Shown here one piece after another: positions 1 through 64,000 of a stretch of 64,000 nt of DNA. Position 1 is the first letter of the stretch; every line of letters begins with the position of its first letter. Source of the stretch: Nostoc sp. HK-01 (GTDB taxonomy: Bacteria > Cyanobacteriota > Cyanobacteriia > Cyanobacteriales > Nostocaceae); assembly GCA_003990705.1 (NCBI GenBank), contig AP018318.1:4777501-4841500 (forward strand), given 5' to 3'. The translations under genes and the position numbers were made by a program. A model generated the notes under the pieces. It searched no databases. It saw only the letters and a list, made by a program, of their open reading frames with translations, and had not been told where the DNA came from.

Positions 1-1
1 T

Positions 2-664
2 TACTTTGCCCGTCCTGATAGCGTTATGCACAACGAAAGTTTATATAGCTATCGGATGCGTTTAGGCAGACAACTCGCAGCCGAATCTTTTGTGGAAGCT
101 GATATTGTCTTTGGTGTACCTGATTCTGGTATCCCCGCCGCCATCGGATTTTCTCAAGCTTCCGGTGTATCCTACGGTGAGGGCTTGATTAAGAATCGCT
201 ACGTTGGGCGTACCTTTATTCAACCAACCCAAAACATGCGCGAGTCAGGTATCCGCATGAAACTCAACCCCCTCAAAGATGTACTGGCGGGTAAACGAGT
301 TGTGATTGTCGATGATTCAATTGTGCGGGGAACTACGAGCCGTAAACTGGTGAAAGCCTTGCGTGATGCAGGTGCAGCAGAAGTACACATGCGAATTTCT
401 TCCCCGCCTGTTACACACCCTTGCTTTTACGGCATTGATACCGATACTCAAGATCAATTAATTGCCGCTACCAAATCAGTTGCAGAAATTGCTCAACAAT
501 TAGAAGTCAACTCCCTAGCCTATCTCAGTTGGGAAGGAATGCTCACAGCGACAAGAGAAGATACCAATAGTTTTTGTTCTGCCTGCTTTACCGGAGATTA
601 CCCGATCGCCATTCCTGAACAAGTAAAACGTTCTAAATTGATTTTAGAAAAGGTAGTAGTCTAG
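2..664 (+). CDS. purF: Amidophosphoribosyltransferase, C-terminal part (5' end outside window)
   Basis: This is the C-terminal 220 residues of PurF, which makes 5-phosphoribosylamine from PRPP and glutamine in the first committed step of purine synthesis. The reading frame is open from base 2, so the N-terminal Ntn glutaminase domain lies off the window. What is visible is the phosphoribosyltransferase domain, with the PRPP loop VVIVDDSIVRGTTS and the preceding MRESGIRMKLNP segment typical of PurF. The internal ATG at base 26 is not the start. A strong hairpin terminator follows at 699-745. Identity is certain from family motifs; only the length is unknown. Confidence 0.95.
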   Translation, partial: YFARPDSVMHNESLYSYRMRLGRQLAAESFVEADIVFGVPDSGIPAAIGFSQASGVSYGEGLIKNRYVGRTFIQPTQNMRESGIRMKLNPLKDVLAGKRVVIVDDSIVRGTTSRKLVKALRDAGAAEVHMRISSPPVTHPCFYGIDTDTQDQLIAATKSVAEIAQQLEVNSLAYLSWEGMLTATREDTNSFCSACFTGDYPIAIPEQVKRSKLILEKVVV

Positions 665-698
665 AGCAGTAATTACATACTTCGCTGATTAATAAAAT

Positions 699-745
699 AT
701 CCGGCTATTAGACCACAAAGGTAATCTGATAGCCGGATTTTTATC
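699..745 (+). terminator. Intrinsic terminator after purF
   Basis: Perfect 10-base inverted repeat ATCCGGCTAT / ATAGCCGGAT (699-708 and 729-738), followed by a T-rich run. It lies 35 bases after the purF stop codon. Confidence 0.85.
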
Positions 746-1062
746 ATATAAAAAACTTATATTTCCTAACAGAAATTGTCATACTAACTTTTTGCTGGCT
801 ATATTTATTAACGGTGATCATAAATGTCTGATAATGATCACAAAAGTCATCTTGTAGAGGCTTGCAGGAAATCAAGCGATCACCTTCAGATAAGCGCTAA
901 CTATTGGTTTAATTTACTTTTAATTTTCTACAATTGAAGTAAAATTATTGACTGTGCCACTTTTCATGGCGGAATGTAAGCTGAAAAACGAATAACCAAA
1001 AAGTGGTAGCAATATAGCAGTTTCCCTCAAAAACTCACCTCTAACCGAACCTTTTCTCACAA
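746..1062. other. Intergenic region upstream of the receiver-kinase gene
   Basis: No convincing ORF. It contains an 8-base inverted repeat CCACTTTT (about 957-964) and AAAAGTGG (about 1000-1007) just downstream of a TTGACT-like hexamer. This could be part of the promoter of the downstream sensor gene. No regulator site is recognised. Confidence 0.4.
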
Positions 1063-2208
1063 ATGAGTTCACTATTGCCTAGCCCTGACAAAATTTTGGT
1101 TGTCGATGATTCTCCAGATAATGTTTTTTTAATTAAAACAATACTTGAAGAAGAAGGATATATAGTTAGTACTGCCGAAAACGGTATTGTAGCATTAACA
1201 CACTTACAAGCGTCTCCCTGTGACTTGGTATTGCTTGATTTAATGATGCCAGGTATGGATGGCTATGAAGTCACCAGGCGCATCCGTGGGGAAATGAATT
1301 TGCAGCAATATATTCCCATTCTGTTAATTACGGCTCACGATGCACCCAATGTCGCACGTGGATTAGATTTGGGTGCTGATGATTTTATTCGTAAACCTGT
1401 AACCGTAGATGAATTACTCGCCAGAGTGCGATCGCTTTTACGGCTAAAACATAGTATGGATGAGCGTGATGAAATTGCCCGTCAACGAGAAGATTTTGTT
1501 TCCCGCCTCACCCATGACTTACGTACGCCCTTAGTTGCTGCTGATCGGATGTTAATGCTGTTTGAGCAAGGTGCTTTAGGGCAGTTATCGTCGCAAATGC
1601 AAGAAGCACTCACCATTATGGCGCGTAGCAATACTAACTTGCTGTCGATGGTGAATACCTTATTAGAAGTTTATCGATTTGAAGCTGGGCGCAAAACCCT
1701 AGCCTTTCAACCCGTTGATTTAAAGCAGTTAATTGCCGAAGTAGTTGGTGAACTAACACCCTTAGCACAAGTTAAAGCCCTAACTATCAAACAGGAGTAC
1801 GCCGAAGAATTAACCAAAAGTAATATTATGGGCGATCGCTTGGAACTGCACCGTCTTTTAACTAACTTGATAGGTAATGCCATTAAATTTACTGAATCTG
1901 GCCAAGTAGCAATTCGTCTTTCCTCTGTACAGGAAAATAATGAAATTTCTGCCTCTAGACTCTCGTCATCTACCCCTAGTGGTGATTATATTAATATTGT
2001 GGTAGCCGATACTGGTTCAGGTATTCCGCCTGAAGAACAAACTACCTTGTTTCAAAGATTTCGCCAAGGTAGCCATAAAAGTTCCGGTAGTGGTTTGGGA
2101 CTATACCTTTCTCGTCGTATTGTTGAGGCACATCAAGGTCAGATTTTTGTTAATTCCGTATTAGGTAAAGGTAGTGAATTTATTGTACGTTTACCAATTA
2201 AACCCTAA
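1063..2208 (+). CDS. Response regulator-histidine kinase hybrid (REC-HisKA-HATPase)
   Basis: A 381-residue soluble signalling protein. An N-terminal receiver domain (about 10-125) has the phospho-acceptor D59 in LLDLMMPG and K111 in RKP. It is joined to a HisKA domain with H151 in THDLRTP and a C-terminal HATPase_c domain (about 255-378) with N box NLIGNAIKF, G1 DTGSGIP and G2 GSGLGL. The receiver-first order means another kinase can phosphorylate it, making it an intermediate in a phosphorelay. There is no membrane segment. It stands alone between two terminator-like hairpins, so its partner is unknown. All catalytic motifs are intact. Confidence 0.93.
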   Translation: MSSLLPSPDKILVVDDSPDNVFLIKTILEEEGYIVSTAENGIVALTHLQASPCDLVLLDLMMPGMDGYEVTRRIRGEMNLQQYIPILLITAHDAPNVARGLDLGADDFIRKPVTVDELLARVRSLLRLKHSMDERDEIARQREDFVSRLTHDLRTPLVAADRMLMLFEQGALGQLSSQMQEALTIMARSNTNLLSMVNTLLEVYRFEAGRKTLAFQPVDLKQLIAEVVGELTPLAQVKALTIKQEYAEELTKSNIMGDRLELHRLLTNLIGNAIKFTESGQVAIRLSSVQENNEISASRLSSSTPSGDYINIVVADTGSGIPPEEQTTLFQRFRQGSHKSSGSGLGLYLSRRIVEAHQGQIFVNSVLGKGSEFIVRLPIKP

Positions 2209-2221
2209 ATAAATCATAAAT

Positions 2222-2271
2222 AATAAATTATGAGTTACGGAATTTTTTAATTAAATAACTCATAATTTATT
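2222..2271 (+). terminator. AT-rich hairpin after the hybrid kinase gene
   Basis: Perfect 16-base inverted repeat AATAAATTATGAGTTA (2222-2237) and TAACTCATAATTTATT (2256-2271) with an 18-base loop. It sits 14 bases after the stop codon and is followed by a T-rich stretch. Confidence 0.65.
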
Positions 2272-2366
2272 GTTTGTTATTCCTGATATTTATCATAAGT
2301 TATTAGCTCCAATACTTAATATATATTCCTTGTTAACAACTATTACATAATCCAGAGGACAACATA

Positions 2367-3752
2367 ATGATTACTACAGAATTATCTAAAATTACTGAGC
2401 TTATTCACAAACAACGAGAATTTTTTCAAACTGGAAAAACAAAAGATATAGGTTTTCGGTTAGAAAAACTCAGAACACTCAAACAAGCAATAGTTGAAAA
2501 TGAAACAGCTATTGCCCAAGCATTGCAAGCTGATTTTCATAAACCAGACTTTGAGTCTTACGCAACAGAAATCAGTGTTACTAAAGAAATTGATTATGCT
2601 ATCAAACATCTGCATTCATGGGCTAAACCTCAGAAAGCAGAAGTGCCAATAGAATTTTTTTCTTATTCAGCTAAAATTTATGCTGAACCTTTAGGAGTCG
2701 TTTTAATTATCGGCCCTTGGAATTATCCCTTTAATTTAATTATTGCACCTTTAGTAGGGGCGATCGCCGCAGGTAATTGTTCAATTCTCAAGCCTTCAGA
2801 AATTGCCCCCGCCACCTCTAGTTTATTAGCTCAGATGATGGGTAAATATTTTGAACCAGAGTTTATTACTGTAGTTGAAGGTGGAGTGGAAGCAAGTCAA
2901 AAACTACTCGCAGAAAAGTTTGATCATATCTTTTTTACTGGTGGTACATCTGTTGGCAAAATTGTCATGGAAGCAGCAGCAAAACATCTCACACCAGTTA
3001 CTTTAGAATTAGGCGGCAAAAGCCCTTGTATTGTTGATGCTGATATAAATCTAGAACATACAATCAGACGCATTACTTGGGGGAAATTTATTAATGCCGG
3101 ACAAACTTGTGTTGCACCTGACTATCTGTTGGTTGATAAAAAAATCAAACCAGATTTAATCAATGGCTTGAAAAAAAGCATTACAGAATTTTATGGAGAT
3201 AATCCCCAAAATAGTAGCGATTATGCCAGAATCATCAGTCAAAAACATTGTGAAAGGTTAATTAAACTTCTCGATAAAGGGGAAATTATTGTTGGTGGAG
3301 AAAGCCAATTAGAAGAACGCTACATTGCTCCCACAATTATTGATCAAGTCTCGTTAACAGACCCAGTGATGCAGGAAGAAATTTTTGGCCCAATTTTACC
3401 TATAATTGAATATACAGATATTAAAGAAGCGATCGCCTTAATTAATTCCAAACCCAAACCCTTAGCTTTATACTTATTCTCACAAAACAAAAACCTGCAA
3501 CAGCGAGTTTTACAAGAAACTTCTTCTGGTGGTGTTTGTCTTAACGACACAGTACTGCATGTAGGTGTCTCATCTTTACCCTTTGGTGGTGTTGGTGATA
3601 GCGGTATTGGTAACTATCATGGCAAAGCTGGTTTTGATACCTTTTCTCACCATAAAAGCGTCCTCCGCAACTCCTTCTGGCTAGATTTAAAATGGCGCTA
3701 CGCTCCATATCAAGGCAAATTAGCTTTCTTGAAACGACTAATTGGGTCATAA
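2367..3752 (+). CDS. Aldehyde dehydrogenase (class 3-like)
   Basis: A 461-residue NAD(P)-dependent aldehyde dehydrogenase that oxidises aldehydes to carboxylates. The nucleophile is C248 in AGQTCVAP and the general base is E214 in TLELGGKSP. The coenzyme motif GPWNYPFNL (about 116-124) and FTGGTSVGK (about 190-198) are present. Length, the PWNYPF signature and the C-terminal hydrophobic tail fit the ALDH3/fatty-aldehyde group. Cyanobacterial members act on fatty aldehydes or apocarotenals; the actual substrate cannot be told from sequence. The ATG is preceded by AGAGGA about 8 bases upstream, which supports this start. The gene is monocistronic and convergent with the next. Confidence 0.93.
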   Translation: MITTELSKITELIHKQREFFQTGKTKDIGFRLEKLRTLKQAIVENETAIAQALQADFHKPDFESYATEISVTKEIDYAIKHLHSWAKPQKAEVPIEFFSYSAKIYAEPLGVVLIIGPWNYPFNLIIAPLVGAIAAGNCSILKPSEIAPATSSLLAQMMGKYFEPEFITVVEGGVEASQKLLAEKFDHIFFTGGTSVGKIVMEAAAKHLTPVTLELGGKSPCIVDADINLEHTIRRITWGKFINAGQTCVAPDYLLVDKKIKPDLINGLKKSITEFYGDNPQNSSDYARIISQKHCERLIKLLDKGEIIVGGESQLEERYIAPTIIDQVSLTDPVMQEEIFGPILPIIEYTDIKEAIALINSKPKPLALYLFSQNKNLQQRVLQETSSGGVCLNDTVLHVGVSSLPFGGVGDSGIGNYHGKAGFDTFSHHKSVLRNSFWLDLKWRYAPYQGKLAFLKRLIGS

Positions 3753-3758
3753 AAATAA

Positions 3759-3779
3759 AGGCGTTGCAATGCAACGCCT
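3759..3779 (-). terminator. Intrinsic terminator between convergent genes
   Basis: Perfect palindromic hairpin AGGCGTTGCA / TGCAACGCCT. On the minus strand it is followed by TTTATTTTT, so it mainly ends transcription of the molybdoenzyme gene. It may also stop the plus-strand dehydrogenase transcript. Confidence 0.75.
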
Positions 3780-3799
3780 CTTCATAAAAAAGCTTAAAA

Positions 3800-4399
3800 T
3801 CAAAACCTCCCACTATAGCGTTCTTCCGCCCAAGGTTCACCCCGGCGATGATAGCCGTTGCGCTCCCAAAAACCTAGTTCTTCTTTTTTCAGAAACTCTA
3901 AACCATTAATCCATTTGGCACTTTTCCAGGCGTAAAGGTGGGGGACAACTAAACGTAAGGGGCCACCGTGTTCTGCGGGTAATGGCTCTCCAAATAATTG
4001 AACAGCAAAGAAATTTTCTTCACGGACAAAATCTTCTATGGCGATATTCGTCGTGTAGTCACCATAGCAATGTTCCATCACATGGGCAGTCTCCGGTTCT
4101 AGCTCAATCAAATTCATGAAGTCTGTCACCTTAACCCCTGTCCACTTGACATCTAGTTTAGACCAGCGTGTGACACAGTGAAAATCTGCTGTAAATTCGT
4201 GCTGTGGTAGCGCCATAAACTCTGACCAAGTGAACACAGCAGGCTTGGCTGAACCCCAAACACGAAATTCCCACTCTTCTATATTGACTTGGGGAGTTGC
4301 ACCATAGGTGAGTACAGGGAAACCTTTAGCGAGGTGCTGCCCAGGCGGAACTCGTTCTCCTTGTTCTTTGTCTGGTTTTTGAAAAAACTTTCCTAACAT
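3800..4399 (-). CDS. Sulfite oxidase-like molybdopterin-dependent oxidoreductase
   Basis: A 199-residue protein with the oxidoreductase molybdopterin-binding fold (sulfite oxidase/YedY-like). C75 in DFHCVTRWS is the expected molybdenum ligand. The segment GEPLPAEHGGPLRLVVPHLYAWKSAKW is split around the typical cofactor contacts. It is shorter than eukaryotic sulfite oxidase and has no haem or dimerisation domain, and no signal peptide is evident. The frame is open to 4474, but ATG at 4399 has AGGAG just upstream and the extra 25 residues look unconserved, so the shorter start is chosen. The substrate is unknown. Confidence 0.88.
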   Translation of the reverse strand: MLGKFFQKPDKEQGERVPPGQHLAKGFPVLTYGATPQVNIEEWEFRVWGSAKPAVFTWSEFMALPQHEFTADFHCVTRWSKLDVKWTGVKVTDFMNLIELEPETAHVMEHCYGDYTTNIAIEDFVREENFFAVQLFGEPLPAEHGGPLRLVVPHLYAWKSAKWINGLEFLKKEELGFWERNGYHRRGEPWAEERYSGRF

Positions 4400-4834
4400 A
4401 TTCTCCTGAAGGGGTGTAGGGGTTTGGGGTGTAGGGGGTGAGAACAAATTATCTGCTTGCTTACACCCTGACACCCAATCTTAATCAGTAGTCTTTATGG
4501 GTAAGTCCTAACACTGTCAAATAGCCTGAGCATCAACAGATAGACTCAGGCAGAGAAAAAATATTAATTTTGCTGAACACCTAATAATTAGGACATCCAG
4601 ATACTTTACTGTTTGATTATGATTATCTGATCATCAGTCATGGGTAAGAGGTAATGGATAACGGATTTTCCGAATTATTCATTACCGATTTTTTATTTGC
4701 CCCATTAGCTGCTACACACTCAACATAAATTTTTAATTATTCAGGCAATCTACACAATTAACTGCCGAAAAGCCTGAGCGGTAAAAGTCACCGCTCAAAT
4801 CTTCGGTGATGCTAGTGTTTTTCCCAATTGGAGA
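4400..4834. other. Intergenic region between rpmF and the molybdoenzyme gene
   Basis: No gene seen. It holds a hairpin GCCTGAG / CTCAGGC (4524-4551) and the stronger rpmF hairpin at 4764-4806 listed separately. Confidence 0.5.
4764..4806 (-). terminator. Hairpin downstream of rpmF
   Basis: Perfect 8-base stem TGAGCGGT / ACCGCTCA (4775-4782, 4790-4797), with an outer CCGAA / TTCGG pairing. It lies about 30-70 bases after the rpmF stop on the minus strand. The T-tract is short (GGCTTTT), so it is a probable rather than strong terminator. Confidence 0.55.
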
Positions 4835-5008
4835 TTATGACTCTTCGTCCTCTTCTTCAGGAGTAGGATAGACAAAGGTAGAACGTCCAGTCAAAATTGA
4901 CTTGCCCAGGGAGAGAGCTTTTTGAGCTTCAACAGCAGCTTTATGTCTCCAAGTAGCTCGACGTTTATCGCGTTTAGATTTAGAAGTTTTCTTCTTAGGA
5001 ACAGCCAT
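4835..5008 (-). CDS. rpmF: 50S ribosomal protein L32
   Basis: A 57-residue basic protein starting [20 protein letters not shown], the classical bL32 N-terminus, with an acidic cyanobacterial tail ending in EEEDEES. The four-Cys zinc ribbon of some L32 proteins is absent, as is usual in cyanobacteria. The frame is open to 5083, but the family start is the ATG at 5008. The gene is transcribed in the same direction as the hypothetical gene at 5150-5659, with a gap of about 140 bases. Confidence 0.95.
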
Positions 5009-5149
5009 AGTAGCGGATATCGCAGTTTTTGACAACCTTTCTATTCTAAGCCATCTATTGGCATCTGCAATGGTATTCCCCACCAGGAAGGAATTTTTAA
5101 ACGCAAAAGAGCGCTAAGGTCAACGCAGATGAGCGCAAAGAGGAAAATA

Positions 5150-5659
5150 TTACGGTGTGGTAGCTGCTGGTGCGACTGTGGTGATTGGAGGAATATTAAC
5201 GGGATTGGTGGGAGTTGTTTCAAAGAATAAAAGCGATCGCGCGGTTTTAAAGTAAGTCGCCCAACGTTGAGCATCAGGACGAGAACGCCATTGGGGACGG
5301 CTAACTTCTAAAGCTAAAATTGGTGCGATCGCCCCGTAGCTTTGTACGGAAATAATAATCGATACATCTGTAGCTAATATATCTTGATCAAAACTGCGTT
5401 GCGCGGCTGCTCTAGCTGTTGCTTCGGCTCTCCTGAGTGTAGTTTCATAGCTTTCATCTGGTAATCTATCAATAATTAAGTCAACTCTGGCGGTGTAAGC
5501 TCTGACTATCTGAGGTGAAATTACTTCTGCCACAATCCATACAGGTAGGCTAGAAAAGAGCAAAAATATTAATGGAAATATCCGGATTTTTTTGGCAACT
5601 TGGCTAATAAATAAACAGGAAATGATCGATGATAGTTGGTAAGCAACATTCCTGGTCAT
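5150..5659 (-). CDS. Membrane-anchored hypothetical protein
   Basis: A 169-residue protein of unknown function. A long hydrophobic N-terminal segment (about 10-45) is probably a signal anchor or uncleaved signal. It is followed by an alpha/beta region with a long helix rich in Ala/Arg (RRAEATARAAAQRSF) and a strand-like VSIIISVQSYGAI, then a Pro/Thr-rich C-terminus. The layout fits a periplasmic domain tethered to the inner membrane. AGGAG lies about 10 bases before the ATG. It looks like a conserved cyanobacterial orphan; no enzyme motif is visible. Confidence 0.75.
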   Translation of the reverse strand: MTRNVAYQLSSIISCLFISQVAKKIRIFPLIFLLFSSLPVWIVAEVISPQIVRAYTARVDLIIDRLPDESYETTLRRAEATARAAAQRSFDQDILATDVSIIISVQSYGAIAPILALEVSRPQWRSRPDAQRWATYFKTARSLLFFETTPTNPVNIPPITTVAPAATTP

Positions 5660-5858
5660 AACCTTAAAGCTCCTGACTAATTAATGGCCTGTAATTGAGA
5701 TTGTCTGAGAATTTTTACTGAAATTAAAGGCAATAAAAATTACTTAGTTTTTAGGGTTCAATGAGAAACTCTTAGACTATAAGACATAGGTTAGCTTTGT
5801 TTTTTCAGCAAAGCCAACCGCAATTTTAGGCAAGTCAACCACAACCTACAAAGAGCGG

Positions 5859-7799
5859 ATGGCAAATTACTGGGCGATCGCAATCGGCATCAATCAATAT
5901 CAATTCTTTCAACCCTTACGTTGCGCCCAAGCTGATGCCGAGGCGCTAAAAGATTTTTTGGTTCAAGAAACAGGTTTTTCACCCCAACGCTGTCTATTAA
6001 TGACAGATACTTCGCCGCCTATTAGTGATAGATCTACTTATCCGACAAAAGACAATATTCTGTTGTTACTAGAAGATTTAGCAGCGGCCTGTTGGCAACC
6101 AGGCGACCATCTGTGGTTGTTCTTTAGCGGTTATGGTGTCAACTATGGGGGACAAGATTACTTGATGCCAGTGGAAGGCAATCCTGAGTTAGTGCAGGAA
6201 ACTGGCATAGAAATGCGATCGCTCATGCAAAGTCTCCAAATCGCTGACCTCAATGTTTTGGTGCTGCTAGATATTAACCGCGCTTCCAGTACCCAAGCCG
6301 ATGCGACTGTTGGACAAGAAACCATTGAACTAGCTCAAGAATTACAACTAGCTACGATTGTATCTTGCGAACCAGAACAATTTTCCCGTGAAAGTAGTGA
6401 GTTAGGTTACGGATTTTTTACCGCTGCTTTGTTAGCCGCTTTGCGTTCTGGTCATGGCAGTAGTTTGGCGGATTTAAACAGTTATTTAAATGTTTTTACT
6501 CCAGAATTATGCCAACACTATTGGCGACCTACACAAAGTCCAGTAGCGATCATACCGGCTAATCCTCCCACCATCTTGCCGCAGCTAGAGGTGAATCATA
6601 CAGTTACAGAAGTTCCCAGTACCCTGGAACCAACTGAAGCTAAACCCCATGAATTAGAGTCAACTGAAGCTGAAGGAAGTATTTTTCCAGAGGAAAACTT
6701 TGCTATGGCTTTGGCGGCTCCCCCGTTAGCACCATCACCCAAAAATCCAGCTAATTCTGCACACATAAGTATTTGGGAAGAATCCCCGGCTATACAATCT
6801 GTTGTTCGTGCTAGATCCCCGCAGCTGACTTTCCCAAATCTCCCTCTGGGAGAACAACAACTATCTAAATCACCAGATTTAGTAGCCAAACAAGAGTATG
6901 GCAACCAACAACCGCAATCATCGATCCCCTCCCCAGAAACGGGTATGGGAGGTAGGTTCATTCCTGATGTTCCCCAAGCCTATGTCTCTCGTTTATCTCA
7001 GAAAAAGATAAAAAACTCATTGTGGCAGCAGTTTGCTTTTTGGGGAAGTGGCATGATGTTGCTAACAGCTTTAGTGACAGTAGTTGTGCTTCGCAATCAA
7101 GAAAAATTTGTTGCGGGTAGAGAGGCGTTATCAGCCTCGCCTCATGATCGGTTAATTCCAGCCAAAAATCAGTCTAATGCCCAAATTACCTCTCTGTCTG
7201 AGTCCAAGAGTCGCAATCAAGCAGTATTGGACTTGGCGAAAATGTCTCTCAGGCAAACTCAAGCCACAGATCTGAGTTTAGCGATCGCCACTGCACGGAA
7301 AATTCAGGCGGGTGAACCACTTTACGAACAAGCCCAAGAAAATATCAATATTTGGAGTAATATGATCCTCAATCTAGCTGAGGGTCGGGCTAAACAAAGA
7401 CAATATGCTAATGCGATCGCCGCAGCGCAATTAATCAGCAAAGAAGGCTCACTTTATCCCCAAGCGCAAGCAGCCATTAAGCAGTGGCGACAAGAAGCCA
7501 AGCAATATCTTGCTAACAAAACTTTGTTAGAAGCCGCTAATGCCTTAATTAAACCAGAACAAGCTTCTACATATAATCGTGCCATTGAAGTTGCCAAGCG
7601 TGTTCCCCAAGGTCAACCAGGATTTGATTTGGCGCAAAAATCAATCAACAAATGGAGTGAGAAAATTTTAGATCTGGCGAAAAGTCGCGCGGCTGAAGGT
7701 GATCCCCAGGCTGCCATTGCCACAGCTACCTTAGTTCCAGAAGAGACATCTGTTTACGAAGATGCTCAAGAAGCAATCCGCAAATGGCAAAAAAAATAG
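5859..7799 (+). CDS. Caspase-like (orthocaspase, peptidase C14-like) protein with lost catalytic dyad
   Basis: A 646-residue protein with an N-terminal caspase p20-like domain (1-235). It opens with the family start YWAIAIGINQY and contains HLWLFFSGYG and LLDINRAS. Active members have FSGHG and DACR/DSCS at these positions. Here the catalytic His is Y92 and the catalytic Cys is N140, so peptidase activity is unlikely. A low-complexity linker (240-385), one transmembrane helix (about 392-411) and four helical repeats of about 45 residues (455-645) follow; each repeat has a Y..AQ..I..W core and ILxLAxxRA. This suggests a membrane-tethered scaffold or regulator rather than an enzyme. It ends at a very strong bidirectional hairpin. 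Confidence 0.88.
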   Translation: MANYWAIAIGINQYQFFQPLRCAQADAEALKDFLVQETGFSPQRCLLMTDTSPPISDRSTYPTKDNILLLLEDLAAACWQPGDHLWLFFSGYGVNYGGQDYLMPVEGNPELVQETGIEMRSLMQSLQIADLNVLVLLDINRASSTQADATVGQETIELAQELQLATIVSCEPEQFSRESSELGYGFFTAALLAALRSGHGSSLADLNSYLNVFTPELCQHYWRPTQSPVAIIPANPPTILPQLEVNHTVTEVPSTLEPTEAKPHELESTEAEGSIFPEENFAMALAAPPLAPSPKNPANSAHISIWEESPAIQSVVRARSPQLTFPNLPLGEQQLSKSPDLVAKQEYGNQQPQSSIPSPETGMGGRFIPDVPQAYVSRLSQKKIKNSLWQQFAFWGSGMMLLTALVTVVVLRNQEKFVAGREALSASPHDRLIPAKNQSNAQITSLSESKSRNQAVLDLAKMSLRQTQATDLSLAIATARKIQAGEPLYEQAQENINIWSNMILNLAEGRAKQRQYANAIAAAQLISKEGSLYPQAQAAIKQWRQEAKQYLANKTLLEAANALIKPEQASTYNRAIEVAKRVPQGQPGFDLAQKSINKWSEKILDLAKSRAAEGDPQAAIATATLVPEETSVYEDAQEAIRKWQKK

Positions 7800-7804
7800 T
7801 TAGT

Positions 7805-7870
7805 AGTCAAAAGTCAATAGTCCATAGTCAAGAGTAATTAGCTTTGACTATGGACTATTGACTTTTGACT
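7805..7870. terminator. 27-base perfect inverted repeat, bidirectional terminator built from heptamers
   Basis: Arms 7805-7831 and 7844-7870 are perfectly complementary over 27 bases with a 12-base loop. They consist of concatenated AGTCAAA/AGTCAAT/AGTCCAT-type heptamers. The hairpin is followed by TTTTT on the plus strand and lies between convergent genes. Confidence 0.8.
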
Positions 7871-7877
7871 TTTTGTA

Positions 7878-8255
7878 TTAACAGTACTGCGAAATGTCTT
7901 CGCCGCATTCATCTGCTAAATAGCACATAGCCCGGAAACGCAAACTCACGACTTCCTCGTATAAAGGGTTGAGCTTGCACATTGGCGGTATGTGTAGTAA
8001 GGTTTTGCCGAATAATTTAATATCGCGTTCAAAAGGACATTGGGCGGGGATCATTCTGCACAAACGATGAGCTAATTCGCGATCGCGGATTTGAATGTTG
8101 TTTAACCTTCGTCGTAGAGGGAGGAAAATATCAAAGCCTGACTGGGAATTGGGATGGTGCAGCTGGGTTACGTGGGTTTTGCTAACCTCTGCCGGACTTA
8201 TTGAAACCCAGCTTGCAAGAAAAATCTTTTTTGTGGTATTATCGAATACCTTCAT
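7878..8255 (-). CDS. Mo-dependent nitrogenase C-terminal domain-type protein
   Basis: A 125-residue protein whose C-terminal two thirds (about 48-125) matches, from recall, the cyanobacterial Mo-nitro_C family (PF06967). Features are IQIRDRELAHRLCRMIPAQCPFER, then a Cys-rich tail with C66, C73 and the motif ending CGEDISQYC (the long motif is given here only by its landmarks). The conserved cysteines suggest a redox or metal role, but none is established. The name comes from fusion with or similarity to nitrogenase-associated proteins; this is not a structural nitrogenase subunit. GAGG precedes the ATG. Family assignment is from memory of conserved residues. Confidence 0.75.
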   Translation of the reverse strand: MKVFDNTTKKIFLASWVSISPAEVSKTHVTQLHHPNSQSGFDIFLPLRRRLNNIQIRDRELAHRLCRMIPAQCPFERDIKLFGKTLLHIPPMCKLNPLYEEVVSLRFRAMCYLADECGEDISQYC

Positions 8256-9025
8256 GGTTCAGCCTCTGTATTATTGAGGGTATTCACCTTTCTGATGAAT
8301 ATATACAATGTGACAACCACATTTACCGGAAAAATCTTGTTCTGACAGAGATACAATAAGACATTAATGTAACTATTTAGGTCAGAACCTATTTCTTTCT
8401 ACGTTAAGTAAATCGCAATTTTCTCGGAAACGGTAGTGTAGTAATACGATCTTGTTTATAACTTGACACAGTTTAAATTTTAATAAAGACATCTACCGTT
8501 GGACGGAATTTAGTGTAATAGTTACAAAACTTAATATAACAATGAGAATCTGTATTTACCGCAGATATAAATATCAAGCTATAGCGAGAGATGTGCAGAT
8601 AGAGCAACTGTGCATAGACACAACGACGGATAATCCGATATTCCTCCGATAAATAGCTCGCTCGCTCAAGTGACGTTAACAGGTAATAGGGAAACCTCCA
8701 TCAAATAAATAAATGGGATTTTTTACAATGACTAATTTTCCCCTGTTTCCTGTTCCCGTTAAATCAAGCGACTTGCTGTTGCTCATATATCCCAGAATGA
8801 TGAATGCAGGAGTTTTGTGCGACTATCAACTCAAAGCTTGAGCAACAACCCTCAGTAGGATGTTCTAATTGCGATCCGTTTCAATTAACGGATATATAAA
8901 GATATCTGTAGTCTGAATATTGGGCAATCCCTACTTAAAACAGTACTATTGTTCTAGTATAAGCAGAGTAAAAATAGTATTATTAAGAACTGTTTCATAC
9001 TGCCTCTCACTATCAGCCTGCCAAT
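8256..9025. other. 770-base divergent intergenic region upstream of uvrA
   Basis: No ORF is supported. It contains an imperfect inverted repeat (about 8674-8762) built around TTAACAGG...AGGGAAA and TTTCCCC...CCTGTT...GTTAA, of the 'gggaacaggg' interspersed type common in Nostoc-like genomes. It also contains the LexA box and a -10-like hexamer near 8942-8963, listed separately. Confidence 0.6.
8942..8955 (+). promoter_or_regulatory. LexA (SOS) box upstream of uvrA
   Basis: AGTACTATTGTTCT matches the published cyanobacterial LexA consensus RGTACNNNDGTWCB at every position. It lies 70 bases upstream of the uvrA ATG. A TATAAG hexamer at 8958-8963 directly follows and could be the -10 element, so the box would overlap the -35 region and repress by occlusion. 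uvrA is a known LexA target in Anabaena-type cyanobacteria. Confidence 0.82.
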
Positions 9026-11914
9026 ATGTCAGATAATCAGTTAGCCGCATCCCTCCTGAATGGCCATCTTCCCCACGCGCATCACAACAGTCAAAATACC
9101 ATTAGGATTCGGGGTGCTAGACAGCATAATCTGAAAAATATTGACTTGGAATTGCCACGCGATCGCCTGATAGTGTTTACTGGTGTATCAGGTTCGGGTA
9201 AGTCTTCTTTAGCCTTTGATACGATTTTTGCTGAGGGTCAACGGCGTTATGTCGAATCTCTCAGTGCTTACGCTAGACAATTTTTAGGACAGTTAAATAA
9301 ACCGGATGTCGAAGCAATCGAAGGTTTAAGTCCGGCGATATCCATTGACCAGAAATCTACCTCGCATAACCCGCGTTCTACAGTGGGGACAGTCACAGAA
9401 ATTTACGACTATCTACGCCTGTTGTTTGGTCGGGCTGGTGAACCTCATTGTCCGATATGCGATCGCTGTATTGCACCCCAAACCATTGACGAGATGGTAG
9501 ACCGCATCATGGACTTACCAGACCGCACCAAATTCCAAATCCTTGCGCCTGTGGTGCGTGGTAAAAAAGGTACTCACCGCAAGCTGTTATCGAGTTTGGC
9601 TTCCCAAGGTTTCGTGCGAGTGCGGGTTGATGGCGAAGTCCGCGAACTGTCAGATTCGATTGAGTTAGATAAAAATTTTACCCACACAATTGAAGTTGTC
9701 ATTGACCGCTTGGTGAAAAAAGAGGGAATTCAAGAGCGCTTGGTTGATTCCTTGTCTACATGTCTAAAACAGTCTGGTGGTATAGCAACAATTTTAGTCA
9801 CCCCGATTACGGATAACCCAGAAGCGCAAGAAGAAGAAATGGTATTTTCGGAAAACTTCGCTTGTCCCGAACATGGCGCAGTAATGGAGGAGTTATCGCC
9901 GCGCTTATTTTCATTTAATTCTCCCTACGGCGCATGTCCGCACTGTCATGGTATTGGCACTTTAAGAAGATTTTCAGCGGAATTAGTTATACCTGACCCT
10001 GAAGCACCAGTATACGCAGCGATCGCACCTTGGTCAGAAAAAGAAAATTCTTACTATTTGGAATTGCTGTACAGTTTAGGGCAAGCGCACGAATTTGAAT
10101 TACAAACAAATTGGAGCAAGCTAACAGACCAACAACGGCAAGTTATTTTAAATGGAGAAGATAAAAACCAAGAGACAGCAAAAACTCAATTTAAAGGTGT
10201 TCTGCCGATATTACAACGTCAATATGAAGGTGGTTCAGAATTAGTTAAACAAAAATTAGAGCAGTATTTAATCGACCAACCCTGTGAAGTTTGTGGTGGA
10301 AAAAGGTTAAAACCAGAAGCCTTAGCGGTGCGGTTGGGACAATTCCAGATTTTAGATTTAACAGGTGTATCAATTCGAGATGCACAGGAAAGAATTGCTC
10401 AGTTAAAATTGAGCGAGCGTCAGCTACAAATTGCTGATTTAGTACTACGAGAAATCAGAGCTAGATTGCAATTTTTGTTAGATGTTGGCTTAAATTATCT
10501 CACCCTCGACCGTCCCGCCATGACTTTATCTGGTGGTGAAGCACAACGCATTCGACTTGCCACACAAATCGGTTCTGGTTTAACAGGAGTTCTCTACGTT
10601 TTAGACGAACCAAGTATTGGTTTGCATCAAAGAGATAATGGCAGATTACTCAAAACATTAATTAGATTACGTGATTTAGGTAATACTTTAATCGTAGTTG
10701 AGCATGATGAAGAAACCATCCGGGCTGCTGACCATTTAGTTGATATTGGCCCTGGTGCAGGAATTCACGGCGGTCATATTATTGCCCAAGGTGATTTGCC
10801 AGCATTACTGACAGCAGAAAAATCATTAACAGGCGCATATTTATCAGGCAGAAAAGTAATTCAAACGCCAGCAGAACGCCGCGAAGGTAATGGGCGGAGT
10901 TTAATTATTAAAAATGCCCATCGTAACAATTTAAGAAATATTGATGTCGAAATTCCCCTAGGTAAACTCGTCGCTGTAACTGGTGTGTCTGGTTCAGGTA
11001 AATCTACATTAATTAACGAATTACTTTATCCATCGCTACAACATCATCTGACAAAAAAAGTACCTTTACCGAAAGAACTAGAAAAAATTCAAGGCTTAAA
11101 TGCAGTTGATAAAGCCATTGTCATTGACCAATCTCCTATCGGACGCACACCACGTTCTAACCCGGCAACTTATACAGGGGTTTTTGATGTAATTCGAGAT
11201 GTATTTTCTCAAACCGTCGAAGCCAAAGCTAGAGGCTACAAACCTGGACAATTTTCTTTTAACGTTAAAGGTGGACGTTGCGAAGCTTGCAGTGGACAAG
11301 GTGTAAACGTCATTGAAATGAACTTTTTACCTGATGTTTACGTGCAGTGCGAAGTTTGTAAAGGTGCAAGATACAACCGCGACACATTGCAAGTAAAGTA
11401 CAAAGATAAGTCTATTTCTGATGTTCTCAACATGACCGTTGAAGAGAGTTTAGACTTTTTCCAAAACATTCCGAAAGCGGTGACAAGACTACAAACTCTA
11501 GTTGATGTTGGTTTAGGTTACGTGCAACTTGGACAACCTGCAACTACCTTATCTGGAGGTGAAGCACAGCGCGTCAAGTTAGCTACAGAACTATCTCGCC
11601 GCGCCACAGGAAAAACTCTTTATTTAATCGATGAACCCACAACAGGATTATCTTTTTATGATGTCCATAAATTGTTGGATGTCTTACAAAGATTAGTCGA
11701 TAAAGGCAATTCAATTTTAGTCATTGAACACAACTTAGATGTGATTCGTTGCGCTGACTGGGTAATAGATTTGGGGCCAGAAGGCGGTGATAAAGGCGGA
11801 GAAGTAATTGCAGTTGGTACACCAGAAGATGTGGCAAAGAATTCTAAGTCTTATACTGGGCAATATTTACAGCAGGTGTTACAACAATATCCAGCGATAA
11901 AAGCGAAAACTTAA
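9026..11914 (+). CDS. uvrA: Excinuclease ABC subunit A
   Basis: A 962-residue UvrA, the damage-recognising ATPase of nucleotide excision repair that loads UvrB. It has two ABC modules, each with a Walker A (GVSGSGKSS near residue 53, GVSGSGKST near 653), an LSGGEAQR signature, and Walker B/D-loop motifs VLDEPSIGL and LIDEPTTGL. The zinc-binding Cys groups are present, including CPICDRC, CEVCGGKR and CEACSGQG...CEVCKGAR. Length is normal. Regulation by LexA is indicated by the box 70 bases upstream. It is monocistronic as far as can be seen. Confidence 0.98.
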   Translation: MSDNQLAASLLNGHLPHAHHNSQNTIRIRGARQHNLKNIDLELPRDRLIVFTGVSGSGKSSLAFDTIFAEGQRRYVESLSAYARQFLGQLNKPDVEAIEGLSPAISIDQKSTSHNPRSTVGTVTEIYDYLRLLFGRAGEPHCPICDRCIAPQTIDEMVDRIMDLPDRTKFQILAPVVRGKKGTHRKLLSSLASQGFVRVRVDGEVRELSDSIELDKNFTHTIEVVIDRLVKKEGIQERLVDSLSTCLKQSGGIATILVTPITDNPEAQEEEMVFSENFACPEHGAVMEELSPRLFSFNSPYGACPHCHGIGTLRRFSAELVIPDPEAPVYAAIAPWSEKENSYYLELLYSLGQAHEFELQTNWSKLTDQQRQVILNGEDKNQETAKTQFKGVLPILQRQYEGGSELVKQKLEQYLIDQPCEVCGGKRLKPEALAVRLGQFQILDLTGVSIRDAQERIAQLKLSERQLQIADLVLREIRARLQFLLDVGLNYLTLDRPAMTLSGGEAQRIRLATQIGSGLTGVLYVLDEPSIGLHQRDNGRLLKTLIRLRDLGNTLIVVEHDEETIRAADHLVDIGPGAGIHGGHIIAQGDLPALLTAEKSLTGAYLSGRKVIQTPAERREGNGRSLIIKNAHRNNLRNIDVEIPLGKLVAVTGVSGSGKSTLINELLYPSLQHHLTKKVPLPKELEKIQGLNAVDKAIVIDQSPIGRTPRSNPATYTGVFDVIRDVFSQTVEAKARGYKPGQFSFNVKGGRCEACSGQGVNVIEMNFLPDVYVQCEVCKGARYNRDTLQVKYKDKSISDVLNMTVEESLDFFQNIPKAVTRLQTLVDVGLGYVQLGQPATTLSGGEAQRVKLATELSRRATGKTLYLIDEPTTGLSFYDVHKLLDVLQRLVDKGNSILVIEHNLDVIRCADWVIDLGPEGGDKGGEVIAVGTPEDVAKNSKSYTGQYLQQVLQQYPAIKAKT

Positions 11915-12545
11915 ATAAAGTCTCAGCGTACCTTTGCGTTTACCTCAGTAACCCTCTGCGTTGAAAAAGATGTTGTGGGATTTATAGTCAGGCGATCGCC
12001 TACTCGTCAGATTGTATAGTTAAGTTCTATAGTGAGAACTGCTGATATTTAACGCCCGTTTTTAGTTCTCTAACATCCCATTAAAACAGTAATACTTAAA
12101 CAATATTTTTTATTATACCAAGCTTAATTACCGAATTATACTGGAAAAACATTTTGTAAAATTAAGCATAAACACGGTGGCTGAATACTGAGACAATCAG
12201 CACAATAAGTTTATGAAGTTAAGGCAAAGAAGGGTATCTACAGAAATTGTACATAGTATCAGGGAATCTACCTTTCTCATGACCTTAAATTTTAGACTGC
12301 TGGCAAAAGCCGTTTTGTTTACATAAATTATTTGCATCTTTGCATAATCCCAACAAATATTTATGCAAGGTCTGTGACACAACATAGACTTATACTTAGC
12401 ACTTCCTTAAGGACGACTCATAAATTTAAATTATTTAAAATACATTATTAATAAAGTTAAATCTGTAGCAAATGATTCTAATTTAGGTTTCGTTAAGAGT
12501 TAAGATGGCAAAATTACGTTAAATTGTGGTTAAATCTACAAAAAA
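11915..12545. other. Intergenic region between uvrA and the M16 peptidase pair
   Basis: 631 bases without a convincing gene. The first 60 bases carry a degenerate 'cctctgcg/ctttgcgttta' repeat seen widely in Nostoc genomes. A 62-codon minus-strand frame at 12197-12385 has no homology signal and an unnatural composition, so it is not called. No strong terminator hairpin was found. Confidence 0.45.
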
Positions 12546-13811
12546 TTGTCACAGCAATTAATTCATCCGGTTTTTCCAGCCTCCATTTTCCGACTCGACA
12601 ATGGTTTAACGTTTATTCATCAAGAAATTCCGACTACTCCTGTAGTTGTGGCGGATGTATGGGTGCGTGCTGGAGCAGCCAGAGAGCCAGAACAGTGGTT
12701 TGGGATGGCTCATTTTTTAGAACACATGATTTTTAAAGGGACAGCTACACTAGCCCCTGGAGCTTTTGATCACAAAATTGAAAACCGTGGTGGTGTGAGC
12801 AACGCAGCCACCAGTCACGACTATGCTCATTATTGTGTGACCACAGCTGCACCTTATTTAGCAGATACATTGCCTTGTCTAGGAGAACTACTAGTAAATG
12901 CGGCAATTCCTGATGATGAATTCTTGCGCGAACGGGATGTAGTACTAGAAGAAATTCGTTCTTGTCAAGATGATCCCGACTGGCTAGGATTTCAGTCTCT
13001 CATCAAAAACGTTTATCAGTACCATCCCTATGGACGTTCGGTGCTGGGTACGGAGATGGAACTGATGCAGCAGTCAGCCGATGATATGCGCTGTTTTCAT
13101 CGCGCTCACTATCAGCCAGAAAATATGACTGTGGTAGTTGTCGGTGGTATTGAGCAAGCAAAAGCCTGGGAATTAGTAAATCAATCATTTGCAAATTTTA
13201 CCGAACCTGTTAATTGTCCCCCATCCATCCCCGCTACACAACCAGTAATTCGAGGGATACAGCGTCAAGAACTGTGTTTACCCAGAATGGAGCAAGCACG
13301 GTTGCTGATGGCGTGGACTGCACCGGGAGTTGAGCAACTCCGCACCGCTTATGGCTTAGATGTGTTATCCGTATTCTTAACAGAAGGGCGAACTTCTCGC
13401 TTAGTCCGTGACTTACGGGAAGAACAGCAATTAGTACATGGAGTTTGTAGTAATTTTTCTCTTCAAAAAGAATCTAGTTTATTTACTATCACTGCTTGGT
13501 TAGAACCAGAAAACATCGAGAAAGTTGAGGAATTAATTCGCAACCATTTACATGATTTGCAAACTGAAGGCATTAGCGAACAAGAATTAGCGAGAATGCG
13601 TCGGTTGTTATGTAATGAGTATGCCTTTTCGACGGAAACGCCCAATCAACTGACAGGACTTTATGGTTACTACAACACTATTGCCCAAGCTGAAGTGGCG
13701 ATAACTTATCCGCAGCAAATTCAGTCATTTACTACGCAAGAACTGCAACAATTAGCTAAACAGTATCTTTCACCGCAAAATTATGCAGTGACTATCCTGA
13801 AACCATGTTAG
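12546..13811 (+). CDS. M16 family zinc metallopeptidase (active subunit)
   Basis: A 421-residue processing-peptidase-like protein. The inverted zinc motif HFLEH (H56, E59, H60) is intact in GMAHFLEHMIFKGT, and the downstream acidic cluster ERDVVLEEI supplies the third ligand. The start is TTG at 12546: the upstream in-frame codons run straight to TAA at 12531, and the protein aligns from its first residues with the usual family N-terminus LDNGLTFIHQE. It is half the size of pitrilysin, so it should work as a dimer with the next gene, which lacks the zinc site. It probably degrades or processes peptides. Confidence 0.92.
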   Translation: MSQQLIHPVFPASIFRLDNGLTFIHQEIPTTPVVVADVWVRAGAAREPEQWFGMAHFLEHMIFKGTATLAPGAFDHKIENRGGVSNAATSHDYAHYCVTTAAPYLADTLPCLGELLVNAAIPDDEFLRERDVVLEEIRSCQDDPDWLGFQSLIKNVYQYHPYGRSVLGTEMELMQQSADDMRCFHRAHYQPENMTVVVVGGIEQAKAWELVNQSFANFTEPVNCPPSIPATQPVIRGIQRQELCLPRMEQARLLMAWTAPGVEQLRTAYGLDVLSVFLTEGRTSRLVRDLREEQQLVHGVCSNFSLQKESSLFTITAWLEPENIEKVEELIRNHLHDLQTEGISEQELARMRRLLCNEYAFSTETPNQLTGLYGYYNTIAQAEVAITYPQQIQSFTTQELQQLAKQYLSPQNYAVTILKPC

Positions 13812-13861
13812 TCCAGATTTTTGTCTAGAAAAGGCAGGGAAACAGGAAGGCGGAAGCGAAC

Positions 13862-13955
13862 AAATGACTAATGACCCTTCGGGTTCGCCAGTTGCTCATG
13901 GGGGAAACCCCCAAGACCGCACTGACTCACCAATGACCAATGACTATTGACTATT
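13862..13955. repeat. Heptamer repeats and interspersed repeat between the M16 genes
   Basis: Runs of AATGACT/AATGACC/CTATTGA units at 13862-13871 and 13932-13955 flank a motif (about 13872-13931) with 'cttcgggttcgccagttgct' and 'gggggaaaccccc'. It resembles interspersed repeats of Nostoc genomes. The heptamers run into the annotated start of the next gene. Confidence 0.6.
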
Positions 13956-13960
13956 CAAAA

Positions 13961-15244
13961 ATGACTCCAACCGTAAAACCTTCCCTTTCTCAGTCCTTTA
14001 TTCATCGCACTGTACTCAATAACGGCATTGTTGTGTTGGTGGCGGAAAATCCAGCGGCGGATATTATTGCAGGGCGAATTTTTCTCCGGGCTGGTAGTTG
14101 TTACGAACAACGAGAACAAGCGGGATTAGCACATTTACTTTCCGCTGTCATGACCAAAGGCTGTGATGGGCTTTCTAGCTTTGAAATTGCTGAACACGTA
14201 GAATCTGTAGGGGCTAGTTTGAGTGCTGATACCTCTACAGATTATTTTTTGTTGTCCTTGAAGACAGTCACTTCAGACTTTGCGAATATATTGGCACTAG
14301 CAGGACGAATTTTGCGATCGCCTACCTTCCCCGAAGAACAGGTAGAATTAGAACGGCGGTTAGCCTTACAAGATATTCGTTCCCAAAAAGAACAGCCTTT
14401 TACTTTAGCCTTTGAGCAAATGCGGCGGGCAATATATCAAAATCATCCCTATGCTATGTCATTGCTAGGAGATGAAACGACGATGAGCCGCATTACCCGC
14501 CAAGACTTGGTGCAGTATCACCAAACTTATTTTCGTCCAGATAATTTGGTTGTGAGTATTGCTGGCAGAATTACCTTAACAGAAGCAGTTGCATTAGTAG
14601 AACAAGTATTCGGTGACTGGAAAATACCTGCACAACCACAACCAGTTTTAAATTTGCCAGAAATTCCAGTTAACCCACAACAGCTACTCAAGCCGCTACA
14701 AACACAACAATCAATTGTTATGTTGGGTTATTTAGGTGCAGCCGTTAATTCTCCAGACTACGCCCCACTTAAACTGCTTTCTACCTATTTAGGCAATGGC
14801 TTATCTAGCCGTTTATTTGTGGAATTGCGAGAAAAGCGCGGTCTTGCGTACGAAGTCTCTGCTTTTTACCCCACTCGGTTGTATCCAGGTTCTTTTGTCG
14901 TCTATATGGGTACAGCCCCAGAAAATACTACTATTGCTATTGAAGGACTACGGGCAGAAGTTGATTTACTTTGTACTACAGAAGTCTCAGCCAACGCCTT
15001 CCAAGCTGCGAAAAATAAAATTCTCGGACAGTATGCTTTAGGTAAACAAACTAACGGGCAAATTGCTCAAATTTACGGCTGGTATGAAATCTTAGGGTTA
15101 GGCATTAATTTTGACAGCCAATTTCAAGAGCTAATTGCTGCTGTGAGTGTGGAAGATGCCCAAACCGCCGCTAATCGATATTTAGAAACACCTTACTTAT
15201 CTTTAGTTGGTCAAGAAGAGGCAATTCATAGTGCATTGGCTTAA
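13961..15244 (+). CDS. M16 family peptidase-like protein (non-catalytic partner)
   Basis: A protein of 427 residues from the ATG at 13961; the frame is open from ATG 13940, inside heptamer repeats. It has the two-lobed M16 fold. Where the upstream paralogue has HFLEH, this one reads HLLSA (AGLAHLLSAVMTKG), so the catalytic Glu and second His are lost. The C-terminal lobe keeps the R...Y-type substrate segment GLSSRLFVELREKRGLAYEVSAFY. This matches the active/inactive subunit pairing of mitochondrial processing peptidase and bacterial M16B heterodimers. It is probably co-transcribed with the catalytic subunit about 150 bases upstream. Confidence 0.9.
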   Translation: MTPTVKPSLSQSFIHRTVLNNGIVVLVAENPAADIIAGRIFLRAGSCYEQREQAGLAHLLSAVMTKGCDGLSSFEIAEHVESVGASLSADTSTDYFLLSLKTVTSDFANILALAGRILRSPTFPEEQVELERRLALQDIRSQKEQPFTLAFEQMRRAIYQNHPYAMSLLGDETTMSRITRQDLVQYHQTYFRPDNLVVSIAGRITLTEAVALVEQVFGDWKIPAQPQPVLNLPEIPVNPQQLLKPLQTQQSIVMLGYLGAAVNSPDYAPLKLLSTYLGNGLSSRLFVELREKRGLAYEVSAFYPTRLYPGSFVVYMGTAPENTTIAIEGLRAEVDLLCTTEVSANAFQAAKNKILGQYALGKQTNGQIAQIYGWYEILGLGINFDSQFQELIAAVSVEDAQTAANRYLETPYLSLVGQEEAIHSALA

Positions 15245-15262
15245 AAAAGAGAGATTTTTCTT

Positions 15263-18200
15263 TTAATTGTGGCTATTGCTTAAAAATGCTTGAATACGGT
15301 TGACAAAATCCTCTAGTTCTGAAATTATTTCAGTGCTGCCTCTACGTTCTTGATAAATAGCCAGTTGTTCTAATTTTTCAGCAACTAAATACATAGATTT
15401 AGCTCCGATATTATTACTAGTGCCTTTAATTTGATGGGCTTGTTGCGCCATTAACTGAAAGTCACTGTTGGCGATCGCCTCTTTGGTTAACTCTAAACGA
15501 GTGTACATATCTTTCACAAAGATATCTAATAGTTGCTCTTCAAATTCGGGATCATTTTCTGACAACTGATGCAAATGTTCCCAATCAATGGGCAATGTAT
15601 CTAAATCCTCTGCGGTTGTAGAAACTGTATGAACAGATTTAATATCTGTGTGAATTTCCACCAAAAACTGGCTCCAATGTTCTAATACAGCTGCCAGCTT
15701 CTCCTTCATCACAGGCTTACTCAGATAGTCATCCATACCAGCATCTAAACACAATTGTTTATCTTCCTTCATGGCATTAGCTGTCATAGCAATGATGATT
15801 GGACGACGACGATTAGCAAAATAACTTTCATGCCAACGATGAATTTCTTTGGTTGTTTCTAAACCATCCAGAACTGGCATTTGGCAATCCATCAAAATTA
15901 CATCGTAAGGAATTTTTTCTAACAGTTGTAAAACTTCTTGGCCATTAGCGGCAACATCGGCATTGTAACCCAGACTTTTAAGCTGTTTAAGAGCAACTTT
16001 TTGATTGACTAAATTATCCTCAGCAACAAGAATTCTTAATTTAGTGGAGCCAGTAGCAACATGAAGACGGCTATTTTGCAAATTGTTCATTTCTAAACCC
16101 TGATGACTTGGTAGATGCTGTTGTTCTGGTGGTAATTGGAACCCTAAAATATTTGTGAGAGTATCAAGGAGGCGGGATGGCTTCACAGGTTTGACTAAAT
16201 AAGCAGCAAATCCCATTGTGAGCGATCGCTGTATTTCCTCCCGCTGCTGAGTAGATGTCAGCATCACTAAAGGTATCTCAGCCATAGCAGGTTGAGCCTT
16301 GATTGTTTCTGCTAGAGCTATCCCATCTGTTTGGCACATCTGCATATCAATTAAAACCACATCATAGGGATTTCCTTGCTGGTCAGCTGCTTCCATCGTG
16401 CTGAGAGCCACGTCTGCACTATCAGCTTTATCTACCTGTATTCCCCAGCGGATGGCTTGATGAGCGATGATTTTGTAGTTAGTAGTGTTGTCATCGACTA
16501 AAAGCAGGCGGCGATCGCGCAAAATTCCGCGATCGTCTGTTACCGTATTCGGCTGGATTTGTTTGGCAAAAGGAATCTCAAACCAAAACTCGGAGCCTTT
16601 ACCTAACTCACTTTCTACGCCAATTTCTCCTTTCATCAAGGTCACAAGTTGTTTGCAGATAGCCAATCCCAAACCAGTACCGCCATAATTGTAAGTATTA
16701 ACAGCATGTACTTGGGTAAATGAAGTAAATAGTTTGCGTTGGTTTTCTGTAGTAATACCCAGCCCAGTATCGGTAATAGCAAAGCGAATATTAGCTGTCG
16801 TGGTATTTTCCCAGCACAATTCGGCTTTGACTAATACTTCTCCAGTACTGGTGAACTTGATCGCATTACTAATCAAGTTCATCAAAATTTGCCGTAAGCG
16901 ACTAGCATCTCCTTGGAGAAGAGTCGGAACGTTGCGATAAATTAAAGCGGCAATTTCTAATTGCTTTTGATGAGCTTGGGGAGCTAATAAATCTAAGACT
17001 TCTTCGACACAAGTTGCTAAATCAAAATTGAGGGTTTCTAAAGTCATTTCCCCAGCTTCAAGTTTGGATAAATCCAAAATCTCGTTAATCAGACTTAACA
17101 GTGCATCTCCGCTAATGCGAATTGTTTCAATAAAATCTCGTTGCTCTTGATTGAGGGGAGTTTCTAACATCAAGCCAGTCATCCCCAATACAGCATTCAT
17201 GGGAGTCCGAATTTCATGACTCATATTAGCCAAAAATGCACTTTTGGCTTGAGAAGCTAATTCGGCTTGGCGACGAGCCACTTCTAGTTCTTCTCGTTGT
17301 CTTGTTTCTACTTTTAGTAATTGGGCTTGAGCGATCGCAATACCTACTTGGTCAGCAATTTGCCTCAGAAGATGAGTTTCAAAACTTGACCATTGATGGG
17401 GAGAGGCACACTGATGAACAATTAATAAACCGCAGAGTTCTTCTTTGACAAGTATAGGGATAACTAAGTTGGCTTTTACTCCCAGTTCTTGCAGTAATTC
17501 TAGATGACTTTGTTGAATGCCCAGCAAATCAAACTCAGCTATTACTTCAATCTGCTTTTTGCGGTATTGTTGGAAATAATATTGCTGTTGATATTCTGTT
17601 TGCAAGTAAGAATCAGCAATATTTTGTGATTTAATCGATGGCCAGTCAGGAACTACTGCCTCAACCAACATATTGTCAGCGCCATTGAGGGACATTTGCG
17701 AAATTAACACGCGGTCAGTTTGGAGAATCTTTTGAACTTCTTTGACTGTGATTTCTAGAATTTCTTCAATTTGCAAAGATTGGCGAATCTTTAAGGTAAT
17801 TTCTGTAAATAATTGCGATCGCAAGTTTTGCCTTTGTAGTTCTTCTTCGGCTTTTTTGCGTTGAATAAACTGCCCTACTTGTTCGCCAATGGAATTAATA
17901 ATTTTTGTCAAATTTTCGTCATATTGCTGAATTTGATGGCTGAAACAGGTTATGACACCAAAAATTTTATGTTCACTGCGAACAGGAAAACCAAAAGCGC
18001 CATGCAATCCTAATTGAGTTACAGCTTGGTTTCGCAAAAAGTTGGAATCACTAGCAGCATCCATCAACCACACGCTTGCACAACTCGCCCAAACACGACC
18101 AGGTAATCCAATTTCTGGTGCAAATGTGATTTGCTGACTCTGTGTTTTCAAGTCTTGTATATCTAACGATTCACGATGCCACAAGTCAAAAAAACTGAGT

Positions 18201-19918
18201 ACATTTGCTTGCTGGTCAACCATCCAAATTTCACTCACATCCCATCCTAAGCTCTCACAAATAGCTTGGAGAATCTGCGGAATTGTTTCGGCGATCGTTG
18301 TTGATTCTGCTAAAACGCGGGTAATTGCATATTGTGCAATCAAATGTTTTTGTGCGCGTTTGCTATCGGTAATGTCAATCCCTGTACCAATCACATATTC
18401 CACTACACCTTCGTAGCCTTGGAGGATTGTATTTGACCAGGCAATTAGCCGTCGACTACCATTTTTAGTTACCCAATAGTTTTCGTAATTTTGATAGCCT
18501 TGATGATGATTACCTGCTTGTAACTGAGCAAATACTGCTTTGACTGGTTCTACTTCTTCTGGAAGTAAAAATAAATTCCAGAAATATCTACCCCTGACCT
18601 CATCAAATGAGTAACCTGTGATTTGCTCACAAGCTTGATTGAAACGAACAATTTGCCCTTGAGCATCAAGCACTATTACCAAGGCACTGGCTGTATCCAG
18701 CACTGCTGAAATAAAATTACGCTCTTCTTGGAGTGTATCTTCTATCGATTTGCGTGCCGTAAATTCACAATAAATTAGGTAGTAGACTACAGCCAGAATC
18801 ACAAAGCTCAGAAAAATAGCGAAAGCCAGTGTCAAAATCGTGTGGCGACCACTGACTTTTGCAGTTTGTGATTGCTCTTTTAATAACTCTTTTTCCTCTT
18901 TTTCTATCTCATAAATTGCTTTGTGGATATCATCCATTAAGTTGTTTTTTTTATCTTTTAACATGGTCTGCAATGCGACTGCAAACCCTTGACTTTCGCG
19001 CAAATTGATAGTTGGCTTTAACAAAATAAGTTTGTCTGTTATCAGTTGTTGCAGAATAATTAGCTGCTGTTTTCTCTGAGGTTGCTCTGCTGTGGCATTT
19101 TGCAGATTTGTTATTTGTTTATCAATATTTACCAGTGCTGCTTGATATGGAACTAAATAAAATTTGTCTCCTGTCAGAATGTAACTCTGTTGTGCAGCTT
19201 CCGCATCTTTAATGTCAGACAGTAATGTTTCTAAGCGGTTAATTTGCTTTTGGGTTTTTTGAATTTGATGATTTGTATTAATAAATAATTTGGTATTTTT
19301 GTAAGAAATTAGACCTATCAAAACTAAAATTACTGAAGCTAAACCAAAGCCACCAGCAACCCTTTTAAAGAAATGCTTATGTACTTTTTGTTTATGCTTA
19401 CGTTCATCAGCAATTAGTACTAAACTTGCTAAATTCCGCCGCATTTCCATTTGCTTGATGACTTGGCGGCCGAGAGTGCGTAATGCCTCTACCTGCTCAG
19501 GAGACAGGTTTCGTGGTACACGATCAATTACGCAAAGTGTGCCTACAGCATAGCCTTCAGGGTTAATCAACGGCACACCAGCATAAAACCGAATATCGGG
19601 GTCAGCGGTAACTAATGGGTTGGTAGCAAAGCGTTCGTCAGCTGTTGCATCAGGTACAGTAAAAATGTCAGGCTGTAAAATGGCATGGGCGCAAAAGGCT
19701 AAATCTCTGTGTGTTTCCAGTGCATCCAGCCCAACTTTTGACTTAAACCACTGACGATTGCGATCAATTAAGCTGATTAAAGCAATCGGAGTTCCACAAA
19801 TATACGATGCTAAATGAGTCAGGTCATCAAATGCTTTCTCAGATGGAGTATCGAGGATTTTATATTCTAAAAGCGCCTCTATTCTTTGTGCTTCGTGATC
19901 AGGTAATGGTGCTTTCAT
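15263..19918 (-). CDS. Large hybrid sensor histidine kinase (GAF-CHASE3-PAS-GAF-GAF-HisKA-HATPase-REC-REC-HPt)
   Basis: A 1551-residue multi-sensor kinase. Order: GAF (about 20-165), TM (190-206), CHASE3-like periplasmic helices (210-350), TM (361-383), PAS (400-520), GAF (540-690), GAF (715-865), HisKA with H901 in [11 protein letters not shown], HATPase_c (1000-1117, [21 protein letters not shown]), receiver 1 (D1191), receiver 2 (D1344) and C-terminal HPt (H1495 in [10 protein letters not shown]). A GAF domain ahead of the first TM is unusual. All phospho-acceptors are present, so a complete intramolecular phosphorelay is possible. The output regulator is not fused; the neighbouring partner-switching genes are candidates by position only. 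The ATG at 19918 begins the standard GAF N-terminus. Confidence 0.93.
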
Positions 19919-20037
19919 CCTATTTGATTTATGAGCTTAGACGTACACTTGGGGAACAAGAAATAAATTTGTAAAAATTTAGTCGGCTGAGATTCATGAC
20001 TTTTGCTAATATTCAGATATTTTTTTGTTTAATATTT

Positions 20038-20499
20038 TTAATAAAATTTACTAATAAATAAACAGTAATAGTTATCCGCTATTTTTTCGTAACTCAATTT
20101 GTCGGCGATCGCCGACAAAATTTTCAAGCCGCGCCCTCGTTCTTGCTCATTGTCTTTAAGTTCAGAGACTTCTCTTAATTGTTTTTCTAAATCAAACGCT
20201 TCTCCGCGAGATAATATGCGTATTTCCATCTGCTGATTTGCCAAGCAAACTTCTATCTCAATCGGAGTTTCTCTGGGTAAATTTTTGTGGGCATGTTCAA
20301 CAATGTTGGCAAATCCCTCTATTAACAGAGTTTGACATTGCCACCAAATTTGTTGATTAATCATTTGTGCGTGGTTAATTTGCTCAAACCAAGACAAAAT
20401 CTCAGACGAGGCATTCAGGTCTGTATTGACTTTTAAACAAATTTTATGATCCACTTTGATTTTATTAAATGTTGAGCTTATATCATAAGCGGAACTCAA
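20038..20499 (-). CDS. RsbW-like anti-sigma/switch serine kinase (HATPase_c_2)
   Basis: About 153 residues with a GHKL-type ATPase: N box in LIEGFANIVEHAHKN and G box in ERGRGLKILSAIAD. It fits RsbW/SpoIIAB-type kinases that phosphorylate STAS antagonists and sequester a target protein. Histidine-kinase phospho-acceptor motifs are absent. The start is uncertain: the frame opens with TTG at 20499, but GTG at 20454 (residue 16) gives a more usual N-terminus, and neither has a clear ribosome site. It is divergent from the receiver-phosphatase gene, consistent with a partner-switching unit. Confidence 0.85.
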   Translation of the reverse strand: MSSAYDISSTFNKIKVDHKICLKVNTDLNASSEILSWFEQINHAQMINQQIWWQCQTLLIEGFANIVEHAHKNLPRETPIEIEVCLANQQMEIRILSRGEAFDLEKQLREVSELKDNEQERGRGLKILSAIADKLSYEKIADNYYCLFISKFY

Positions 20500-20605
20500 T
20501 TTATTTAATTTGAGTATTTTTACTATACATTAACAACTAAAATCTAGTTAATTTTAAATGTGAATAAGATATTTAATTATTGTTATATTGAGTAAGCTGT
20601 AATTT

Positions 20606-21805
20606 ATGGTAAAAATTCTAGTTATTGATGATGACCCGATTGTTCAGGCAGTCCTGAAAAGAACACTCGAAAATCAGGGTTATGAAATAACTGTGGCGAA
20701 AAACGGCGAAGAAGGAATTACTCAAGCCCGCCTACTTCGCCCTGCTTTAATTATTTGTGATTGGGTAATGTCAAAACTAGATGGATTGGAAGTGTGTCGA
20801 CAAATTAAAGCAGATCCAGAGTTAGCTACTACTTTTTTTATTTTGCTGACTGCTAAGGGAGCAGCTAGAGGAGAAGAAGACGATAGAGTCAGAGGGTTGG
20901 ATGCGGGAGCAGATGAGTTTATTTCTAAACCCATCGAGATGAATGAGTTAAAAGCACGAGTCCGTGCTGGACTGAGATTACATCAACTAAATCAAGATTT
21001 GCAAAGTCAAAAACAAGCTTTAGAAATACTCAACCAAACTTTGCAAACCCAAAAGCAAATTATGGAAACAGAATTAGCTGAGGCTGCTGAATATGTGCGA
21101 TCGCTCTTACCGCCACCACTTACGGGAACAGTAACTACAGAAGCACTATTCATTCCCTCTGCACAGTTAGGCGGTGATTGCTTTGATTATTATTGGCTAG
21201 ATGACGAGCATTTAGTAATTTATCTCCTGGATGTATCAGGACATGGGGTAGGTTCGGCGCTGCTTTCTGTATCTGTGCTGAATATTCTGCGATCGCAATC
21301 TTTAGCCAACACCAATTTTTGTCACCCCAGTGAAGTTCTCAAAGCACTCAATCATCACTTTCAGATGAGTAATCACGGTGCTAAATATTTCACCATCTGG
21401 TATGGAGTTTATCATCGCATTAAGCATCAACTTGTCTACGCCAACGCCGGACATCCACCTGCTGTACTGCTATCGGGTAAATCTCATACTAACTTGCAAG
21501 TTAAACAACTGAGTTCTTTAGATTTACCTATAGGCTTTGTGCCAGAAGTTGACTTTGCAGAAGCTGTTTTTGATATTGAAGCAAATAGCATTCTCTATAT
21601 ATTTAGCGATGGGGTTTATGAAATCAATCAACCAAATGGAAATATCTTGGGTCTCAATGCTTTCATCGAAATATTAATCAAATATAACCAAGTAAATAAT
21701 GGGACTCTCCAAAATCTATTAATGCAAATTATGACACTCAATATTCAACAAAGTCTGGAAGATGATTTATCTTTACTCCAAGTTTTTTTTCGTAGTGTAG
21801 CCTAA
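20606..21805 (+). CDS. Response regulator with PP2C (RsbU/SpoIIE-type) phosphatase output
   Basis: 399 residues. The receiver domain (1-120) has D52 in ICDWVMSKLDG and the conserved SKP lysine. A coiled-coil linker (about 125-160) leads to a SpoIIE-type serine phosphatase domain (about 170-397) with the metal-binding Asp in GGDCFDYY, LLDVSGHGVGSAL, FTIWYGV and IFSDGVYE. It should dephosphorylate a phospho-STAS protein when its receiver is phosphorylated. Kinase (20038-20499) and STAS protein (21832-22158) flank it, completing the three classical partner-switching roles. The architecture matches HmpU-like regulators known from Nostoc hormogonium control, but orthology is not established. Confidence 0.93.
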   Translation: MVKILVIDDDPIVQAVLKRTLENQGYEITVAKNGEEGITQARLLRPALIICDWVMSKLDGLEVCRQIKADPELATTFFILLTAKGAARGEEDDRVRGLDAGADEFISKPIEMNELKARVRAGLRLHQLNQDLQSQKQALEILNQTLQTQKQIMETELAEAAEYVRSLLPPPLTGTVTTEALFIPSAQLGGDCFDYYWLDDEHLVIYLLDVSGHGVGSALLSVSVLNILRSQSLANTNFCHPSEVLKALNHHFQMSNHGAKYFTIWYGVYHRIKHQLVYANAGHPPAVLLSGKSHTNLQVKQLSSLDLPIGFVPEVDFAEAVFDIEANSILYIFSDGVYEINQPNGNILGLNAFIEILIKYNQVNNGTLQNLLMQIMTLNIQQSLEDDLSLLQVFFRSVA

Positions 21806-21831
21806 ATCAACTTGTGTAATTCCCTATTATT

Positions 21832-22158
21832 TCACAAAGTTGTTAATACTTGTTTTTTAAAATCATCTTGATCGATAAATGTTTGAATTACTCGATCAAT
21901 TTTTGTTAATTCAAATAACATCCTCACTTGGTCACTCACAGAACAAACAAATAGTTTAGCATTAGCGGTTTTTGCTATTTGCATTGCTGAGACTAAAGAC
22001 CCTAAACCAGAGCTATCGATAAAATTAACTTCTTTCAAATCAATTAATAATATTTCTACACCATTCTCTATTAAGTCGCTAACTTCACGCCGCAACTGAT
22101 TACCGCTGATACCATTTAAAATTCCCGATGGTTGAATTACTTCGATTTTATAACTCAT
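21832..22158 (-). CDS. STAS-domain anti-sigma factor antagonist (RsbV-like)
   Basis: A 108-residue single STAS domain. The phospho-serine site is in VNFIDSSGLGSL (S49, the serine directly after the Asp, by analogy with SpoIIAA and RsbV). It should be phosphorylated by the RsbW-like kinase and reactivated by the PP2C regulator. It is convergent with the phosphatase gene (26-base gap) and lies upstream of the polysaccharide genes on the same strand, about 150 bases before the glycosyltransferase stop codon, so it is not in the same transcript order as a promoter-proximal gene. Target unknown. Confidence 0.93.
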   Translation of the reverse strand: MSYKIEVIQPSGILNGISGNQLRREVSDLIENGVEILLIDLKEVNFIDSSGLGSLVSAMQIAKTANAKLFVCSVSDQVRMLFELTKIDRVIQTFIDQDDFKKQVLTTL

Positions 22159-22308
22159 TAGTTACTCGCTATTTTTTGTATTAAATCTCACATTTTTATA
22201 TTTTGGCATTTGTATTCTTTAAGCGCAAGTTTTTCTGCTAATTTCCAGACTACAAAATACAATTTACAGCATTTCTTAATTCAGTAATGGGGAATTTTTG
22301 TGAAATCT

Positions 22309-24294
22309 TTAAGACTCTTTTGATGGTTGCCAAATAGCAGCGCGAATAATCACCCACAATAGCAGCAAGTTATAGATAGCCCACGCACTATTTAGTAAGT
22401 GAATCCAAGGATGATTGAGATGGCCAATGGCCAAACGATAAAGAATCAACAACATACCTAAACTAGTGAGGATGAAAACAAGTAATTGTGGCCAAACTAA
22501 CCGGAGATAAATGCCAGATTGGCGCTGTTTAGGTGTGACTTGGAAATTAATTTTTTGTCCAGTGAACACACTCCATACAGCTTGAATTAATAAAGGAAAT
22601 AGTGCGATCGCATATTGTTCTGAACGCCATACTTCACCAGCGGGAATACCCCAAGTCACTGCTAAAAAAGTGAGTCGATTGATTATAAAAGCTGGAAAAA
22701 AATGTATAGCAAAATCATACCCGAAGGTTTGTACAGGAGCGATTTCTGTAAATAAGTAAATAATTGGACAAGAAATAAACACAAGAGTTGCAAAACCGGA
22801 AAAGTAGCTATACATCGTCTTGAAATATTGCAGTCGTTGCCAAAATGTTAGCCCTGGTTTTGCAAAGGGATTTTCTCTCAGTAAAACTTGGATAGTTCCT
22901 TGCGCCCAACGTAGTCGCTGTTTTAAAGTAGAACTCAAATCATCAGGAGCCAAACCTTCTGCTAACAATTCATGATGATAAATAGATTTCCACCCAGCAC
23001 CATGCAAACGCATCGCTGTATTCATATCTTCTGTAATACTATTGCTGGATACACCACCAACTAATTGAAATTCATCTAATCTTGTTTCATCTTTGCTAAA
23101 CTCATCAGCAAAATATTGCAGCCCTACATTAATTAGTGCTTCTCGCCGGAGAACCGCATTTGTTCCTGTATAAAATGCCGCATTCATGCCATCTTTTCCT
23201 TGTTGTAGCGGCCCATAAAATAAACTAGCTTTATGTCCAAAAGGATCACCAGCAGGAATATTATAAAAGTCTTGGGGTGTTTGAACAAAAGCAATACGGT
23301 TTTGTTCGTACTTACCATTGAAAAGATTATATGTATAAAAATAAGGTAAAACTCGCTTGAGAAACTGTACTTTAGGAATATGATCAGCATCTAAAGTAAG
23401 AATAAATTCTCCATAGGTTTCACCAGAAAAAATTGCATAGTTCAGATTACCTGCTTTGGCATGATGAGGTACACCGACAGGTTTAGGACGTGCAATATAG
23501 TGAAATCGAGCCAGTTCAACTAATTCTAGTTCTTTGCGGTAAATAGCTTTTTCTAAAGCTTGTTGCTCAGTATTAAGTCGTTCAGTAATACTTTGATGTT
23601 CTGGCGGCAACCACAAAATAAACTGTTGGAGACTTTGGACAAATACTTCCGTAGATGTTTTATCTTGATTTTGCGTTGATGAGATTTCTTGTAACCATTT
23701 TTCAGCAGCTTGAGTATTAAATTTTAATTTTTCTAATTGTTGAAGACGTTCTATTAATTGTGAGCGTTCGGTATCAATTCGATTTGCTTCTTTTTGTAGG
23801 AGTGGTGATTGCAAATCTGCAATACATAATCTTTCTGTCATGGCTCGGATTTCAGCCGAATTGCCATCATCTAATACATAAACATGCAACTTAGTAGCAG
23901 GATAATCTATTGCTAAAGCTGCCAAAGCAGTTTGTTGAACAATTTCTGGTGGTTCATTGTAACAGGTGATAAATACATCTACTGTTGGCCATTCGGCTGG
24001 CGGTAAAGGTGGCATCATTTGGTCAAGAGACTTAACCTGTCGAACTAAAGGCCGCCATAAACCAATGACAAACATCGCACCGCCAAAATAGCTATAAATT
24101 TCTGCTAATAGCAACGGAATTGAAAGCCACAAAGCATCAAAATTGATGGAATGGGTGATGCGCCATTGTAAATACCAAATCCCAAAAATTAAATTAATTT
24201 CTGCTAGGTAGCGAAATAATAATGTTCTTTTTTTGAGAGTTGAGCGACTGTTGCCGAAAACGTTGGTGGAATTATTAATAGATGCAGAAGTCAT
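22309..24294 (-). CDS. Cellulose synthase-like processive glycosyltransferase (GT2, BcsA-like, no PilZ)
   Basis: 661 residues with two N-terminal TM helices (about 28-45, 54-80), a GT-A domain, and at least four C-terminal TM helices. Processive GT2 motifs are all present: DVFITCYNEP (D106), LDDG (142-145), HAKAGN, DADH (302-305), TED (421-423) and QRLRW (459-463). The C-terminal PilZ c-di-GMP receptor of bacterial cellulose synthase is missing. Between LDDG and HAKAGN there is about 105 residues of extra, coiled-coil-like sequence (155-262), where BcsA has only about 30. The product could be cellulose or another beta-glucan. It lies directly downstream of the DUF3131 gene on the same strand, so they are probably co-transcribed. 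Confidence 0.9.
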   Translation of the reverse strand: MTSASINNSTNVFGNSRSTLKKRTLLFRYLAEINLIFGIWYLQWRITHSINFDALWLSIPLLLAEIYSYFGGAMFVIGLWRPLVRQVKSLDQMMPPLPPAEWPTVDVFITCYNEPPEIVQQTALAALAIDYPATKLHVYVLDDGNSAEIRAMTERLCIADLQSPLLQKEANRIDTERSQLIERLQQLEKLKFNTQAAEKWLQEISSTQNQDKTSTEVFVQSLQQFILWLPPEHQSITERLNTEQQALEKAIYRKELELVELARFHYIARPKPVGVPHHAKAGNLNYAIFSGETYGEFILTLDADHIPKVQFLKRVLPYFYTYNLFNGKYEQNRIAFVQTPQDFYNIPAGDPFGHKASLFYGPLQQGKDGMNAAFYTGTNAVLRREALINVGLQYFADEFSKDETRLDEFQLVGGVSSNSITEDMNTAMRLHGAGWKSIYHHELLAEGLAPDDLSSTLKQRLRWAQGTIQVLLRENPFAKPGLTFWQRLQYFKTMYSYFSGFATLVFISCPIIYLFTEIAPVQTFGYDFAIHFFPAFIINRLTFLAVTWGIPAGEVWRSEQYAIALFPLLIQAVWSVFTGQKINFQVTPKQRQSGIYLRLVWPQLLVFILTSLGMLLILYRLAIGHLNHPWIHLLNSAWAIYNLLLLWVIIRAAIWQPSKES

Positions 24295-24360
24295 GGTGAC
24301 ACCAAAAATAAAATTATGGTAGAGACAGGAGATATCTAGCTCCTCCTGTTTCTGACTAAA

Positions 24361-27171
24361 TCATTTTGTAACTTTTGTATTTTTGCTACCAGATACCCAG
24401 TAACTTCCAGAACTATCAGACATTAAGCTAATTTTTGGTTGAGGAATTCTGGGGAGACCGCGGCCGGAATCTCCTTGGGCTATAGTTTCCCACCAGGGAG
24501 ATTTGAGAGAAGTAGTTGCACAAATTAAGGGTTGTTGATTTGTGAGTGTGTATAGTAAGGATTGCAAAATCATGCTGTTGGTACTGCTGGTGAAACCAAC
24601 GGCTGTTTTACCTGTGGTTTCATAAAAGCCTTCATAAAAACCTGTGAGTGGGTTATATAAGTCAGTGGTTCCTTGGACTAACTTTTGACTATACTGATTG
24701 TCTGGTAGGAGAGCGTGATAGGCAAAAGCCACGGCTGTACTGACCATGCGCCCTTGAGGTAAAGTTTGTCCGTCATCACCTATAGCTTCCCAAGGTTTAC
24801 CCTGGGCTGTAATGGCGCTGTGGACTGTGTAAGGCTTGCGGTCGATTAAGGTAGTCGCCGAGGCTGTGAGTGTGTTGGTGCGGCGGTAACGTTCGGCTTG
24901 GGCTTGAAAAATTGGCTCAAAGAGCGATCGCATTTTCGGATCTAAGCCAAACTCTAACCCATAAAGAATGAAAGGATTGCTGACGGTGTATTGGTTAACT
25001 TTGGAGTTAGTATCTGTGCGTTGGCGCTGAGTTGGTATTTTCACTCCTTCCACCACACTAGTTTGATATTCCCCACCTACAGCCGAACCTTCTACATCAA
25101 ATCCCCACAGTTGAAAAGCACGCGCCGCATATTCTTCATAACCTAAGCGGGTTTCTAGGTTGACACGGGTAAGATAACGCCCTTGGGGGTTTTTCATCAC
25201 AGTCGCACTGGAGAGAACTCCATCCCGGACTACCCGGAGATATGACCAATCTAAGACAATTTGATCAACGGCTTTAGTATATTCTGGATGATAACTTTTT
25301 AAGTTATACAGCCCGGCTAAAAGTCTGCCAATATCCAATGCTGACCAACCATTACCTTCTAATACAGAGTTTCCGCCGTAGTCTATAGGTTGAAGCGATC
25401 GCGTATCATAACCGCGATTTGGTAACTCACCTGCAAACAACGGTAGTTTTCCTAACGCTGCTAACAGTTGGCGAGTGCGCTGGTCAAATTCTTTCGGGGA
25501 AATTACATCCAGCGATCGCGCGGCGTGTAGTGCGGCGAGATAATCTCCTAATCCCCAGAGAGTTGTACCTTTGAAGTCGCTGCGATCGTCAATTAAGCCA
25601 TTCTTTGGATGATAATTGGCTTGAAAATATCTCCATGCGGCCTCTGCATAGCGTCGTTCCACTACTGTTAAAGGTCGAGTTAATTTCAACTTAGATGATG
25701 AATCTGGGCTATCAACTGGGGGGATGGGTGTAATCGTTACTTCCTCAACTTGGGAATTATTTGCTGGTGGCGTAGGAACTTTTACCTCCACCACTCTAGG
25801 GGTATTTCCAGATGTTTGTGGCGGATTTGTGGGTGTGGGAGTCGCCGCAGAAGTATTGTTACTTGGGGCTTTGGCTGTTGCATTTACAGAACCAGTAATT
25901 AAAGAACGATTCCCTCTGGCTTTGTAGTACAAAATCTCCAAAATTAGTCCATTGGTATTACCAGTTAAGGCTTTATTGGGCTGTTTCGATTCCTCATAAA
26001 TACCCGCATAATAACCACTGTCATCAGGACTGCGGAGATCCTTAACTGCATCAAACAGTTTTTGGGCGTAAGCATTATCTGGGTAGAGATAACGCCAACC
26101 AAAAGCAGCTTTTGTACTCACACTGCGGAACTGGGGAAAAGGTTGATTAGTGTCGGTAATTGTAGCCCAGCTTTGACCATTGGCGTAAACAGTGTTGTAG
26201 AGAAAATAAGGTGCTTGGTCGATGTTGTCTTCTGTGACGGCTGTCAGCTGACCTGTCGCTTCGTAACGCCGCTTCTGCACTTCGAGAACTCTCGCCGCAA
26301 AATCGGCTAATTCACCTTGTAGACCAAATTCGATTCCATCCAGAATATAAGACTCACTAACAACATAGTTATTAGCGTTAGTACTCTGAAAATCACGGGT
26401 ATCAACGGGAATTTGTACACCATTAACTTCAACCATTTTATAGGGTTCCAAGGCCAGAGCTTTTGGTGCAGCAAAACCCCAAAGTTGATAACCTCTAGCA
26501 CCATATTCTTCGTAACCGAGTCGCCCTTCTTGGACTAATAATGTTTTGTTATCAGGTAAAACAGTAGCACCGTAAAGTTGTCCATCTTTGAGCGATCGCC
26601 CTACTTGCCATTTGGCGACAATTCCTTTAAGCCAATCATTATATTGAGGATGACAAGTACGAATGACATCAAATGCAGCTAAAACCCGACCGATATCTAA
26701 AGCCGACCAGCCAATACCTCGCTCAATCGGATTGTTGCCATAATCAACCATCTGTCCGGTAGCGGTATTGTAAACTTTATTGGGTAAAGCATCTTCAAAC
26801 AACTTGAGATTGCCTAAACCTGTTAAAAATTTATTCAGCCGAGAATCAAAGTCTGCTTGGTCTGTGAGATTCATCCATCGCGCCGCATTCAACGCCATCA
26901 GATAATTCCCCATATCCCAAAGTGTCCCCGAAGGATAACCCCCAGCCGCATTGGTCAATCCTGTGGCTGGCTGATAATTTTTGACAAAATACTGCCAAGC
27001 ACCACGCGCATAAGTTTGTTCTTCTGCTGTCAGAGGCGCAGTAATATTGCTACAGCTACTAGCATTTTGAGATAAGACTGGTGTAGGTATGTACACCAAA
27101 AATTGCATCAATGTTCCAACTAAGAACAATGCAATCCATCTCCACGTTTTTTGTGAAAAGTACTGGTACAT
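24361..27171 (-). CDS. Secreted protein with two DUF3131 domains
   Basis: 936 residues with an N-terminal signal peptide (about 1-35). Two homologous halves follow, roughly 45-430 and 500-890, each with the marks of DUF3131: an early WGxGDYLxALxAAR segment, GWSALDIGR, RLGYEEYxARxxQLWGF, and a C-terminal S-T-N-x-(L/I)-I-L-E/Q-x-L-xY motif. A Thr/Pro/Asn-rich linker joins them. The all-helical repeat resembles an (alpha/alpha) toroid such as glycosidases use, so polysaccharide hydrolysis or binding is a reasonable guess, not proven. It is transcribed ahead of the glycosyltransferase (66-base gap), probably as one operon. Confidence 0.85.
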   Translation of the reverse strand: MYQYFSQKTWRWIALFLVGTLMQFLVYIPTPVLSQNASSCSNITAPLTAEEQTYARGAWQYFVKNYQPATGLTNAAGGYPSGTLWDMGNYLMALNAARWMNLTDQADFDSRLNKFLTGLGNLKLFEDALPNKVYNTATGQMVDYGNNPIERGIGWSALDIGRVLAAFDVIRTCHPQYNDWLKGIVAKWQVGRSLKDGQLYGATVLPDNKTLLVQEGRLGYEEYGARGYQLWGFAAPKALALEPYKMVEVNGVQIPVDTRDFQSTNANNYVVSESYILDGIEFGLQGELADFAARVLEVQKRRYEATGQLTAVTEDNIDQAPYFLYNTVYANGQSWATITDTNQPFPQFRSVSTKAAFGWRYLYPDNAYAQKLFDAVKDLRSPDDSGYYAGIYEESKQPNKALTGNTNGLILEILYYKARGNRSLITGSVNATAKAPSNNTSAATPTPTNPPQTSGNTPRVVEVKVPTPPANNSQVEEVTITPIPPVDSPDSSSKLKLTRPLTVVERRYAEAAWRYFQANYHPKNGLIDDRSDFKGTTLWGLGDYLAALHAARSLDVISPKEFDQRTRQLLAALGKLPLFAGELPNRGYDTRSLQPIDYGGNSVLEGNGWSALDIGRLLAGLYNLKSYHPEYTKAVDQIVLDWSYLRVVRDGVLSSATVMKNPQGRYLTRVNLETRLGYEEYAARAFQLWGFDVEGSAVGGEYQTSVVEGVKIPTQRQRTDTNSKVNQYTVSNPFILYGLEFGLDPKMRSLFEPIFQAQAERYRRTNTLTASATTLIDRKPYTVHSAITAQGKPWEAIGDDGQTLPQGRMVSTAVAFAYHALLPDNQYSQKLVQGTTDLYNPLTGFYEGFYETTGKTAVGFTSSTNSMILQSLLYTLTNQQPLICATTSLKSPWWETIAQGDSGRGLPRIPQPKISLMSDSSGSYWVSGSKNTKVTK

Positions 27172-27268
27172 AAAATTAAAAAAATATTTTAATCGTCAGA
27201 ATTCTGAGTTTCAATAATCAGTAATTAATAACTTGTATGAAAGCCTTTAATTACTAATTAGTCATTAT

Positions 27269-28678
27269 TCAATTAATTCCTGCCCAAACAATTAAAGGTT
27301 TACCCACTTGTTTATAAAGAAAGCTTTCTAAAATCACACCATTATTATTAGCAGTGAGAGATTTATTTGGCTGACGCAGAGATTCGTATAAGCCGTTGTA
27401 CCAACCTTTATCTGATTTCAGTTGCTGGAAAACTGTATCAGTCAGGGAACGCGTGTAATCTGTTTGATAAAGTATGTGCCAACCGATCGCCGCTTTGGCA
27501 CTGAGAAAACGTAAATTATTATGTTGTGCTTGAGTATCGGTAATTGTCGCCCAAGGTTTACCGTTCACAAACAAGCTGTTATAGACAAAGTAAGGCGGAC
27601 GATCTAAATTGTCTTCTGTTAGGGCGGTTAATTCTTTTGTGGCTTGATAACGCGCTGCTTGAGCAGCTAAAATTCTGTCGGCATAAGCTTTGGGTAATGC
27701 TTGAAAGCCTGTTTCCATACCGTCCAAAATATAGGGTTCACTAAGGACGTAGTTATTTCCCCCAGAGTTATTCCCATCTCGGCGATCATAAGGAATTCCT
27801 TGACCGTAAAGATTCACAAAGGCAGTATTAGACTGGTAATCTAAGGCTTGCTTGACATCTAAACCCCACAGTTTCAAACCGTAGGCGGCATAGTTTTCAT
27901 AGCCCAAGCGACCTTCTTGGTTATACTGTTCTTTGCCTTGAACAACAGCAGTACCGTACATCTGACCATTTTTAGTCAGGCGCTTGACTTTCCAGTGCTG
28001 CCAAACAGCTTGTACAGGCGATCGCATTTTGGGATACTTGGCTTCGACAATCTTCAACCAAATTGCCATTCGTCCCAAATCAATCGCTGACCAACCAATT
28101 TCTTCGCGTTTATCTAGCTGACCATAATTAACAGGGATCAAAGTTTGAGCGTTGTAGACTTTGTTCGGCAATTCACCTTTATATAAAGGTAGAGATGCTA
28201 GAGTCTGCAACATCTTAGTCATCTTCGCTTCAAATTCGGCGCTGGTAATCATGTTGAGTTCTTTCGCACTCACCAAAGCGGCGATCGCAGCTGCTTGATC
28301 CCAAATCGTTACAGATGCAAAACCATCCGCAGAATTCACTAAGCCTGTTTTTTCGTTCCAGTTTTGTTGAAAATAAGACCAAGCTAAACGCGCAGCTGCC
28401 ATATCTGCTGCGTCGAGTTTACCAACTCCCGGCGCAATATACGGTGTTTTGCTGGTCAGTTCACTAGTCGCAATTGGTGTTCCTGGTGAAACTGCGGAGT
28501 TCGCATCTAGTTTTGCTACCTTTTGTGCTTGTGTTTCTACTTCAGATGTTTGTGTCTTTTGCGAAATACGACCAGACCAAAAATTTAATCCTGCGATCGC
28601 AATCACCGCCGTAACCACCCCGCCTACAGAAGTGAGGATGGACAAGCCTTTAGGGGGTGGTTGAAAGTCAGAACTCAT
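27269..28678 (-). CDS. Membrane-anchored DUF3131 domain protein
   Basis: 469 residues with one N-terminal TM helix (about 13-31) and a single DUF3131 domain (about 80-460). Motifs parallel those of the double-domain neighbour: GWSAIDLGRM, GRLGYENYAAYGLKLWGL, NYVLSEPYILDGMETGF and LTANNNGVILESFLYK. It is upstream of that gene by about 97 bases on the same strand, so it is likely the first gene of a three-gene polysaccharide operon. The paralogy suggests tandem duplication with a later domain duplication in the neighbour. The enzymatic role is unknown. Confidence 0.85.
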   Translation of the reverse strand: MSSDFQPPPKGLSILTSVGGVVTAVIAIAGLNFWSGRISQKTQTSEVETQAQKVAKLDANSAVSPGTPIATSELTSKTPYIAPGVGKLDAADMAAARLAWSYFQQNWNEKTGLVNSADGFASVTIWDQAAAIAALVSAKELNMITSAEFEAKMTKMLQTLASLPLYKGELPNKVYNAQTLIPVNYGQLDKREEIGWSAIDLGRMAIWLKIVEAKYPKMRSPVQAVWQHWKVKRLTKNGQMYGTAVVQGKEQYNQEGRLGYENYAAYGLKLWGLDVKQALDYQSNTAFVNLYGQGIPYDRRDGNNSGGNNYVLSEPYILDGMETGFQALPKAYADRILAAQAARYQATKELTALTEDNLDRPPYFVYNSLFVNGKPWATITDTQAQHNNLRFLSAKAAIGWHILYQTDYTRSLTDTVFQQLKSDKGWYNGLYESLRQPNKSLTANNNGVILESFLYKQVGKPLIVWAGIN

Positions 28679-29163
28679 GCTGATTAAAGCCTTATTTTGT
28701 AATTCTTTTTTGCGATGAAAAAAAGTCAGAATGCGCCATATCTCAATTAAGATTGGCGACTGAAAACCACAATTTATCTATTGCTTTGACAGAATACAGT
28801 TTGGGTATTCTGTCTCCTGATTGCTGAATTGTCCTTTTGTTAAACTCTTAACAACTTCATTTTTCCCAGCTTTCAACGCTAACTAACATCTGTTAGTGGT
28901 TACTAGCAATCAGGAAGCATGAGTAATATCAAGTCCGTTTAATCATTAACAATCTGTCGTTGCACTCGCAATGACAGATTGTTAATGATTATTTATTTAC
29001 ACGTAGATTAAATACTGGCATAAGTATAAAATTTTTGGTATTACTGAATAAAAGTATGAAATTTCCCCATTCAATATCTCAAACTCTCACTCTCTGCGTG
29101 AGATAAAAACATCCCAAAGTTCAGCAACGCCAAATATTGGCTAATATCTCATAATTCCTGACT
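28679..29163. other. Intergenic region upstream of the polysaccharide operon
   Basis: 485 bases, presumably containing the operon promoter. It holds a very strong inverted repeat at 28940-28991 (listed separately). No gene is seen. Confidence 0.5.
28940..28991. terminator. Long inverted repeat (terminator or foldback)
   Basis: TAATCATTAACAATCTGTC pairs perfectly with GACAGATTGTTAATGATTA (19 bases), with further GTTGC/GCAAT pairing in the loop. It lies about 170 bases after the barrel-protein stop codon on the minus strand. There is no T-tract, so it may be a foldback repeat instead of an intrinsic terminator. Confidence 0.5.
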
Positions 29164-30462
29164 TTAAAATTTGACACGAAACTGTCCTGTTAAAGAGTTA
29201 CCGCCGTAGCCACTTCCCCCTGTGTCTTGATTCCGCACATTACTAAAGCTATAGTCAAGGTCAGCTTCTAGTTTGGGCGAAAGCTTGGCTGTACAGCGAG
29301 TTTGATAACCATAAGCATTATCAAATTCACCATTAAGACGTTGCTGTCCTAAAGTTGCAGATAGCCGACAACGTAAAAAATCGGCAATGTCTCCTTCCCA
29401 AGCTAATTCAGCGTTATATACCAAAAAATCTGGTGGAGAAAAATAGCCATGTGTAGTTTCTACATTGCGATCGTAACTCCAGGTGAATAAGTTAGCCGCT
29501 AAAGAAAACTGTCCTAACTTGCGTTCTAACCGACTGAACGATTGAATTTCCGAATTCCCATCGTTGTAGTTACCCAAGCGTAATGAAGAAAATAAACTAG
29601 TATCTCGATTAATCTGCCAATATAAATCAGGGCCAAAGCGCCAAGCCGTAATTTGATTGTCTAAAGTAAGGGCGTTAAATTTATAAGGGCTGTGGTCTAA
29701 GTTGGCTGATAAAATTAAACCCGACAGTAATTTTCCAGTGGAGGAAACTTTCGGCGGGACAATTGGGATTTCAACTTTAGTATTGAAATTGATCGCTGTG
29801 GGTAAACGGTCAAAAAAATCAACCCCAGCTGCTGTTTGTAAAGTTATGTCTCCAATTTTTCCTTGCCAACCAATTTGTAAAGGAATATTACTAACTGATG
29901 CCACACCCCGTTGTTCAAAAAAGTCAAAACCTGTTTTGAGAAATATTTTATTGCCATTAGGCGATCGCCACTGAAATGTAGGTTCGATAAACAAATTATG
30001 TTGACCGAAGTTATCAGTATCATTGCGAAAATTAGTTTGAATGCCTTCTAACACCACAGGCTTAGTTGGTTTCCCAGGCTTTAATACTGGAGGTGGACTA
30101 GGTGTTTCTGGTGGTTTGATGACTGGTGTTTTGGGTAATGGTGGTGGTACTCGCAACCCAGGATTAAAATTTTCGGGTGCAGCAATCAAAATCGGTGCTT
30201 GATTTAATTGTTCAAGAAGTTTAATTTCCTGACTTTCTTGATGGTGAAAAAGCACAGAATCAATTGATGTTGAGTTGCTGACTAGTGCTAGTAATGAACT
30301 TCTGTTTTGATGCACTTGAGCAGCTTGGGAATTTCCTCCAGATAAAGCCCAAAAGCTCAAAATGAAAACTAATTGCCATTGAATATATTGGTAATTCCCA
30401 ATCCAACCCGTGTAAAAACTATCCCGAAATCCAAAAATATCACATTTAAATATATTGCTCAT
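29164..30462 (-). CDS. Probable outer-membrane beta-barrel protein
   Basis: 432 residues. A late hydrophobic segment (about 28-48, ending in SQAAQ) looks like a signal peptide with a long n-region. A Pro/Lys-rich stretch (about 105-140) is followed by about 290 residues of alternating hydrophobic and polar strands with many aromatic girdle residues. It ends in QFRVKF, the terminal Phe being the classical signal for BAM-dependent outer-membrane insertion. No BcsC TPR repeats are visible. Next to a GT2 synthase and DUF3131 proteins it is a candidate export pore or surface anchor for the polysaccharide. Function inferred from shape and context only. Confidence 0.7.
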   Translation of the reverse strand: MSNIFKCDIFGFRDSFYTGWIGNYQYIQWQLVFILSFWALSGGNSQAAQVHQNRSSLLALVSNSTSIDSVLFHHQESQEIKLLEQLNQAPILIAAPENFNPGLRVPPPLPKTPVIKPPETPSPPPVLKPGKPTKPVVLEGIQTNFRNDTDNFGQHNLFIEPTFQWRSPNGNKIFLKTGFDFFEQRGVASVSNIPLQIGWQGKIGDITLQTAAGVDFFDRLPTAINFNTKVEIPIVPPKVSSTGKLLSGLILSANLDHSPYKFNALTLDNQITAWRFGPDLYWQINRDTSLFSSLRLGNYNDGNSEIQSFSRLERKLGQFSLAANLFTWSYDRNVETTHGYFSPPDFLVYNAELAWEGDIADFLRCRLSATLGQQRLNGEFDNAYGYQTRCTAKLSPKLEADLDYSFSNVRNQDTGGSGYGGNSLTGQFRVKF

Positions 30463-30911
30463 TTGTAATGACTAGAATTTAAGACAGAAAAAGTTACAAA
30501 TCAAATGCTTGAGCAACGCCTAAATTGCTAAGACGTGGCATTATGATGCCCAATAAATTACTGCATCACGACATTTCACTACACTTTTAATCTTGCCTCT
30601 CACCGCGTCAGCCCTGTTTGCAATACTTAATGTTCGTTTAACTAACAATTAGGTTTTCATGATATTGTGTTGTACAGCACATCTTTTCTGTATCTGGATG
30701 TGTAAACTGTATATGCTGACTCAGACTACTACATCAATTTGTGGTAAAAGCTCAAACGCCAAACAGCAGCATTACTAGTTTTGTCAAGCTCAAACAAGAG
30801 TAGACATACGAGCTTTGACCCATAAAAATTCACCAATTTATCGTAGCGTCAGATATTTGACTGACGTTGCACAAACAGCCTTTAGCTATACGCATAGAAA
30901 AGAAAAAGCAG
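30463..30911. other. Divergent intergenic region before the monooxygenase cluster
   Basis: 449 bases with no supported gene; it must hold promoters for both directions. The reading frame of the monooxygenase extends back to a TTG at 30867, but ATG at 30912 fits the family start. No operator is recognised. Confidence 0.4.
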
Positions 30912-32276
30912 ATGAGCAAAACACGTAAGTTTCGTTTAGGTGCATTTATTCAAGCGACTGGACATCATGTTTCCGCATGGCGGCACCCCGATTCACAAGC
31001 AGATGCTGGGTTTAATTTTGAGCATTACAAAGAAATTACCCAGACCGCCCAACGTGGCTTGTTCGATGCAGTTTTTCTGGCAGATAGCCCAGGAGTCTGG
31101 GGTGGCGCTCCAGAAACTCAAAAACGCAATGGTAAACTAGTGCATTTTGAACCAGTCACACTCTTTTCGGCCTTGTCTGCTGTCACCCAAAATATCGGCT
31201 TTATTGCCACCGCCTCAACTACCTACGAAGAACCCTACACCCTCGCACGTAAGTTTGCTTCTCTAGACTATTTGAGCAACGGCCGCGCGGGCTGGAATGT
31301 AGTTACTACAGGCAATGAAAACGCCGCAGCTAATTTTGGTCTTCAACATCACCCAGAACATAGCCAGCGTTATGAACGGGCTGAAGAGTTCGTTGAAGTG
31401 GTAAAAGGGCTATGGGATAGTTGGGAAGATGATGCTTTTATCCGTGATAAAGAATCTGGGATTTATTTTGATCCCGACAAACTGCATACACTCAACCATA
31501 AAGGCCAACATTTTTCCGTCAAAGGCCCTTTAAACGTTGGTCGTCCGCCTCAAGGTTATCCGGTGATTGTACAGGCCGGAGCATCAGAAGCCGGACGAGA
31601 CTTAGCCGCGCGTACGGCTGAAGTCATATTCACCGCTAATCAAACCCTCGCTGATGCCCAAGAATTTTACGCTGATGTCAAAGGTCGGTTAGCAAAATAC
31701 GGACGCTCTCCAGATGATCTCAAAATTATGCCTGGGGCTTTCCCCATCATTGGCCGGACTCAAGAAGAAGCTCAAGAGAAATACGAATTCTTGCAATCTT
31801 TAATTCATCCTGATGTGGCTTGGGGTATTTTAAAGACCTATTACAAAGGTGTCGATTTATCGAAATATTCCTTAGATGATTTAGCTCCCGAACTACCCAA
31901 CGAGACCAATAACAACAAGAGTCGTCTAAAACTAGTGAAAGATTTAGCGACTCGTGGTACTCTGACACTCCGTCAGTTATATCTTGCTCTGGCGACTGCG
32001 CGAGGTCATCGCACCATACTTGGAACTCCAGAAACCATTGCTGACCAACTAGAAGAATGGTTTAATAATGGCGCGGCTGATGGCTTTAATATTATGCCGC
32101 CCATCTTACCTACAGGGTTAGATGACTTCGTTAACTTAGTCGTTCCCGTCCTCCAAAAACGCGGACTTTTCCGTACTGAATACGAAGGTAGTACCTTGCG
32201 TGAAAATTTAGGTCTGCGTCGTCCAGTTAATCAATTTACTGTCAAACAACTGGATGAAAGATTAGTGTTGGCGTAA
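30912..32276 (+). CDS. LLM class flavin-dependent monooxygenase (NtaA/SnaA/DszA type)
   Basis: 454 residues starting MSKTRKFRLGAFIQATGHH. Features of the nitrilotriacetate/pristinamycin/DszA monooxygenase family are clear: HVSAWRHPDS, a TIM-barrel with FDAVFLADS, the strongly conserved SNGRAGWNVVTT, the flavin segment QAGASEAGRDLAARTAEVIF, and the C-terminal ADGFNIMPP. These enzymes use FMNH2 from a separate reductase to cleave C-N or C-S bonds of small organics. No flavin reductase gene is adjacent. It is the first gene of a five-gene plus-strand cluster. Substrate unknown. Confidence 0.9.
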   Translation: MSKTRKFRLGAFIQATGHHVSAWRHPDSQADAGFNFEHYKEITQTAQRGLFDAVFLADSPGVWGGAPETQKRNGKLVHFEPVTLFSALSAVTQNIGFIATASTTYEEPYTLARKFASLDYLSNGRAGWNVVTTGNENAAANFGLQHHPEHSQRYERAEEFVEVVKGLWDSWEDDAFIRDKESGIYFDPDKLHTLNHKGQHFSVKGPLNVGRPPQGYPVIVQAGASEAGRDLAARTAEVIFTANQTLADAQEFYADVKGRLAKYGRSPDDLKIMPGAFPIIGRTQEEAQEKYEFLQSLIHPDVAWGILKTYYKGVDLSKYSLDDLAPELPNETNNNKSRLKLVKDLATRGTLTLRQLYLALATARGHRTILGTPETIADQLEEWFNNGAADGFNIMPPILPTGLDDFVNLVVPVLQKRGLFRTEYEGSTLRENLGLRRPVNQFTVKQLDERLVLA

Positions 32277-32461
32277 ATAAGTTTTTCATGTCTGCACAAA
32301 AAACCTGTGCCTAAATGGCGTAAATCAATTTTTTATAGATGGTTAAGCCATATCTTTTAAAGCGTTTCTTCTGTAGATCACCACCCTACAGAAGTTGAAA
32401 ATCATTATCCTACGCTCCGTTGGATGCTCGGAAAAACCTGTGATTTTTTGAAGGAAAAAAT

Positions 32462-34000
32462 ATGACTGAATATAGCAGATTGAAGACTTCACCCTCTGCC
32501 GCAATCAGAGCTACCCTTGATTATCCGGTTATCGATACTGATGTTCACACTAATGATTTCACCCCAGCTTTTGAAGATTACATCGCTAAGTACGGCGGGT
32601 CAAAGCTTGTAGACGAATTACGCAAGGCAGAATCTTCTCGTCTCAACTCCAAAAGCAACGGTAAAGACTGGTATCAACAAACTCCAGAAGAACGCCAATA
32701 CAACCGCACAATTCGATCGCCTTGGTGGGCGAGAGTCACTCGCAATACTCTAGACTTAGCTACTTACACTCTGCCTGCACTACTCTATGAACGCCAAGCA
32801 GAGCAAGGTTCAGATTATTCGGTATTGTTTCCTAATAATGTGCTGGCACCTGCGGGAGCCAGCCCAGAAAACCGCCAAGCATTGCAACGCGCAGTCAATC
32901 ACTACCACGCTGATATCTATCGCAAATATAGCGATCGCCTGACTCCTGTAGCTGGTATCCCGATGGGTAATCCTCAAGAAGCTATTGAGGAGTTAGAGTT
33001 TGCTGTAAAAACACTAGGCTTAAAAGTAGCAAATATTCCTGGTGGTGTGAAACGTCCGATTAAGGCGATCGCGGATAAATATCCCGTAGATAAATTCCCC
33101 GAAGTCGCTAGGTATGCTTCATACATTGACTTTTACGGATTAGATAGCGAATACGACTACGATCCTTTCTGGGCTAAAGCTGTGGAATTGGGTGTGCCGA
33201 TTACCACCCATTATGGTAGCCAAGGTTGGACAGGGCGCTCCTCCATCAGTAACTACATGAACAACCACATCGGTCACTTTGCCGATGGTTCTCAAGCATT
33301 TGCCAAGGCGTTGTTCTTCGGTGGCGTTACCAGACGTTTTCCCCAGTTGCGTGTGGGGATGCTGGAAGGTGGTGCAGATTGGGGCGCTCATGTCTACATT
33401 CATTTGGTAGATCGTTTCTCCAAACGCAATCTCAAAGCACTACAAAACTATAACCCAGACCTCACCAATGCTGATGAGTTGTTCGAGTTGTTTGAGCGTT
33501 TCGGTGGTGAAATTACCGAAGGATATTCTCTCAGCAAAGAAGAATTAACCAAGAGTGTACTTGGTTCTTCCTTTAGCCGTCATAGCCGTGCGCCAATTGG
33601 TAGCGAACTTGAAGACTTTGCTGCTGCTGGAATTGAAACCATTGAAGACATCCGCGATCGCTGGGTGAATAGCTTCTTCTTTGGTTCGGAATCTGACGAT
33701 CGCACCATCGCCGCAGCATTCAACAACAAAGCCAATCCATTGGGTGTCAAGATTAACGCCATTTATTCTTCAGACGTTGGTCACTGGGATGTACCCGACC
33801 TCACCTCACCATTGGCAGAAAGCTGGGATTTGGTGAAAGAAGGCGTAATTTCTGAAGATGACTTCAAAGCCTATGTCTTTGGTAATCCCTACAAGTTCTA
33901 CACCGAAGCTAACGCCAATTTCTTCAAGGGTACAGCGATTGAATCTAAGGTAGGTAACATCGAATCCCCGCAAGTGGATAAGAGCTTGGTAGTAGTTTAA
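32462..34000 (+). CDS. Amidohydrolase-2 family metal-dependent hydrolase
   Basis: 512 residues of the PF04909 (ACMSD-like) superfamily. An N-terminal metal motif VIDTDVHTND (D27, H29), a central TTHYG and the C-terminal YSSDVGHWDVPD acid are present, and the GMLEGGADWGAHVYIHLVDRF barrel segment is split around the active site. AAGGA lies 8 bases before the ATG. Members hydrolyse or decarboxylate ring or amide substrates. Pairing with an LLM monooxygenase suggests successive oxidation and hydrolysis of one compound, which is inferred from context. It is 185 bases after the monooxygenase. Confidence 0.88.
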   Translation: MTEYSRLKTSPSAAIRATLDYPVIDTDVHTNDFTPAFEDYIAKYGGSKLVDELRKAESSRLNSKSNGKDWYQQTPEERQYNRTIRSPWWARVTRNTLDLATYTLPALLYERQAEQGSDYSVLFPNNVLAPAGASPENRQALQRAVNHYHADIYRKYSDRLTPVAGIPMGNPQEAIEELEFAVKTLGLKVANIPGGVKRPIKAIADKYPVDKFPEVARYASYIDFYGLDSEYDYDPFWAKAVELGVPITTHYGSQGWTGRSSISNYMNNHIGHFADGSQAFAKALFFGGVTRRFPQLRVGMLEGGADWGAHVYIHLVDRFSKRNLKALQNYNPDLTNADELFELFERFGGEITEGYSLSKEELTKSVLGSSFSRHSRAPIGSELEDFAAAGIETIEDIRDRWVNSFFFGSESDDRTIAAAFNNKANPLGVKINAIYSSDVGHWDVPDLTSPLAESWDLVKEGVISEDDFKAYVFGNPYKFYTEANANFFKGTAIESKVGNIESPQVDKSLVVV

Positions 34001-34019
34001 ATCTGATAGAAAGGCTGCG

Positions 34020-34052
34020 AGATACCCGACTTCTTAGAGAAGTCGGGTATCT
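34020..34052. terminator. Perfect 15-base hairpin between hydrolase genes
   Basis: AGATACCCGACTTCT (34020-34034), a 3-base loop, and AGAAGTCGGGTATCT (34038-34052). It has no T-tract, so it is probably a foldback repeat or mRNA-stabilising/attenuating hairpin inside the cluster, not a full terminator. Confidence 0.55.
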
Positions 34053-34096
34053 GACCACCGCTAATTTCTCAAACATACACTTCAGGAGTCACAACT

Positions 34097-34747
34097 ATGG
34101 CTATCGAACACCGTTCTGGTTTATTACCTTATCTGTTCTCGGCTGTTGCGGAAGATGCTAACAAACCTGCGCCTTTAGTACTGTTTTTGCATGGCGCACG
34201 CGATCGCGGCAATGATTTAAATGTGCTGCTGAAATGGGGTTTACCTCGGTTCGTAAATGAATCAAACTCTTTACCATACTTCTTTTTAGCGCCTCAACTT
34301 CCTGAAGGGCAGACTTGGGTAGAGCGAGAATCAGATGTCATTGCTTTGTTGGATAATTTTATCGCCTCCCGGCCTATTGATCCTTCCCGTGTGATTATCT
34401 CTGGATTCAGCTTGGGAACTGCTGGGGCATGGCATATTGCTGCTTCCCATCCTGGTCGCTTTGCTGGTTTAGTAGCGGTGTCTGGTCGCGTTCCTCAAAC
34501 CTTAGAAACATCTCAACTAGATGTACTCAAGGAAATCCCCATCCAAATATTCCAAGGCGCTAAGGACGAAAAACTATCAATTGAGAGTACACAGCAGATT
34601 GTTGATACCTTACGGGGAGTGGGTGGAACAGTAGATTTTACAGTACTACCTGAAGGTGATCACTTTATTGCCGATGAAGTGTACACAGACTTGAAATTGC
34701 AACAGTGGCTAGTTTCCCAGAGCCGACGTGCTTCTGTAGCTGTTTGA
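34097..34747 (+). CDS. Alpha/beta hydrolase (esterase/phospholipase-like)
   Basis: 216 residues with a complete catalytic triad: S105 in ISGFSLGTAG, D157 in GAKDEKL and H189 in PEGDHF; the oxyanion region is FLHGARDRG. No signal peptide. AGGAG 9 bases before the ATG fixes the start. Resembles the small carboxylesterase/predicted peptidase group. In context it may hydrolyse an ester formed in the same pathway as the monooxygenase and amidohydrolase; that is inference. Confidence 0.88.
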   Translation: MAIEHRSGLLPYLFSAVAEDANKPAPLVLFLHGARDRGNDLNVLLKWGLPRFVNESNSLPYFFLAPQLPEGQTWVERESDVIALLDNFIASRPIDPSRVIISGFSLGTAGAWHIAASHPGRFAGLVAVSGRVPQTLETSQLDVLKEIPIQIFQGAKDEKLSIESTQQIVDTLRGVGGTVDFTVLPEGDHFIADEVYTDLKLQQWLVSQSRRASVAV

Positions 34748-34750
34748 AGT

Positions 34751-34904
34751 ACCTAGCCCCGACGAATGGAATTCGCGGCTATAAAAACGAAGTCCGCCTA
34801 TCGCGCTGGCGCTGCGCTTGGCGCACCACGCGGACTAACATAAAATCAAGGGTCTTGAACCCGAAGGGGTTTTGTCCGTGTAGCCGCGACTTCAGTCGCT
34901 AGGT
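34751..34904. repeat. 154-base foldback (MITE-like) repeat
   Basis: Terminal inverted repeats ACCTAGC and GCTAGGT, followed inward by matching GACGAAT...TTCGCGGCTA and TAGCCGCGAC...GTCG, and an inner AAGTCCGC / GCGGACT pair. A shorter relative of its right half is at 39156-39217. No transposase. It lies between two genes of the same cluster. Confidence 0.72.
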
Positions 34905-34944
34905 GCAAGATGTGAATATACTCATCCCCAACTAAACCAAAACT

Positions 34945-35943
34945 ATGACATTACCAACAACGAAACTTGGTCAAACTGGATTGACTGTTTCGCGCCTTGT
35001 TCTAGGTACAATGACCTTTGGGTTACAGACAGATGAAGAAACTTCGATAAAGATCCTCAATACAGCCGCCGAAGCGGGAATTAACTTTTTAGATACAGCG
35101 GATGTTTATCCCTTGGGCGGTGGTTTAGCAACAGCTGGACGTACCGAAGAAATTATTGGACGCTGGCTGAAAGGTAAGCGCGAACATTTTATCTTAGCTA
35201 CCAAGGCTGTTGGCAAGGTTGGCCCTGCGCCTTGGGATCAAGGGGCTTCACGCAAACATATTTTAGATGCGATCGATGCTTCCTTAAAAAGATTGGGAAC
35301 TGATTATGTTGACTTGTATCAACTGCATTCTGATGATGCGTCAACTCCCCTTGATGAAACACTTGAAGCACTAGATACAGTAGTTCGGGCTGGGAAGGTG
35401 CGGTACATCGGGGTTTCTAACTACTTAGCTTACCGTCTTGCCCGTGCTTTAGGTCGGGCTGATGTGCGAAATTTAACTCGCTTCGTTTCAATTCAACCCC
35501 GCTACAATCTGTTATTCCGTGAAATTGAGCGAGAATTATTACCTTTGGCGAAGGAAGAAGGGCTAGGTGTAATTCCTTATAATCCTTTGGCTGGTGGTTT
35601 ACTGACGGGGAAACACAATTTTGCTCAAGGGCCTACAGATGGCACTCGTTTTACCTTGGGTACTGCGGCTGAACGTTATCAAGAGCGTTACTGGCGCGAT
35701 CGCGAGTTCAATACTGTAGAGGAATTACGCACAGTAGCGGATCATGCTGGTTTATCTTTGACAACCTTAGCCTTAGCTTGGGTTTTGGCTAATCCAATTA
35801 TCACAGCCCCCATCATTGGCGCGAGTCGTCCAGAACAACTCGGTGACACTCTCAAAGCTTTGGAAGTAACACTCGACGATCATTTGAAACAAAAACTCGA
35901 CGATATTACCGCCGAATACAGGAGGGGAGATTCGCTGCGTTAG
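34945..35943 (+). CDS. Aldo/keto reductase
   Basis: 332-residue NADPH-dependent carbonyl reductase with a TIM barrel. Catalytic residues are visible: the Asp and Tyr in FLDTADVYPL, Lys in LATKAVG, and His in YQLHSDD. The NADPH segment APIIGASRPEQLGDTLKAL is at the C-terminus. The family usually reduces aldehydes or ketones to alcohols. It follows the foldback repeat at 34751-34904 and is 12 bases upstream of the ABC gene, so these two are co-transcribed. Confidence 0.92.
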   Translation: MTLPTTKLGQTGLTVSRLVLGTMTFGLQTDEETSIKILNTAAEAGINFLDTADVYPLGGGLATAGRTEEIIGRWLKGKREHFILATKAVGKVGPAPWDQGASRKHILDAIDASLKRLGTDYVDLYQLHSDDASTPLDETLEALDTVVRAGKVRYIGVSNYLAYRLARALGRADVRNLTRFVSIQPRYNLLFREIERELLPLAKEEGLGVIPYNPLAGGLLTGKHNFAQGPTDGTRFTLGTAAERYQERYWRDREFNTVEELRTVADHAGLSLTTLALAWVLANPIITAPIIGASRPEQLGDTLKALEVTLDDHLKQKLDDITAEYRRGDSLR

Positions 35944-35955
35944 TACGAGAGGGGA

Positions 35956-37860
35956 ATGTCCATTTTTATTCCGCCCATCAATTCAAACGATGCTACGATA
36001 TCGACTTTCATGACGAAAAAGATCAGAAAATCCACATCTTTTCAACGCGCGGCGAATGCACCAAATTTACCAAATACTACCTTCGGATTTATTTGCTATT
36101 TTGTGAACCAGTTTCGCTGGTGGTATTTATTAATGGTAATTCTGGAGATAATGCACGCCACTTGTGGCATTATGTTGCCTTATGCTATTGGCGAAATCAT
36201 CCGCAGTGTGACGCGATCGCCTAACAACACTCAGCAAATTTTTGATGTTATTCGTCAACCTCTGATGCTTTTCACTGCTTTGAGTGTGGGAGAAGTAATA
36301 TTCGGGCGATCGGCTGGACTTTTGCAAACTATTCTGCATCCTATCCACCGACAGCACATTGTCAGATCTCTATATGCCTACTTGCAACATCATTCTCATC
36401 GCTACCTGAGCAGCAGTTTTTCTGGAGCTTTAGCACATCGCATCGGTGAAACTTCTTTGGGTGTTACCCAAACGATGCAAATGATGATTACAGAATTTTT
36501 GTCTGTGATTGTCGGATATGTTGTTGCGACAATCTTACTGTATCGCGCCCATCCTCCCTTGGCGGCATTTGTGGGGATATGGGCAGTGCTGTTTATTAGT
36601 ATTTCGTTCTGGTTGGCTACGCGCTGTCGAATTTACTCTCGGAGAGCCGCAGCCGCTAGAAGTGAGACTACTGGTATTATTGTAGATGCAGTGACAAATC
36701 TCAGCAGTACTCGGCTATTTGCGCGTCTGGGTTTTGAACGACGCTATTTAAATGAGCAATTAAAGGGCGAACTTAAACAGGTAAGAAAGTCTAACTGGTA
36801 CTCTGAGCGAATTCGCTGGTTTCAGTTTATTTCAGCAGCGATTTTAAAAATTGGCACGTTATATTATTCCCTCACACTCTGGAGTCAAGGAGTGATTGCA
36901 ACTGCGGACTTTGTTGTAGCAACTAGTTTGTCATTGTTAATCATCAGTGAAGCGCGTAATTTAAGCCGCCGCTTTCTAGAATTTTTTGAACATATTGGTA
37001 ATATCGCCAATGGTGTGATGACAATTGTCCAACCCCATGAGTTGATTGATCGAGAGCAAGCGATCGCCCACTCCATCACCCAAGGTAAAATCGAGTTTCG
37101 CCAAGTCAATTTCAACTACACCGAAGGTAAAAAAGTATTTGAGAATCTCTCGCTCACTATTCAACCTGGTGAGCGTGTCGGCTTAGTTGGTTTTTCTGGT
37201 TCGGGAAAATCCACCTTTGTGAATTTGATTTTGCGTTTATTTGACCCCCAATCTGGACAAATTCTCATTGATGGGGTCGATATTCAAGATATGACTCAAG
37301 ATGCTTTACACGCTCAGATCAGCTTAATTCCTCAAGATCCATCTCTGTTCCACCGCACATTGATGGAAAATATTCGTTATGGGCGATTGGAAGCAAGCGA
37401 TGAAGAAGTGATTGAAGCTGCACGCAAAGCTTATGCTCACGATTTCATCAGCCAAATCAAGGAAGGTTACTATTCTTTGGTGGGTGAACGCGGTGTGAAA
37501 CTGTCCGGAGGACAAAGACAACGAATTGCGATCGCACGAGTTATTCTCAAAGACGCACCCATCCTCATCTTAGATGAAGCTACTTCTAGCCTCGATTCCA
37601 TCACCGAAAAAGCCATTCAAGATACTCTAGACTTAGCAATGAACGGCAAAACAGTCATCGTCGTTGCTCATCGACTGTCGACAATTGCTCATTTAGACCG
37701 CATTTTAGTATTTGACCACGGTCGAATTGTTGAAGATGGTACTCACACCAAACTGTTAGCGCGGGGCGGTGCTTACTACAGGCTATGGAAAATGCAGGCT
37801 GGTGGATTTCTCCCTGTAGAAGCCAATAATAAGAATGTTTCTGATTTACAAATTAAATAG
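35956..37860 (+). CDS. ABC transporter, fused permease-ATPase (exporter type)
   Basis: 634 residues. A six-helix membrane domain (about 60-345) precedes an ATPase domain with Walker A GFSGSGKST, signature LSGGQRQR, Walker B ILILDEATS and H-loop VVAHRLST. The architecture is that of a type IV half-exporter (MsbA/lipid A/peptide type), which would work as a homodimer. ATG at 35956 has GAGAGGGG right before it; an internal ATG at 36010 is possible. It is translationally close to the aldo/keto reductase, so export of the pathway product or of a toxic intermediate is a reasonable idea. Confidence 0.9.
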   Translation: MSIFIPPINSNDATISTFMTKKIRKSTSFQRAANAPNLPNTTFGFICYFVNQFRWWYLLMVILEIMHATCGIMLPYAIGEIIRSVTRSPNNTQQIFDVIRQPLMLFTALSVGEVIFGRSAGLLQTILHPIHRQHIVRSLYAYLQHHSHRYLSSSFSGALAHRIGETSLGVTQTMQMMITEFLSVIVGYVVATILLYRAHPPLAAFVGIWAVLFISISFWLATRCRIYSRRAAAARSETTGIIVDAVTNLSSTRLFARLGFERRYLNEQLKGELKQVRKSNWYSERIRWFQFISAAILKIGTLYYSLTLWSQGVIATADFVVATSLSLLIISEARNLSRRFLEFFEHIGNIANGVMTIVQPHELIDREQAIAHSITQGKIEFRQVNFNYTEGKKVFENLSLTIQPGERVGLVGFSGSGKSTFVNLILRLFDPQSGQILIDGVDIQDMTQDALHAQISLIPQDPSLFHRTLMENIRYGRLEASDEEVIEAARKAYAHDFISQIKEGYYSLVGERGVKLSGGQRQRIAIARVILKDAPILILDEATSSLDSITEKAIQDTLDLAMNGKTVIVVAHRLSTIAHLDRILVFDHGRIVEDGTHTKLLARGGAYYRLWKMQAGGFLPVEANNKNVSDLQIK

Positions 37861-37972
37861 TTGTGATGGAATCAGAATTCAGCATTGGGAACGCAGGGTT
37901 GCAAGTCACACAAAATACCCTGCGGTAAACTGACTCGGACTCCTGATGATAAATACGCCTATACTAAAAAAC

Positions 37973-38000
37973 CTGCTAATCTTAGGTTTAAGATTAGCAG
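37973..38000 (-). terminator. Intrinsic terminator of tRNA-Pro
   Basis: Perfect 12-base stem CTGCTAATCTTA / TAAGATTAGCAG with a 4-base loop. On the minus strand it is followed by TTTTTTAG, and it starts 18 bases after the tRNA 3' end. It may also stop the ABC transcript. Confidence 0.85.
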
Positions 38001-38017
38001 ACTAGGGATTTTATCAA

Positions 38018-38091
38018 TCGGAGCGGCGGGATTCGAACCCACGACCTCCACTACCCCAAAGTGGCGCGCTACCAAGCTGCGCTACGCCCCG
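38018..38091 (-). tRNA. trnP: tRNA-Pro (anticodon GGG)
   Basis: A 74-base cloverleaf. The acceptor stem CGGGGCG pairs with CGCTCCG, the D arm is GCGCAGCTTGGTAGCGC, the anticodon stem is CCACT/AGTGG with loop TTGGGGT (anticodon GGG, G37), and the T arm contains GTTCGAAT. The discriminator base is A. CCA is not encoded. It decodes CCC and CCU proline codons. Confidence 0.95.
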
Positions 38092-38141
38092 GTCAGAATT
38101 ATTATTCTATCGCAAAGCTCGATGAGAATCAAGGGGTAAGT

Positions 38142-38507
38142 TTAAAAAACTTTCAACATCCCAGCAGCTTGCAACAAACCAGGTATAGCAGAGGCATTCC
38201 ATTTACCTTCTGCACAGCGCCCTGTGTTGAGGATGAAGCGCAGACTATATTCATGGGGATAGCCTTCCGCTTCCATCCATAATAAATCGCTTTCAGCCTC
38301 ACAGGCAATCTTTTCTTCATCCATTAATTCGGCTGTGAGTTGTTTCATGGTGTCTGCTAATTGTGATAACAGACGGCAAAATTCATTCAACTCAGCTTCG
38401 GTTAACTCAATAGCCCAATCATCCGTACCCACTAACCCTTTATATTCTGGTGCATTCTGGTTCCAACCAATCCGCCAACCTACACCGCTTTTAATTAGAC
38501 GTTCCAT
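38142..38507 (-). CDS. DUF1818 family protein
   Basis: A 121-residue soluble protein from ATG 38507 (the frame opens two codons earlier with TTG). It starts MERLIKSGVGWRIGWN and has an acidic helical middle and the motif LRFILNTGRCAEGKWN near the C-terminus, all typical of the cyanobacterial/plastid DUF1818 family. Function unknown. It lies between the tRNA and a secreted hypothetical, all on the minus strand, but separate transcription of the tRNA is likely. Confidence 0.82.
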   Translation of the reverse strand: MERLIKSGVGWRIGWNQNAPEYKGLVGTDDWAIELTEAELNEFCRLLSQLADTMKQLTAELMDEEKIACEAESDLLWMEAEGYPHEYSLRFILNTGRCAEGKWNASAIPGLLQAAGMLKVF

Positions 38508-38535
38508 CTGCAAATTTTAGATTGTAAATTCAAAA

Positions 38536-39102
38536 TCACTTTAGGAGGTCAGCACCGCCTGTTTGGGGTTTTTGGGGTGTAGTGGAAGTAGTAGGAATAG
38601 GCTGGTTGCTAGTATTTGGGGAATTGGGATTAAAGATGTCGACTAAGGTTTGGACTAAAGCATCTCGTTGACGACGACTAAGGCGTTTAATGGCAGCGCG
38701 ATCGCCTTCTATGGGATTCTGCCGTAATGTATCATTACCTGGATAGGTAGTGTCATACATCACTTCATTCGCGCCCAGGTAATCAGCCAATGTTAGCTTC
38801 CAGTCTAAGCGATAAATAGGCGATCGCTCTTTTACATAAACGTGATAGCGGATCAAGCGATTAGCTAAAGTGTTAGTCTCTGCAACTTTCCCTGTTTCTT
38901 TGTTGACGTAGGTGTTTTCTTTGGGTAGATCGGGTAATTGCTGATATACTAACTGCCAAACATCAGAGGGACTGATTCTTTGAGCTACCGCAGGCTGAAT
39001 GCCAAAGAAACTAGAATGGTGTAATTGACTTGTGCCTAAACTCACAACAAGTCCACCCATAACCAAAGCAGCGATTAATGCTGAATTAAACTTCACAACC
39101 AT
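38536..39102 (-). CDS. Secreted or periplasmic hypothetical protein
   Basis: 188 residues from ATG 39102. The first 40 residues look like a signal peptide (MVVKFNSALIAALVMGGLVV, ending near AVAQ). Then comes a mixed domain with WQLVYQQLPDLPKENTY and YPGNDTLRQNPIEGDR, and a Thr/Pro-rich tail. The frame extends to 39162 but that part is an interspersed repeat, so the later start is chosen. It looks like a conserved cyanobacterial orphan; no function is seen. Confidence 0.75.
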   Translation of the reverse strand: MVVKFNSALIAALVMGGLVVSLGTSQLHHSSFFGIQPAVAQRISPSDVWQLVYQQLPDLPKENTYVNKETGKVAETNTLANRLIRYHVYVKERSPIYRLDWKLTLADYLGANEVMYDTTYPGNDTLRQNPIEGDRAAIKRLSRRQRDALVQTLVDIFNPNSPNTSNQPIPTTSTTPQKPQTGGADLLK

Positions 39103-39155
39103 CAGCGGGATAATTGAGCAACGCAGAATTATTCTTTTACCATCAGCAATAAGTG

Positions 39156-39217
39156 CATTCAAACCCGCCTGCGCGGGTTTTGTTCGTTTAGCCGCGACTT
39201 TAGTCGTTAGGCTGTAA
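39156..39217. repeat. Partial copy of the foldback repeat family
   Basis: Hairpin AACCCGC-CTGC-GCGGGTT followed by TTTGTTCGTTTAGCCGCGACTTTAGTCGTTAGG (given as landmarks), which matches the right half of the 34751-34904 element at most positions. It lies just upstream of the secreted hypothetical gene. Confidence 0.65.
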
Positions 39218-39230
39218 TGCTAGACTACTT

Positions 39231-39467
39231 TTACATTTCCCCAATAATTTCTGGCTGAGTTAATTCATCAGACATTTCGATGATGGCTCTTAAAACAGGC
39301 TTCATCATAATATCTTCAGAACTTTCAAAATCTTCGTAACGCCGACGTTTGGCTCGATTTGCCACCTGAACCGTGATGCGGTAGCGATTCGAGGCCGCAC
39401 TAATTAAATCCTCGGCACGGTGCATAATCTGAGATTGGGTTGTCTCGAACTTAGAACGCTTGAGCAT
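39231..39467 (-). CDS. rpoZ: DNA-directed RNA polymerase omega subunit
   Basis: A 78-residue omega protein ([20 protein letters not shown]...), of the size and sequence typical of cyanobacterial RpoZ. The helix with [30 protein letters not shown] and the [14 protein letters not shown] region are landmarks. It assists RNA polymerase assembly and the association of the primary sigma factor. It is upstream of the secreted hypothetical gene on the same strand. Confidence 0.93.
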
Positions 39468-39616
39468 AATTAATGGTTCTTGGGGACATTCCCCAGTTTA
39501 GCAGTACTGAACAAAATACGGCTTTGTATATATATTGTCAGCGGCCTCTCCCTTGATAGAGGTTGATAAATTTGTATCAATTTATAACTAATTTGTCAGA
39601 CTACCTCAATATCATA

Positions 39617-40036
39617 ATGACTAATCTTTTAGAAACTGCTGTGAATGCAGGCAATTTCACCACTTTAATAGAAGCTGCTAAGGCTGCACAAATTATAGAT
39701 ACTCTGCAAAGCCCTAACATTTTTACACTCTTTGCACCTACAGATGAGGCCTTTGCTCAACTACCAGAAGGAACCTTAGATGAACTACTGCAAGATACTG
39801 CCAAACTGAAGAAAATTATTACCTATCATATTGCTTTTGGCGATGTTAGGTCTGATGACTTAGTGCAGATTCAAGAAGCAGAGACTCTGGAGGGATCTGT
39901 TTTAGCCATTGAGTCTGCTAACGGAGGATTTAAAGTCAATGATGCCAATATCCTACAAACAGATATTTTGGCAGACAATGGTGTGATTCATGTAATTGAT
40001 GCCGTTCTCATACCTGCAATGGTGGCTGGACATTAA
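39617..40036 (+). CDS. Fasciclin (FAS1) domain protein
   Basis: 139 residues forming one FAS1 domain: N-terminal NLLETAVNAGNFTTLIEAAKAA, H1-like FTLFAPTDEAFAQLPEG, the YH motif ITYHIAFG and H2-like DNGVIHVIDAVLIP. ATG at 39617 fits the family start; the longer frame from 39563 adds unconserved residues. No signal peptide or lipobox is present, so this copy is probably cytoplasmic or exported unconventionally. FAS1 domains mediate adhesion or carbohydrate/carotenoid binding; the role here is not clear. Confidence 0.9.
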   Translation: MTNLLETAVNAGNFTTLIEAAKAAQIIDTLQSPNIFTLFAPTDEAFAQLPEGTLDELLQDTAKLKKIITYHIAFGDVRSDDLVQIQEAETLEGSVLAIESANGGFKVNDANILQTDILADNGVIHVIDAVLIPAMVAGH

Positions 40037-40207
40037 AAAATGAGGGAGTAATAAGCTGTTAATCACTGAATTTGATCGTTTAGTCTGCAAGGCGGCAGGG
40101 GAGCAGGGGAAGGGGGATTGACAATAATAACCTCTCCTCTGTCTCTGAAGCTCCTGAAGCTCCCCTGCTATCTCAACGAAGAGATGCCTTAACCGAACGG
40201 TATTGGT

Positions 40208-40239
40208 ATCGCGCCTGGAACTAAAGTTCCAGGCGCGAT
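40208..40239. terminator. Strong hairpin between fasciclin and amylase genes
   Basis: ATCGCGCCTGGAACT and AGTTCCAGGCGCGAT are perfectly paired (15 bases, 2-base loop) between convergent genes. There is no T-tract; it may be a foldback repeat acting as a bidirectional transcript end. Confidence 0.55.
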
Positions 40240-40316
40240 GTGATTGAACACGAAAATTTTTGACTTGTGTGTACACGGTAGCTTACGAGGAGAGGGGAGT
40301 AAAATCCACGTTGTAT

Positions 40317-41774
40317 TTAAGCCAAAATGCAACCAGTTCGGGGAGGAACAGTGAGAGAAAGTTGTTTAGTTTCTCCTGCGTTATTCCATTCAAATTCTGC
40401 GTAGCCAAATAGCAGCTTGCTAGGTTGAGCTTGCAAACTAGTAATATCTATGTTTGCTTGAGCAGATGCTGTGCCAGTATTAACGACTATCATTAATTCT
40501 TCTGTACCTAAAGTGCGGGCAAAAACATATAGTGTTCCTTGGGCATAAAGAACTTGATAATGTCCTATCCGCAAAGCTTGGTAAGCTTGACGAATGTCAA
40601 TTAATTGGCGGTGAGTTTGCAAAATTTCTTGATCCCAATTCGCTTCTAACGGAAAGCCGCGTCGTGAGTCGGGGTCTATTGCACCGGGTAAACCCACTTC
40701 ATCACCATAATAAATACTGGGCGCACCAGGAAAGGTGAGCAAAAGTAAAGTTGATAATTGGATGCTGGCTTTATCGCCACCTGCAATAGTCATTAAACGT
40801 GCGGTATCGTGACTAGCAAGTAAGTTGAGTTGCGTTAGCTGAATTTCCCAAGGATATAGTTGCAATAGTTCTTGGATTTTAGTGGCGTATTCAGCAGCAA
40901 ATAAAGGTGGATAAGGTTGATAGTCACGACTTTGAACTTGTTCTAAGACTACGCGATCGCCTGCGGTAAAGGCAATTGTCGGCCCGGCAAATAAATAATT
41001 CATTACGCCGTCAAATTGTGTCCCATCCAACCACTCACGCGAATCTCCCCACACTTCACCCACAATATAAGCTTCGGGGTTAATAGCTTTAACTCGCTCT
41101 CGAAATTCTTGCCAAAAACCAGGAGTTTTAATTTCAAATGGCACATCTAACCGCCAGCCATCAATGCCGAATTTTATCCAATATTCGGCAATTTCCATGA
41201 TATATTCTCTCACTTCTGGGTTGTCGTGATTAAACACTGGCAAAGCCCGATTATCCGCCCAACCTTCATAATTAGCCGGAAACTCACCGTTGTAAGCAGA
41301 AAGCGGCCAGCCGTGGATTTTAAACCAATTTACCCAAGGCGAATGGGGGCCATTTTCTAAAACATCATGGAAAAAGAAAAACCCACGACTTGAATGATTA
41401 AACACCCCATCTAAAACTACTTTGATATTCCGTTGATGGGCTGCTTCTAACAATTCTTTAAACGCTTCATTTCCTCCCAACAACGGATCAACTTGGTAAT
41501 AATCATGGGTATGATAACGGTGATTACTAGCCGACTGAAAAATGGGCGTGAAATAAATAGCGTTAATTCCTAAACCTTGGATATGGTCTAGTCCCTCAAT
41601 AATGCCCCACAAATCGCCCCCTTTATAACCTTGGAGTGTAGGCATTGCTTCCCAATCTTCCCAACGAGCTTCGTGTAGCAACCGTTTACGCGGCTGTTTG
41701 CTTCTGGCAAAGCGGTCTGGAAAGATTTGGTAAAAAACAGCGTGCTTAACCCAGTCTGGTGTTTGAATTTGCAT
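40317..41774 (-). CDS. Alpha-amylase family glycoside hydrolase (GH13, neopullulanase/cyclomaltodextrinase-like)
   Basis: 485 residues with a (beta/alpha)8 barrel. The catalytic residues are D210 in DGWRLDVP (nucleophile), E240 in IVGEVWGD (acid/base) and D323 in ASHDTARL (transition-state stabiliser). The start WVKHAVFYQIFPDRF is typical of the neopullulanase-related group. The N-terminal starch-binding domain of true neopullulanase is missing. It probably acts on cytoplasmic alpha-glucans or oligosaccharides from glycogen; no signal peptide. It is divergent from the antiporter gene, with a 374-base gap. Confidence 0.92.
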   Translation of the reverse strand: MQIQTPDWVKHAVFYQIFPDRFARSKQPRKRLLHEARWEDWEAMPTLQGYKGGDLWGIIEGLDHIQGLGINAIYFTPIFQSASNHRYHTHDYYQVDPLLGGNEAFKELLEAAHQRNIKVVLDGVFNHSSRGFFFFHDVLENGPHSPWVNWFKIHGWPLSAYNGEFPANYEGWADNRALPVFNHDNPEVREYIMEIAEYWIKFGIDGWRLDVPFEIKTPGFWQEFRERVKAINPEAYIVGEVWGDSREWLDGTQFDGVMNYLFAGPTIAFTAGDRVVLEQVQSRDYQPYPPLFAAEYATKIQELLQLYPWEIQLTQLNLLASHDTARLMTIAGGDKASIQLSTLLLLTFPGAPSIYYGDEVGLPGAIDPDSRRGFPLEANWDQEILQTHRQLIDIRQAYQALRIGHYQVLYAQGTLYVFARTLGTEELMIVVNTGTASAQANIDITSLQAQPSKLLFGYAEFEWNNAGETKQLSLTVPPRTGCILA

Positions 41775-42148
41775 AGGTAATTATTTTTATCTTCAGGAGA
41801 GATTGTGGCAAATATTTCTACATTTATGACTCTCACCTATGATGGAGAAATGCCAAAGATTTTAATTGTTAATTTTAGATAGTAGCTTTACTTAGCCTAA
41901 GTTTGCTCACGCACAGATGCAGAGGCGCGGAGAATCCGAGTACAGCAGTTCAGTAGGATGCTTTCTAGCCATATCTCTCAGTACGTTAAGGCTAATCCTC
42001 ATTTTCTGAAAACTAGCAAATCCTTGCATAGCCATAACACATCCTACTAAATATTTAATTTATAAATAGGCTCTTAAGTTAGTTGACATTTGTATTACCT
42101 TTTTGCAAAGTTTATCAATGAAATTGAAATAAATTTTGCTTATTCACT
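41775..42148. other. Divergent intergenic region, amylase/antiporter
   Basis: 374 bases without a gene. It contains a long-spaced inverted repeat: AGTAGGATG (about 41950-41958) and CATCCTACT (about 42049-42057), enclosing GGCTATG-like pairs. It looks like a decayed interspersed foldback repeat with no known function. Confidence 0.45.
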
Positions 42149-43702
42149 GTGAATGTTACTGAATTAGTTAAAATCTCTATTATTCTTTTACTAGTTGCCA
42201 CTGGTGTAGCTTTACTATCCCGTCGGTTGCGAGTTCCTTATGTGACAGGGTTAGTCTTAGCAGGTTTGCCCATCACTGAATTATTGTCTCATCGTATTGG
42301 TTTAGACCCTTCTTTAGTTTTAAATCTGTTTCTACCAATTCTGATTTTTGAAGCTGGTATTAATACAGATGTGAGTCGCCTACGCAGCACGTTTAAACCA
42401 ATTGCTCTTTTAGCTGTGCCTGGGGCTGTAATTTCCAGCGCGATTATTGCAGTAGTTTTAAAACTAGGGCTGGGATTAGCTTGGATACCAGCTTTACTTG
42501 TTGGCGTAATTTTGGCAAATACAGACACCGTTTCGATGATTGCGGTGTTTAAGGAAATACCTGTGCCTTCTCGTTTGTCTACTATTGTTGAAGGAGAAAC
42601 TTTATTTAACGATGCAGCTGCTTTAGTTTCATTCAACCTGATTTTACAAGTGTATTCCACAGGTTCACTGACGTTATTAGAGGGAATTCAGCAATTGCTA
42701 TTTATTGCTGTAGGTGGTTGTATTGTCGGTTTAGTCTTAGGTTACTTAAGCATACCTGTATTCGCCCGTTTGGATGATCCTCTGAGTAGTCTTTTGCTAA
42801 CGGTTGCAGTCGCACTCGGAACTTTTCAGGTTGGACAGTTTATCGGTGTATCTGGTGCTGTGGCGGTAGTTGTAGCTGGATTAATTTTTGGTAATTTGGG
42901 ACTTTCGCGCAATACTTCGGCTTCTAGTCGCATTACTTTGTTGAGTTTTTGGGAATATGCCAGTTTTACGGTTAACACGTTTATTTTTCTGCTGATTGGG
43001 CTAGAAATCAACTTAGTCACATTCTGGAAAACTTTACCTGCTGTGTTGCTGGCAGTTTTAGCTTATCAAGCAGGACGAATACTAACAGTTTATCCACTGT
43101 TGGCGACGGTTCGTTGGTTCGATCGCCCGATTCCTCTGCGTTGGCAACATTTACTTTTTTTAGGCAATATCAAAGGCTCACTCTCAATGGCTCTAGCGTT
43201 GAGCTTACCAACTACTTTACCAGGTCGAGATGTTTTGATTGCTTTAGTTTTTGGCAGTGTGCTGGTTTCATTAGTGGGACAAGGTTTAAGCCTACCTTGG
43301 CTAGTCAAACGCTTAAAATTATCGAAATTCTCCGAAACACAGCAGCAAGTTGAAGAATTACAAGCGCAACTGATGACAGGTAAAGCCGCACAGGAAGAAT
43401 TAGATAGCTTATTGAAATCAGGAGTATTGCCAAAATCAGTTTACGAAGAAATGCGATCGGCTTATCAAGTCAGGGTGGCTGGTGCGGAAAAATCTTTGAG
43501 AGACTTATATAATCGCCGTGTTGATAATTCAGATGCGAAAAATCATGATTTAAGCAAATTAGATGCTATACGTCGTCGCTTGCTGTTAGCTGAAAAGGGA
43601 GTTCTCAACGAAGCACTGCGTAAGCGAATTCTTTCGGAAGAAATTGTCCGGGGACGGATACAATCTCTTGATGAACAAATGCTGCAACTTGATGATGATT
43701 GA
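42149..43702 (+). CDS. CPA1-type Na+/H+ antiporter
   Basis: 517 residues. About 11-12 TM helices (1-395) carry antiporter motifs: ILIFEAGINTD, LANTDTVSM (the place of the TDP/TDT motif) and EGETLFNDAAALVSF with the ND pair of electroneutral exchangers. A cytoplasmic helical C-terminus (395-517) follows. The start is GTG at 42149. The family extrudes Na+ or exchanges K+ with protons for salt and pH balance. A TrkA-like K+ regulator lies 600 bases downstream on the opposite strand. Confidence 0.9.
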   Translation: MNVTELVKISIILLLVATGVALLSRRLRVPYVTGLVLAGLPITELLSHRIGLDPSLVLNLFLPILIFEAGINTDVSRLRSTFKPIALLAVPGAVISSAIIAVVLKLGLGLAWIPALLVGVILANTDTVSMIAVFKEIPVPSRLSTIVEGETLFNDAAALVSFNLILQVYSTGSLTLLEGIQQLLFIAVGGCIVGLVLGYLSIPVFARLDDPLSSLLLTVAVALGTFQVGQFIGVSGAVAVVVAGLIFGNLGLSRNTSASSRITLLSFWEYASFTVNTFIFLLIGLEINLVTFWKTLPAVLLAVLAYQAGRILTVYPLLATVRWFDRPIPLRWQHLLFLGNIKGSLSMALALSLPTTLPGRDVLIALVFGSVLVSLVGQGLSLPWLVKRLKLSKFSETQQQVEELQAQLMTGKAAQEELDSLLKSGVLPKSVYEEMRSAYQVRVAGAEKSLRDLYNRRVDNSDAKNHDLSKLDAIRRRLLLAEKGVLNEALRKRILSEEIVRGRIQSLDEQMLQLDDD

Positions 43703-43719
43703 TAGCTTTTGAATACTGC

Positions 43720-44262
43720 TTATTTTTTGTACATTTTTATCACTTTTCCCGGACTAATAAACGATATTCCTTGCTGAAAATCAGTGCCAATCATCACGGC
43801 TTCAACTATCGGCTCAGATATTATTGTTGATGATACCCACTCAACAATAAAATTTGCCCCGACACCGCCCCTACTATCATTGCGATTCACAAAAAATTCT
43901 GTAGAGGCGAGTGCATCTAGTTGAATTGGCTTTTCTAAATATTGCTCAATTAGTTTGCCGTTGGAGTCGTAATAACGCACAGAGGTAATAATTATAGGAT
44001 TAGTTACATCTGTATTCCTAATACTCAAGGTAGCTGCTAAATTAAAAATTTCTTGGCGATTGTGATGATATATCTCAGAATAAATAGGAACATAAATAGT
44101 TTGACCTGTTGCTATTTTAAAATTCTGATTTAAAGTCACAACTTTATGAGCCTGACCACTCGGAGTTGGCTTAGTTTGTGACTTAAGAGAATTTTCTGAT
44201 GTTTGACAAGCCGTGAGAAAAATAACTGCGATCGCTAAAATAATCTGTAAATAAAACTTCAT
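43720..44262 (-). CDS. DUF3124 family lipoprotein
   Basis: 180 residues. A signal peptide with lipobox LTAC (C19) leads to a beta-rich domain with IYVPIYSEIYHHN, LAATLSIRNTD and GGVGANFIVEW, features I associate with DUF3124. Probably an outer-membrane or periplasmic lipoprotein; function unknown. It starts 5 bases after the stop of the TrkA-like gene, so the two are an operon. Confidence 0.85.
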   Translation of the reverse strand: MKFYLQIILAIAVIFLTACQTSENSLKSQTKPTPSGQAHKVVTLNQNFKIATGQTIYVPIYSEIYHHNRQEIFNLAATLSIRNTDVTNPIIITSVRYYDSNGKLIEQYLEKPIQLDALASTEFFVNRNDSRGGVGANFIVEWVSSTIISEPIVEAVMIGTDFQQGISFISPGKVIKMYKK

Positions 44263-44267
44263 GAAAA

Positions 44268-44945
44268 TTACTTACAACCCTCGATAAAATCAATGACTTG
44301 ATGTACACTTCCTGGCTTAGTCGCAATCAAGACAGTCGAACCTGGTTCTAGAACTGTACTACCATTCGGAATCATCAAATCTTCGTGGGGATGAGGTTGA
44401 TAGCCAATAATCAGAGAGCCACTAGGAAATCGAGCATCTTGTGCTATTTCAGCTAGGCTGCGATTCACTACATAACAATTATTGGGAATAGCCAGTTTTA
44501 AAACTTCAATCTGTCCTTGCTCAAAGTGCATCATTGATTCTACTTGCGGATATTCAATGGCATTTACCATTGTGGAAACGGATAATTCAACGGTGCTAAT
44601 TACATGGTTAGCTCCTGCTAAACGCAGTGGTTCTGCAAAATCAGAATGACGCAAGCGACTTAAAATGTGCGTCACACCGTAGTGTTTGGCAAGAGTTACC
44701 ATTGCTAAGTTCAACGCATCACTTCTCAGGACTGCTACTAAGGCATCGGCTTTACGAATTCCCGCTTCTAACAACACTTCTGTACTCACAGCACTGCCTT
44801 CAAACGCCATTGCTCCCACTTGTTCACGGGCATAGCGACAAGCTGTAGGCTCTATATCAATGACGGCAACAGTATGCCCTAGTTCTACCAATTTTTGAGC
44901 TAAAGAAAGCCCTACTAAGCCTGCTCCACCAACTAGCACGTACAT
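44268..44945 (-). CDS. TrkA-like potassium uptake regulatory subunit (RCK-N plus RCK-C)
   Basis: 225 residues. N-terminal Rossmann (TrkA-N) domain with GGAGLVG, the acidic NAD-ribose contact VIDIEP and VAVLRSDALNL. The C-terminal TrkA-C domain (about 140-222) ends in VLIATKPGSVHQV. It should gate a K+ channel or transporter after binding NAD(H) or ATP. No TrkG/H/Ktr membrane subunit is in the window. It is transcribed ahead of the DUF3124 lipoprotein gene. Confidence 0.9.
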   Translation of the reverse strand: MYVLVGGAGLVGLSLAQKLVELGHTVAVIDIEPTACRYAREQVGAMAFEGSAVSTEVLLEAGIRKADALVAVLRSDALNLAMVTLAKHYGVTHILSRLRHSDFAEPLRLAGANHVISTVELSVSTMVNAIEYPQVESMMHFEQGQIEVLKLAIPNNCYVVNRSLAEIAQDARFPSGSLIIGYQPHPHEDLMIPNGSTVLEPGSTVLIATKPGSVHQVIDFIEGCK

Positions 44946-45048
44946 GGCTACTCCTGATACTCAAAAACTTTCTCCTTTACAGGTTAACAATAAAGTGAAT
45001 TTGACGAGCTTGTTGGATATTGGGAGAAATACTTTGGTACTTACTCTT

Positions 45049-45573
45049 TCAACTTTGAGGCACATCAACAACACGCCATTCCTGAATACCCCAACGTTGC
45101 AAAATTGGTTCAGCATGAAGAATATCTGCTTCTGTGCCTTCTATAGTTACTAAATAATTGCCCTGAGATACTTGGTCATGATAAAGTTGCGCGGCTTCTT
45201 CCGGCAGAAACCAACCCCGCAGCGCACCAATGATTCCGCCCGCTGCTGCACTAGCGCCACTCCCTAAAAGTGTGGCTAAGGCAGACTCAACAGCCAGGGC
45301 TGGGCCAAACCCAGGAATAAGCAAAATCCCAAAACCTGCAACTAAGGTAAGTAACCCGGCTGTTCTCGCAGTTGCTAATGCACCTATAGCCGCCCCTTCA
45401 GATTGAGTGATATTATTTGCTCTGGGATGATGATCGTCAAGTTCAGGCTGGCGAGTAATTACAGAAATTTTATTCATCGAAAAGCCAGTATTTTTTAATT
45501 CGGCGATCGCTTGTAGTACAATTTTGCGATCGCCAAATATGCCAATAGCGTGCTGGAGTTTACCTGAAGCCAT
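45049..45573 (-). CDS. General stress protein 17M-like protein with glycine-zipper core
   Basis: 174 residues from ATG 45573, chosen because GGGAGG lies 4 bases upstream (the frame is open to 45591). The N-terminal domain (HAIGIFGDRKIVLQAIAELKNTGF...) is like general stress protein 17M. A Gly/Ala-rich middle (about 75-140, LLGSGASAAAGGIIGALRGWF) could insert in a membrane. It then has a short ferredoxin-like C-terminus. This layout is common in cyanobacterial stress-linked proteins; molecular function unknown. Confidence 0.8.
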   Translation of the reverse strand: MASGKLQHAIGIFGDRKIVLQAIAELKNTGFSMNKISVITRQPELDDHHPRANNITQSEGAAIGALATARTAGLLTLVAGFGILLIPGFGPALAVESALATLLGSGASAAAGGIIGALRGWFLPEEAAQLYHDQVSQGNYLVTIEGTEADILHAEPILQRWGIQEWRVVDVPQS

Positions 45574-46270
45574 TTTGCCTCCCAAAAACATGAATGAGTC
45601 AACAAAGCTTTAATCTTTGCTGGATTTGTTTTTAGTCTTAGCAACAAATATGACGAGAAAATGACTATCTATAGATAAATTGTTGACGCTTGATAGGATG
45701 AAAAGCTGACTTTACATAACTTGCTCTAAGAGTTACTTACCAACAATTTTGTATTAATTACTACGAACTTTTGGCTTTATAATTCTTGATGTTTAGTTAT
45801 AACATTTAGGAATTACATAAAATAAACTCTTACCTTTACCTATTCATCGCCAAAAGATGTATCTTCCCAAAACGAGCAAATTTATAACTTTTCCGTAATC
45901 ATCGGGACTGTCACTGAATTACTAAAAAGCACTTCTAAAAGAAACATTTAATTTAGACACTCATGACCAAGTAATTCAACTAATCATCTCTACTATATTT
46001 GTTGACGCTAGGATATTTCAGAAGTTACAACAACATCAAATGAGGAGAGAAATAATTCATGAAAATTAGTGAGAAATGAAAATTTTAGCATTAAAATTTA
46101 TGAGTTATTGATTCATTCATAAACTGATTTATGGCTATCTAGTAAAACCATAGATAACCATAAATTCTCCAGAAATAAAGCAGCAAACATCACCTGAATT
46201 TTCCTAATTTAGGGTGAATTCTCTTACTGAAAAAATTACTGTTTTCCCAAGAATAGAGGTTAAAACCACA
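45574..46270. other. 697-base region upstream of the subtilase gene
   Basis: No full gene. A GAGGAG Shine-Dalgarno sequence at about 46042-46047 precedes two overlapping mini-frames (46059-46079, 46076-46111). An inverted repeat ATTTATGG-TATCTA / TAGATA-CCATAAAT lies at 46127-46165. The frame of the subtilase opens with GTG at 46214, but ATG 46271 is a better start. See findings. Confidence 0.45.
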
Positions 46271-47998
46271 ATGAGACACGAAAAACTTTCTCCTGGGCTG
46301 CTGTTGGCAGTGGAAGATTATCAACATGAAGGGCTACCAGCTTTGATGACACACAAGCGATCGCTTGGGATCATGGCACCTAAAAGTATTGTCAAGCCTA
46401 CCAAAAGCCTGGTGTTTATCTACTGTGACGATGACGCAGATTTAAGCCACTTGGCACAATATGGCATAGAAGTTAATCAAAATGCAGGCCATGTGCGTAC
46501 AGCTTTCCTCCCCATTGAAAGTTTAGATGCTTTATCAGAAGAACCAGCCATCCAGCGGATTAAACCATCGCGTAAGCTCAAACTGCGGATGGATGTTGCA
46601 CCCCAAGCCGTAAAATTACCAGAATTTAAGAACAAAACTGGACTAAGTGGCAAGGGTGTAATTATCGGTGTGGTTGACAGTGGGATTGACCCAAAACATC
46701 CTGCTTTTGCTGGGCGGATTTTACGGTTATGGGATCAAACCCTACCGGGGCCAGGAGTTAAAGAAGGTGGTTATGGTGCGGAATTAACAGATGCCTTACT
46801 CACTGTTTCCCAAGATACTGAGGGTCATGGTACTCATGTTGCAGGTATCGCGTCTGGTGCTGATGTTACTTACGGTGGTGTCGCACCAGACGCAGAATTA
46901 GTAATTGTCAAATCTGACTTACAGGATGCTCACATTGCTGATGCTATCCGCTACGTTTTTCGAGTAGCTGGTGAGTTAGGACGGCCAGCAGTAGTCAATC
47001 TCAGTTTAGGTGGACACGCGGATGCTCACGATGGTAGCGACTCCCTTTCTAAAGTGATTGACGCAGAAACTGGCCCTGGTAGAATTGTTTGCTGTGCAGC
47101 TGGTAACGAAGGCAACGACAATATTCATGGTCAAGCTACCATAACCAGTGGACGAATGAAAGGAATGCGGTTTAATGTGCCGTTAAATCAAGTCGGTATT
47201 GTCTGGTTGAATGCTTGGTATTCCAAAGACAGCCAATTAGAAGTTTCCTTACGCAGTCCTAACGGTTTTGTCACTCCTTTCCAAAAAATTATTACTAATG
47301 GGAACCCAACACTAGATCATCAACTCCCCGATGCAAGGGTGCAAATTGTCACGCCCGGCCCAGATGCGTCCAACGGCGACTATAATTTCTTTGTCCAGAT
47401 TCGCGGAAATGGCCCCTCGCCAGTGATGGGAGGTATTTGGCAGCTAAGAGTCCGTAACACATCTTCTAATGATACCCGCTTAGATGTATGGACATTAGAT
47501 GATACTTCCTCAGTGTTTTTTACGGGTACTAGTGTTAAAGATTCCCTTAAAATTGGTGCGCCAGGATGTGCTGACAGTGCAATTACTGTTGCTGCCTATA
47601 CCACCAAAGTTAAGTACACAGATATTGATAACCAAGTGCGAGAAATGGGTTTAGAACCCAACTGCATTTCTGAATTCAGTAGTGAAGGGCCGTTACGTAA
47701 TGATGCCCAAAAACCGGATGTTGCTGCACCTGGAGCAATGATTGTGTCTGCTCTGTCTTCTAATGCCAATGCTGACCGTTCGATGACGATTAATTCTAAG
47801 TTTTTGGCGATGGCTGGCACTAGTATGGCGACACCTTTTGTTACAGGATTGGTAGCATTATTATTGCAGCGCGATCGCAACTTAGATCCCCAAGCCATCA
47901 AAGAGCTATTCCGCAAAAACAGTTCAATTCCTGGTAAACCAGCTGGCACCTTTGATAATAAATGGGGTTATGGCTTGATTAATACTGAGAATCTGTAA
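46271..47998 (+). CDS. S8 family serine peptidase (subtilase) with N-terminal propeptide-like domain
   Basis: About 575 residues from ATG 46271 (AGAGG lies 11 bases upstream; a GTG at 46214 is less likely). The S8 triad is present: Asp in VVDSGIDP, His in EGHGTHVAG and Ser in AGTSMATPF. The segment before it (residues about 1-110) resembles an inhibitor I9-type propeptide and is similar over its length to the 98-residue protein at 51087. An insertion of about 150 residues between the oxyanion Asn region and the Ser motif is usual in this group. No signal peptide is visible, so it may be intracellular. A strong terminator follows. Confidence 0.92.
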   Translation: MRHEKLSPGLLLAVEDYQHEGLPALMTHKRSLGIMAPKSIVKPTKSLVFIYCDDDADLSHLAQYGIEVNQNAGHVRTAFLPIESLDALSEEPAIQRIKPSRKLKLRMDVAPQAVKLPEFKNKTGLSGKGVIIGVVDSGIDPKHPAFAGRILRLWDQTLPGPGVKEGGYGAELTDALLTVSQDTEGHGTHVAGIASGADVTYGGVAPDAELVIVKSDLQDAHIADAIRYVFRVAGELGRPAVVNLSLGGHADAHDGSDSLSKVIDAETGPGRIVCCAAGNEGNDNIHGQATITSGRMKGMRFNVPLNQVGIVWLNAWYSKDSQLEVSLRSPNGFVTPFQKIITNGNPTLDHQLPDARVQIVTPGPDASNGDYNFFVQIRGNGPSPVMGGIWQLRVRNTSSNDTRLDVWTLDDTSSVFFTGTSVKDSLKIGAPGCADSAITVAAYTTKVKYTDIDNQVREMGLEPNCISEFSSEGPLRNDAQKPDVAAPGAMIVSALSSNANADRSMTINSKFLAMAGTSMATPFVTGLVALLLQRDRNLDPQAIKELFRKNSSIPGKPAGTFDNKWGYGLINTENL

Positions 47999-48048
47999 TT
48001 AATTGTAAAACCAAGTATATTGCGCTCATACACACAATTACTTAGTTT

Positions 48049-48078
48049 AAGGCAGGTAATTTTTTACCTGCCTTTTAA
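48049..48078 (+). terminator. Intrinsic terminator after the subtilase gene
   Basis: AAGGCAGGTAA / TTACCTGCCTT, 11-base perfect stem with a 4-base T loop, followed by TT. It lies 50 bases after the stop codon. It separates the subtilase from the AT-rich pair. Confidence 0.85.
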
Positions 48079-48234
48079 AAAATTATAATCAATATCTAAA
48101 TTGTAATACTTAAGTATAAATGTAAATAATTGTAATTTAAGTATAAATTTTTTCTAAAATTACTTACATATTGCAGTTAAGACATAGTATTTTTTAACTT
48201 ATACAGATTTAATCTAGTTTAAATAAGTAATAGC

Positions 48235-48876
48235 ATGATTAAAATTATTATTGGAGAAATGGCCGCATCTAAAGGCGTATCTTTAGATGAAATTAGCAGA
48301 TTATCCGGAATTTCTATAGAAGAAATTCAGTCATATTCAACTATAGAAAATATAACCGAGGATACTTTTGTCAACCTCAGAAAAATAGCTGCAAGACTCA
48401 ATTTACCCGTATTAGATTTAGTGCAGCCTATAGCTAATCAGTTGGCTTTCAAATTTAAAATTAGTGAAATGGCAAAAACTAAGGGATTAACACTAGAAGA
48501 GTTAAGCGAAAAATCTAGGATACAACCAGCTATTATTGAATTTTACAATACTCAGGCTATATGCCAACAAACCCTGACAAACCCTCTATGCCAAACTCAC
48601 CTTGGCAAGATTACCGAGGTTTTAAATTGCTCTTTAGAAGAATTGCAATTTAGTGAAGAATTACCTCCAACATATTTCCGTCTAGAAGAAATAGCAAAAG
48701 AGAAGGGGTTAACATTAGACGAGTTAAGTCTATTAATAGAATTACCTAAGGGATTTGTAGATTTAATTGCAACTATACGTATTGATTACAGCACATTATC
48801 TTGCGAATTTTGTTGTAAATATTGGGGTTCTAGGCAGTGTGGTGACTGTAAATGCAATAAAAATCTAGAATCTTAA
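48235..48876 (+). CDS. Protein with three HTH-like repeats and a Cys-rich tail
   Basis: 213 residues of unknown function. Three degenerate XRE-like units repeat the pattern (E)MAxxKGxxLxEL/IS...: residues about 7-40 (AASKGVSLDEISRLSGIS), 80-112 (AKTKGLTLEELSEKSRIQ) and 150-182 (AKEKGLTLDELSLLIELP). The C-terminal 20 residues carry 6 cysteines (CEFCCKYWGSRQCGDCKC), suggesting a zinc or disulfide cluster. Base composition is clearly more AT-rich than the neighbours. It is 23 bases ahead of the pentapeptide-repeat gene and most likely co-transcribed with it. A regulator or DNA-binding sensor is an inference. Confidence 0.8.
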   Translation: MIKIIIGEMAASKGVSLDEISRLSGISIEEIQSYSTIENITEDTFVNLRKIAARLNLPVLDLVQPIANQLAFKFKISEMAKTKGLTLEELSEKSRIQPAIIEFYNTQAICQQTLTNPLCQTHLGKITEVLNCSLEELQFSEELPPTYFRLEEIAKEKGLTLDELSLLIELPKGFVDLIATIRIDYSTLSCEFCCKYWGSRQCGDCKCNKNLES

Positions 48877-48899
48877 TATCTATATTTAAGGAAACTAGT

Positions 48900-50921
48900 G
48901 TGCAAAAACTTAAAAGTCTTCAGTCTTTTAATGAAAAAATAATTCAAAAAAAATTTAAAAATGCAAAAGCAGGACACAGTTTAATTAAAAAAAGTTTTAT
49001 AGCCTTATTGGGGATAATAACATCATTCTTTTGCAGTATTTTACCTATATTATCTGCTAACTCGTTAATAATTATAATAGATAATTTAATTAAAAATTTT
49101 ATCTTATTACCTTTTATTCTCTTAAGCTTAGTTATATATATAAGTAGTATTATTTTTATAATAACAAAAGGATTTAAAACAAGTATTATTGTTTCAATAG
49201 TTATACTTATTATTTTTGGAAATATTATTACAAGTTTTTTTAGAACAGAGAGTAACTATATAATAGAAATTTTAATTCAAACCCTCTTTCTTGGATTCGC
49301 TATAGCTTTTGCTTGGGTTGGAATAATTACCACAGCATTTTCCATAACTTTTAATTCTCTACTTTTAGGGAGATGCTTAGAGATATTAACTTTTTTTAAC
49401 ATTGTTATTACATCTGTAATCTTGACAGCCTGCTCAAAAGATATTTCTAACTCAGAATATGCAAAACCTTTTATTTTAATAGTAGCAATATTAGTGATAT
49501 TAGCTGGTAAAACTGTTGCTAGACTTGCAATTAAAGGTTCAACAAAATTTGATTGGATTAGGGAGATAACAGTATTTTGGGCTGCAACAGGTGGAACATC
49601 TTTTTATGGATGTGATTTAACAGATACTTGTTTTGATGGAGCAGATTTAAAACATACAGATTTTAGAGAGACTAATCTTACTCGTACTAGTTTTAAAGGT
49701 GCGACTGGTTTAGATTTAGCGCGATTGCAAGGAACTATTTTAGATGATCCTAAAGTTAGGAAACTGCTGACTACTAATGATGGTAAAGAAGAAGATTTTA
49801 CAGGCGCAAATTTACAAGGTGCAAATTTACAAGGTGCAGATTTAAGAGAAGCAATTTTAGTTAAAGCACAATTATTGGATGCAGATTTATCAGGAGCCTT
49901 ACTGACAGATGCTTGTATTCAAGATTGGAATATTAACTACAATACAAGATTCCAAAACGTTGAATGCAAGCGTGTATATTTAAAACTTAATCAAAAAGGG
50001 CGATTTTATGAGCCAAAACCAGATAGTGGAGAATTCCAACCTGGTGAATTTGAAAAATGGATTACAGATGTTAGAGATACGATAGACTTAATTTTTCAAA
50101 ATGGGCTGAATTGGAGAGCCTTTGCATTTTCTCTAACTCAAACTGCTATTAACAATGATGGATTAGGTTTATCAGTTCGCAGTATAGAAAATAAAGGTGA
50201 TGGTGTAGTTGTAGCTAAAGTAGGAGTTTCTTTAGAAACTAACAAGACTGCTATTCATGAAGAAATTACTCATCATTATAATCAAGCAGTAAAGGCAATT
50301 TCAGCTAAATATGAACTTATACTACAAGCTAAAGATGGAGAAATAGAAAGACTTACAAACTTCTACAATTCTCAACAACAATTCATGCAAGGATTAATTA
50401 CCAGTATTGCCGAAACAAAAAAAGAAGTGACTATCAGAGGTGAAGGCAATCGTGTATATATGATGAATCAAGCAGGAGATATTATGGAAAGTAATAAACA
50501 AAATATTAATGCTGGTGGCGATGTAGATATGTTTAGCGGTAACAAAGTCTCAATCGGTGGAGATGTGACGAACTCTAATGTCACGTTGGCTGATGCAAAT
50601 AGCCAAGTTAATAACTCTATCCAACAATTGAGGGATCTTAGCGCTGATAGTAGCAATCAGTTAGCAGAAATTTTAACTGCTTTACAGAAATCTATTACAA
50701 ATGATGTAGCACTTTCTGACAGTCAAAAAAAAGAAGCTTTAGAAGCTGTAGAAACTATTGCAGAAGAAGCTAAAAAGCCAGCAAATGAACGAGTCATGAA
50801 ACTTTGTACAATGGCACTCAATGCACTTAAAGGTGTAACATCCGCGGTTACAGATGCCAGTAAATTAGGAGAATTACTAAAAACCTATTTACCAACTCTG
50901 AAAAGTATATTAGGCTTATAA
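48900..50921 (+). CDS. Six-TM pentapeptide-repeat protein with glycine-rich strand and helical C-terminal tail
   Basis: 673 residues, GTG start with AAGGA 6 bases upstream. About six TM helices (31-57, 64-89, 94-114, 119-150, 156-177, 188-207) precede two pentapeptide-repeat blocks (231-275, 298-342: A(D/N)L-type units such as TGANLQGANLQGADLREA). A helical region (370-505), a short strand-rich stretch with INAGGDV and SIGGDV (about 509-570), and an amphipathic helical C-terminus (570-673) follow. The Gly-Gly-strand plus helix tail resembles C-terminal modules of cyanobacterial conflict-type proteins (recalled, unverified). It is AT-rich. A membrane effector or signal receptor paired with the upstream HTH protein is possible. 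Confidence 0.8.
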   Translation: MQKLKSLQSFNEKIIQKKFKNAKAGHSLIKKSFIALLGIITSFFCSILPILSANSLIIIIDNLIKNFILLPFILLSLVIYISSIIFIITKGFKTSIIVSIVILIIFGNIITSFFRTESNYIIEILIQTLFLGFAIAFAWVGIITTAFSITFNSLLLGRCLEILTFFNIVITSVILTACSKDISNSEYAKPFILIVAILVILAGKTVARLAIKGSTKFDWIREITVFWAATGGTSFYGCDLTDTCFDGADLKHTDFRETNLTRTSFKGATGLDLARLQGTILDDPKVRKLLTTNDGKEEDFTGANLQGANLQGADLREAILVKAQLLDADLSGALLTDACIQDWNINYNTRFQNVECKRVYLKLNQKGRFYEPKPDSGEFQPGEFEKWITDVRDTIDLIFQNGLNWRAFAFSLTQTAINNDGLGLSVRSIENKGDGVVVAKVGVSLETNKTAIHEEITHHYNQAVKAISAKYELILQAKDGEIERLTNFYNSQQQFMQGLITSIAETKKEVTIRGEGNRVYMMNQAGDIMESNKQNINAGGDVDMFSGNKVSIGGDVTNSNVTLADANSQVNNSIQQLRDLSADSSNQLAEILTALQKSITNDVALSDSQKKEALEAVETIAEEAKKPANERVMKLCTMALNALKGVTSAVTDASKLGELLKTYLPTLKSILGL

Positions 50922-51086
50922 GCACCAAAAAAATGTCGATCGCCTCATCTAGGAAAAAATCGGTAATAAGGCGTATAGATTTGTGTATTACGTCTGTATA
51001 AGGGTAGGTAATCAAAACTTAAAAATTTGATAGCTTAATGTTAGGCCAGTTTCCAACTTGCCTACCCTTTTACTAAGGAAATACTT

Positions 51087-51383
51087 ATGAACTATCAAAA
51101 GCTAGGCGCAGCACTGGCGATGGCACTTAATGATGTTCAAGATCCAGCCACGCCAAGTTTAACGGTATTTATCCATACTGAACCAATTTCCGAGGCGGCG
51201 ATCGCAATTTTACAAAGTTTCGATGTTAGTGATGTTACAAGCGATAAAGATACTTTTACTGCCACCTTATCAGCAAATGCAATTTCCCAGCTATCAGAAC
51301 AAACTTGGGTAAAATCTTTACAACTCTCCCAAAAGTTAGGGTTGCTGAATAATGGAAAAAGAATGCAAAGTTTCAAAATTTGA
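51087..51383 (+). CDS. Stand-alone subtilase propeptide-like (inhibitor I9-like) small protein
   Basis: 98 residues. It parallels the N-terminal domain of the subtilase at 46271: N-terminal KL...L..A..D.Q, then SLTVFIH (subtilase SLVFIY), a central phi-x-V turn, T-A-x-L followed by I..LSE, and S-x-KLxL near the end. AAGGA lies 8 bases before the ATG. Free propeptide-like proteins can act as chaperones or inhibitors of subtilases. It lies 3 kb downstream of the subtilase, with the AT-rich pair between. No other function is visible. Confidence 0.72.
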   Translation: MNYQKLGAALAMALNDVQDPATPSLTVFIHTEPISEAAIAILQSFDVSDVTSDKDTFTATLSANAISQLSEQTWVKSLQLSQKLGLLNNGKRMQSFKI

Positions 51384-51426
51384 CAAGTTAATCAAGCTTA
51401 TAGTTACATCGCTATTCAAAAAAAAT

Positions 51427-51457
51427 TTCCCGTTATTAACTGTAGTAATAACGGGAA
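51427..51457. terminator. Bidirectional hairpin terminator
   Basis: TTCCCGTTATTA / TAATAACGGGAA, 12-base perfect stem with a 7-base loop, between the convergent genes ending at 51383 and 51487; T-rich on both sides. Confidence 0.75.
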
Positions 51458-51486
51458 TAGATATTATTTTTAATATACTTTAGCAA

Positions 51487-52827
51487 TTATCGAGTCGCAA
51501 CTTGTGGCCCTGACCACACTTCTGTCTGATCACCAAAAGTTACAGGCTGATCAGCATCTGTTGTATTTACTGTTTTACCATCAGTAGCAACTTTTACCAG
51601 AGGCCATTCTTCTTCACCCATTTCTCCTTCGCGGAACAGTACGTGATCTGGTTGGTTTTTACTCCAACCTAGTAACACCGCAATTTTTTCATGCTCTTCT
51701 TCCTGGCGAGATGGAGCAACAGTGTTAGTGTGATTTTTTTGTCGATCCCAGATAACTGCACGATCGGTTGCGTCGCCTGTATTGAATACACCCTCAAATT
51801 TACGTGCTAAAAAGCGATCGCTTTTTTCTGACCAGCTAACAGGAACCAATACCCCAATTTTCCCATTTTCTTGGATCTGTTCTGGTGGTGCAACATTACT
51901 ATGTAATAACGGATCTTTGACTTGCGAAGTTGAAGCCATTACCCGCAATTTCTTAGTTTGTCTATCTTCAACAAACATCGTACTGCTAACACGGCTGTTA
52001 TACATTTCCGGTTTAACCTCCATTTGTACCCGGCTGTAAACAGCATACTTACCATCAGGAGAAACCACGGGTAAACTCCGGTAATAGCGCACCCCACTAT
52101 TACCTTTTGCGCCAATTGCTTCTTGATTTGCCACAATCCATTTCCAAGGAATTGGATGGGGACTACCAATAGGATCTACTTGTTCTGCTTGCTCATCGCT
52201 AGGGAATTCCATTGCGGGTTCATCAGTGGTAGATTCTGATTCTGACTCTTGGGGCATTGGTACAACCCCTGGAATGCGATTTAATGCTGATGAGCCGACA
52301 AGAGCATTTTTTGCAGATGCAAAATAATCTTCTTGCCTTAACGACTCAATCTCAGCGGCTTGTAATTTTGTCGCTAACTTCAGATCATTAACGTTGATGT
52401 TGGGAATTGGAGCCAATTCTACTGCTGCTAAAGGATCAGTAGTAGTTATATCACCGCTTGTATGAGAGCCATTTTTGATTGCATAATCTGCTACTACTAA
52501 AGACTCGATTTTTTGTGCTTGTATCACTGGCTGTTCCCCAACTACAGCCAATTTCTGTGAAAATGAAGTAGATTCTCCGGTGCTGGAGTTGTGCGGAGCA
52601 TCTTGAAACATTCCTGCTAAATCAGGCTCACCAAAATTAGCCGTCTCTTGAGGTACAGCTTCCGATTCTCCCGCATCAGGAGTAATTTTAGCTACTACTT
52701 TTGATTGTTTAGCAGAGGTAGAGTGACCTGATGCAGCAATTAAAGGAGCAATCAGCATCACTACAACAACAGAATTAAGAAATGGTTGCACACGGAACCA
52801 TCCTGACAGCAAGAGGGGTTTGAGCAT
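51487..52827 (-). CDS. Signal-anchored hypothetical with a beta-propeller-like C-terminus
   Basis: 446 residues of unknown function. An N-terminal hydrophobic segment (about 15-33) acts as a signal or anchor. A Ser/Glu/Thr-rich low-complexity stretch (35-215) follows. The C-terminal half (about 225-440) includes PDGKYAVYSRVQ, WSEKSDRFLARKFEG and AVIWDRQ, suggesting TolB/WD40-type blades. It looks like a conserved cyanobacterial family; no enzymatic residues. Monocistronic on the minus strand. Confidence 0.72.
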   Translation of the reverse strand: MLKPLLLSGWFRVQPFLNSVVVVMLIAPLIAASGHSTSAKQSKVVAKITPDAGESEAVPQETANFGEPDLAGMFQDAPHNSSTGESTSFSQKLAVVGEQPVIQAQKIESLVVADYAIKNGSHTSGDITTTDPLAAVELAPIPNINVNDLKLATKLQAAEIESLRQEDYFASAKNALVGSSALNRIPGVVPMPQESESESTTDEPAMEFPSDEQAEQVDPIGSPHPIPWKWIVANQEAIGAKGNSGVRYYRSLPVVSPDGKYAVYSRVQMEVKPEMYNSRVSSTMFVEDRQTKKLRVMASTSQVKDPLLHSNVAPPEQIQENGKIGVLVPVSWSEKSDRFLARKFEGVFNTGDATDRAVIWDRQKNHTNTVAPSRQEEEHEKIAVLLGWSKNQPDHVLFREGEMGEEEWPLVKVATDGKTVNTTDADQPVTFGDQTEVWSGPQVATR

Positions 52828-53288
52828 GTGTGGACTCTCTAGAAGTGCGGGTGCTGTGTGAGGAGCAATCGATGTCTATGTAGCAAGAAAAAAGGTGATG
52901 ACTACAGGTATAACAATAAACTCATGGTTTTAACGAGTTGTGAGCAATAATTTTTTTAAATTTGCATTGCGTCACATAAATTGATTATCATTAGCTACAC
53001 CTTTTGCTGAATAAATACTATTTATTTACGAAAGTTTTGCCAATACAAAGTTAATGCAGATTAATCGCAAAATTACTGCATAAACTCAACTTTTACGCCT
53101 TTCACCCATCATTAACCACACCAGAAAACTGATAATTAATTAAGAAGCATAAGGCGCATGATGTTGGCTACAAATACTAGTACAGATTGGCGGCAATAAA
53201 GCACCAATTATAATTTGCTCAAAAGCTCACTATATAGGTTTCTTTATTTCAGACTTCAGCTTTTTTGTACTAGCAGCCTACAGGTAGA
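52828..53288. other. Intergenic region before the RNA candidate
   Basis: About 460 AT-rich bases with no gene. It must contain the promoter of the signal-anchored hypothetical (minus strand) and possibly of the plus-strand RNA at 53289-53588. Confidence 0.4.
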
Positions 53289-53588
53289 GCAAATAGCTGA
53301 ACTGTTGGGATAGACTTTAGCAACTGCCAAGCCGCAGGAGGCTCCCATGATCCCTGCTACAACAGTGCAGACCCCGGTAACGTTGAAAGTGAGTGAGGCG
53401 TTACTTTAAAAGCTGGGAAAGCTGACGCACAACATATAATACTCGAAAAACCGAGTTAGTATCCACCCCTGGGAGTAAATTAATATCTAACTGTAACAAT
53501 TGGAAAAGTGCAGCTAGACTTGTAACTGCATTTTAGGAAAAACCGACTAGCTACTTTGCTTTGGTAAACCTCACAAAGCGCTTTTTTT
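53289..53588 (+). ncRNA. Structured non-coding RNA candidate with intrinsic terminator
   Basis: No ORF spans this block, which is richer in GC than its flanks. Closing helix: GCAAATAGCT (53289-53298) pairs with AGCTACTTTGC (53549-53559, one bulged C). Inside lie a long helix 53301-53311 with 53350-53366 (ACTGTTG/CAACAGT, GGAT/ATCC), a 6-base stem GTAACG/CGTTAC (53377-53404), ACTCG/CGAGT (53441-53456) and TGCAG/CTGCA (53509-53530). A GCTTTG/CAAAGC stem plus T7 at 53558-53588 ends it. Not recognised as 6S, tmRNA, RNase P or a known riboswitch. Confidence 0.6.
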
Positions 53589-53784
53589 GTCTCTAGCTGA
53601 ATCAGCCTACTAAATAAAGTATCAAGTTGATATCAATTTATCAACATATTGGGTTAAATTATTTTTAGTTTATCAATAAAACTTCGTTTCGCCAACTTTA
53701 TAGAGAAAATAGGGAATAAGGAGGATAATAATAAGTAACTCAGTAATTATTACCTATTGACTATTAAATATTGATTATTGATTA

Positions 53785-54780
53785 ATGAAAGTTGTATTTT
53801 TTGGCACTCCTGAATTTGCTATTCCTACTCTAGAAAAATTACTGAATCATCCAGAATTTGAAATTTTGGCAGTAGTTACTCAACCGGATAAACGTCGAGA
53901 ACGTGGAAACAAACTTACTCCTTCACCTGTAAAAACACTTGCTCTCAATCATAATTTGCCAGTGTGGCAACCAGAGCGAGTCAAAAAAGATAGTGAAACT
54001 TTAATCCAGTTGCAACAAACAGCAGCTGATGTGTTTGTTGTGGTAGCTTATGGACAGATTTTGTCGAAAAAAATCTTGAAGATGCCTAAATTGGGTTGCA
54101 TTAATGTGCATGGCTCAATTTTACCCAAGTATCGCGGTGCGGCTCCGATTCAGTGGTCTGTATGTAATGGTGAAGCAGAAACAGGCATTACCACAATGTT
54201 AATGGATGTCGGTATGGATACAGGGGACATGTTACTAAAAGCAACCACACCTATTAGCTTGTTAGATAATGCTGATAATTTAGCCGAGAGATTAGCGACA
54301 ATTGGTGGAGATTTATTAATAGAAACTTTGTTAAAACTGAAGTTGCAAGAAATTCAACCAGTTCCGCAAAATAACGCAGAAGCTACTTATGCACCTTTGA
54401 TACAAAAGCAAGATTACGAGTTAAATTGGTCAAAGAGCGCTATACAATTACACAATCAAATTCGGGGTTTCTATCCTAACTGCTACACAACGTTTCGGAA
54501 CCAGACTCTCAAAATTACAGCCACCCTTCCCCTTGGTTCTGCTTACGCTGAAGAAATACCACCAGAATTAGCAAAAATATGTCAAAAATTGCCTGATTTA
54601 TCCAATATATCTGGTAGTCTAGGAGAAATAGTAAGCATTGCCAAGGGAATAGGAGCGATCGCCCAAACGGGAGCAGGTTTATTATTACTACGGGAGGTTC
54701 AGTTAGCTGGTAAACGTCCTCAGTCGGGATGGGATTTTGTTAATGGGACGCGTTTAAAAATAGGCGAAGTTTTGAAATAA
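53785..54780 (+). CDS. fmt: Methionyl-tRNA formyltransferase
   Basis: 331 residues. Transfers formyl from 10-formyl-tetrahydrofolate to Met-tRNA(fMet) for initiation. The N-terminal catalytic domain starts [17 protein letters not shown] and holds [16 protein letters not shown] with the active-site His and Asn/Asp of the family; the C-terminal OB domain (about 205-330) binds tRNA. Length is normal. It starts about 200 bases after the RNA candidate's terminator, so it is probably transcribed separately. Confidence 0.96.
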
Positions 54781-54808
54781 TATGAAGTACAAAGTTTCAG
54801 ACTTCATA
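54781..54808 (+). terminator. Short hairpin after fmt
   Basis: TATGAAGT (54781-54788) and ACTTCATA (about 54801-54808) right after the fmt stop codon, between convergent genes. T-tracts are weak, so confidence is moderate. Confidence 0.45.
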
Positions 54809-54833
54809 CTAGCCTTCGGCAAGTCTACACACT

Positions 54834-55187
54834 TCATACTTTTTCATAGTAGTGACAATCCTGGCAAGGGCCGTGGGGGTTGACTGCACAGCGCACAATT
54901 TCTGACTTAGCGTTATAAATACAAGTTGCATCACCAACTACCCAACGGCCATCTACCAAAGTTTTTTCGGCTGGTCTTTGAGCAAACTGCACGTAGAGGG
55001 CTATATTATAAAGTCGATAACGCCCATATTTAAATTGATATCGATGGCGACGCTCTAGTACAGCGTAGGTTTTACCTTGAAAATCAAGATAGTTTCCCGG
55101 TTGGGGTGTCCAGTCAAGTTGCACTTTACCGAGGGACTGACGCGGGTGCGTCAGTATCACCTCGGTTGGTAGAGAGTCTGGCTCCAT
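54834..55187 (-). CDS. DUF6464 family protein
   Basis: 117 residues. Landmarks are PGNYLDFQGKTYAVLERRHRYQFKYGRYRL and a C-terminal CYS/HIS cluster: C92 (GDATCIYN), C100 (RCAVNP), HGPC and CHYYE, which may bind a metal. The family is cyanobacterial and of unknown function. It is monocistronic on the minus strand, convergent with fmt. Confidence 0.75.
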   Translation of the reverse strand: MEPDSLPTEVILTHPRQSLGKVQLDWTPQPGNYLDFQGKTYAVLERRHRYQFKYGRYRLYNIALYVQFAQRPAEKTLVDGRWVVGDATCIYNAKSEIVRCAVNPHGPCQDCHYYEKV

Positions 55188-55344
55188 AAATTTATGTGAT
55201 GTGGTTTACATTATAAAAATAGTATCGCAGGAGCCTACGCTTGCTTATCTGACTTCGATTATAATTAATGATTAACTTTTTCTGTGAGAGATTGAGGTAA
55301 AGCGATCGCCTCAGACTTAAAATCCAAGGCGATAGATAATTTCG

Positions 55345-55944
55345 CTATCTCAAAACGACTTGGAAGGAATTCAAATAACCTGTAATAGTTTTGCTGAGAG
55401 TTTGTTGTTGCTTTTTCGTGGTAATCGCCATGACTTGATAAAGTCTACCTTCGGCAACATACATCCGACTTCTAGTAATTTTACCTCCGGCATTCACAAA
55501 CTCAATTTCTTTGCCAGGATGACCATTGGAACTACGAATATTGCGCTGACGAATTAAATTACTTTTCGTAGTTTTTAAAACCATAGCTTGTGCTTGTTCT
55601 AATATGGTTTGCGGATTGGTCAATGTGCCATAACTGTGAGGAAACTCATTATAAACAACTACGTAGGCAACTTGCTGCTTTGGTGGTTGAGCAAAGAAGA
55701 TTTCTAAGTCAATTTCCCCCATATAAGTTTTTTGGGTTTGGGTTTCTTTACTAGGTGTTCCTGGCATTAATACTGTAAAACGTCCATCAGGCGCACGAAA
55801 TAACTTCCATTTTGGTTGGACTGGTTGCGCCGCAGTTTCTGGCTTTTTAGTTGCTGGTTGCTGGGGTTGGCGTGCTTCCACAATAAAACAGCTACCACAA
55901 ACAAGTGTGGCAGCTATGAATGGTAACAATTTTTTGAATGTCAT
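55345..55944 (-). CDS. Secreted hypothetical protein
   Basis: 199 residues from ATG 55944. The signal peptide MTFKKLLPFIAATLVCGSCF is followed by a Pro/Gln/Lys linker and a beta-rich domain (about 45-199) with FRAPDGRFTVLMPGTP near its start and GRLYQVMAITTK near its end. The longer frame to 56016 overlaps glk, so it is rejected. It is 43 bases after the glk stop and likely co-transcribed. Function unknown, likely periplasmic. Confidence 0.78.
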   Translation of the reverse strand: MTFKKLLPFIAATLVCGSCFIVEARQPQQPATKKPETAAQPVQPKWKLFRAPDGRFTVLMPGTPSKETQTQKTYMGEIDLEIFFAQPPKQQVAYVVVYNEFPHSYGTLTNPQTILEQAQAMVLKTTKSNLIRQRNIRSSNGHPGKEIEFVNAGGKITRSRMYVAEGRLYQVMAITTKKQQQTLSKTITGYLNSFQVVLR

Positions 55945-55987
55945 AGTTTTAGCTTTGCTGATGCAGATATCACTGATGATGTTACTG

Positions 55988-57013
55988 TTATAACCTCGCT
56001 GCACACAACGCTGCACCTATTAATCCTACTTGGGGGTTGAGAATAATATATACTGGTACTTCTTCTAAAAGAGAACGCATTCGGCCTTTTTGAGTGAAGT
56101 TCAATAAGAAATTACCGTTTTGAATTAAAGGTAGAATTTTCGGTGCAATTCCACCAGCGATATACAAGCCACCGTAAGGTAAAAGTTTCAAGGCGAGATT
56201 TCCGGCTTCTGCACCGTAAGCATCAACAAATAGTTGTAGAGTTTGTTCCGAGAGGCGATCGCTTTTCTGCACTGCGGCTTTACCAATCACAGCACCAGGA
56301 TCGACGCTTTTCTCTGGCTGTCCGGCTTCTTGTTCCCAGGTTCTCACAGCTTGGGCAATTTCTGGAGATTCAGTTGCATGTTTGCGATCGCGCAAAAATT
56401 GGTAAATCGCCACAATACCCAAACCAGAAACAACACGTTCTACAGACACACGCTGGATATCATGTTTATCCAGCAAATATTTCATCAGTTGAAATTCTAA
56501 CTCGTTGCGAGGGGCAAAGTCGGCATGACCACCTTCGGAGGGAAAAACTTGATAATGATCTCCCTGCTTCATCAAAAAGCCTTGTCCTAAGCCAGTACCT
56601 GCACCAATTACAGCGATGGGTGCTGCTGGTTTTTGTTTCCCTGGTTGTAAAGTCAGTAAATCTTCTGTACTTAAACCAAAAATGCCATAGCCAACAGCTG
56701 CAAAGTCATTAATCAGCGAAATTGCCGCAATACCCAATTCTTGTTGCAGACGTTCGGTATCTAAATACCATGCGAGGTTAGTTAATTTCGCTGTGTTATT
56801 GACTACTGGCCCAGCGATCGCAAAACAAGCTTTTTGGGGAGTTCCTGTATTTGCTTTGAGTAAAAACTGCTGTACTATCGGCACTAAATCAGGAAAATCT
56901 CCACTGCGATAACTGTCCTCATAAATAGTCTGTAAACCTTGTGTATCTGAGGTTTTCACCAATCGCAAAATGGTTTTTGTGCCGCCGATATCTCCTGCTA
57001 ATAACAAAGTCAT
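55988..57013 (-). CDS. glk: Glucokinase
   Basis: 341 residues, ROK/hexokinase-fold ATP-glucokinase. The phosphate-binding loop LAGDIGGTKTIL is at the N-terminus; the glucose site has LINDFAAVGYG and EGGHADFAPRN, and a GGIAPKILP segment lies near the C-terminus. It makes glucose-6-phosphate for glycolysis and the pentose phosphate pathway. It heads a probable two-gene operon with the secreted hypothetical. A histidine phosphatase lies upstream on the same strand with a gap of about 200 bases. Confidence 0.94.
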   Translation of the reverse strand: MTLLLAGDIGGTKTILRLVKTSDTQGLQTIYEDSYRSGDFPDLVPIVQQFLLKANTGTPQKACFAIAGPVVNNTAKLTNLAWYLDTERLQQELGIAAISLINDFAAVGYGIFGLSTEDLLTLQPGKQKPAAPIAVIGAGTGLGQGFLMKQGDHYQVFPSEGGHADFAPRNELEFQLMKYLLDKHDIQRVSVERVVSGLGIVAIYQFLRDRKHATESPEIAQAVRTWEQEAGQPEKSVDPGAVIGKAAVQKSDRLSEQTLQLFVDAYGAEAGNLALKLLPYGGLYIAGGIAPKILPLIQNGNFLLNFTQKGRMRSLLEEVPVYIILNPQVGLIGAALCAARL

Positions 57014-57217
57014 AAATCAATACTGAGTAATTTAGTTGTGGTTTTTGTCGATAGAAATTACGTAGAAAAATGTGCTATTTCACCCTAAACTATTGTGTAT
57101 CCCTGCGTAAGTCTTGATCAAGTCAATTCAAGATTGAGCCAGAAATCTGGGTAAGACTAGATTAATATTTAATCTTTTCTTGATATGTAACTCTAGTCTT
57201 CTGCCTTGTTGAGGAAT

Positions 57218-57865
57218 TTACGCAAATCGGATCACTTCTTCTACTTGATTTAAATGAGCAGTATCCCCCTTTAGTTCTAGCAACCATTCTGGGCCTTGAA
57301 GCACAACCTTGACTAAAGAACATAAGGAAGCTTTAACTTCCGTTTTGGCAACTTCACCAACTAACCCCATTGCTGCCCCTAACACAGAAGCACCGTGTGC
57401 TACCAGTAATATATGCTCTGGAAAGAATTCTGCTGCTAGACATCTAGCAGTTTGTCCTGAACGTGCGCGTACTTGCTCATGTGTTTCGGGGTATTTGGCC
57501 GCAATACGCGGTGTGTAGCTAGGATCAATCCGGGGAAATAGTTCTTTTAACGCTGGAACAGAAAGTCTTTCTGGTTCTTCTGTCATCCATTCAGGATTTA
57601 GCCATTCGCTCAAGCCTGTTTCTAATTTGATGGATAAATCCAAGGTTTCAGCCACAGCATTGGCTGTTTGCACCGTTCGTAAAAAGGGAGAAGCAAAAAT
57701 ATGGGTAATTTTCTCGGTTTTCAAACGTTGGGCTAATTGTTTTGCCTGCACGAAACCATCGTCAGATAAAGGCGGATCGTAGCGTCGTTCGGCGGTGAGA
57801 AACCAATCAGGATTTACAAAGTCGAGGCGGTTGGCGTGTCTTGCGATCCAGACTATTTGACTCAT
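57218..57865 (-). CDS. Histidine phosphatase (phosphoglycerate mutase-like) family protein
   Basis: 215 residues from ATG 57865 (the frame is open to 57892 but the family N-terminus is MSQIVWIARHANRLDF). The phospho-His site is H10 in IARHANR, with the second Arg in FASPFLRTVQTA, a Glu in the acid position and the partner His in LLVAHGASVLG. It is a phosphomonoesterase of the branch 1 histidine phosphatase clan; the RHG is changed to RHA, as in many distant members. Substrate unknown. Confidence 0.85.
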   Translation of the reverse strand: MSQIVWIARHANRLDFVNPDWFLTAERRYDPPLSDDGFVQAKQLAQRLKTEKITHIFASPFLRTVQTANAVAETLDLSIKLETGLSEWLNPEWMTEEPERLSVPALKELFPRIDPSYTPRIAAKYPETHEQVRARSGQTARCLAAEFFPEHILLVAHGASVLGAAMGLVGEVAKTEVKASLCSLVKVVLQGPEWLLELKGDTAHLNQVEEVIRFA

Positions 57866-58365
57866 GGGTTTTTTACGGCAAATAAAGTTCACACCTATAG
57901 AAAAATAGGAGTGCTAAAAGACGGTTGCAAACCCAATATTATGACAAATTTTGTAATGTTTTGTAATAGTTAAATATTATACTAAGTATAGATTACTACT
58001 ATTGATATACTACTTCCGCTTAACATTGATCAATAGCCAACTACATCCAGACAGATAAAATTAATACCTCCGGCGAGAGAGGGCATTGCATCTCAGCATC
58101 TATTAACCTGCAAATAATAGAACCTTTCAGCCGGAACAGCTAAGACTCCTTAGCTGTTTTTATTTTTTCTCTTGATGCTGCTGAATGAATATTGCACAGC
58201 CAAAAGTTAAACGATCGCACCTATCTCCATCGTTTGCGGTCAATTAGAGACCATTTATAAAGTAAATATGAGGAATTTCATTTTTACTTTATAAATCATC
58301 TCTGACTATCTTCTTTCTGAGGAACCGACCTTAAAACTGGTAAGAAATCCTATACCCGTACTAGG
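57866..58365. other. 500-base intergenic region
   Basis: No gene. It contains a plus-strand small-RNA candidate ending at 58168 (listed separately), the promoter region of the histidine phosphatase, and the end of the AAA gene. Confidence 0.5.
58070..58168 (+). ncRNA. Small RNA candidate with orphan intrinsic terminator
   Basis: CCGGC (58070-58074) pairs with GCCGG (58130-58134), with a looser AGAGAGG/CCTTTC inside. A terminator AACAGCTAA-GACTCC-TTAGCTGTT follows (58135-58158), then a T-rich tail to 58168. No plus-strand gene precedes or follows it, and the minus strand has no T-tract after this hairpin. The terminator therefore implies a plus-strand transcript; its start and role are unknown. 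Confidence 0.55.
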
Positions 58366-59766
58366 TTAAACCATTGTTGTATATAGTTGTTTTTTAAAAT
58401 AAGTGCGATAGAGTTCGCAACGAGGTAGGATGCGATCGCCCTCAAAACAAATCAATCCTAAACTTTCGAGTTTATAAGCATCGACAGGATCAAGCGTCAA
58501 GCTTCCTGGTTGTGTTACAAGTTCAGTATATGTTTTGACTAAATGAGGATTGCTTTGCAGTTTAATCCAGTGTCGCCATAGGTGATGACGATAGATACCA
58601 CCATTAGCGATCGCCTCTCTAATCAAATCTGGGAGAGTGAGAGTACAAGAGGCCAGATGATACAAGGCTAATTGAATCAAAGCCGGATGACCACCAACCA
58701 GAGACATCAATTGAGCAGATTCTTGACCAGGACTCCAGTCTAACTCGTATTTTCTTGCTAAATCTTCTACCTGTGTTTGAGTAAATTCGTTTAAACGGAT
58801 TGGTAAGCCAATATTAAATGGTGAACGATTAATATCTAGAGAGATATATTGTTCTGTAGAGTAAACCACTACTAATCTCAGCTTTTGCCAATTCTGATTT
58901 TGCCGTGCTTCTTCGCACCAAGAACGCAACAAAGCAAAAAATTCTTGAGTAATATGAGGATAGTCAAAAAAGCGATCAACATCGCTCAACACCAAAACTA
59001 TAGGACTGTCACTTTGTTGGAGAATATACTTTTGTAAGTAAAAGCTACAGCTTAACTTATAACCAATTTCTTCATCCCATTCGTTATCAAGATTAGGCTC
59101 AATGTCTAATTGTTGGGCAATTTTCCAACAAAGACAACGCAAAAGCTTATTTAAATCAGTCAAACAATGATCATCAATTTGATGGCAATTTACATTAACT
59201 GTGCGATATCTTTTTCGGTTAGCAAAAGCTAAAAGACGCAGCACTAGAGAACTTTTTCCCATTTGTCTAGGAGCGCGAATCCGAATTACACAGCCTGGTC
59301 GAGTAATTTCTCGATAAACCACTTCTTCTATTGGTGGACGGTCGATATATAAAGGAGAATCTAGAGCAATCGGCCCATCTGGGTATGACCAATGGTTTTC
59401 TATTTTGTAAGTAGAAAATTGAGAAGAATTATCTTTTGGTGTATATGAATATTTTGACAAAAAGTCTAAGGCTTCTGTTTTGTTTTCTCCATTTAAAACT
59501 GTGTAATCTTCTTCTCGTAATTTTAGATTAAAAGCACTAAAGCACAATTTAAGAGTTTTTTGATCTACACCTTTACTTAAAGACCATAATCGGGTCAAAG
59601 TTTTAGTAGAAATATTGATTTGTCTGCTAAGTTCTTCTAGGGTTAAACGATATCCTTGATTTTTGATAACTTCCCAAGATATAATCGCCTCTTGTAAACG
59701 TTGTATCCCGGTGGAAGTTAGTACAACGCCTCTTCTTCTCTTAGTTTTATGTTCCTGTAAATTCAT
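58366..59766 (-). CDS. AAA-like (AAA_35-type) NTPase with N-terminal HTH
   Basis: 466 residues from ATG 59766 (the frame extends to 59853 with unconserved residues). N-terminal helical region (10-95) with an HTH-like LTLEELSRQINISTKTLTRLW. The ATPase domain (about 128-380) has Walker A RAPRQMGKSS (164-173) and a Walker B-like VLVLSDVDRFF. The C-terminal LVGGHPALIQLALYHLA and winged segment are characteristic of AAA_35 proteins of cyanobacteria, which often carry sensor or effector domains. Here only the HTH-like part is fused. It may be a STAND-like regulator. Not linked to the response-regulator operon by distance. Confidence 0.85.
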   Translation of the reverse strand: MNLQEHKTKRRRGVVLTSTGIQRLQEAIISWEVIKNQGYRLTLEELSRQINISTKTLTRLWSLSKGVDQKTLKLCFSAFNLKLREEDYTVLNGENKTEALDFLSKYSYTPKDNSSQFSTYKIENHWSYPDGPIALDSPLYIDRPPIEEVVYREITRPGCVIRIRAPRQMGKSSLVLRLLAFANRKRYRTVNVNCHQIDDHCLTDLNKLLRCLCWKIAQQLDIEPNLDNEWDEEIGYKLSCSFYLQKYILQQSDSPIVLVLSDVDRFFDYPHITQEFFALLRSWCEEARQNQNWQKLRLVVVYSTEQYISLDINRSPFNIGLPIRLNEFTQTQVEDLARKYELDWSPGQESAQLMSLVGGHPALIQLALYHLASCTLTLPDLIREAIANGGIYRHHLWRHWIKLQSNPHLVKTYTELVTQPGSLTLDPVDAYKLESLGLICFEGDRILPRCELYRTYFKKQLYTTMV

Positions 59767-60002
59767 AGGTTTTGTAGCAAAATTTTTGGCGTACATAAAA
59801 TCTAGTAGATAAATTGTGATGGTTGATTTATGCCGAGAATTTGAGGGAAACAATTTATTCTAGTTGTGTATGATTGCTAATAACCTAGTATTTATTTTGG
59901 GTAACTTTTTTTAATTGTGAAGAGTTATTAAGCAAAGTAATTGTATATAGTTCACAATCTGTTAGATAGTAGGAGATAATAAGACTTTTTATTGATTATT
60001 TT

Positions 60003-60407
60003 TTAAACCACAGATTCGCATTCAGGCTGCACACTCCACCCTAAAGCACGCGTGATCTGATCTGGTAAAGTTAAGGGATTAAAGGGTTTAGCAATGGCCT
60101 CAACTACACCAAGCTGCTGAAGTTGTTGTGATGTAAACCAATCTGCAAGTACACTCAAAAGAATTACTGGAATTAATTTAGCTGAGTGTCTTTCATGAAA
60201 TCTGTACAAGAATGTAGTAATGTCCATACCTGGCATAACAACATCAAGTAAGATGGCATCGGGACATTCTATCTCTAGTTGTTGAAGGGCTGCTTGGGCT
60301 GAAGCAGCTGTTATGACCTTCCATCCGACCAAATCATTTAAACAAATTTGCACTAGTTCTCGAATAGTCGGTTCATCATCAATTAACAATATTGTCTTGA
60401 TTGTCAT
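60003..60407 (-). CDS. Single-domain response regulator
   Basis: 134 residues, one CheY-like receiver. Acidic pocket LIDDEP, phospho-acceptor D55 in ILLDVVMPGMD, and the conserved Lys in AKPFNPLTLPDQ. It lacks an output domain, so it would act by protein contact or as a phosphate sink. It is the last gene of the 63.3-60.0 kb signalling cluster, with a gap of about 115 bases. Confidence 0.9.
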   Translation of the reverse strand: MTIKTILLIDDEPTIRELVQICLNDLVGWKVITAASAQAALQQLEIECPDAILLDVVMPGMDITTFLYRFHERHSAKLIPVILLSVLADWFTSQQLQQLGVVEAIAKPFNPLTLPDQITRALGWSVQPECESVV

Positions 60408-60521
60408 ACTGAAAAAGCTGGACGGAATGAATTCAGCTTAAATCAAGAAAATAAGAAACTGATAAGAATGTCATTCGTCAATGGTGATTATTCCTCTATT
60501 CTCTACTCCTAACTTCCATAA

Positions 60522-60899
60522 CTATTCTCTCCAGTCAAGCATTTGAGCTATTTGTTCACAAATTAGTATTGGATTAAATGGTTTATTGATAACGCCGGCT
60601 ATTTGCAATTGGGCAAAGCGCTTGTAATCATCTGGTAGTACTTTAGCTGTGAGCAAAATTATGGGAATTTCGTGGGTTTTAGGGTTCGCTTTGATTTGCT
60701 TGTAAAATTGAAAGCCATCCATGTCAGGCATTGATACATCAAGGAGAATTACATCTAAAGCATCATCTTGGGCTTGTAAAAGTCCTTCATGACCTGATGG
60801 GGCGGATATTGTCTCCCAGCCACCCAAATCTTCTAAGCATGTGCAGGCTAGATCTCGAAGTGATTCTTCATCATCGATAACAAGAATGCGTTTGCTCAT
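60522..60899 (-). CDS. Single-domain response regulator
   Basis: 125 residues (MSKRILVIDDEESLRD...), receiver with D54 in VILLDVSMPDMDG and the Lys in NKPFNP. The ATG at 60899 overlaps the stop codon of the kinase-like gene by the ATGA tetranucleotide, which indicates translational coupling. It is similar in sequence to the 60003-60407 regulator (the pair is probably a duplication). Confidence 0.92.
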   Translation of the reverse strand: MSKRILVIDDEESLRDLACTCLEDLGGWETISAPSGHEGLLQAQDDALDVILLDVSMPDMDGFQFYKQIKANPKTHEIPIILLTAKVLPDDYKRFAQLQIAGVINKPFNPILICEQIAQMLDWRE

Positions 60900-61510
60900 A
60901 GTTCTTTTACCGATATTGGCAAAGTGAAATAAAATGTACTGCCTTCGCCAAGGGTACTTTCTGCCCAAATACTATCATTGTGTTGTTGAATAATACTTTG
61001 ACAAATTGCCAAGCCTAGACCTGTTCCGCCTTTAGCATGAGCATCAGAAATATCTACTTGCTGAAAACGTTCAAATATGGTTTCTAGTTTATCGGCAGGA
61101 ATACCTCTACCTTGGTCTTTGACTGCAAAAAGCACCCATTCTGCTTGAGTTTGGGTAGATAAGGTAATCTCTGAGTTACGGGGAGAGAACTTGATGGCGT
61201 TGCTTAATAAATTAGTTAAGGTTTGGATAATTAAATCGAAGGAAGCCCAAACGCAAGCATTAGTATGATTAATAAAGATTTTTATCTCAGCGGCCAGGGC
61301 TATTGATTGTAATCCCTCCACGGCTCGGTGCATTAAATCTGCGACATTGCTATTTACTGAATGCTGAGAATTTTGCAATGATATATAACTCACTAAACCT
61401 GTTGTTCCCCCAGTTAAAATCACAAAGGAAACTGTGAGGATCAGCCGTAAGGAAATTTTCAGCTTTTGATTGTGAGCTTGTTTTTTCCCAAAAAGATTGG
61501 AGAGCCTCAC
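60896..61510 (-). CDS. Truncated histidine kinase: TM segment joined to HATPase, no HisKA domain
   Basis: 204 residues, GTG start with GGAGG 8 bases upstream. Residues 1-60 are the cytoplasmic start, one TM (about 20-43) and the beginning of a periplasmic sensor. Residues 61-204 begin inside the linker after HisKA and run through HATPase ([27 protein letters not shown]). The phospho-acceptor His domain, HAMP and sensor are missing. The kinase alone cannot autophosphorylate in the usual way. An internal in-frame deletion or a deliberately reduced kinase is likely. It is 17 bases after the large regulator and coupled to the next receiver. Confidence 0.88.
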   Translation of the reverse strand: MRLSNLFGKKQAHNQKLKISLRLILTVSFVILTGGTTGLVSYISLQNSQHSVNSNVADLMHRAVEGLQSIALAAEIKIFINHTNACVWASFDLIIQTLTNLLSNAIKFSPRNSEITLSTQTQAEWVLFAVKDQGRGIPADKLETIFERFQQVDISDAHAKGGTGLGLAICQSIIQQHNDSIWAESTLGEGSTFYFTLPISVKEL

Positions 61511-61527
61511 CTTTGCATCCTCCGCTT

Positions 61528-63333
61528 TTAAGTTTGGAGTTTTTGCTGTACACGAGAACGATCAATCCGGCTGATGACACGATTGATTAAGTCAGTCTCG
61601 ACCACAGGTTTACCAATAAAGTCATCGGCTCCAGCTGCCAATACTCGTTGAACTGATTTTATATCTGTATGGGCAGTGACTACTAAAATTGGCAAATTTC
61701 CCCAATGCGGATCTTGTCGGACTACCCGACACAAGTCAGTACCACTATATGTCGGCATTTCTAAATCAATTATCAATAAGTCAGGAGTTGTAGAAACAAG
61801 TGCTTCCCAAAACTTTTGGGGATTGTCTAAGGTTTTGACTTGTAGTCCCCACGATTGCAGAAGATTGCTCAATATTTCCAACATCATTGGATCATCATCT
61901 AGAATCATCACTTTGGCTGCACTAGCTGGAGATTGGGGTAATACTTGGGTAATTACTTGAAATACTTCAGCAGTAGTCGGTGTGGTGAGAAATCCCTGAA
62001 TTCCCAAACGAGCTACAGCGACTCGCTGTGTCAGATTATCTTGCTCTGCTATGACGAAAATTGGTGTAGTAGGAAACTGTTGTTTGAGTTTATTCAGCGA
62101 TTTTAAACTCTTTGGCATCGATGTTTGCTCATTTAAATAGAGTAAAATCACCTTGGGCAGTTGAGAAACTTGTTGCTGAACACTCTCCCAATTCCCAGCT
62201 ACTTCTATCTCCATTCCCCAATTTGCAGCTTCGGTTTTCAGTTGGTAAGTAAAAGATTCATCATGGATAGCCAGCACCAAAGGAAGTTTCATCGGTGTAA
62301 ATTGCTCAACGGTTACGGGTTTGGGAGGTTGAGTGAGTGTTTCTTTGATTTGACCAATTAGTTGTGATAGTTGAACCGCATCCTTTGAAGTTAAATTTTT
62401 ATCCGTAATTAGTAAATGTTCAATAGCTTGGGCGAACTTTGAGCCTGTTGCGTAGCCAAAAGAGCCTAGTGTTCCGGCTAGTTTGTGTGCTTCGTTACTA
62501 GTTTGCTGCCGTAATTCAGGCGACAATAATCCTTTATGTAAAGCTTGTTCAGCCTGCTCTAGCAAACTTACTCGTTGGATAAATGTATCTTTGTGGCGTT
62601 CTATGGCTTTGTTGATTGAAGCGATCGCTGCTAGTTTGTTTGTCTGTTTAGTTGGCGGCGGAGTCTTGAGCCGATAACCCAAACCATAAACTGTTTCTAG
62701 TAATTCGGCAGACATTCCCACAGTTTTCAGCTTTTGGCGTAAGTCTTTAATTAAATTAGTGACAGCACCTTCGCTGGGTGAAGCATCTATTGACCAGAGG
62801 CGATCAATAATCTCACTGCGGCTAAATACACGCTGTGGATGGCGCAAAAACAGCCCTAGTAAGCTATATTCCTTGGGGCTTAAAGATAGAGGTTGTCCTT
62901 GATAGGTAACTTCTGCCGAAACAGTATTGATGCAGAGATTTTCCCAATTCAGCAAACTAGGCGTGAGTTCTGTGTGTCCACGCCGTAATAATGCTCTGAT
63001 CCGAGCCAGCAATTCTGAGATATCGTAGGGTTTAGTGACATAATCATCTGCACCTGCATCCAAACCTTTCACCACATCAACACTGTGATCTTTTGCAGTC
63101 AGCAAAAGAATAGGTTTTTGCATCCCCTGAGCGCGAAGTTGTCGGCAAAGGTTAATTCCGTCCAGTTTGGGAATCAGCAAATCTAACAATATCAAGTCAA
63201 AATTTGACAAGGTTGCTAAAGCTAATCCATTTTGACCATCTGTCGCCAGTTCAACTGTATAATACTCTGCCTTTAGAACCTCACTCAGTACGGTCGCAGT
63301 TGGTAAATCGTCCTCTACCAGCAGAATTTTCAC
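61528..63333 (-). CDS. OmpR-type response regulator with HPt, pseudo-receiver and second receiver
   Basis: 601 residues, GTG start. Order: receiver (1-118, D51 in LLDLLIPKLDG), OmpR/PhoB winged helix (about 128-222, ending GYGLGYRL), HPt (about 235-335, H283 in EAHKLAGTLGSFG), degenerate receiver (350-465, where the acceptor position in VILLYLNEQT is not Asp), and an intact C-terminal receiver (472-595, D523 in IIDLEMPTYSG). Such modular regulators can accept, store and pass phosphate in one chain. First gene of the operon, 17 bases ahead of the truncated kinase. Confidence 0.92.
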   Translation of the reverse strand: MKILLVEDDLPTATVLSEVLKAEYYTVELATDGQNGLALATLSNFDLILLDLLIPKLDGINLCRQLRAQGMQKPILLLTAKDHSVDVVKGLDAGADDYVTKPYDISELLARIRALLRRGHTELTPSLLNWENLCINTVSAEVTYQGQPLSLSPKEYSLLGLFLRHPQRVFSRSEIIDRLWSIDASPSEGAVTNLIKDLRQKLKTVGMSAELLETVYGLGYRLKTPPPTKQTNKLAAIASINKAIERHKDTFIQRVSLLEQAEQALHKGLLSPELRQQTSNEAHKLAGTLGSFGYATGSKFAQAIEHLLITDKNLTSKDAVQLSQLIGQIKETLTQPPKPVTVEQFTPMKLPLVLAIHDESFTYQLKTEAANWGMEIEVAGNWESVQQQVSQLPKVILLYLNEQTSMPKSLKSLNKLKQQFPTTPIFVIAEQDNLTQRVAVARLGIQGFLTTPTTAEVFQVITQVLPQSPASAAKVMILDDDPMMLEILSNLLQSWGLQVKTLDNPQKFWEALVSTTPDLLIIDLEMPTYSGTDLCRVVRQDPHWGNLPILVVTAHTDIKSVQRVLAAGADDFIGKPVVETDLINRVISRIDRSRVQQKLQT

Positions 63334-64000
63334 AACTTCTACTACTTACTAATCAATGTATCCACATGATTTCAGTAAAACCAAAAACACTTAATCCTCA
63401 AAGAATTAAGCCCACACTGGAAACGTGTCTTATAATCTTTTGGCTATGACTTTATTTAGCAGACATTTTTTAAGATACATCTGTTTGCTTGATCAAGCAA
63501 GCCTAAATTTTCCATAGTGGAGATATTGTATCTTTTTGGTTACAGAAAGCCTCCGGTGATGCGATCGCTTTGACTTTCTTCTGCTGCTGCAATTACAGAC
63601 ACTTTTAGGATTATACAAGGTAATTTACGCAAATTTGTCATAAATCATCTCGGATACTGCGTACTTGCCCAGTATCGGCTTTTACGGGATTTTTTGAAAG
63701 TCTTTGCTCAAATCTTACATCATTCTCAATAACCGTAAGGTTAATATAGTTCCGTTAAATGCAGATTTAAATCATCTTTTATTGTGTTGAACAGCATCAG
63801 TGATATTGGATGCTAACCAATTTGGCTGAGGATAAACACTCACTTCTGTACTGAAAGTTTTATCGTGGTTTCACTTAGATAGTATCTATGAAAAGTGTGG
63901 TATTTTTTCGCTTTATTAATAGTTTTTAATATTGTTAAATTAACAATATGGCAGGTAAAAGAGTTCAAAGAAAAACTAAGATATAACATCAAAATATCTG
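63334..64000. other. Intergenic region at window end
   Basis: About 670 bases with no supported ORF or clear hairpin. It should include the promoter of the minus-strand signalling operon. Nothing else is recognised. Confidence 0.4.

Follow-up and report, generated by a model that had tools for sequence, protein, structure and literature searches.

The window analysed here, a stretch of 64,000 nucleotides from Nostoc sp. HK-01, carries on its forward strand two adjacent genes, A (48235..48876) and B (48900..50921). An ORF check confirmed both genes and the 23-base gap between them, as they had been read from the sequence alone. Gene A encodes a protein of 213 residues with three degenerate Xre/C1-type helix-turn-helix (HTH) units and a Cys-rich C-terminal tail; gene B encodes 673 residues that form a membrane domain, two pentapeptide-repeat blocks, and a conserved cytosolic half. 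Upstream on the same strand lies SUB (46214..47998), an S8 subtilase (Pfam PF00082, 5.8e-46) with its own prodomain at about residues 20–125 and no signal peptide seen by eye. The sequence-only reading had placed the pair between a terminator and a propeptide-like gene, and both landmarks hold. A terminator-like hairpin, read by eye, occupies 48050..48076 of the forward strand between SUB and A, and the gene downstream of B, PRO (51087..51383, forward strand), encodes a stand-alone copy, 98 residues long, of the SUB prodomain, matching SUB residues 20–125 (hhalign, 96.6%, E = 6.8e-10). An alpha-amylase-like gene, named by eye, is found 6.5 kb upstream on the reverse strand (40320..41774) and is a syntenic landmark of A–B across families; no glgC was found in the window.

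The pair is, as had been claimed, more AT-rich than its flanks. GC content is 0.332 in A, 0.246 in the part of B that encodes residues 1–222, and 0.344 in the rest of B, with reference values of 0.403 for the whole window and 0.448 for the subtilase gene upstream of A; among 1-kb windows moved in steps of 250 bases, only those starting at 48001–49001 fall below 0.30. Codon use had been proposed as a check on transfer, and GC at third codon positions is indeed lower in the pair (A 0.249, B 0.169) than in the flanking subtilase gene (0.354). Because A and the membrane part of B are lower in GC than their own locus in all 15 relatives measured, the AT bias does not point to recent arrival.

The description of A as a protein with three HTH-like units and a six-Cys tail is borne out. 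Two Pfam families, HTH_26 (8.7e-7) and HTH_3, lie above cut-off, HTH_26 is detected in all 21 members of the A alignment (E ≤ 0.01), and six cysteines can be read in the tail. The HTH units lie at about residues 1–64, 70–138, and 146–186. An AlphaFold model of moderate quality (pLDDT 63, from a two-row alignment) predicts three HTH-like sets of helices, as read, and Foldseek searches with single units retrieve Xre/C1 structures with probabilities up to 1.00, but with no E-value below 0.001. In 17 of 21 distinct relatives the final 20 residues include at least two cysteines. Whether A is a likely regulator, as first proposed, is uncertain: the HTH units speak for it, while two other properties speak against it. 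The protein is acidic in the window and in all 21 distinct relatives, with a net charge of −2 to −17, and the recognition-helix position of the central unit, HTH2, as placed by the analyst, has no Lys or Arg in any of 21 rows. The equivalent position of HTH1 lacks them in 7 of the 21.

Protein B is built of four parts, all encoded on the forward strand. Residues 1–222 (48900..49565) constitute, by hydropathy and identity, a hypervariable membrane domain, which has a mean pairwise identity of 29% versus 56–70% for the three other parts (17 loci). Hydropathy marks eight overlapping stretches from residue 27 to residue 213, read here as six or seven helices, in keeping with the six transmembrane helices described initially. 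Residues 226–345 (49575..49934) hold the pentapeptide repeats (Pfam PF00805, 1.3e-19; 26 of 26 members), which Pfam places in two blocks, at about residues 232–272 and 299–337, again as described; pentapeptide families are the only ones above cut-off in B. Residues 346–510 (49935..50429) are conserved in the alignment, with predicted helices, strands, and a long helix, and no Pfam family among those listed covers them. Residues 511–673 (50430..50918) comprise a Gly-rich strand segment and a helical tail, a module that is also present on a CHAT-domain protein discussed below. The AlphaFold model of B (pLDDT 38, four rows) is too poor for use or for a fold search.

The two genes form a linked unit. 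A profile of A searched against 388 genomes of the order gave 26 genomes at E ≤ 1e-10, of which 15 were strong (E < 1e-60); the 11 weak ones (E 1e-11 to 1e-16; short frames with stops) were dropped as ordinary Xre genes. B is the next gene downstream in all 15 strong cases, which span six family groups, and the outline drawn at the outset, in which an HTH protein is paired with a membrane protein, is right. One of these loci (G109) encodes a shorter B of 607 residues. Within the Nostocaceae (family f1, whose named matches are Nostoc and Calothrix records), A was matched in 17 of 217 genomes at E ≤ 1e-5; 12 of these copies are strong (E < 1e-24), and the other five were dropped as ordinary Xre genes. 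Eleven of the 12 have B on the same contig. In the twelfth, G497, the pair is split over two contigs: A adjoins SUB close to the end of one, and B adjoins PRO on the other. The G501 and G497 loci are letter-identical to the CHAB 5715 and NMS4 loci, respectively, over the stretches compared. The B family in its wider sense is more frequent than the pair: 194 of the 388 genomes contain a match to the C-terminal half (E ≤ 1e-10). None of 16 wider-family loci matches the A of the window at E ≤ 1e-4, a search that a very diverged A could escape; to judge by these loci the wider family does without A, which speaks against A as a necessary partner of B.

One copy of the pair is carried by a mobilizable plasmid, pNPM4, of the strain N6; G482 carries the same A–B stretch. 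On pNPM4 a NACHT gene follows A–B across the start of the record, and a second NACHT gene lies about 4 kb further on. No relative was confirmed among viral contigs, and a phage origin was rejected: the 10 phage records listed, of 96, cover 18–23% of B, around the pentapeptides.

The pair keeps one syntenic place across families. The alpha-amylase-like gene of the window is 77% identical to the gene beside A–B in G074, and a gene of this kind lies beside A in 10 of the 11 A–B loci outside the Nostocaceae. In six of these 11 loci glgC follows B within the stretches fetched, and glgC follows PRO in nine of nine Nostocaceae relatives. These two are the commonest neighbours among those looked at; defence genes appear there only as the CHAT gene of G109 and the NACHT genes of the plasmid. 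SUB is widespread in the Nostocaceae (156 of 217 genomes at E ≤ 1e-100) and is the 5′ neighbour of A–B within this family only.

It might be supposed that SUB and its free prodomain are working parts of the system, for example that SUB cleaves and activates B. Ten of the 12 strong Nostocaceae copies of A are indeed flanked by SUB and PRO on a single contig, the eleventh being the one that is split over two contigs, and in G463 the same slot holds a B-family protein together with CHAT and trypsin-like proteins, the latter named by eye. SUB, however, is absent (E ≤ 1e-60) from all 11 A–B genomes outside the family. Among the 150 genomes listed, of 157 with PRO, SUB and PRO share a contig and strand in 127; the gap between them is 48–665 bp in 104 of these, which leaves no room for A–B, 1–10 kb in 20, and larger in three. 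Ten of the 20 gaps of 1–10 kb contain A–B. A functional role for the subtilase is, on this evidence, highly improbable.

Recent transfer of the pair had been suggested, and this suggestion is not supported, since the pair occupies the same place by the amylase gene in several families and fragments of B persist in relatives that lack the pair. The expected relatives with joined flanks do exist: A is absent from all 10 other genomes of the same genus, with gaps of 121–664 bp. Their existence is not proof of transfer, because absence in the family is at least partly loss. Sites with a gap of 388–665 bp number 21, namely 20 examined together and G010. Fragments of B (E < 1e-3) remain in six of the 20 partly filled sites and none in G010; five of the six carry an in-frame stop, and the sixth consists of the last 30 residues only. 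Weaker matches to B in L200 (E = 0.003) and L198 (0.026) were not counted. The fragments imply that the patchy spread of A–B is therefore at least partly due to loss. What moves is, to judge from the comparisons described below, a segment composed of the tail of A and the membrane domain of B, not the whole pair.

Some of these observations are what would be expected of a selfish or addiction module, which would diversify so that resident antitoxins miss incoming copies, spread by plasmid and recombination, and decay once lost. The pNPM4 copy resides in a strain whose chromosomal SUB–PRO gap is only 117 bp, decayed fragments of B are found in six relatives, and presence is patchy, with strong copies of A in 12 of 217 Nostocaceae genomes. 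Retention of one chromosomal place across families would be unusual for such an element, however, and A occurs on just one of 72,556 plasmid records. We consider this explanation unlikely.

A short repeat at the end of SUB bears on how the pair came to lie where it does. In the window, the 3′ copy (50958..50992) is contiguous with the leader of PRO, and the 5′ copy (47990..48024), which comprises the end of SUB and sequence downstream of it, is degenerate and was placed in the register of the 3′ copy. The 3′ copy matches the sequence found just after SUB in genomes of the same genus that lack the pair. In eight of nine occupied relatives, which are akin to one another, the repeat outscores at least 299 of 300 shuffles that keep base composition only; it is not significant in L046 or in the window (198/300 in the window). 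With other settings the same eight relatives give 0–3/300, and the test fails again in L046 and the window. Among 13 other long or mid-size gaps the repeat is present only in L138 (0/300) and L136 (3/300); a match in L146 is a self-overlap and was discounted. The idea that A–B is an element that entered the genome at the 3′ end of SUB is made less likely by the missing repeat in L046 and the window, and further by the other families that hold the pair by the amylase gene without SUB. The repeat points to an insertion long ago or else to a path by which the pair is excised.

Comparison of near relatives in three families indicates that replacement of the membrane domain of B extends to A as well, covering at least its C-terminal part. 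Between such relatives the rest of B is 91–94% identical in nucleotide sequence, versus 46–63% for the membrane domain. In L084 and L089, SUB is 98% identical, the rest of B and PRO are each 94% identical, and A and the membrane domain are 57% and 54% identical. Windowed identity for this pair of loci jumps near codon 200; upstream the flank is 98% identical over 6 kb, ending 108 nt before A, and downstream it is 97% identical over 5.7 kb, starting 77 nt before the pentapeptides. The contrast recurs in family f9, where L047 and L048 have 93% identity in the rest of B and 47% in the membrane domain, and in family f2, where the corresponding figures for L058 and L061 are 94% and 63%. Control comparisons of loci of the same type show no drop in identity, or a small one: the values for A, the membrane domain, and the rest of B are 83%, 81%, and 93% for L046 and L084; 89%, 91%, and 96% for L058 and L064; and 97%, 97%, and 92% for L063 and L064.

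The 5′ edges of the replaced piece differ from case to case. In nine swapped comparisons, which represent few independent events since swapped pairs of one family share them, the edges, taken as the ends of BLAST matches, lie on the 5′ side at −323, −108, +145/146, +553, and +582 from the start of A, and on the 3′ side 70–117 nt before the pentapeptides, with a single exception at −319. All nine swapped pieces include the end of A. HTH1, encoded by the initial ~145 nt of A, is conserved in two f9 comparisons, and the remainder of the gene is swapped. In family f2 the tail of A switches with the membrane domain, being of a Cys type in L058, L063, and L064 and of a Trp/Arg type in L061 and L062.

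Phylogenetic analysis of 17 loci agrees with this picture; the groups tested were chosen after the identities had been seen. The trees of A and of the membrane domain each unite L050, L051, L087, L088, and L089 with 100% bootstrap support, a group that the rest of B rejects (p-AU 1.4e-107). Conversely, the rest of B supports a group of L046, L084, and L089 that is rejected by A (4.7e-13) and by the membrane domain (7e-4). A grouping of the window with L088 is rejected by A and the membrane domain, whereas the rest of B is compatible with it (p = 0.27). Pairwise identities of A correlate with those of the membrane domain (r = 0.80), and those of the membrane domain correlate less well with those of the three other parts of B (r = 0.33–0.42), over 17 loci with four A rows left out (L012, L061, L063, L082). 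In nine within-type pairs dN/dS is 0.48–0.86 for the membrane domain versus 0.19–0.46 for the rest of B, and the membrane domain has the higher value in every pair. It also exceeds SUB in all five pairs for which SUB is available (0.50–0.73 and 0.07–0.16, respectively). Although these ratios are raised, their intervals include or lie below 1, and a claim of positive selection was rejected. The tail of A and the membrane domain are adjacent in the DNA, and linkage alone may explain their joint replacement, at least in part.

Another protein at an A–B locus shares part of B. In G109 the gene directly upstream of A encodes a CHAT-domain, caspase-like protein (Pfam PF12770, 9.7e-11), the C-terminal part of which is a B-type tail. 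This tail matches residues 527–673 of the B of the window (33.8% identity over 160 residues, E = 4e-16) and is 66% identical to B proteins of the wider family; the B of the same locus has another tail type. The tail is therefore a portable module that links B to the CHAT class, whose proteases are used in bacterial cell-death and defence systems. In the SUB–PRO slot of G463, the CHAT and B-family proteins have another short strand motif in common (E = 5e-6).

The interpretation that we favour, at what we judge to be nearly even chances, is that A–B is a two-gene polymorphic membrane system in which A is the matched, cognate partner of B. We infer that B may be a polymorphic membrane effector and A its matched adaptor or antitoxin. 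In B a variable transmembrane domain would be joined to a nearly constant cytosolic part, in which the pentapeptide helix and the alpha/beta region are followed by a strand-plus-helix tail that perhaps gathers partners; B may also oligomerise. A would be the cytosolic partner, with its tandem HTH-like units as a scaffold, and its C-terminal tail would make physical contact with the matching transmembrane domain, recognising it and restraining B. If A were lost or mismatched, or if a trigger arrived from outside, B would be released at the membrane, and its constant cytosolic half would execute or relay a response such as dormancy, leakage, or abortive death. A self-protecting effector or a role in defence is favoured because of the joint swapping, the recurrent loss, the plasmid copy, and the tail shared with a CHAT protein.

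A more specific version of this proposal, which we regard as rather improbable, is that A–B serves as a cyanobacterial incompatibility locus, akin to an allorecognition system, with allele classes of the membrane domain, each with its matched tail of A, that are shared across genera and reshuffled at one chromosomal place. If so, these classes would decide the tolerance of neighbouring or fusing lineages or of incoming DNA, and a caspase-like protein might act as executioner through the shared tail.

The same variability could instead be that of a sensor unit, in which a variable cue from outside, or an invader protein, is detected by the membrane domain of B, and A is a transcription regulator that B releases. 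The Xre/C1 type of the HTH units fits such a scheme, as does the location of the variable domain in the membrane, and in the two f9 comparisons it is HTH1 that was kept while the remainder of A was swapped. On the other hand, A is acidic throughout, the HTH2 recognition-helix position is free of Lys and Arg in every row, and the part that is always swapped with the membrane domain is the end of A and not HTH1. We think a sensor unit unlikely.

The pair was not recognised as any named system when it was first read, and comparison with PADLOC 2.0.0 agrees, the two genes together matching no single system. A matches capH (3.9e-6) and mad1 (0.0047) through HTH parts only, and the B of the window has no match at E ≤ 0.1. 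The tail of a B paralogue in the same genome does match PDC-M14B (3.2e-5), a PADLOC candidate whose C-terminal part resembles that tail. No description of the A–B pair was found in the literature within the terms and library searched. Block-swapping of matched segments, with flanks that stay nearly constant, is a sign of recognition under diversifying pressure. Three cyanobacterial families show this signature, and the pair that bears it has no name as a system in the libraries or literature searched. Matched and mismatched combinations of A and B occur naturally, and they could bear on the role of such pentapeptide membrane proteins.

The nearest published idea is that of the TRADD-N conflict systems (Kaur et al. 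2020, PMC7159879; Kaur et al. 2021, PMC8195603), and the nearest studied protein is HglK. According to the available text of the two papers, TRADD-N systems resemble A–B in being common in multicellular cyanobacteria, in joining a constant module to parts that vary between close relatives, in counting pentapeptide repeats and caspase-superfamily domains among their partners, and in placing an alpha/beta domain between two other regions. In A–B, unlike in the systems set out there, the variable part is a membrane domain that is swapped with the end of a separate HTH protein. Membership finds no support: no TRADD-N model was found in 26 B proteins (E ≤ 1; 25 listed of 34 Pfam families), and a profile of the alpha/beta region of B searched against the PDB gave four matches of other kinds and no TRADD-N chain (E ≤ 10). 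The TRADD-N superfamily has an RRM-like fold with a tiny-Ser motif in the β2–β3 turn; for B, two strands between helices are predicted at low confidence, and the candidate turn, read by eye as KGDG, is without Ser.

HglK, an Anabaena septal membrane protein, raises the question of whether B is a protein of filament architecture or of the septum with a dedicated regulator, its variation being neutral or adaptive to the strain. The gross architecture is shared: both are cyanobacterial membrane proteins with N-terminal transmembrane helices and pentapeptide repeats. As given in the available text (PMC8145042), HglK has 727 residues, four predicted transmembrane helices, 36 C-terminal pentapeptide repeats, and a role in the heterocyst and septum, and no partner is reported there. 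B, in contrast, has its repeats in two short blocks near the middle of the chain, with about 330 further residues after them and no long C-terminal pentapeptide domain, and has the linked partner A. A–B is also missing from most genomes of the family and decays, and a structural protein would not be expected to undergo block replacement between constant flanks. The tail shared with the CHAT protein of G109 raised the support for a matched pair and lowered that for a structural role, which we hold to be very unlikely.

Two better-known arrangements resemble A–B in part. Type II toxin–antitoxin systems with an Xre antitoxin place a small upstream HTH gene and its partner in one short operon. A–B has the upstream HTH gene, the 23-base gap, and linkage in 15 of 15 cases; it differs in that B is a membrane protein of 673 residues and that A has tandem HTH units. 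Library scans of A–B found no known toxin domain. Polymorphic toxin–immunity loci keep a constant body, and block exchange replaces the variable specificity segment together with its matched partner. A–B resembles these loci in precisely this exchange and differs from them in that its variable part is an N-terminal membrane domain.

In 104 of the 127 Nostocaceae family genomes that carry both genes on one contig and strand, SUB, the S8 subtilase gene that precedes the A–B pair in the window (46214–47998), is adjacent to PRO (51087–51383), a stand-alone copy of the subtilase's own prodomain. The two possibly constitute a protease and a separate inhibitor or folding helper.

The gap between SUB and PRO may be a hotspot for insertion. 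In G463 (L138, 2279–6391) it contains a CHAT-like protein, a trypsin-like gene, and a protein of the wider B family, and the first and last of these share a short C-terminal strand motif that is perhaps a homotypic tag. In G442 (L142), SUB and PRO are separated by an insert of 15.8 kb. The trypsin-like gene of G463, named by eye, lies on the strand opposite to that of its neighbors in the gap. A second subtilase-like ORF, also recognized by eye, begins the G442 insert, which includes large ORFs of no assigned kind as well. Genes judged by eye to be caspase-like/FGE-like and CHAT-TPR occupy the gap in G029 (L140) and G510 (L139).

A CHAT domain is also encountered next to A–B itself. The gene directly 5′ of the pair in G109 (L182, 5981–9964) encodes a CHAT domain and bears a tail seen elsewhere on B-family proteins. 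On the mobilizable plasmid pNPM4 (L015/L152), a NACHT-domain gene adjoins A–B, with a second close by, and the tail of B is unlike that of the chromosomal copies.

Some copies are irregular. In Nostoc sp. CHAB 5715 (L012, 2553–4555), B is broken across two reading frames in its N-terminal portion, reflecting either an interrupted gene or an assembly error. In G326 (L051), A stops short of its tail; since the match in a profile search continues past one stop, the tail may have been lost through a stop.

The genome of the window also encodes a paralogue of B (L011, 6777–8819), 30–35% identical to it, with a membrane domain rich in alanine and valine. No match to A, the HTH-type gene, adjoins the paralogue at this locus. 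Its tail matches the PADLOC entry PDC-M14B.
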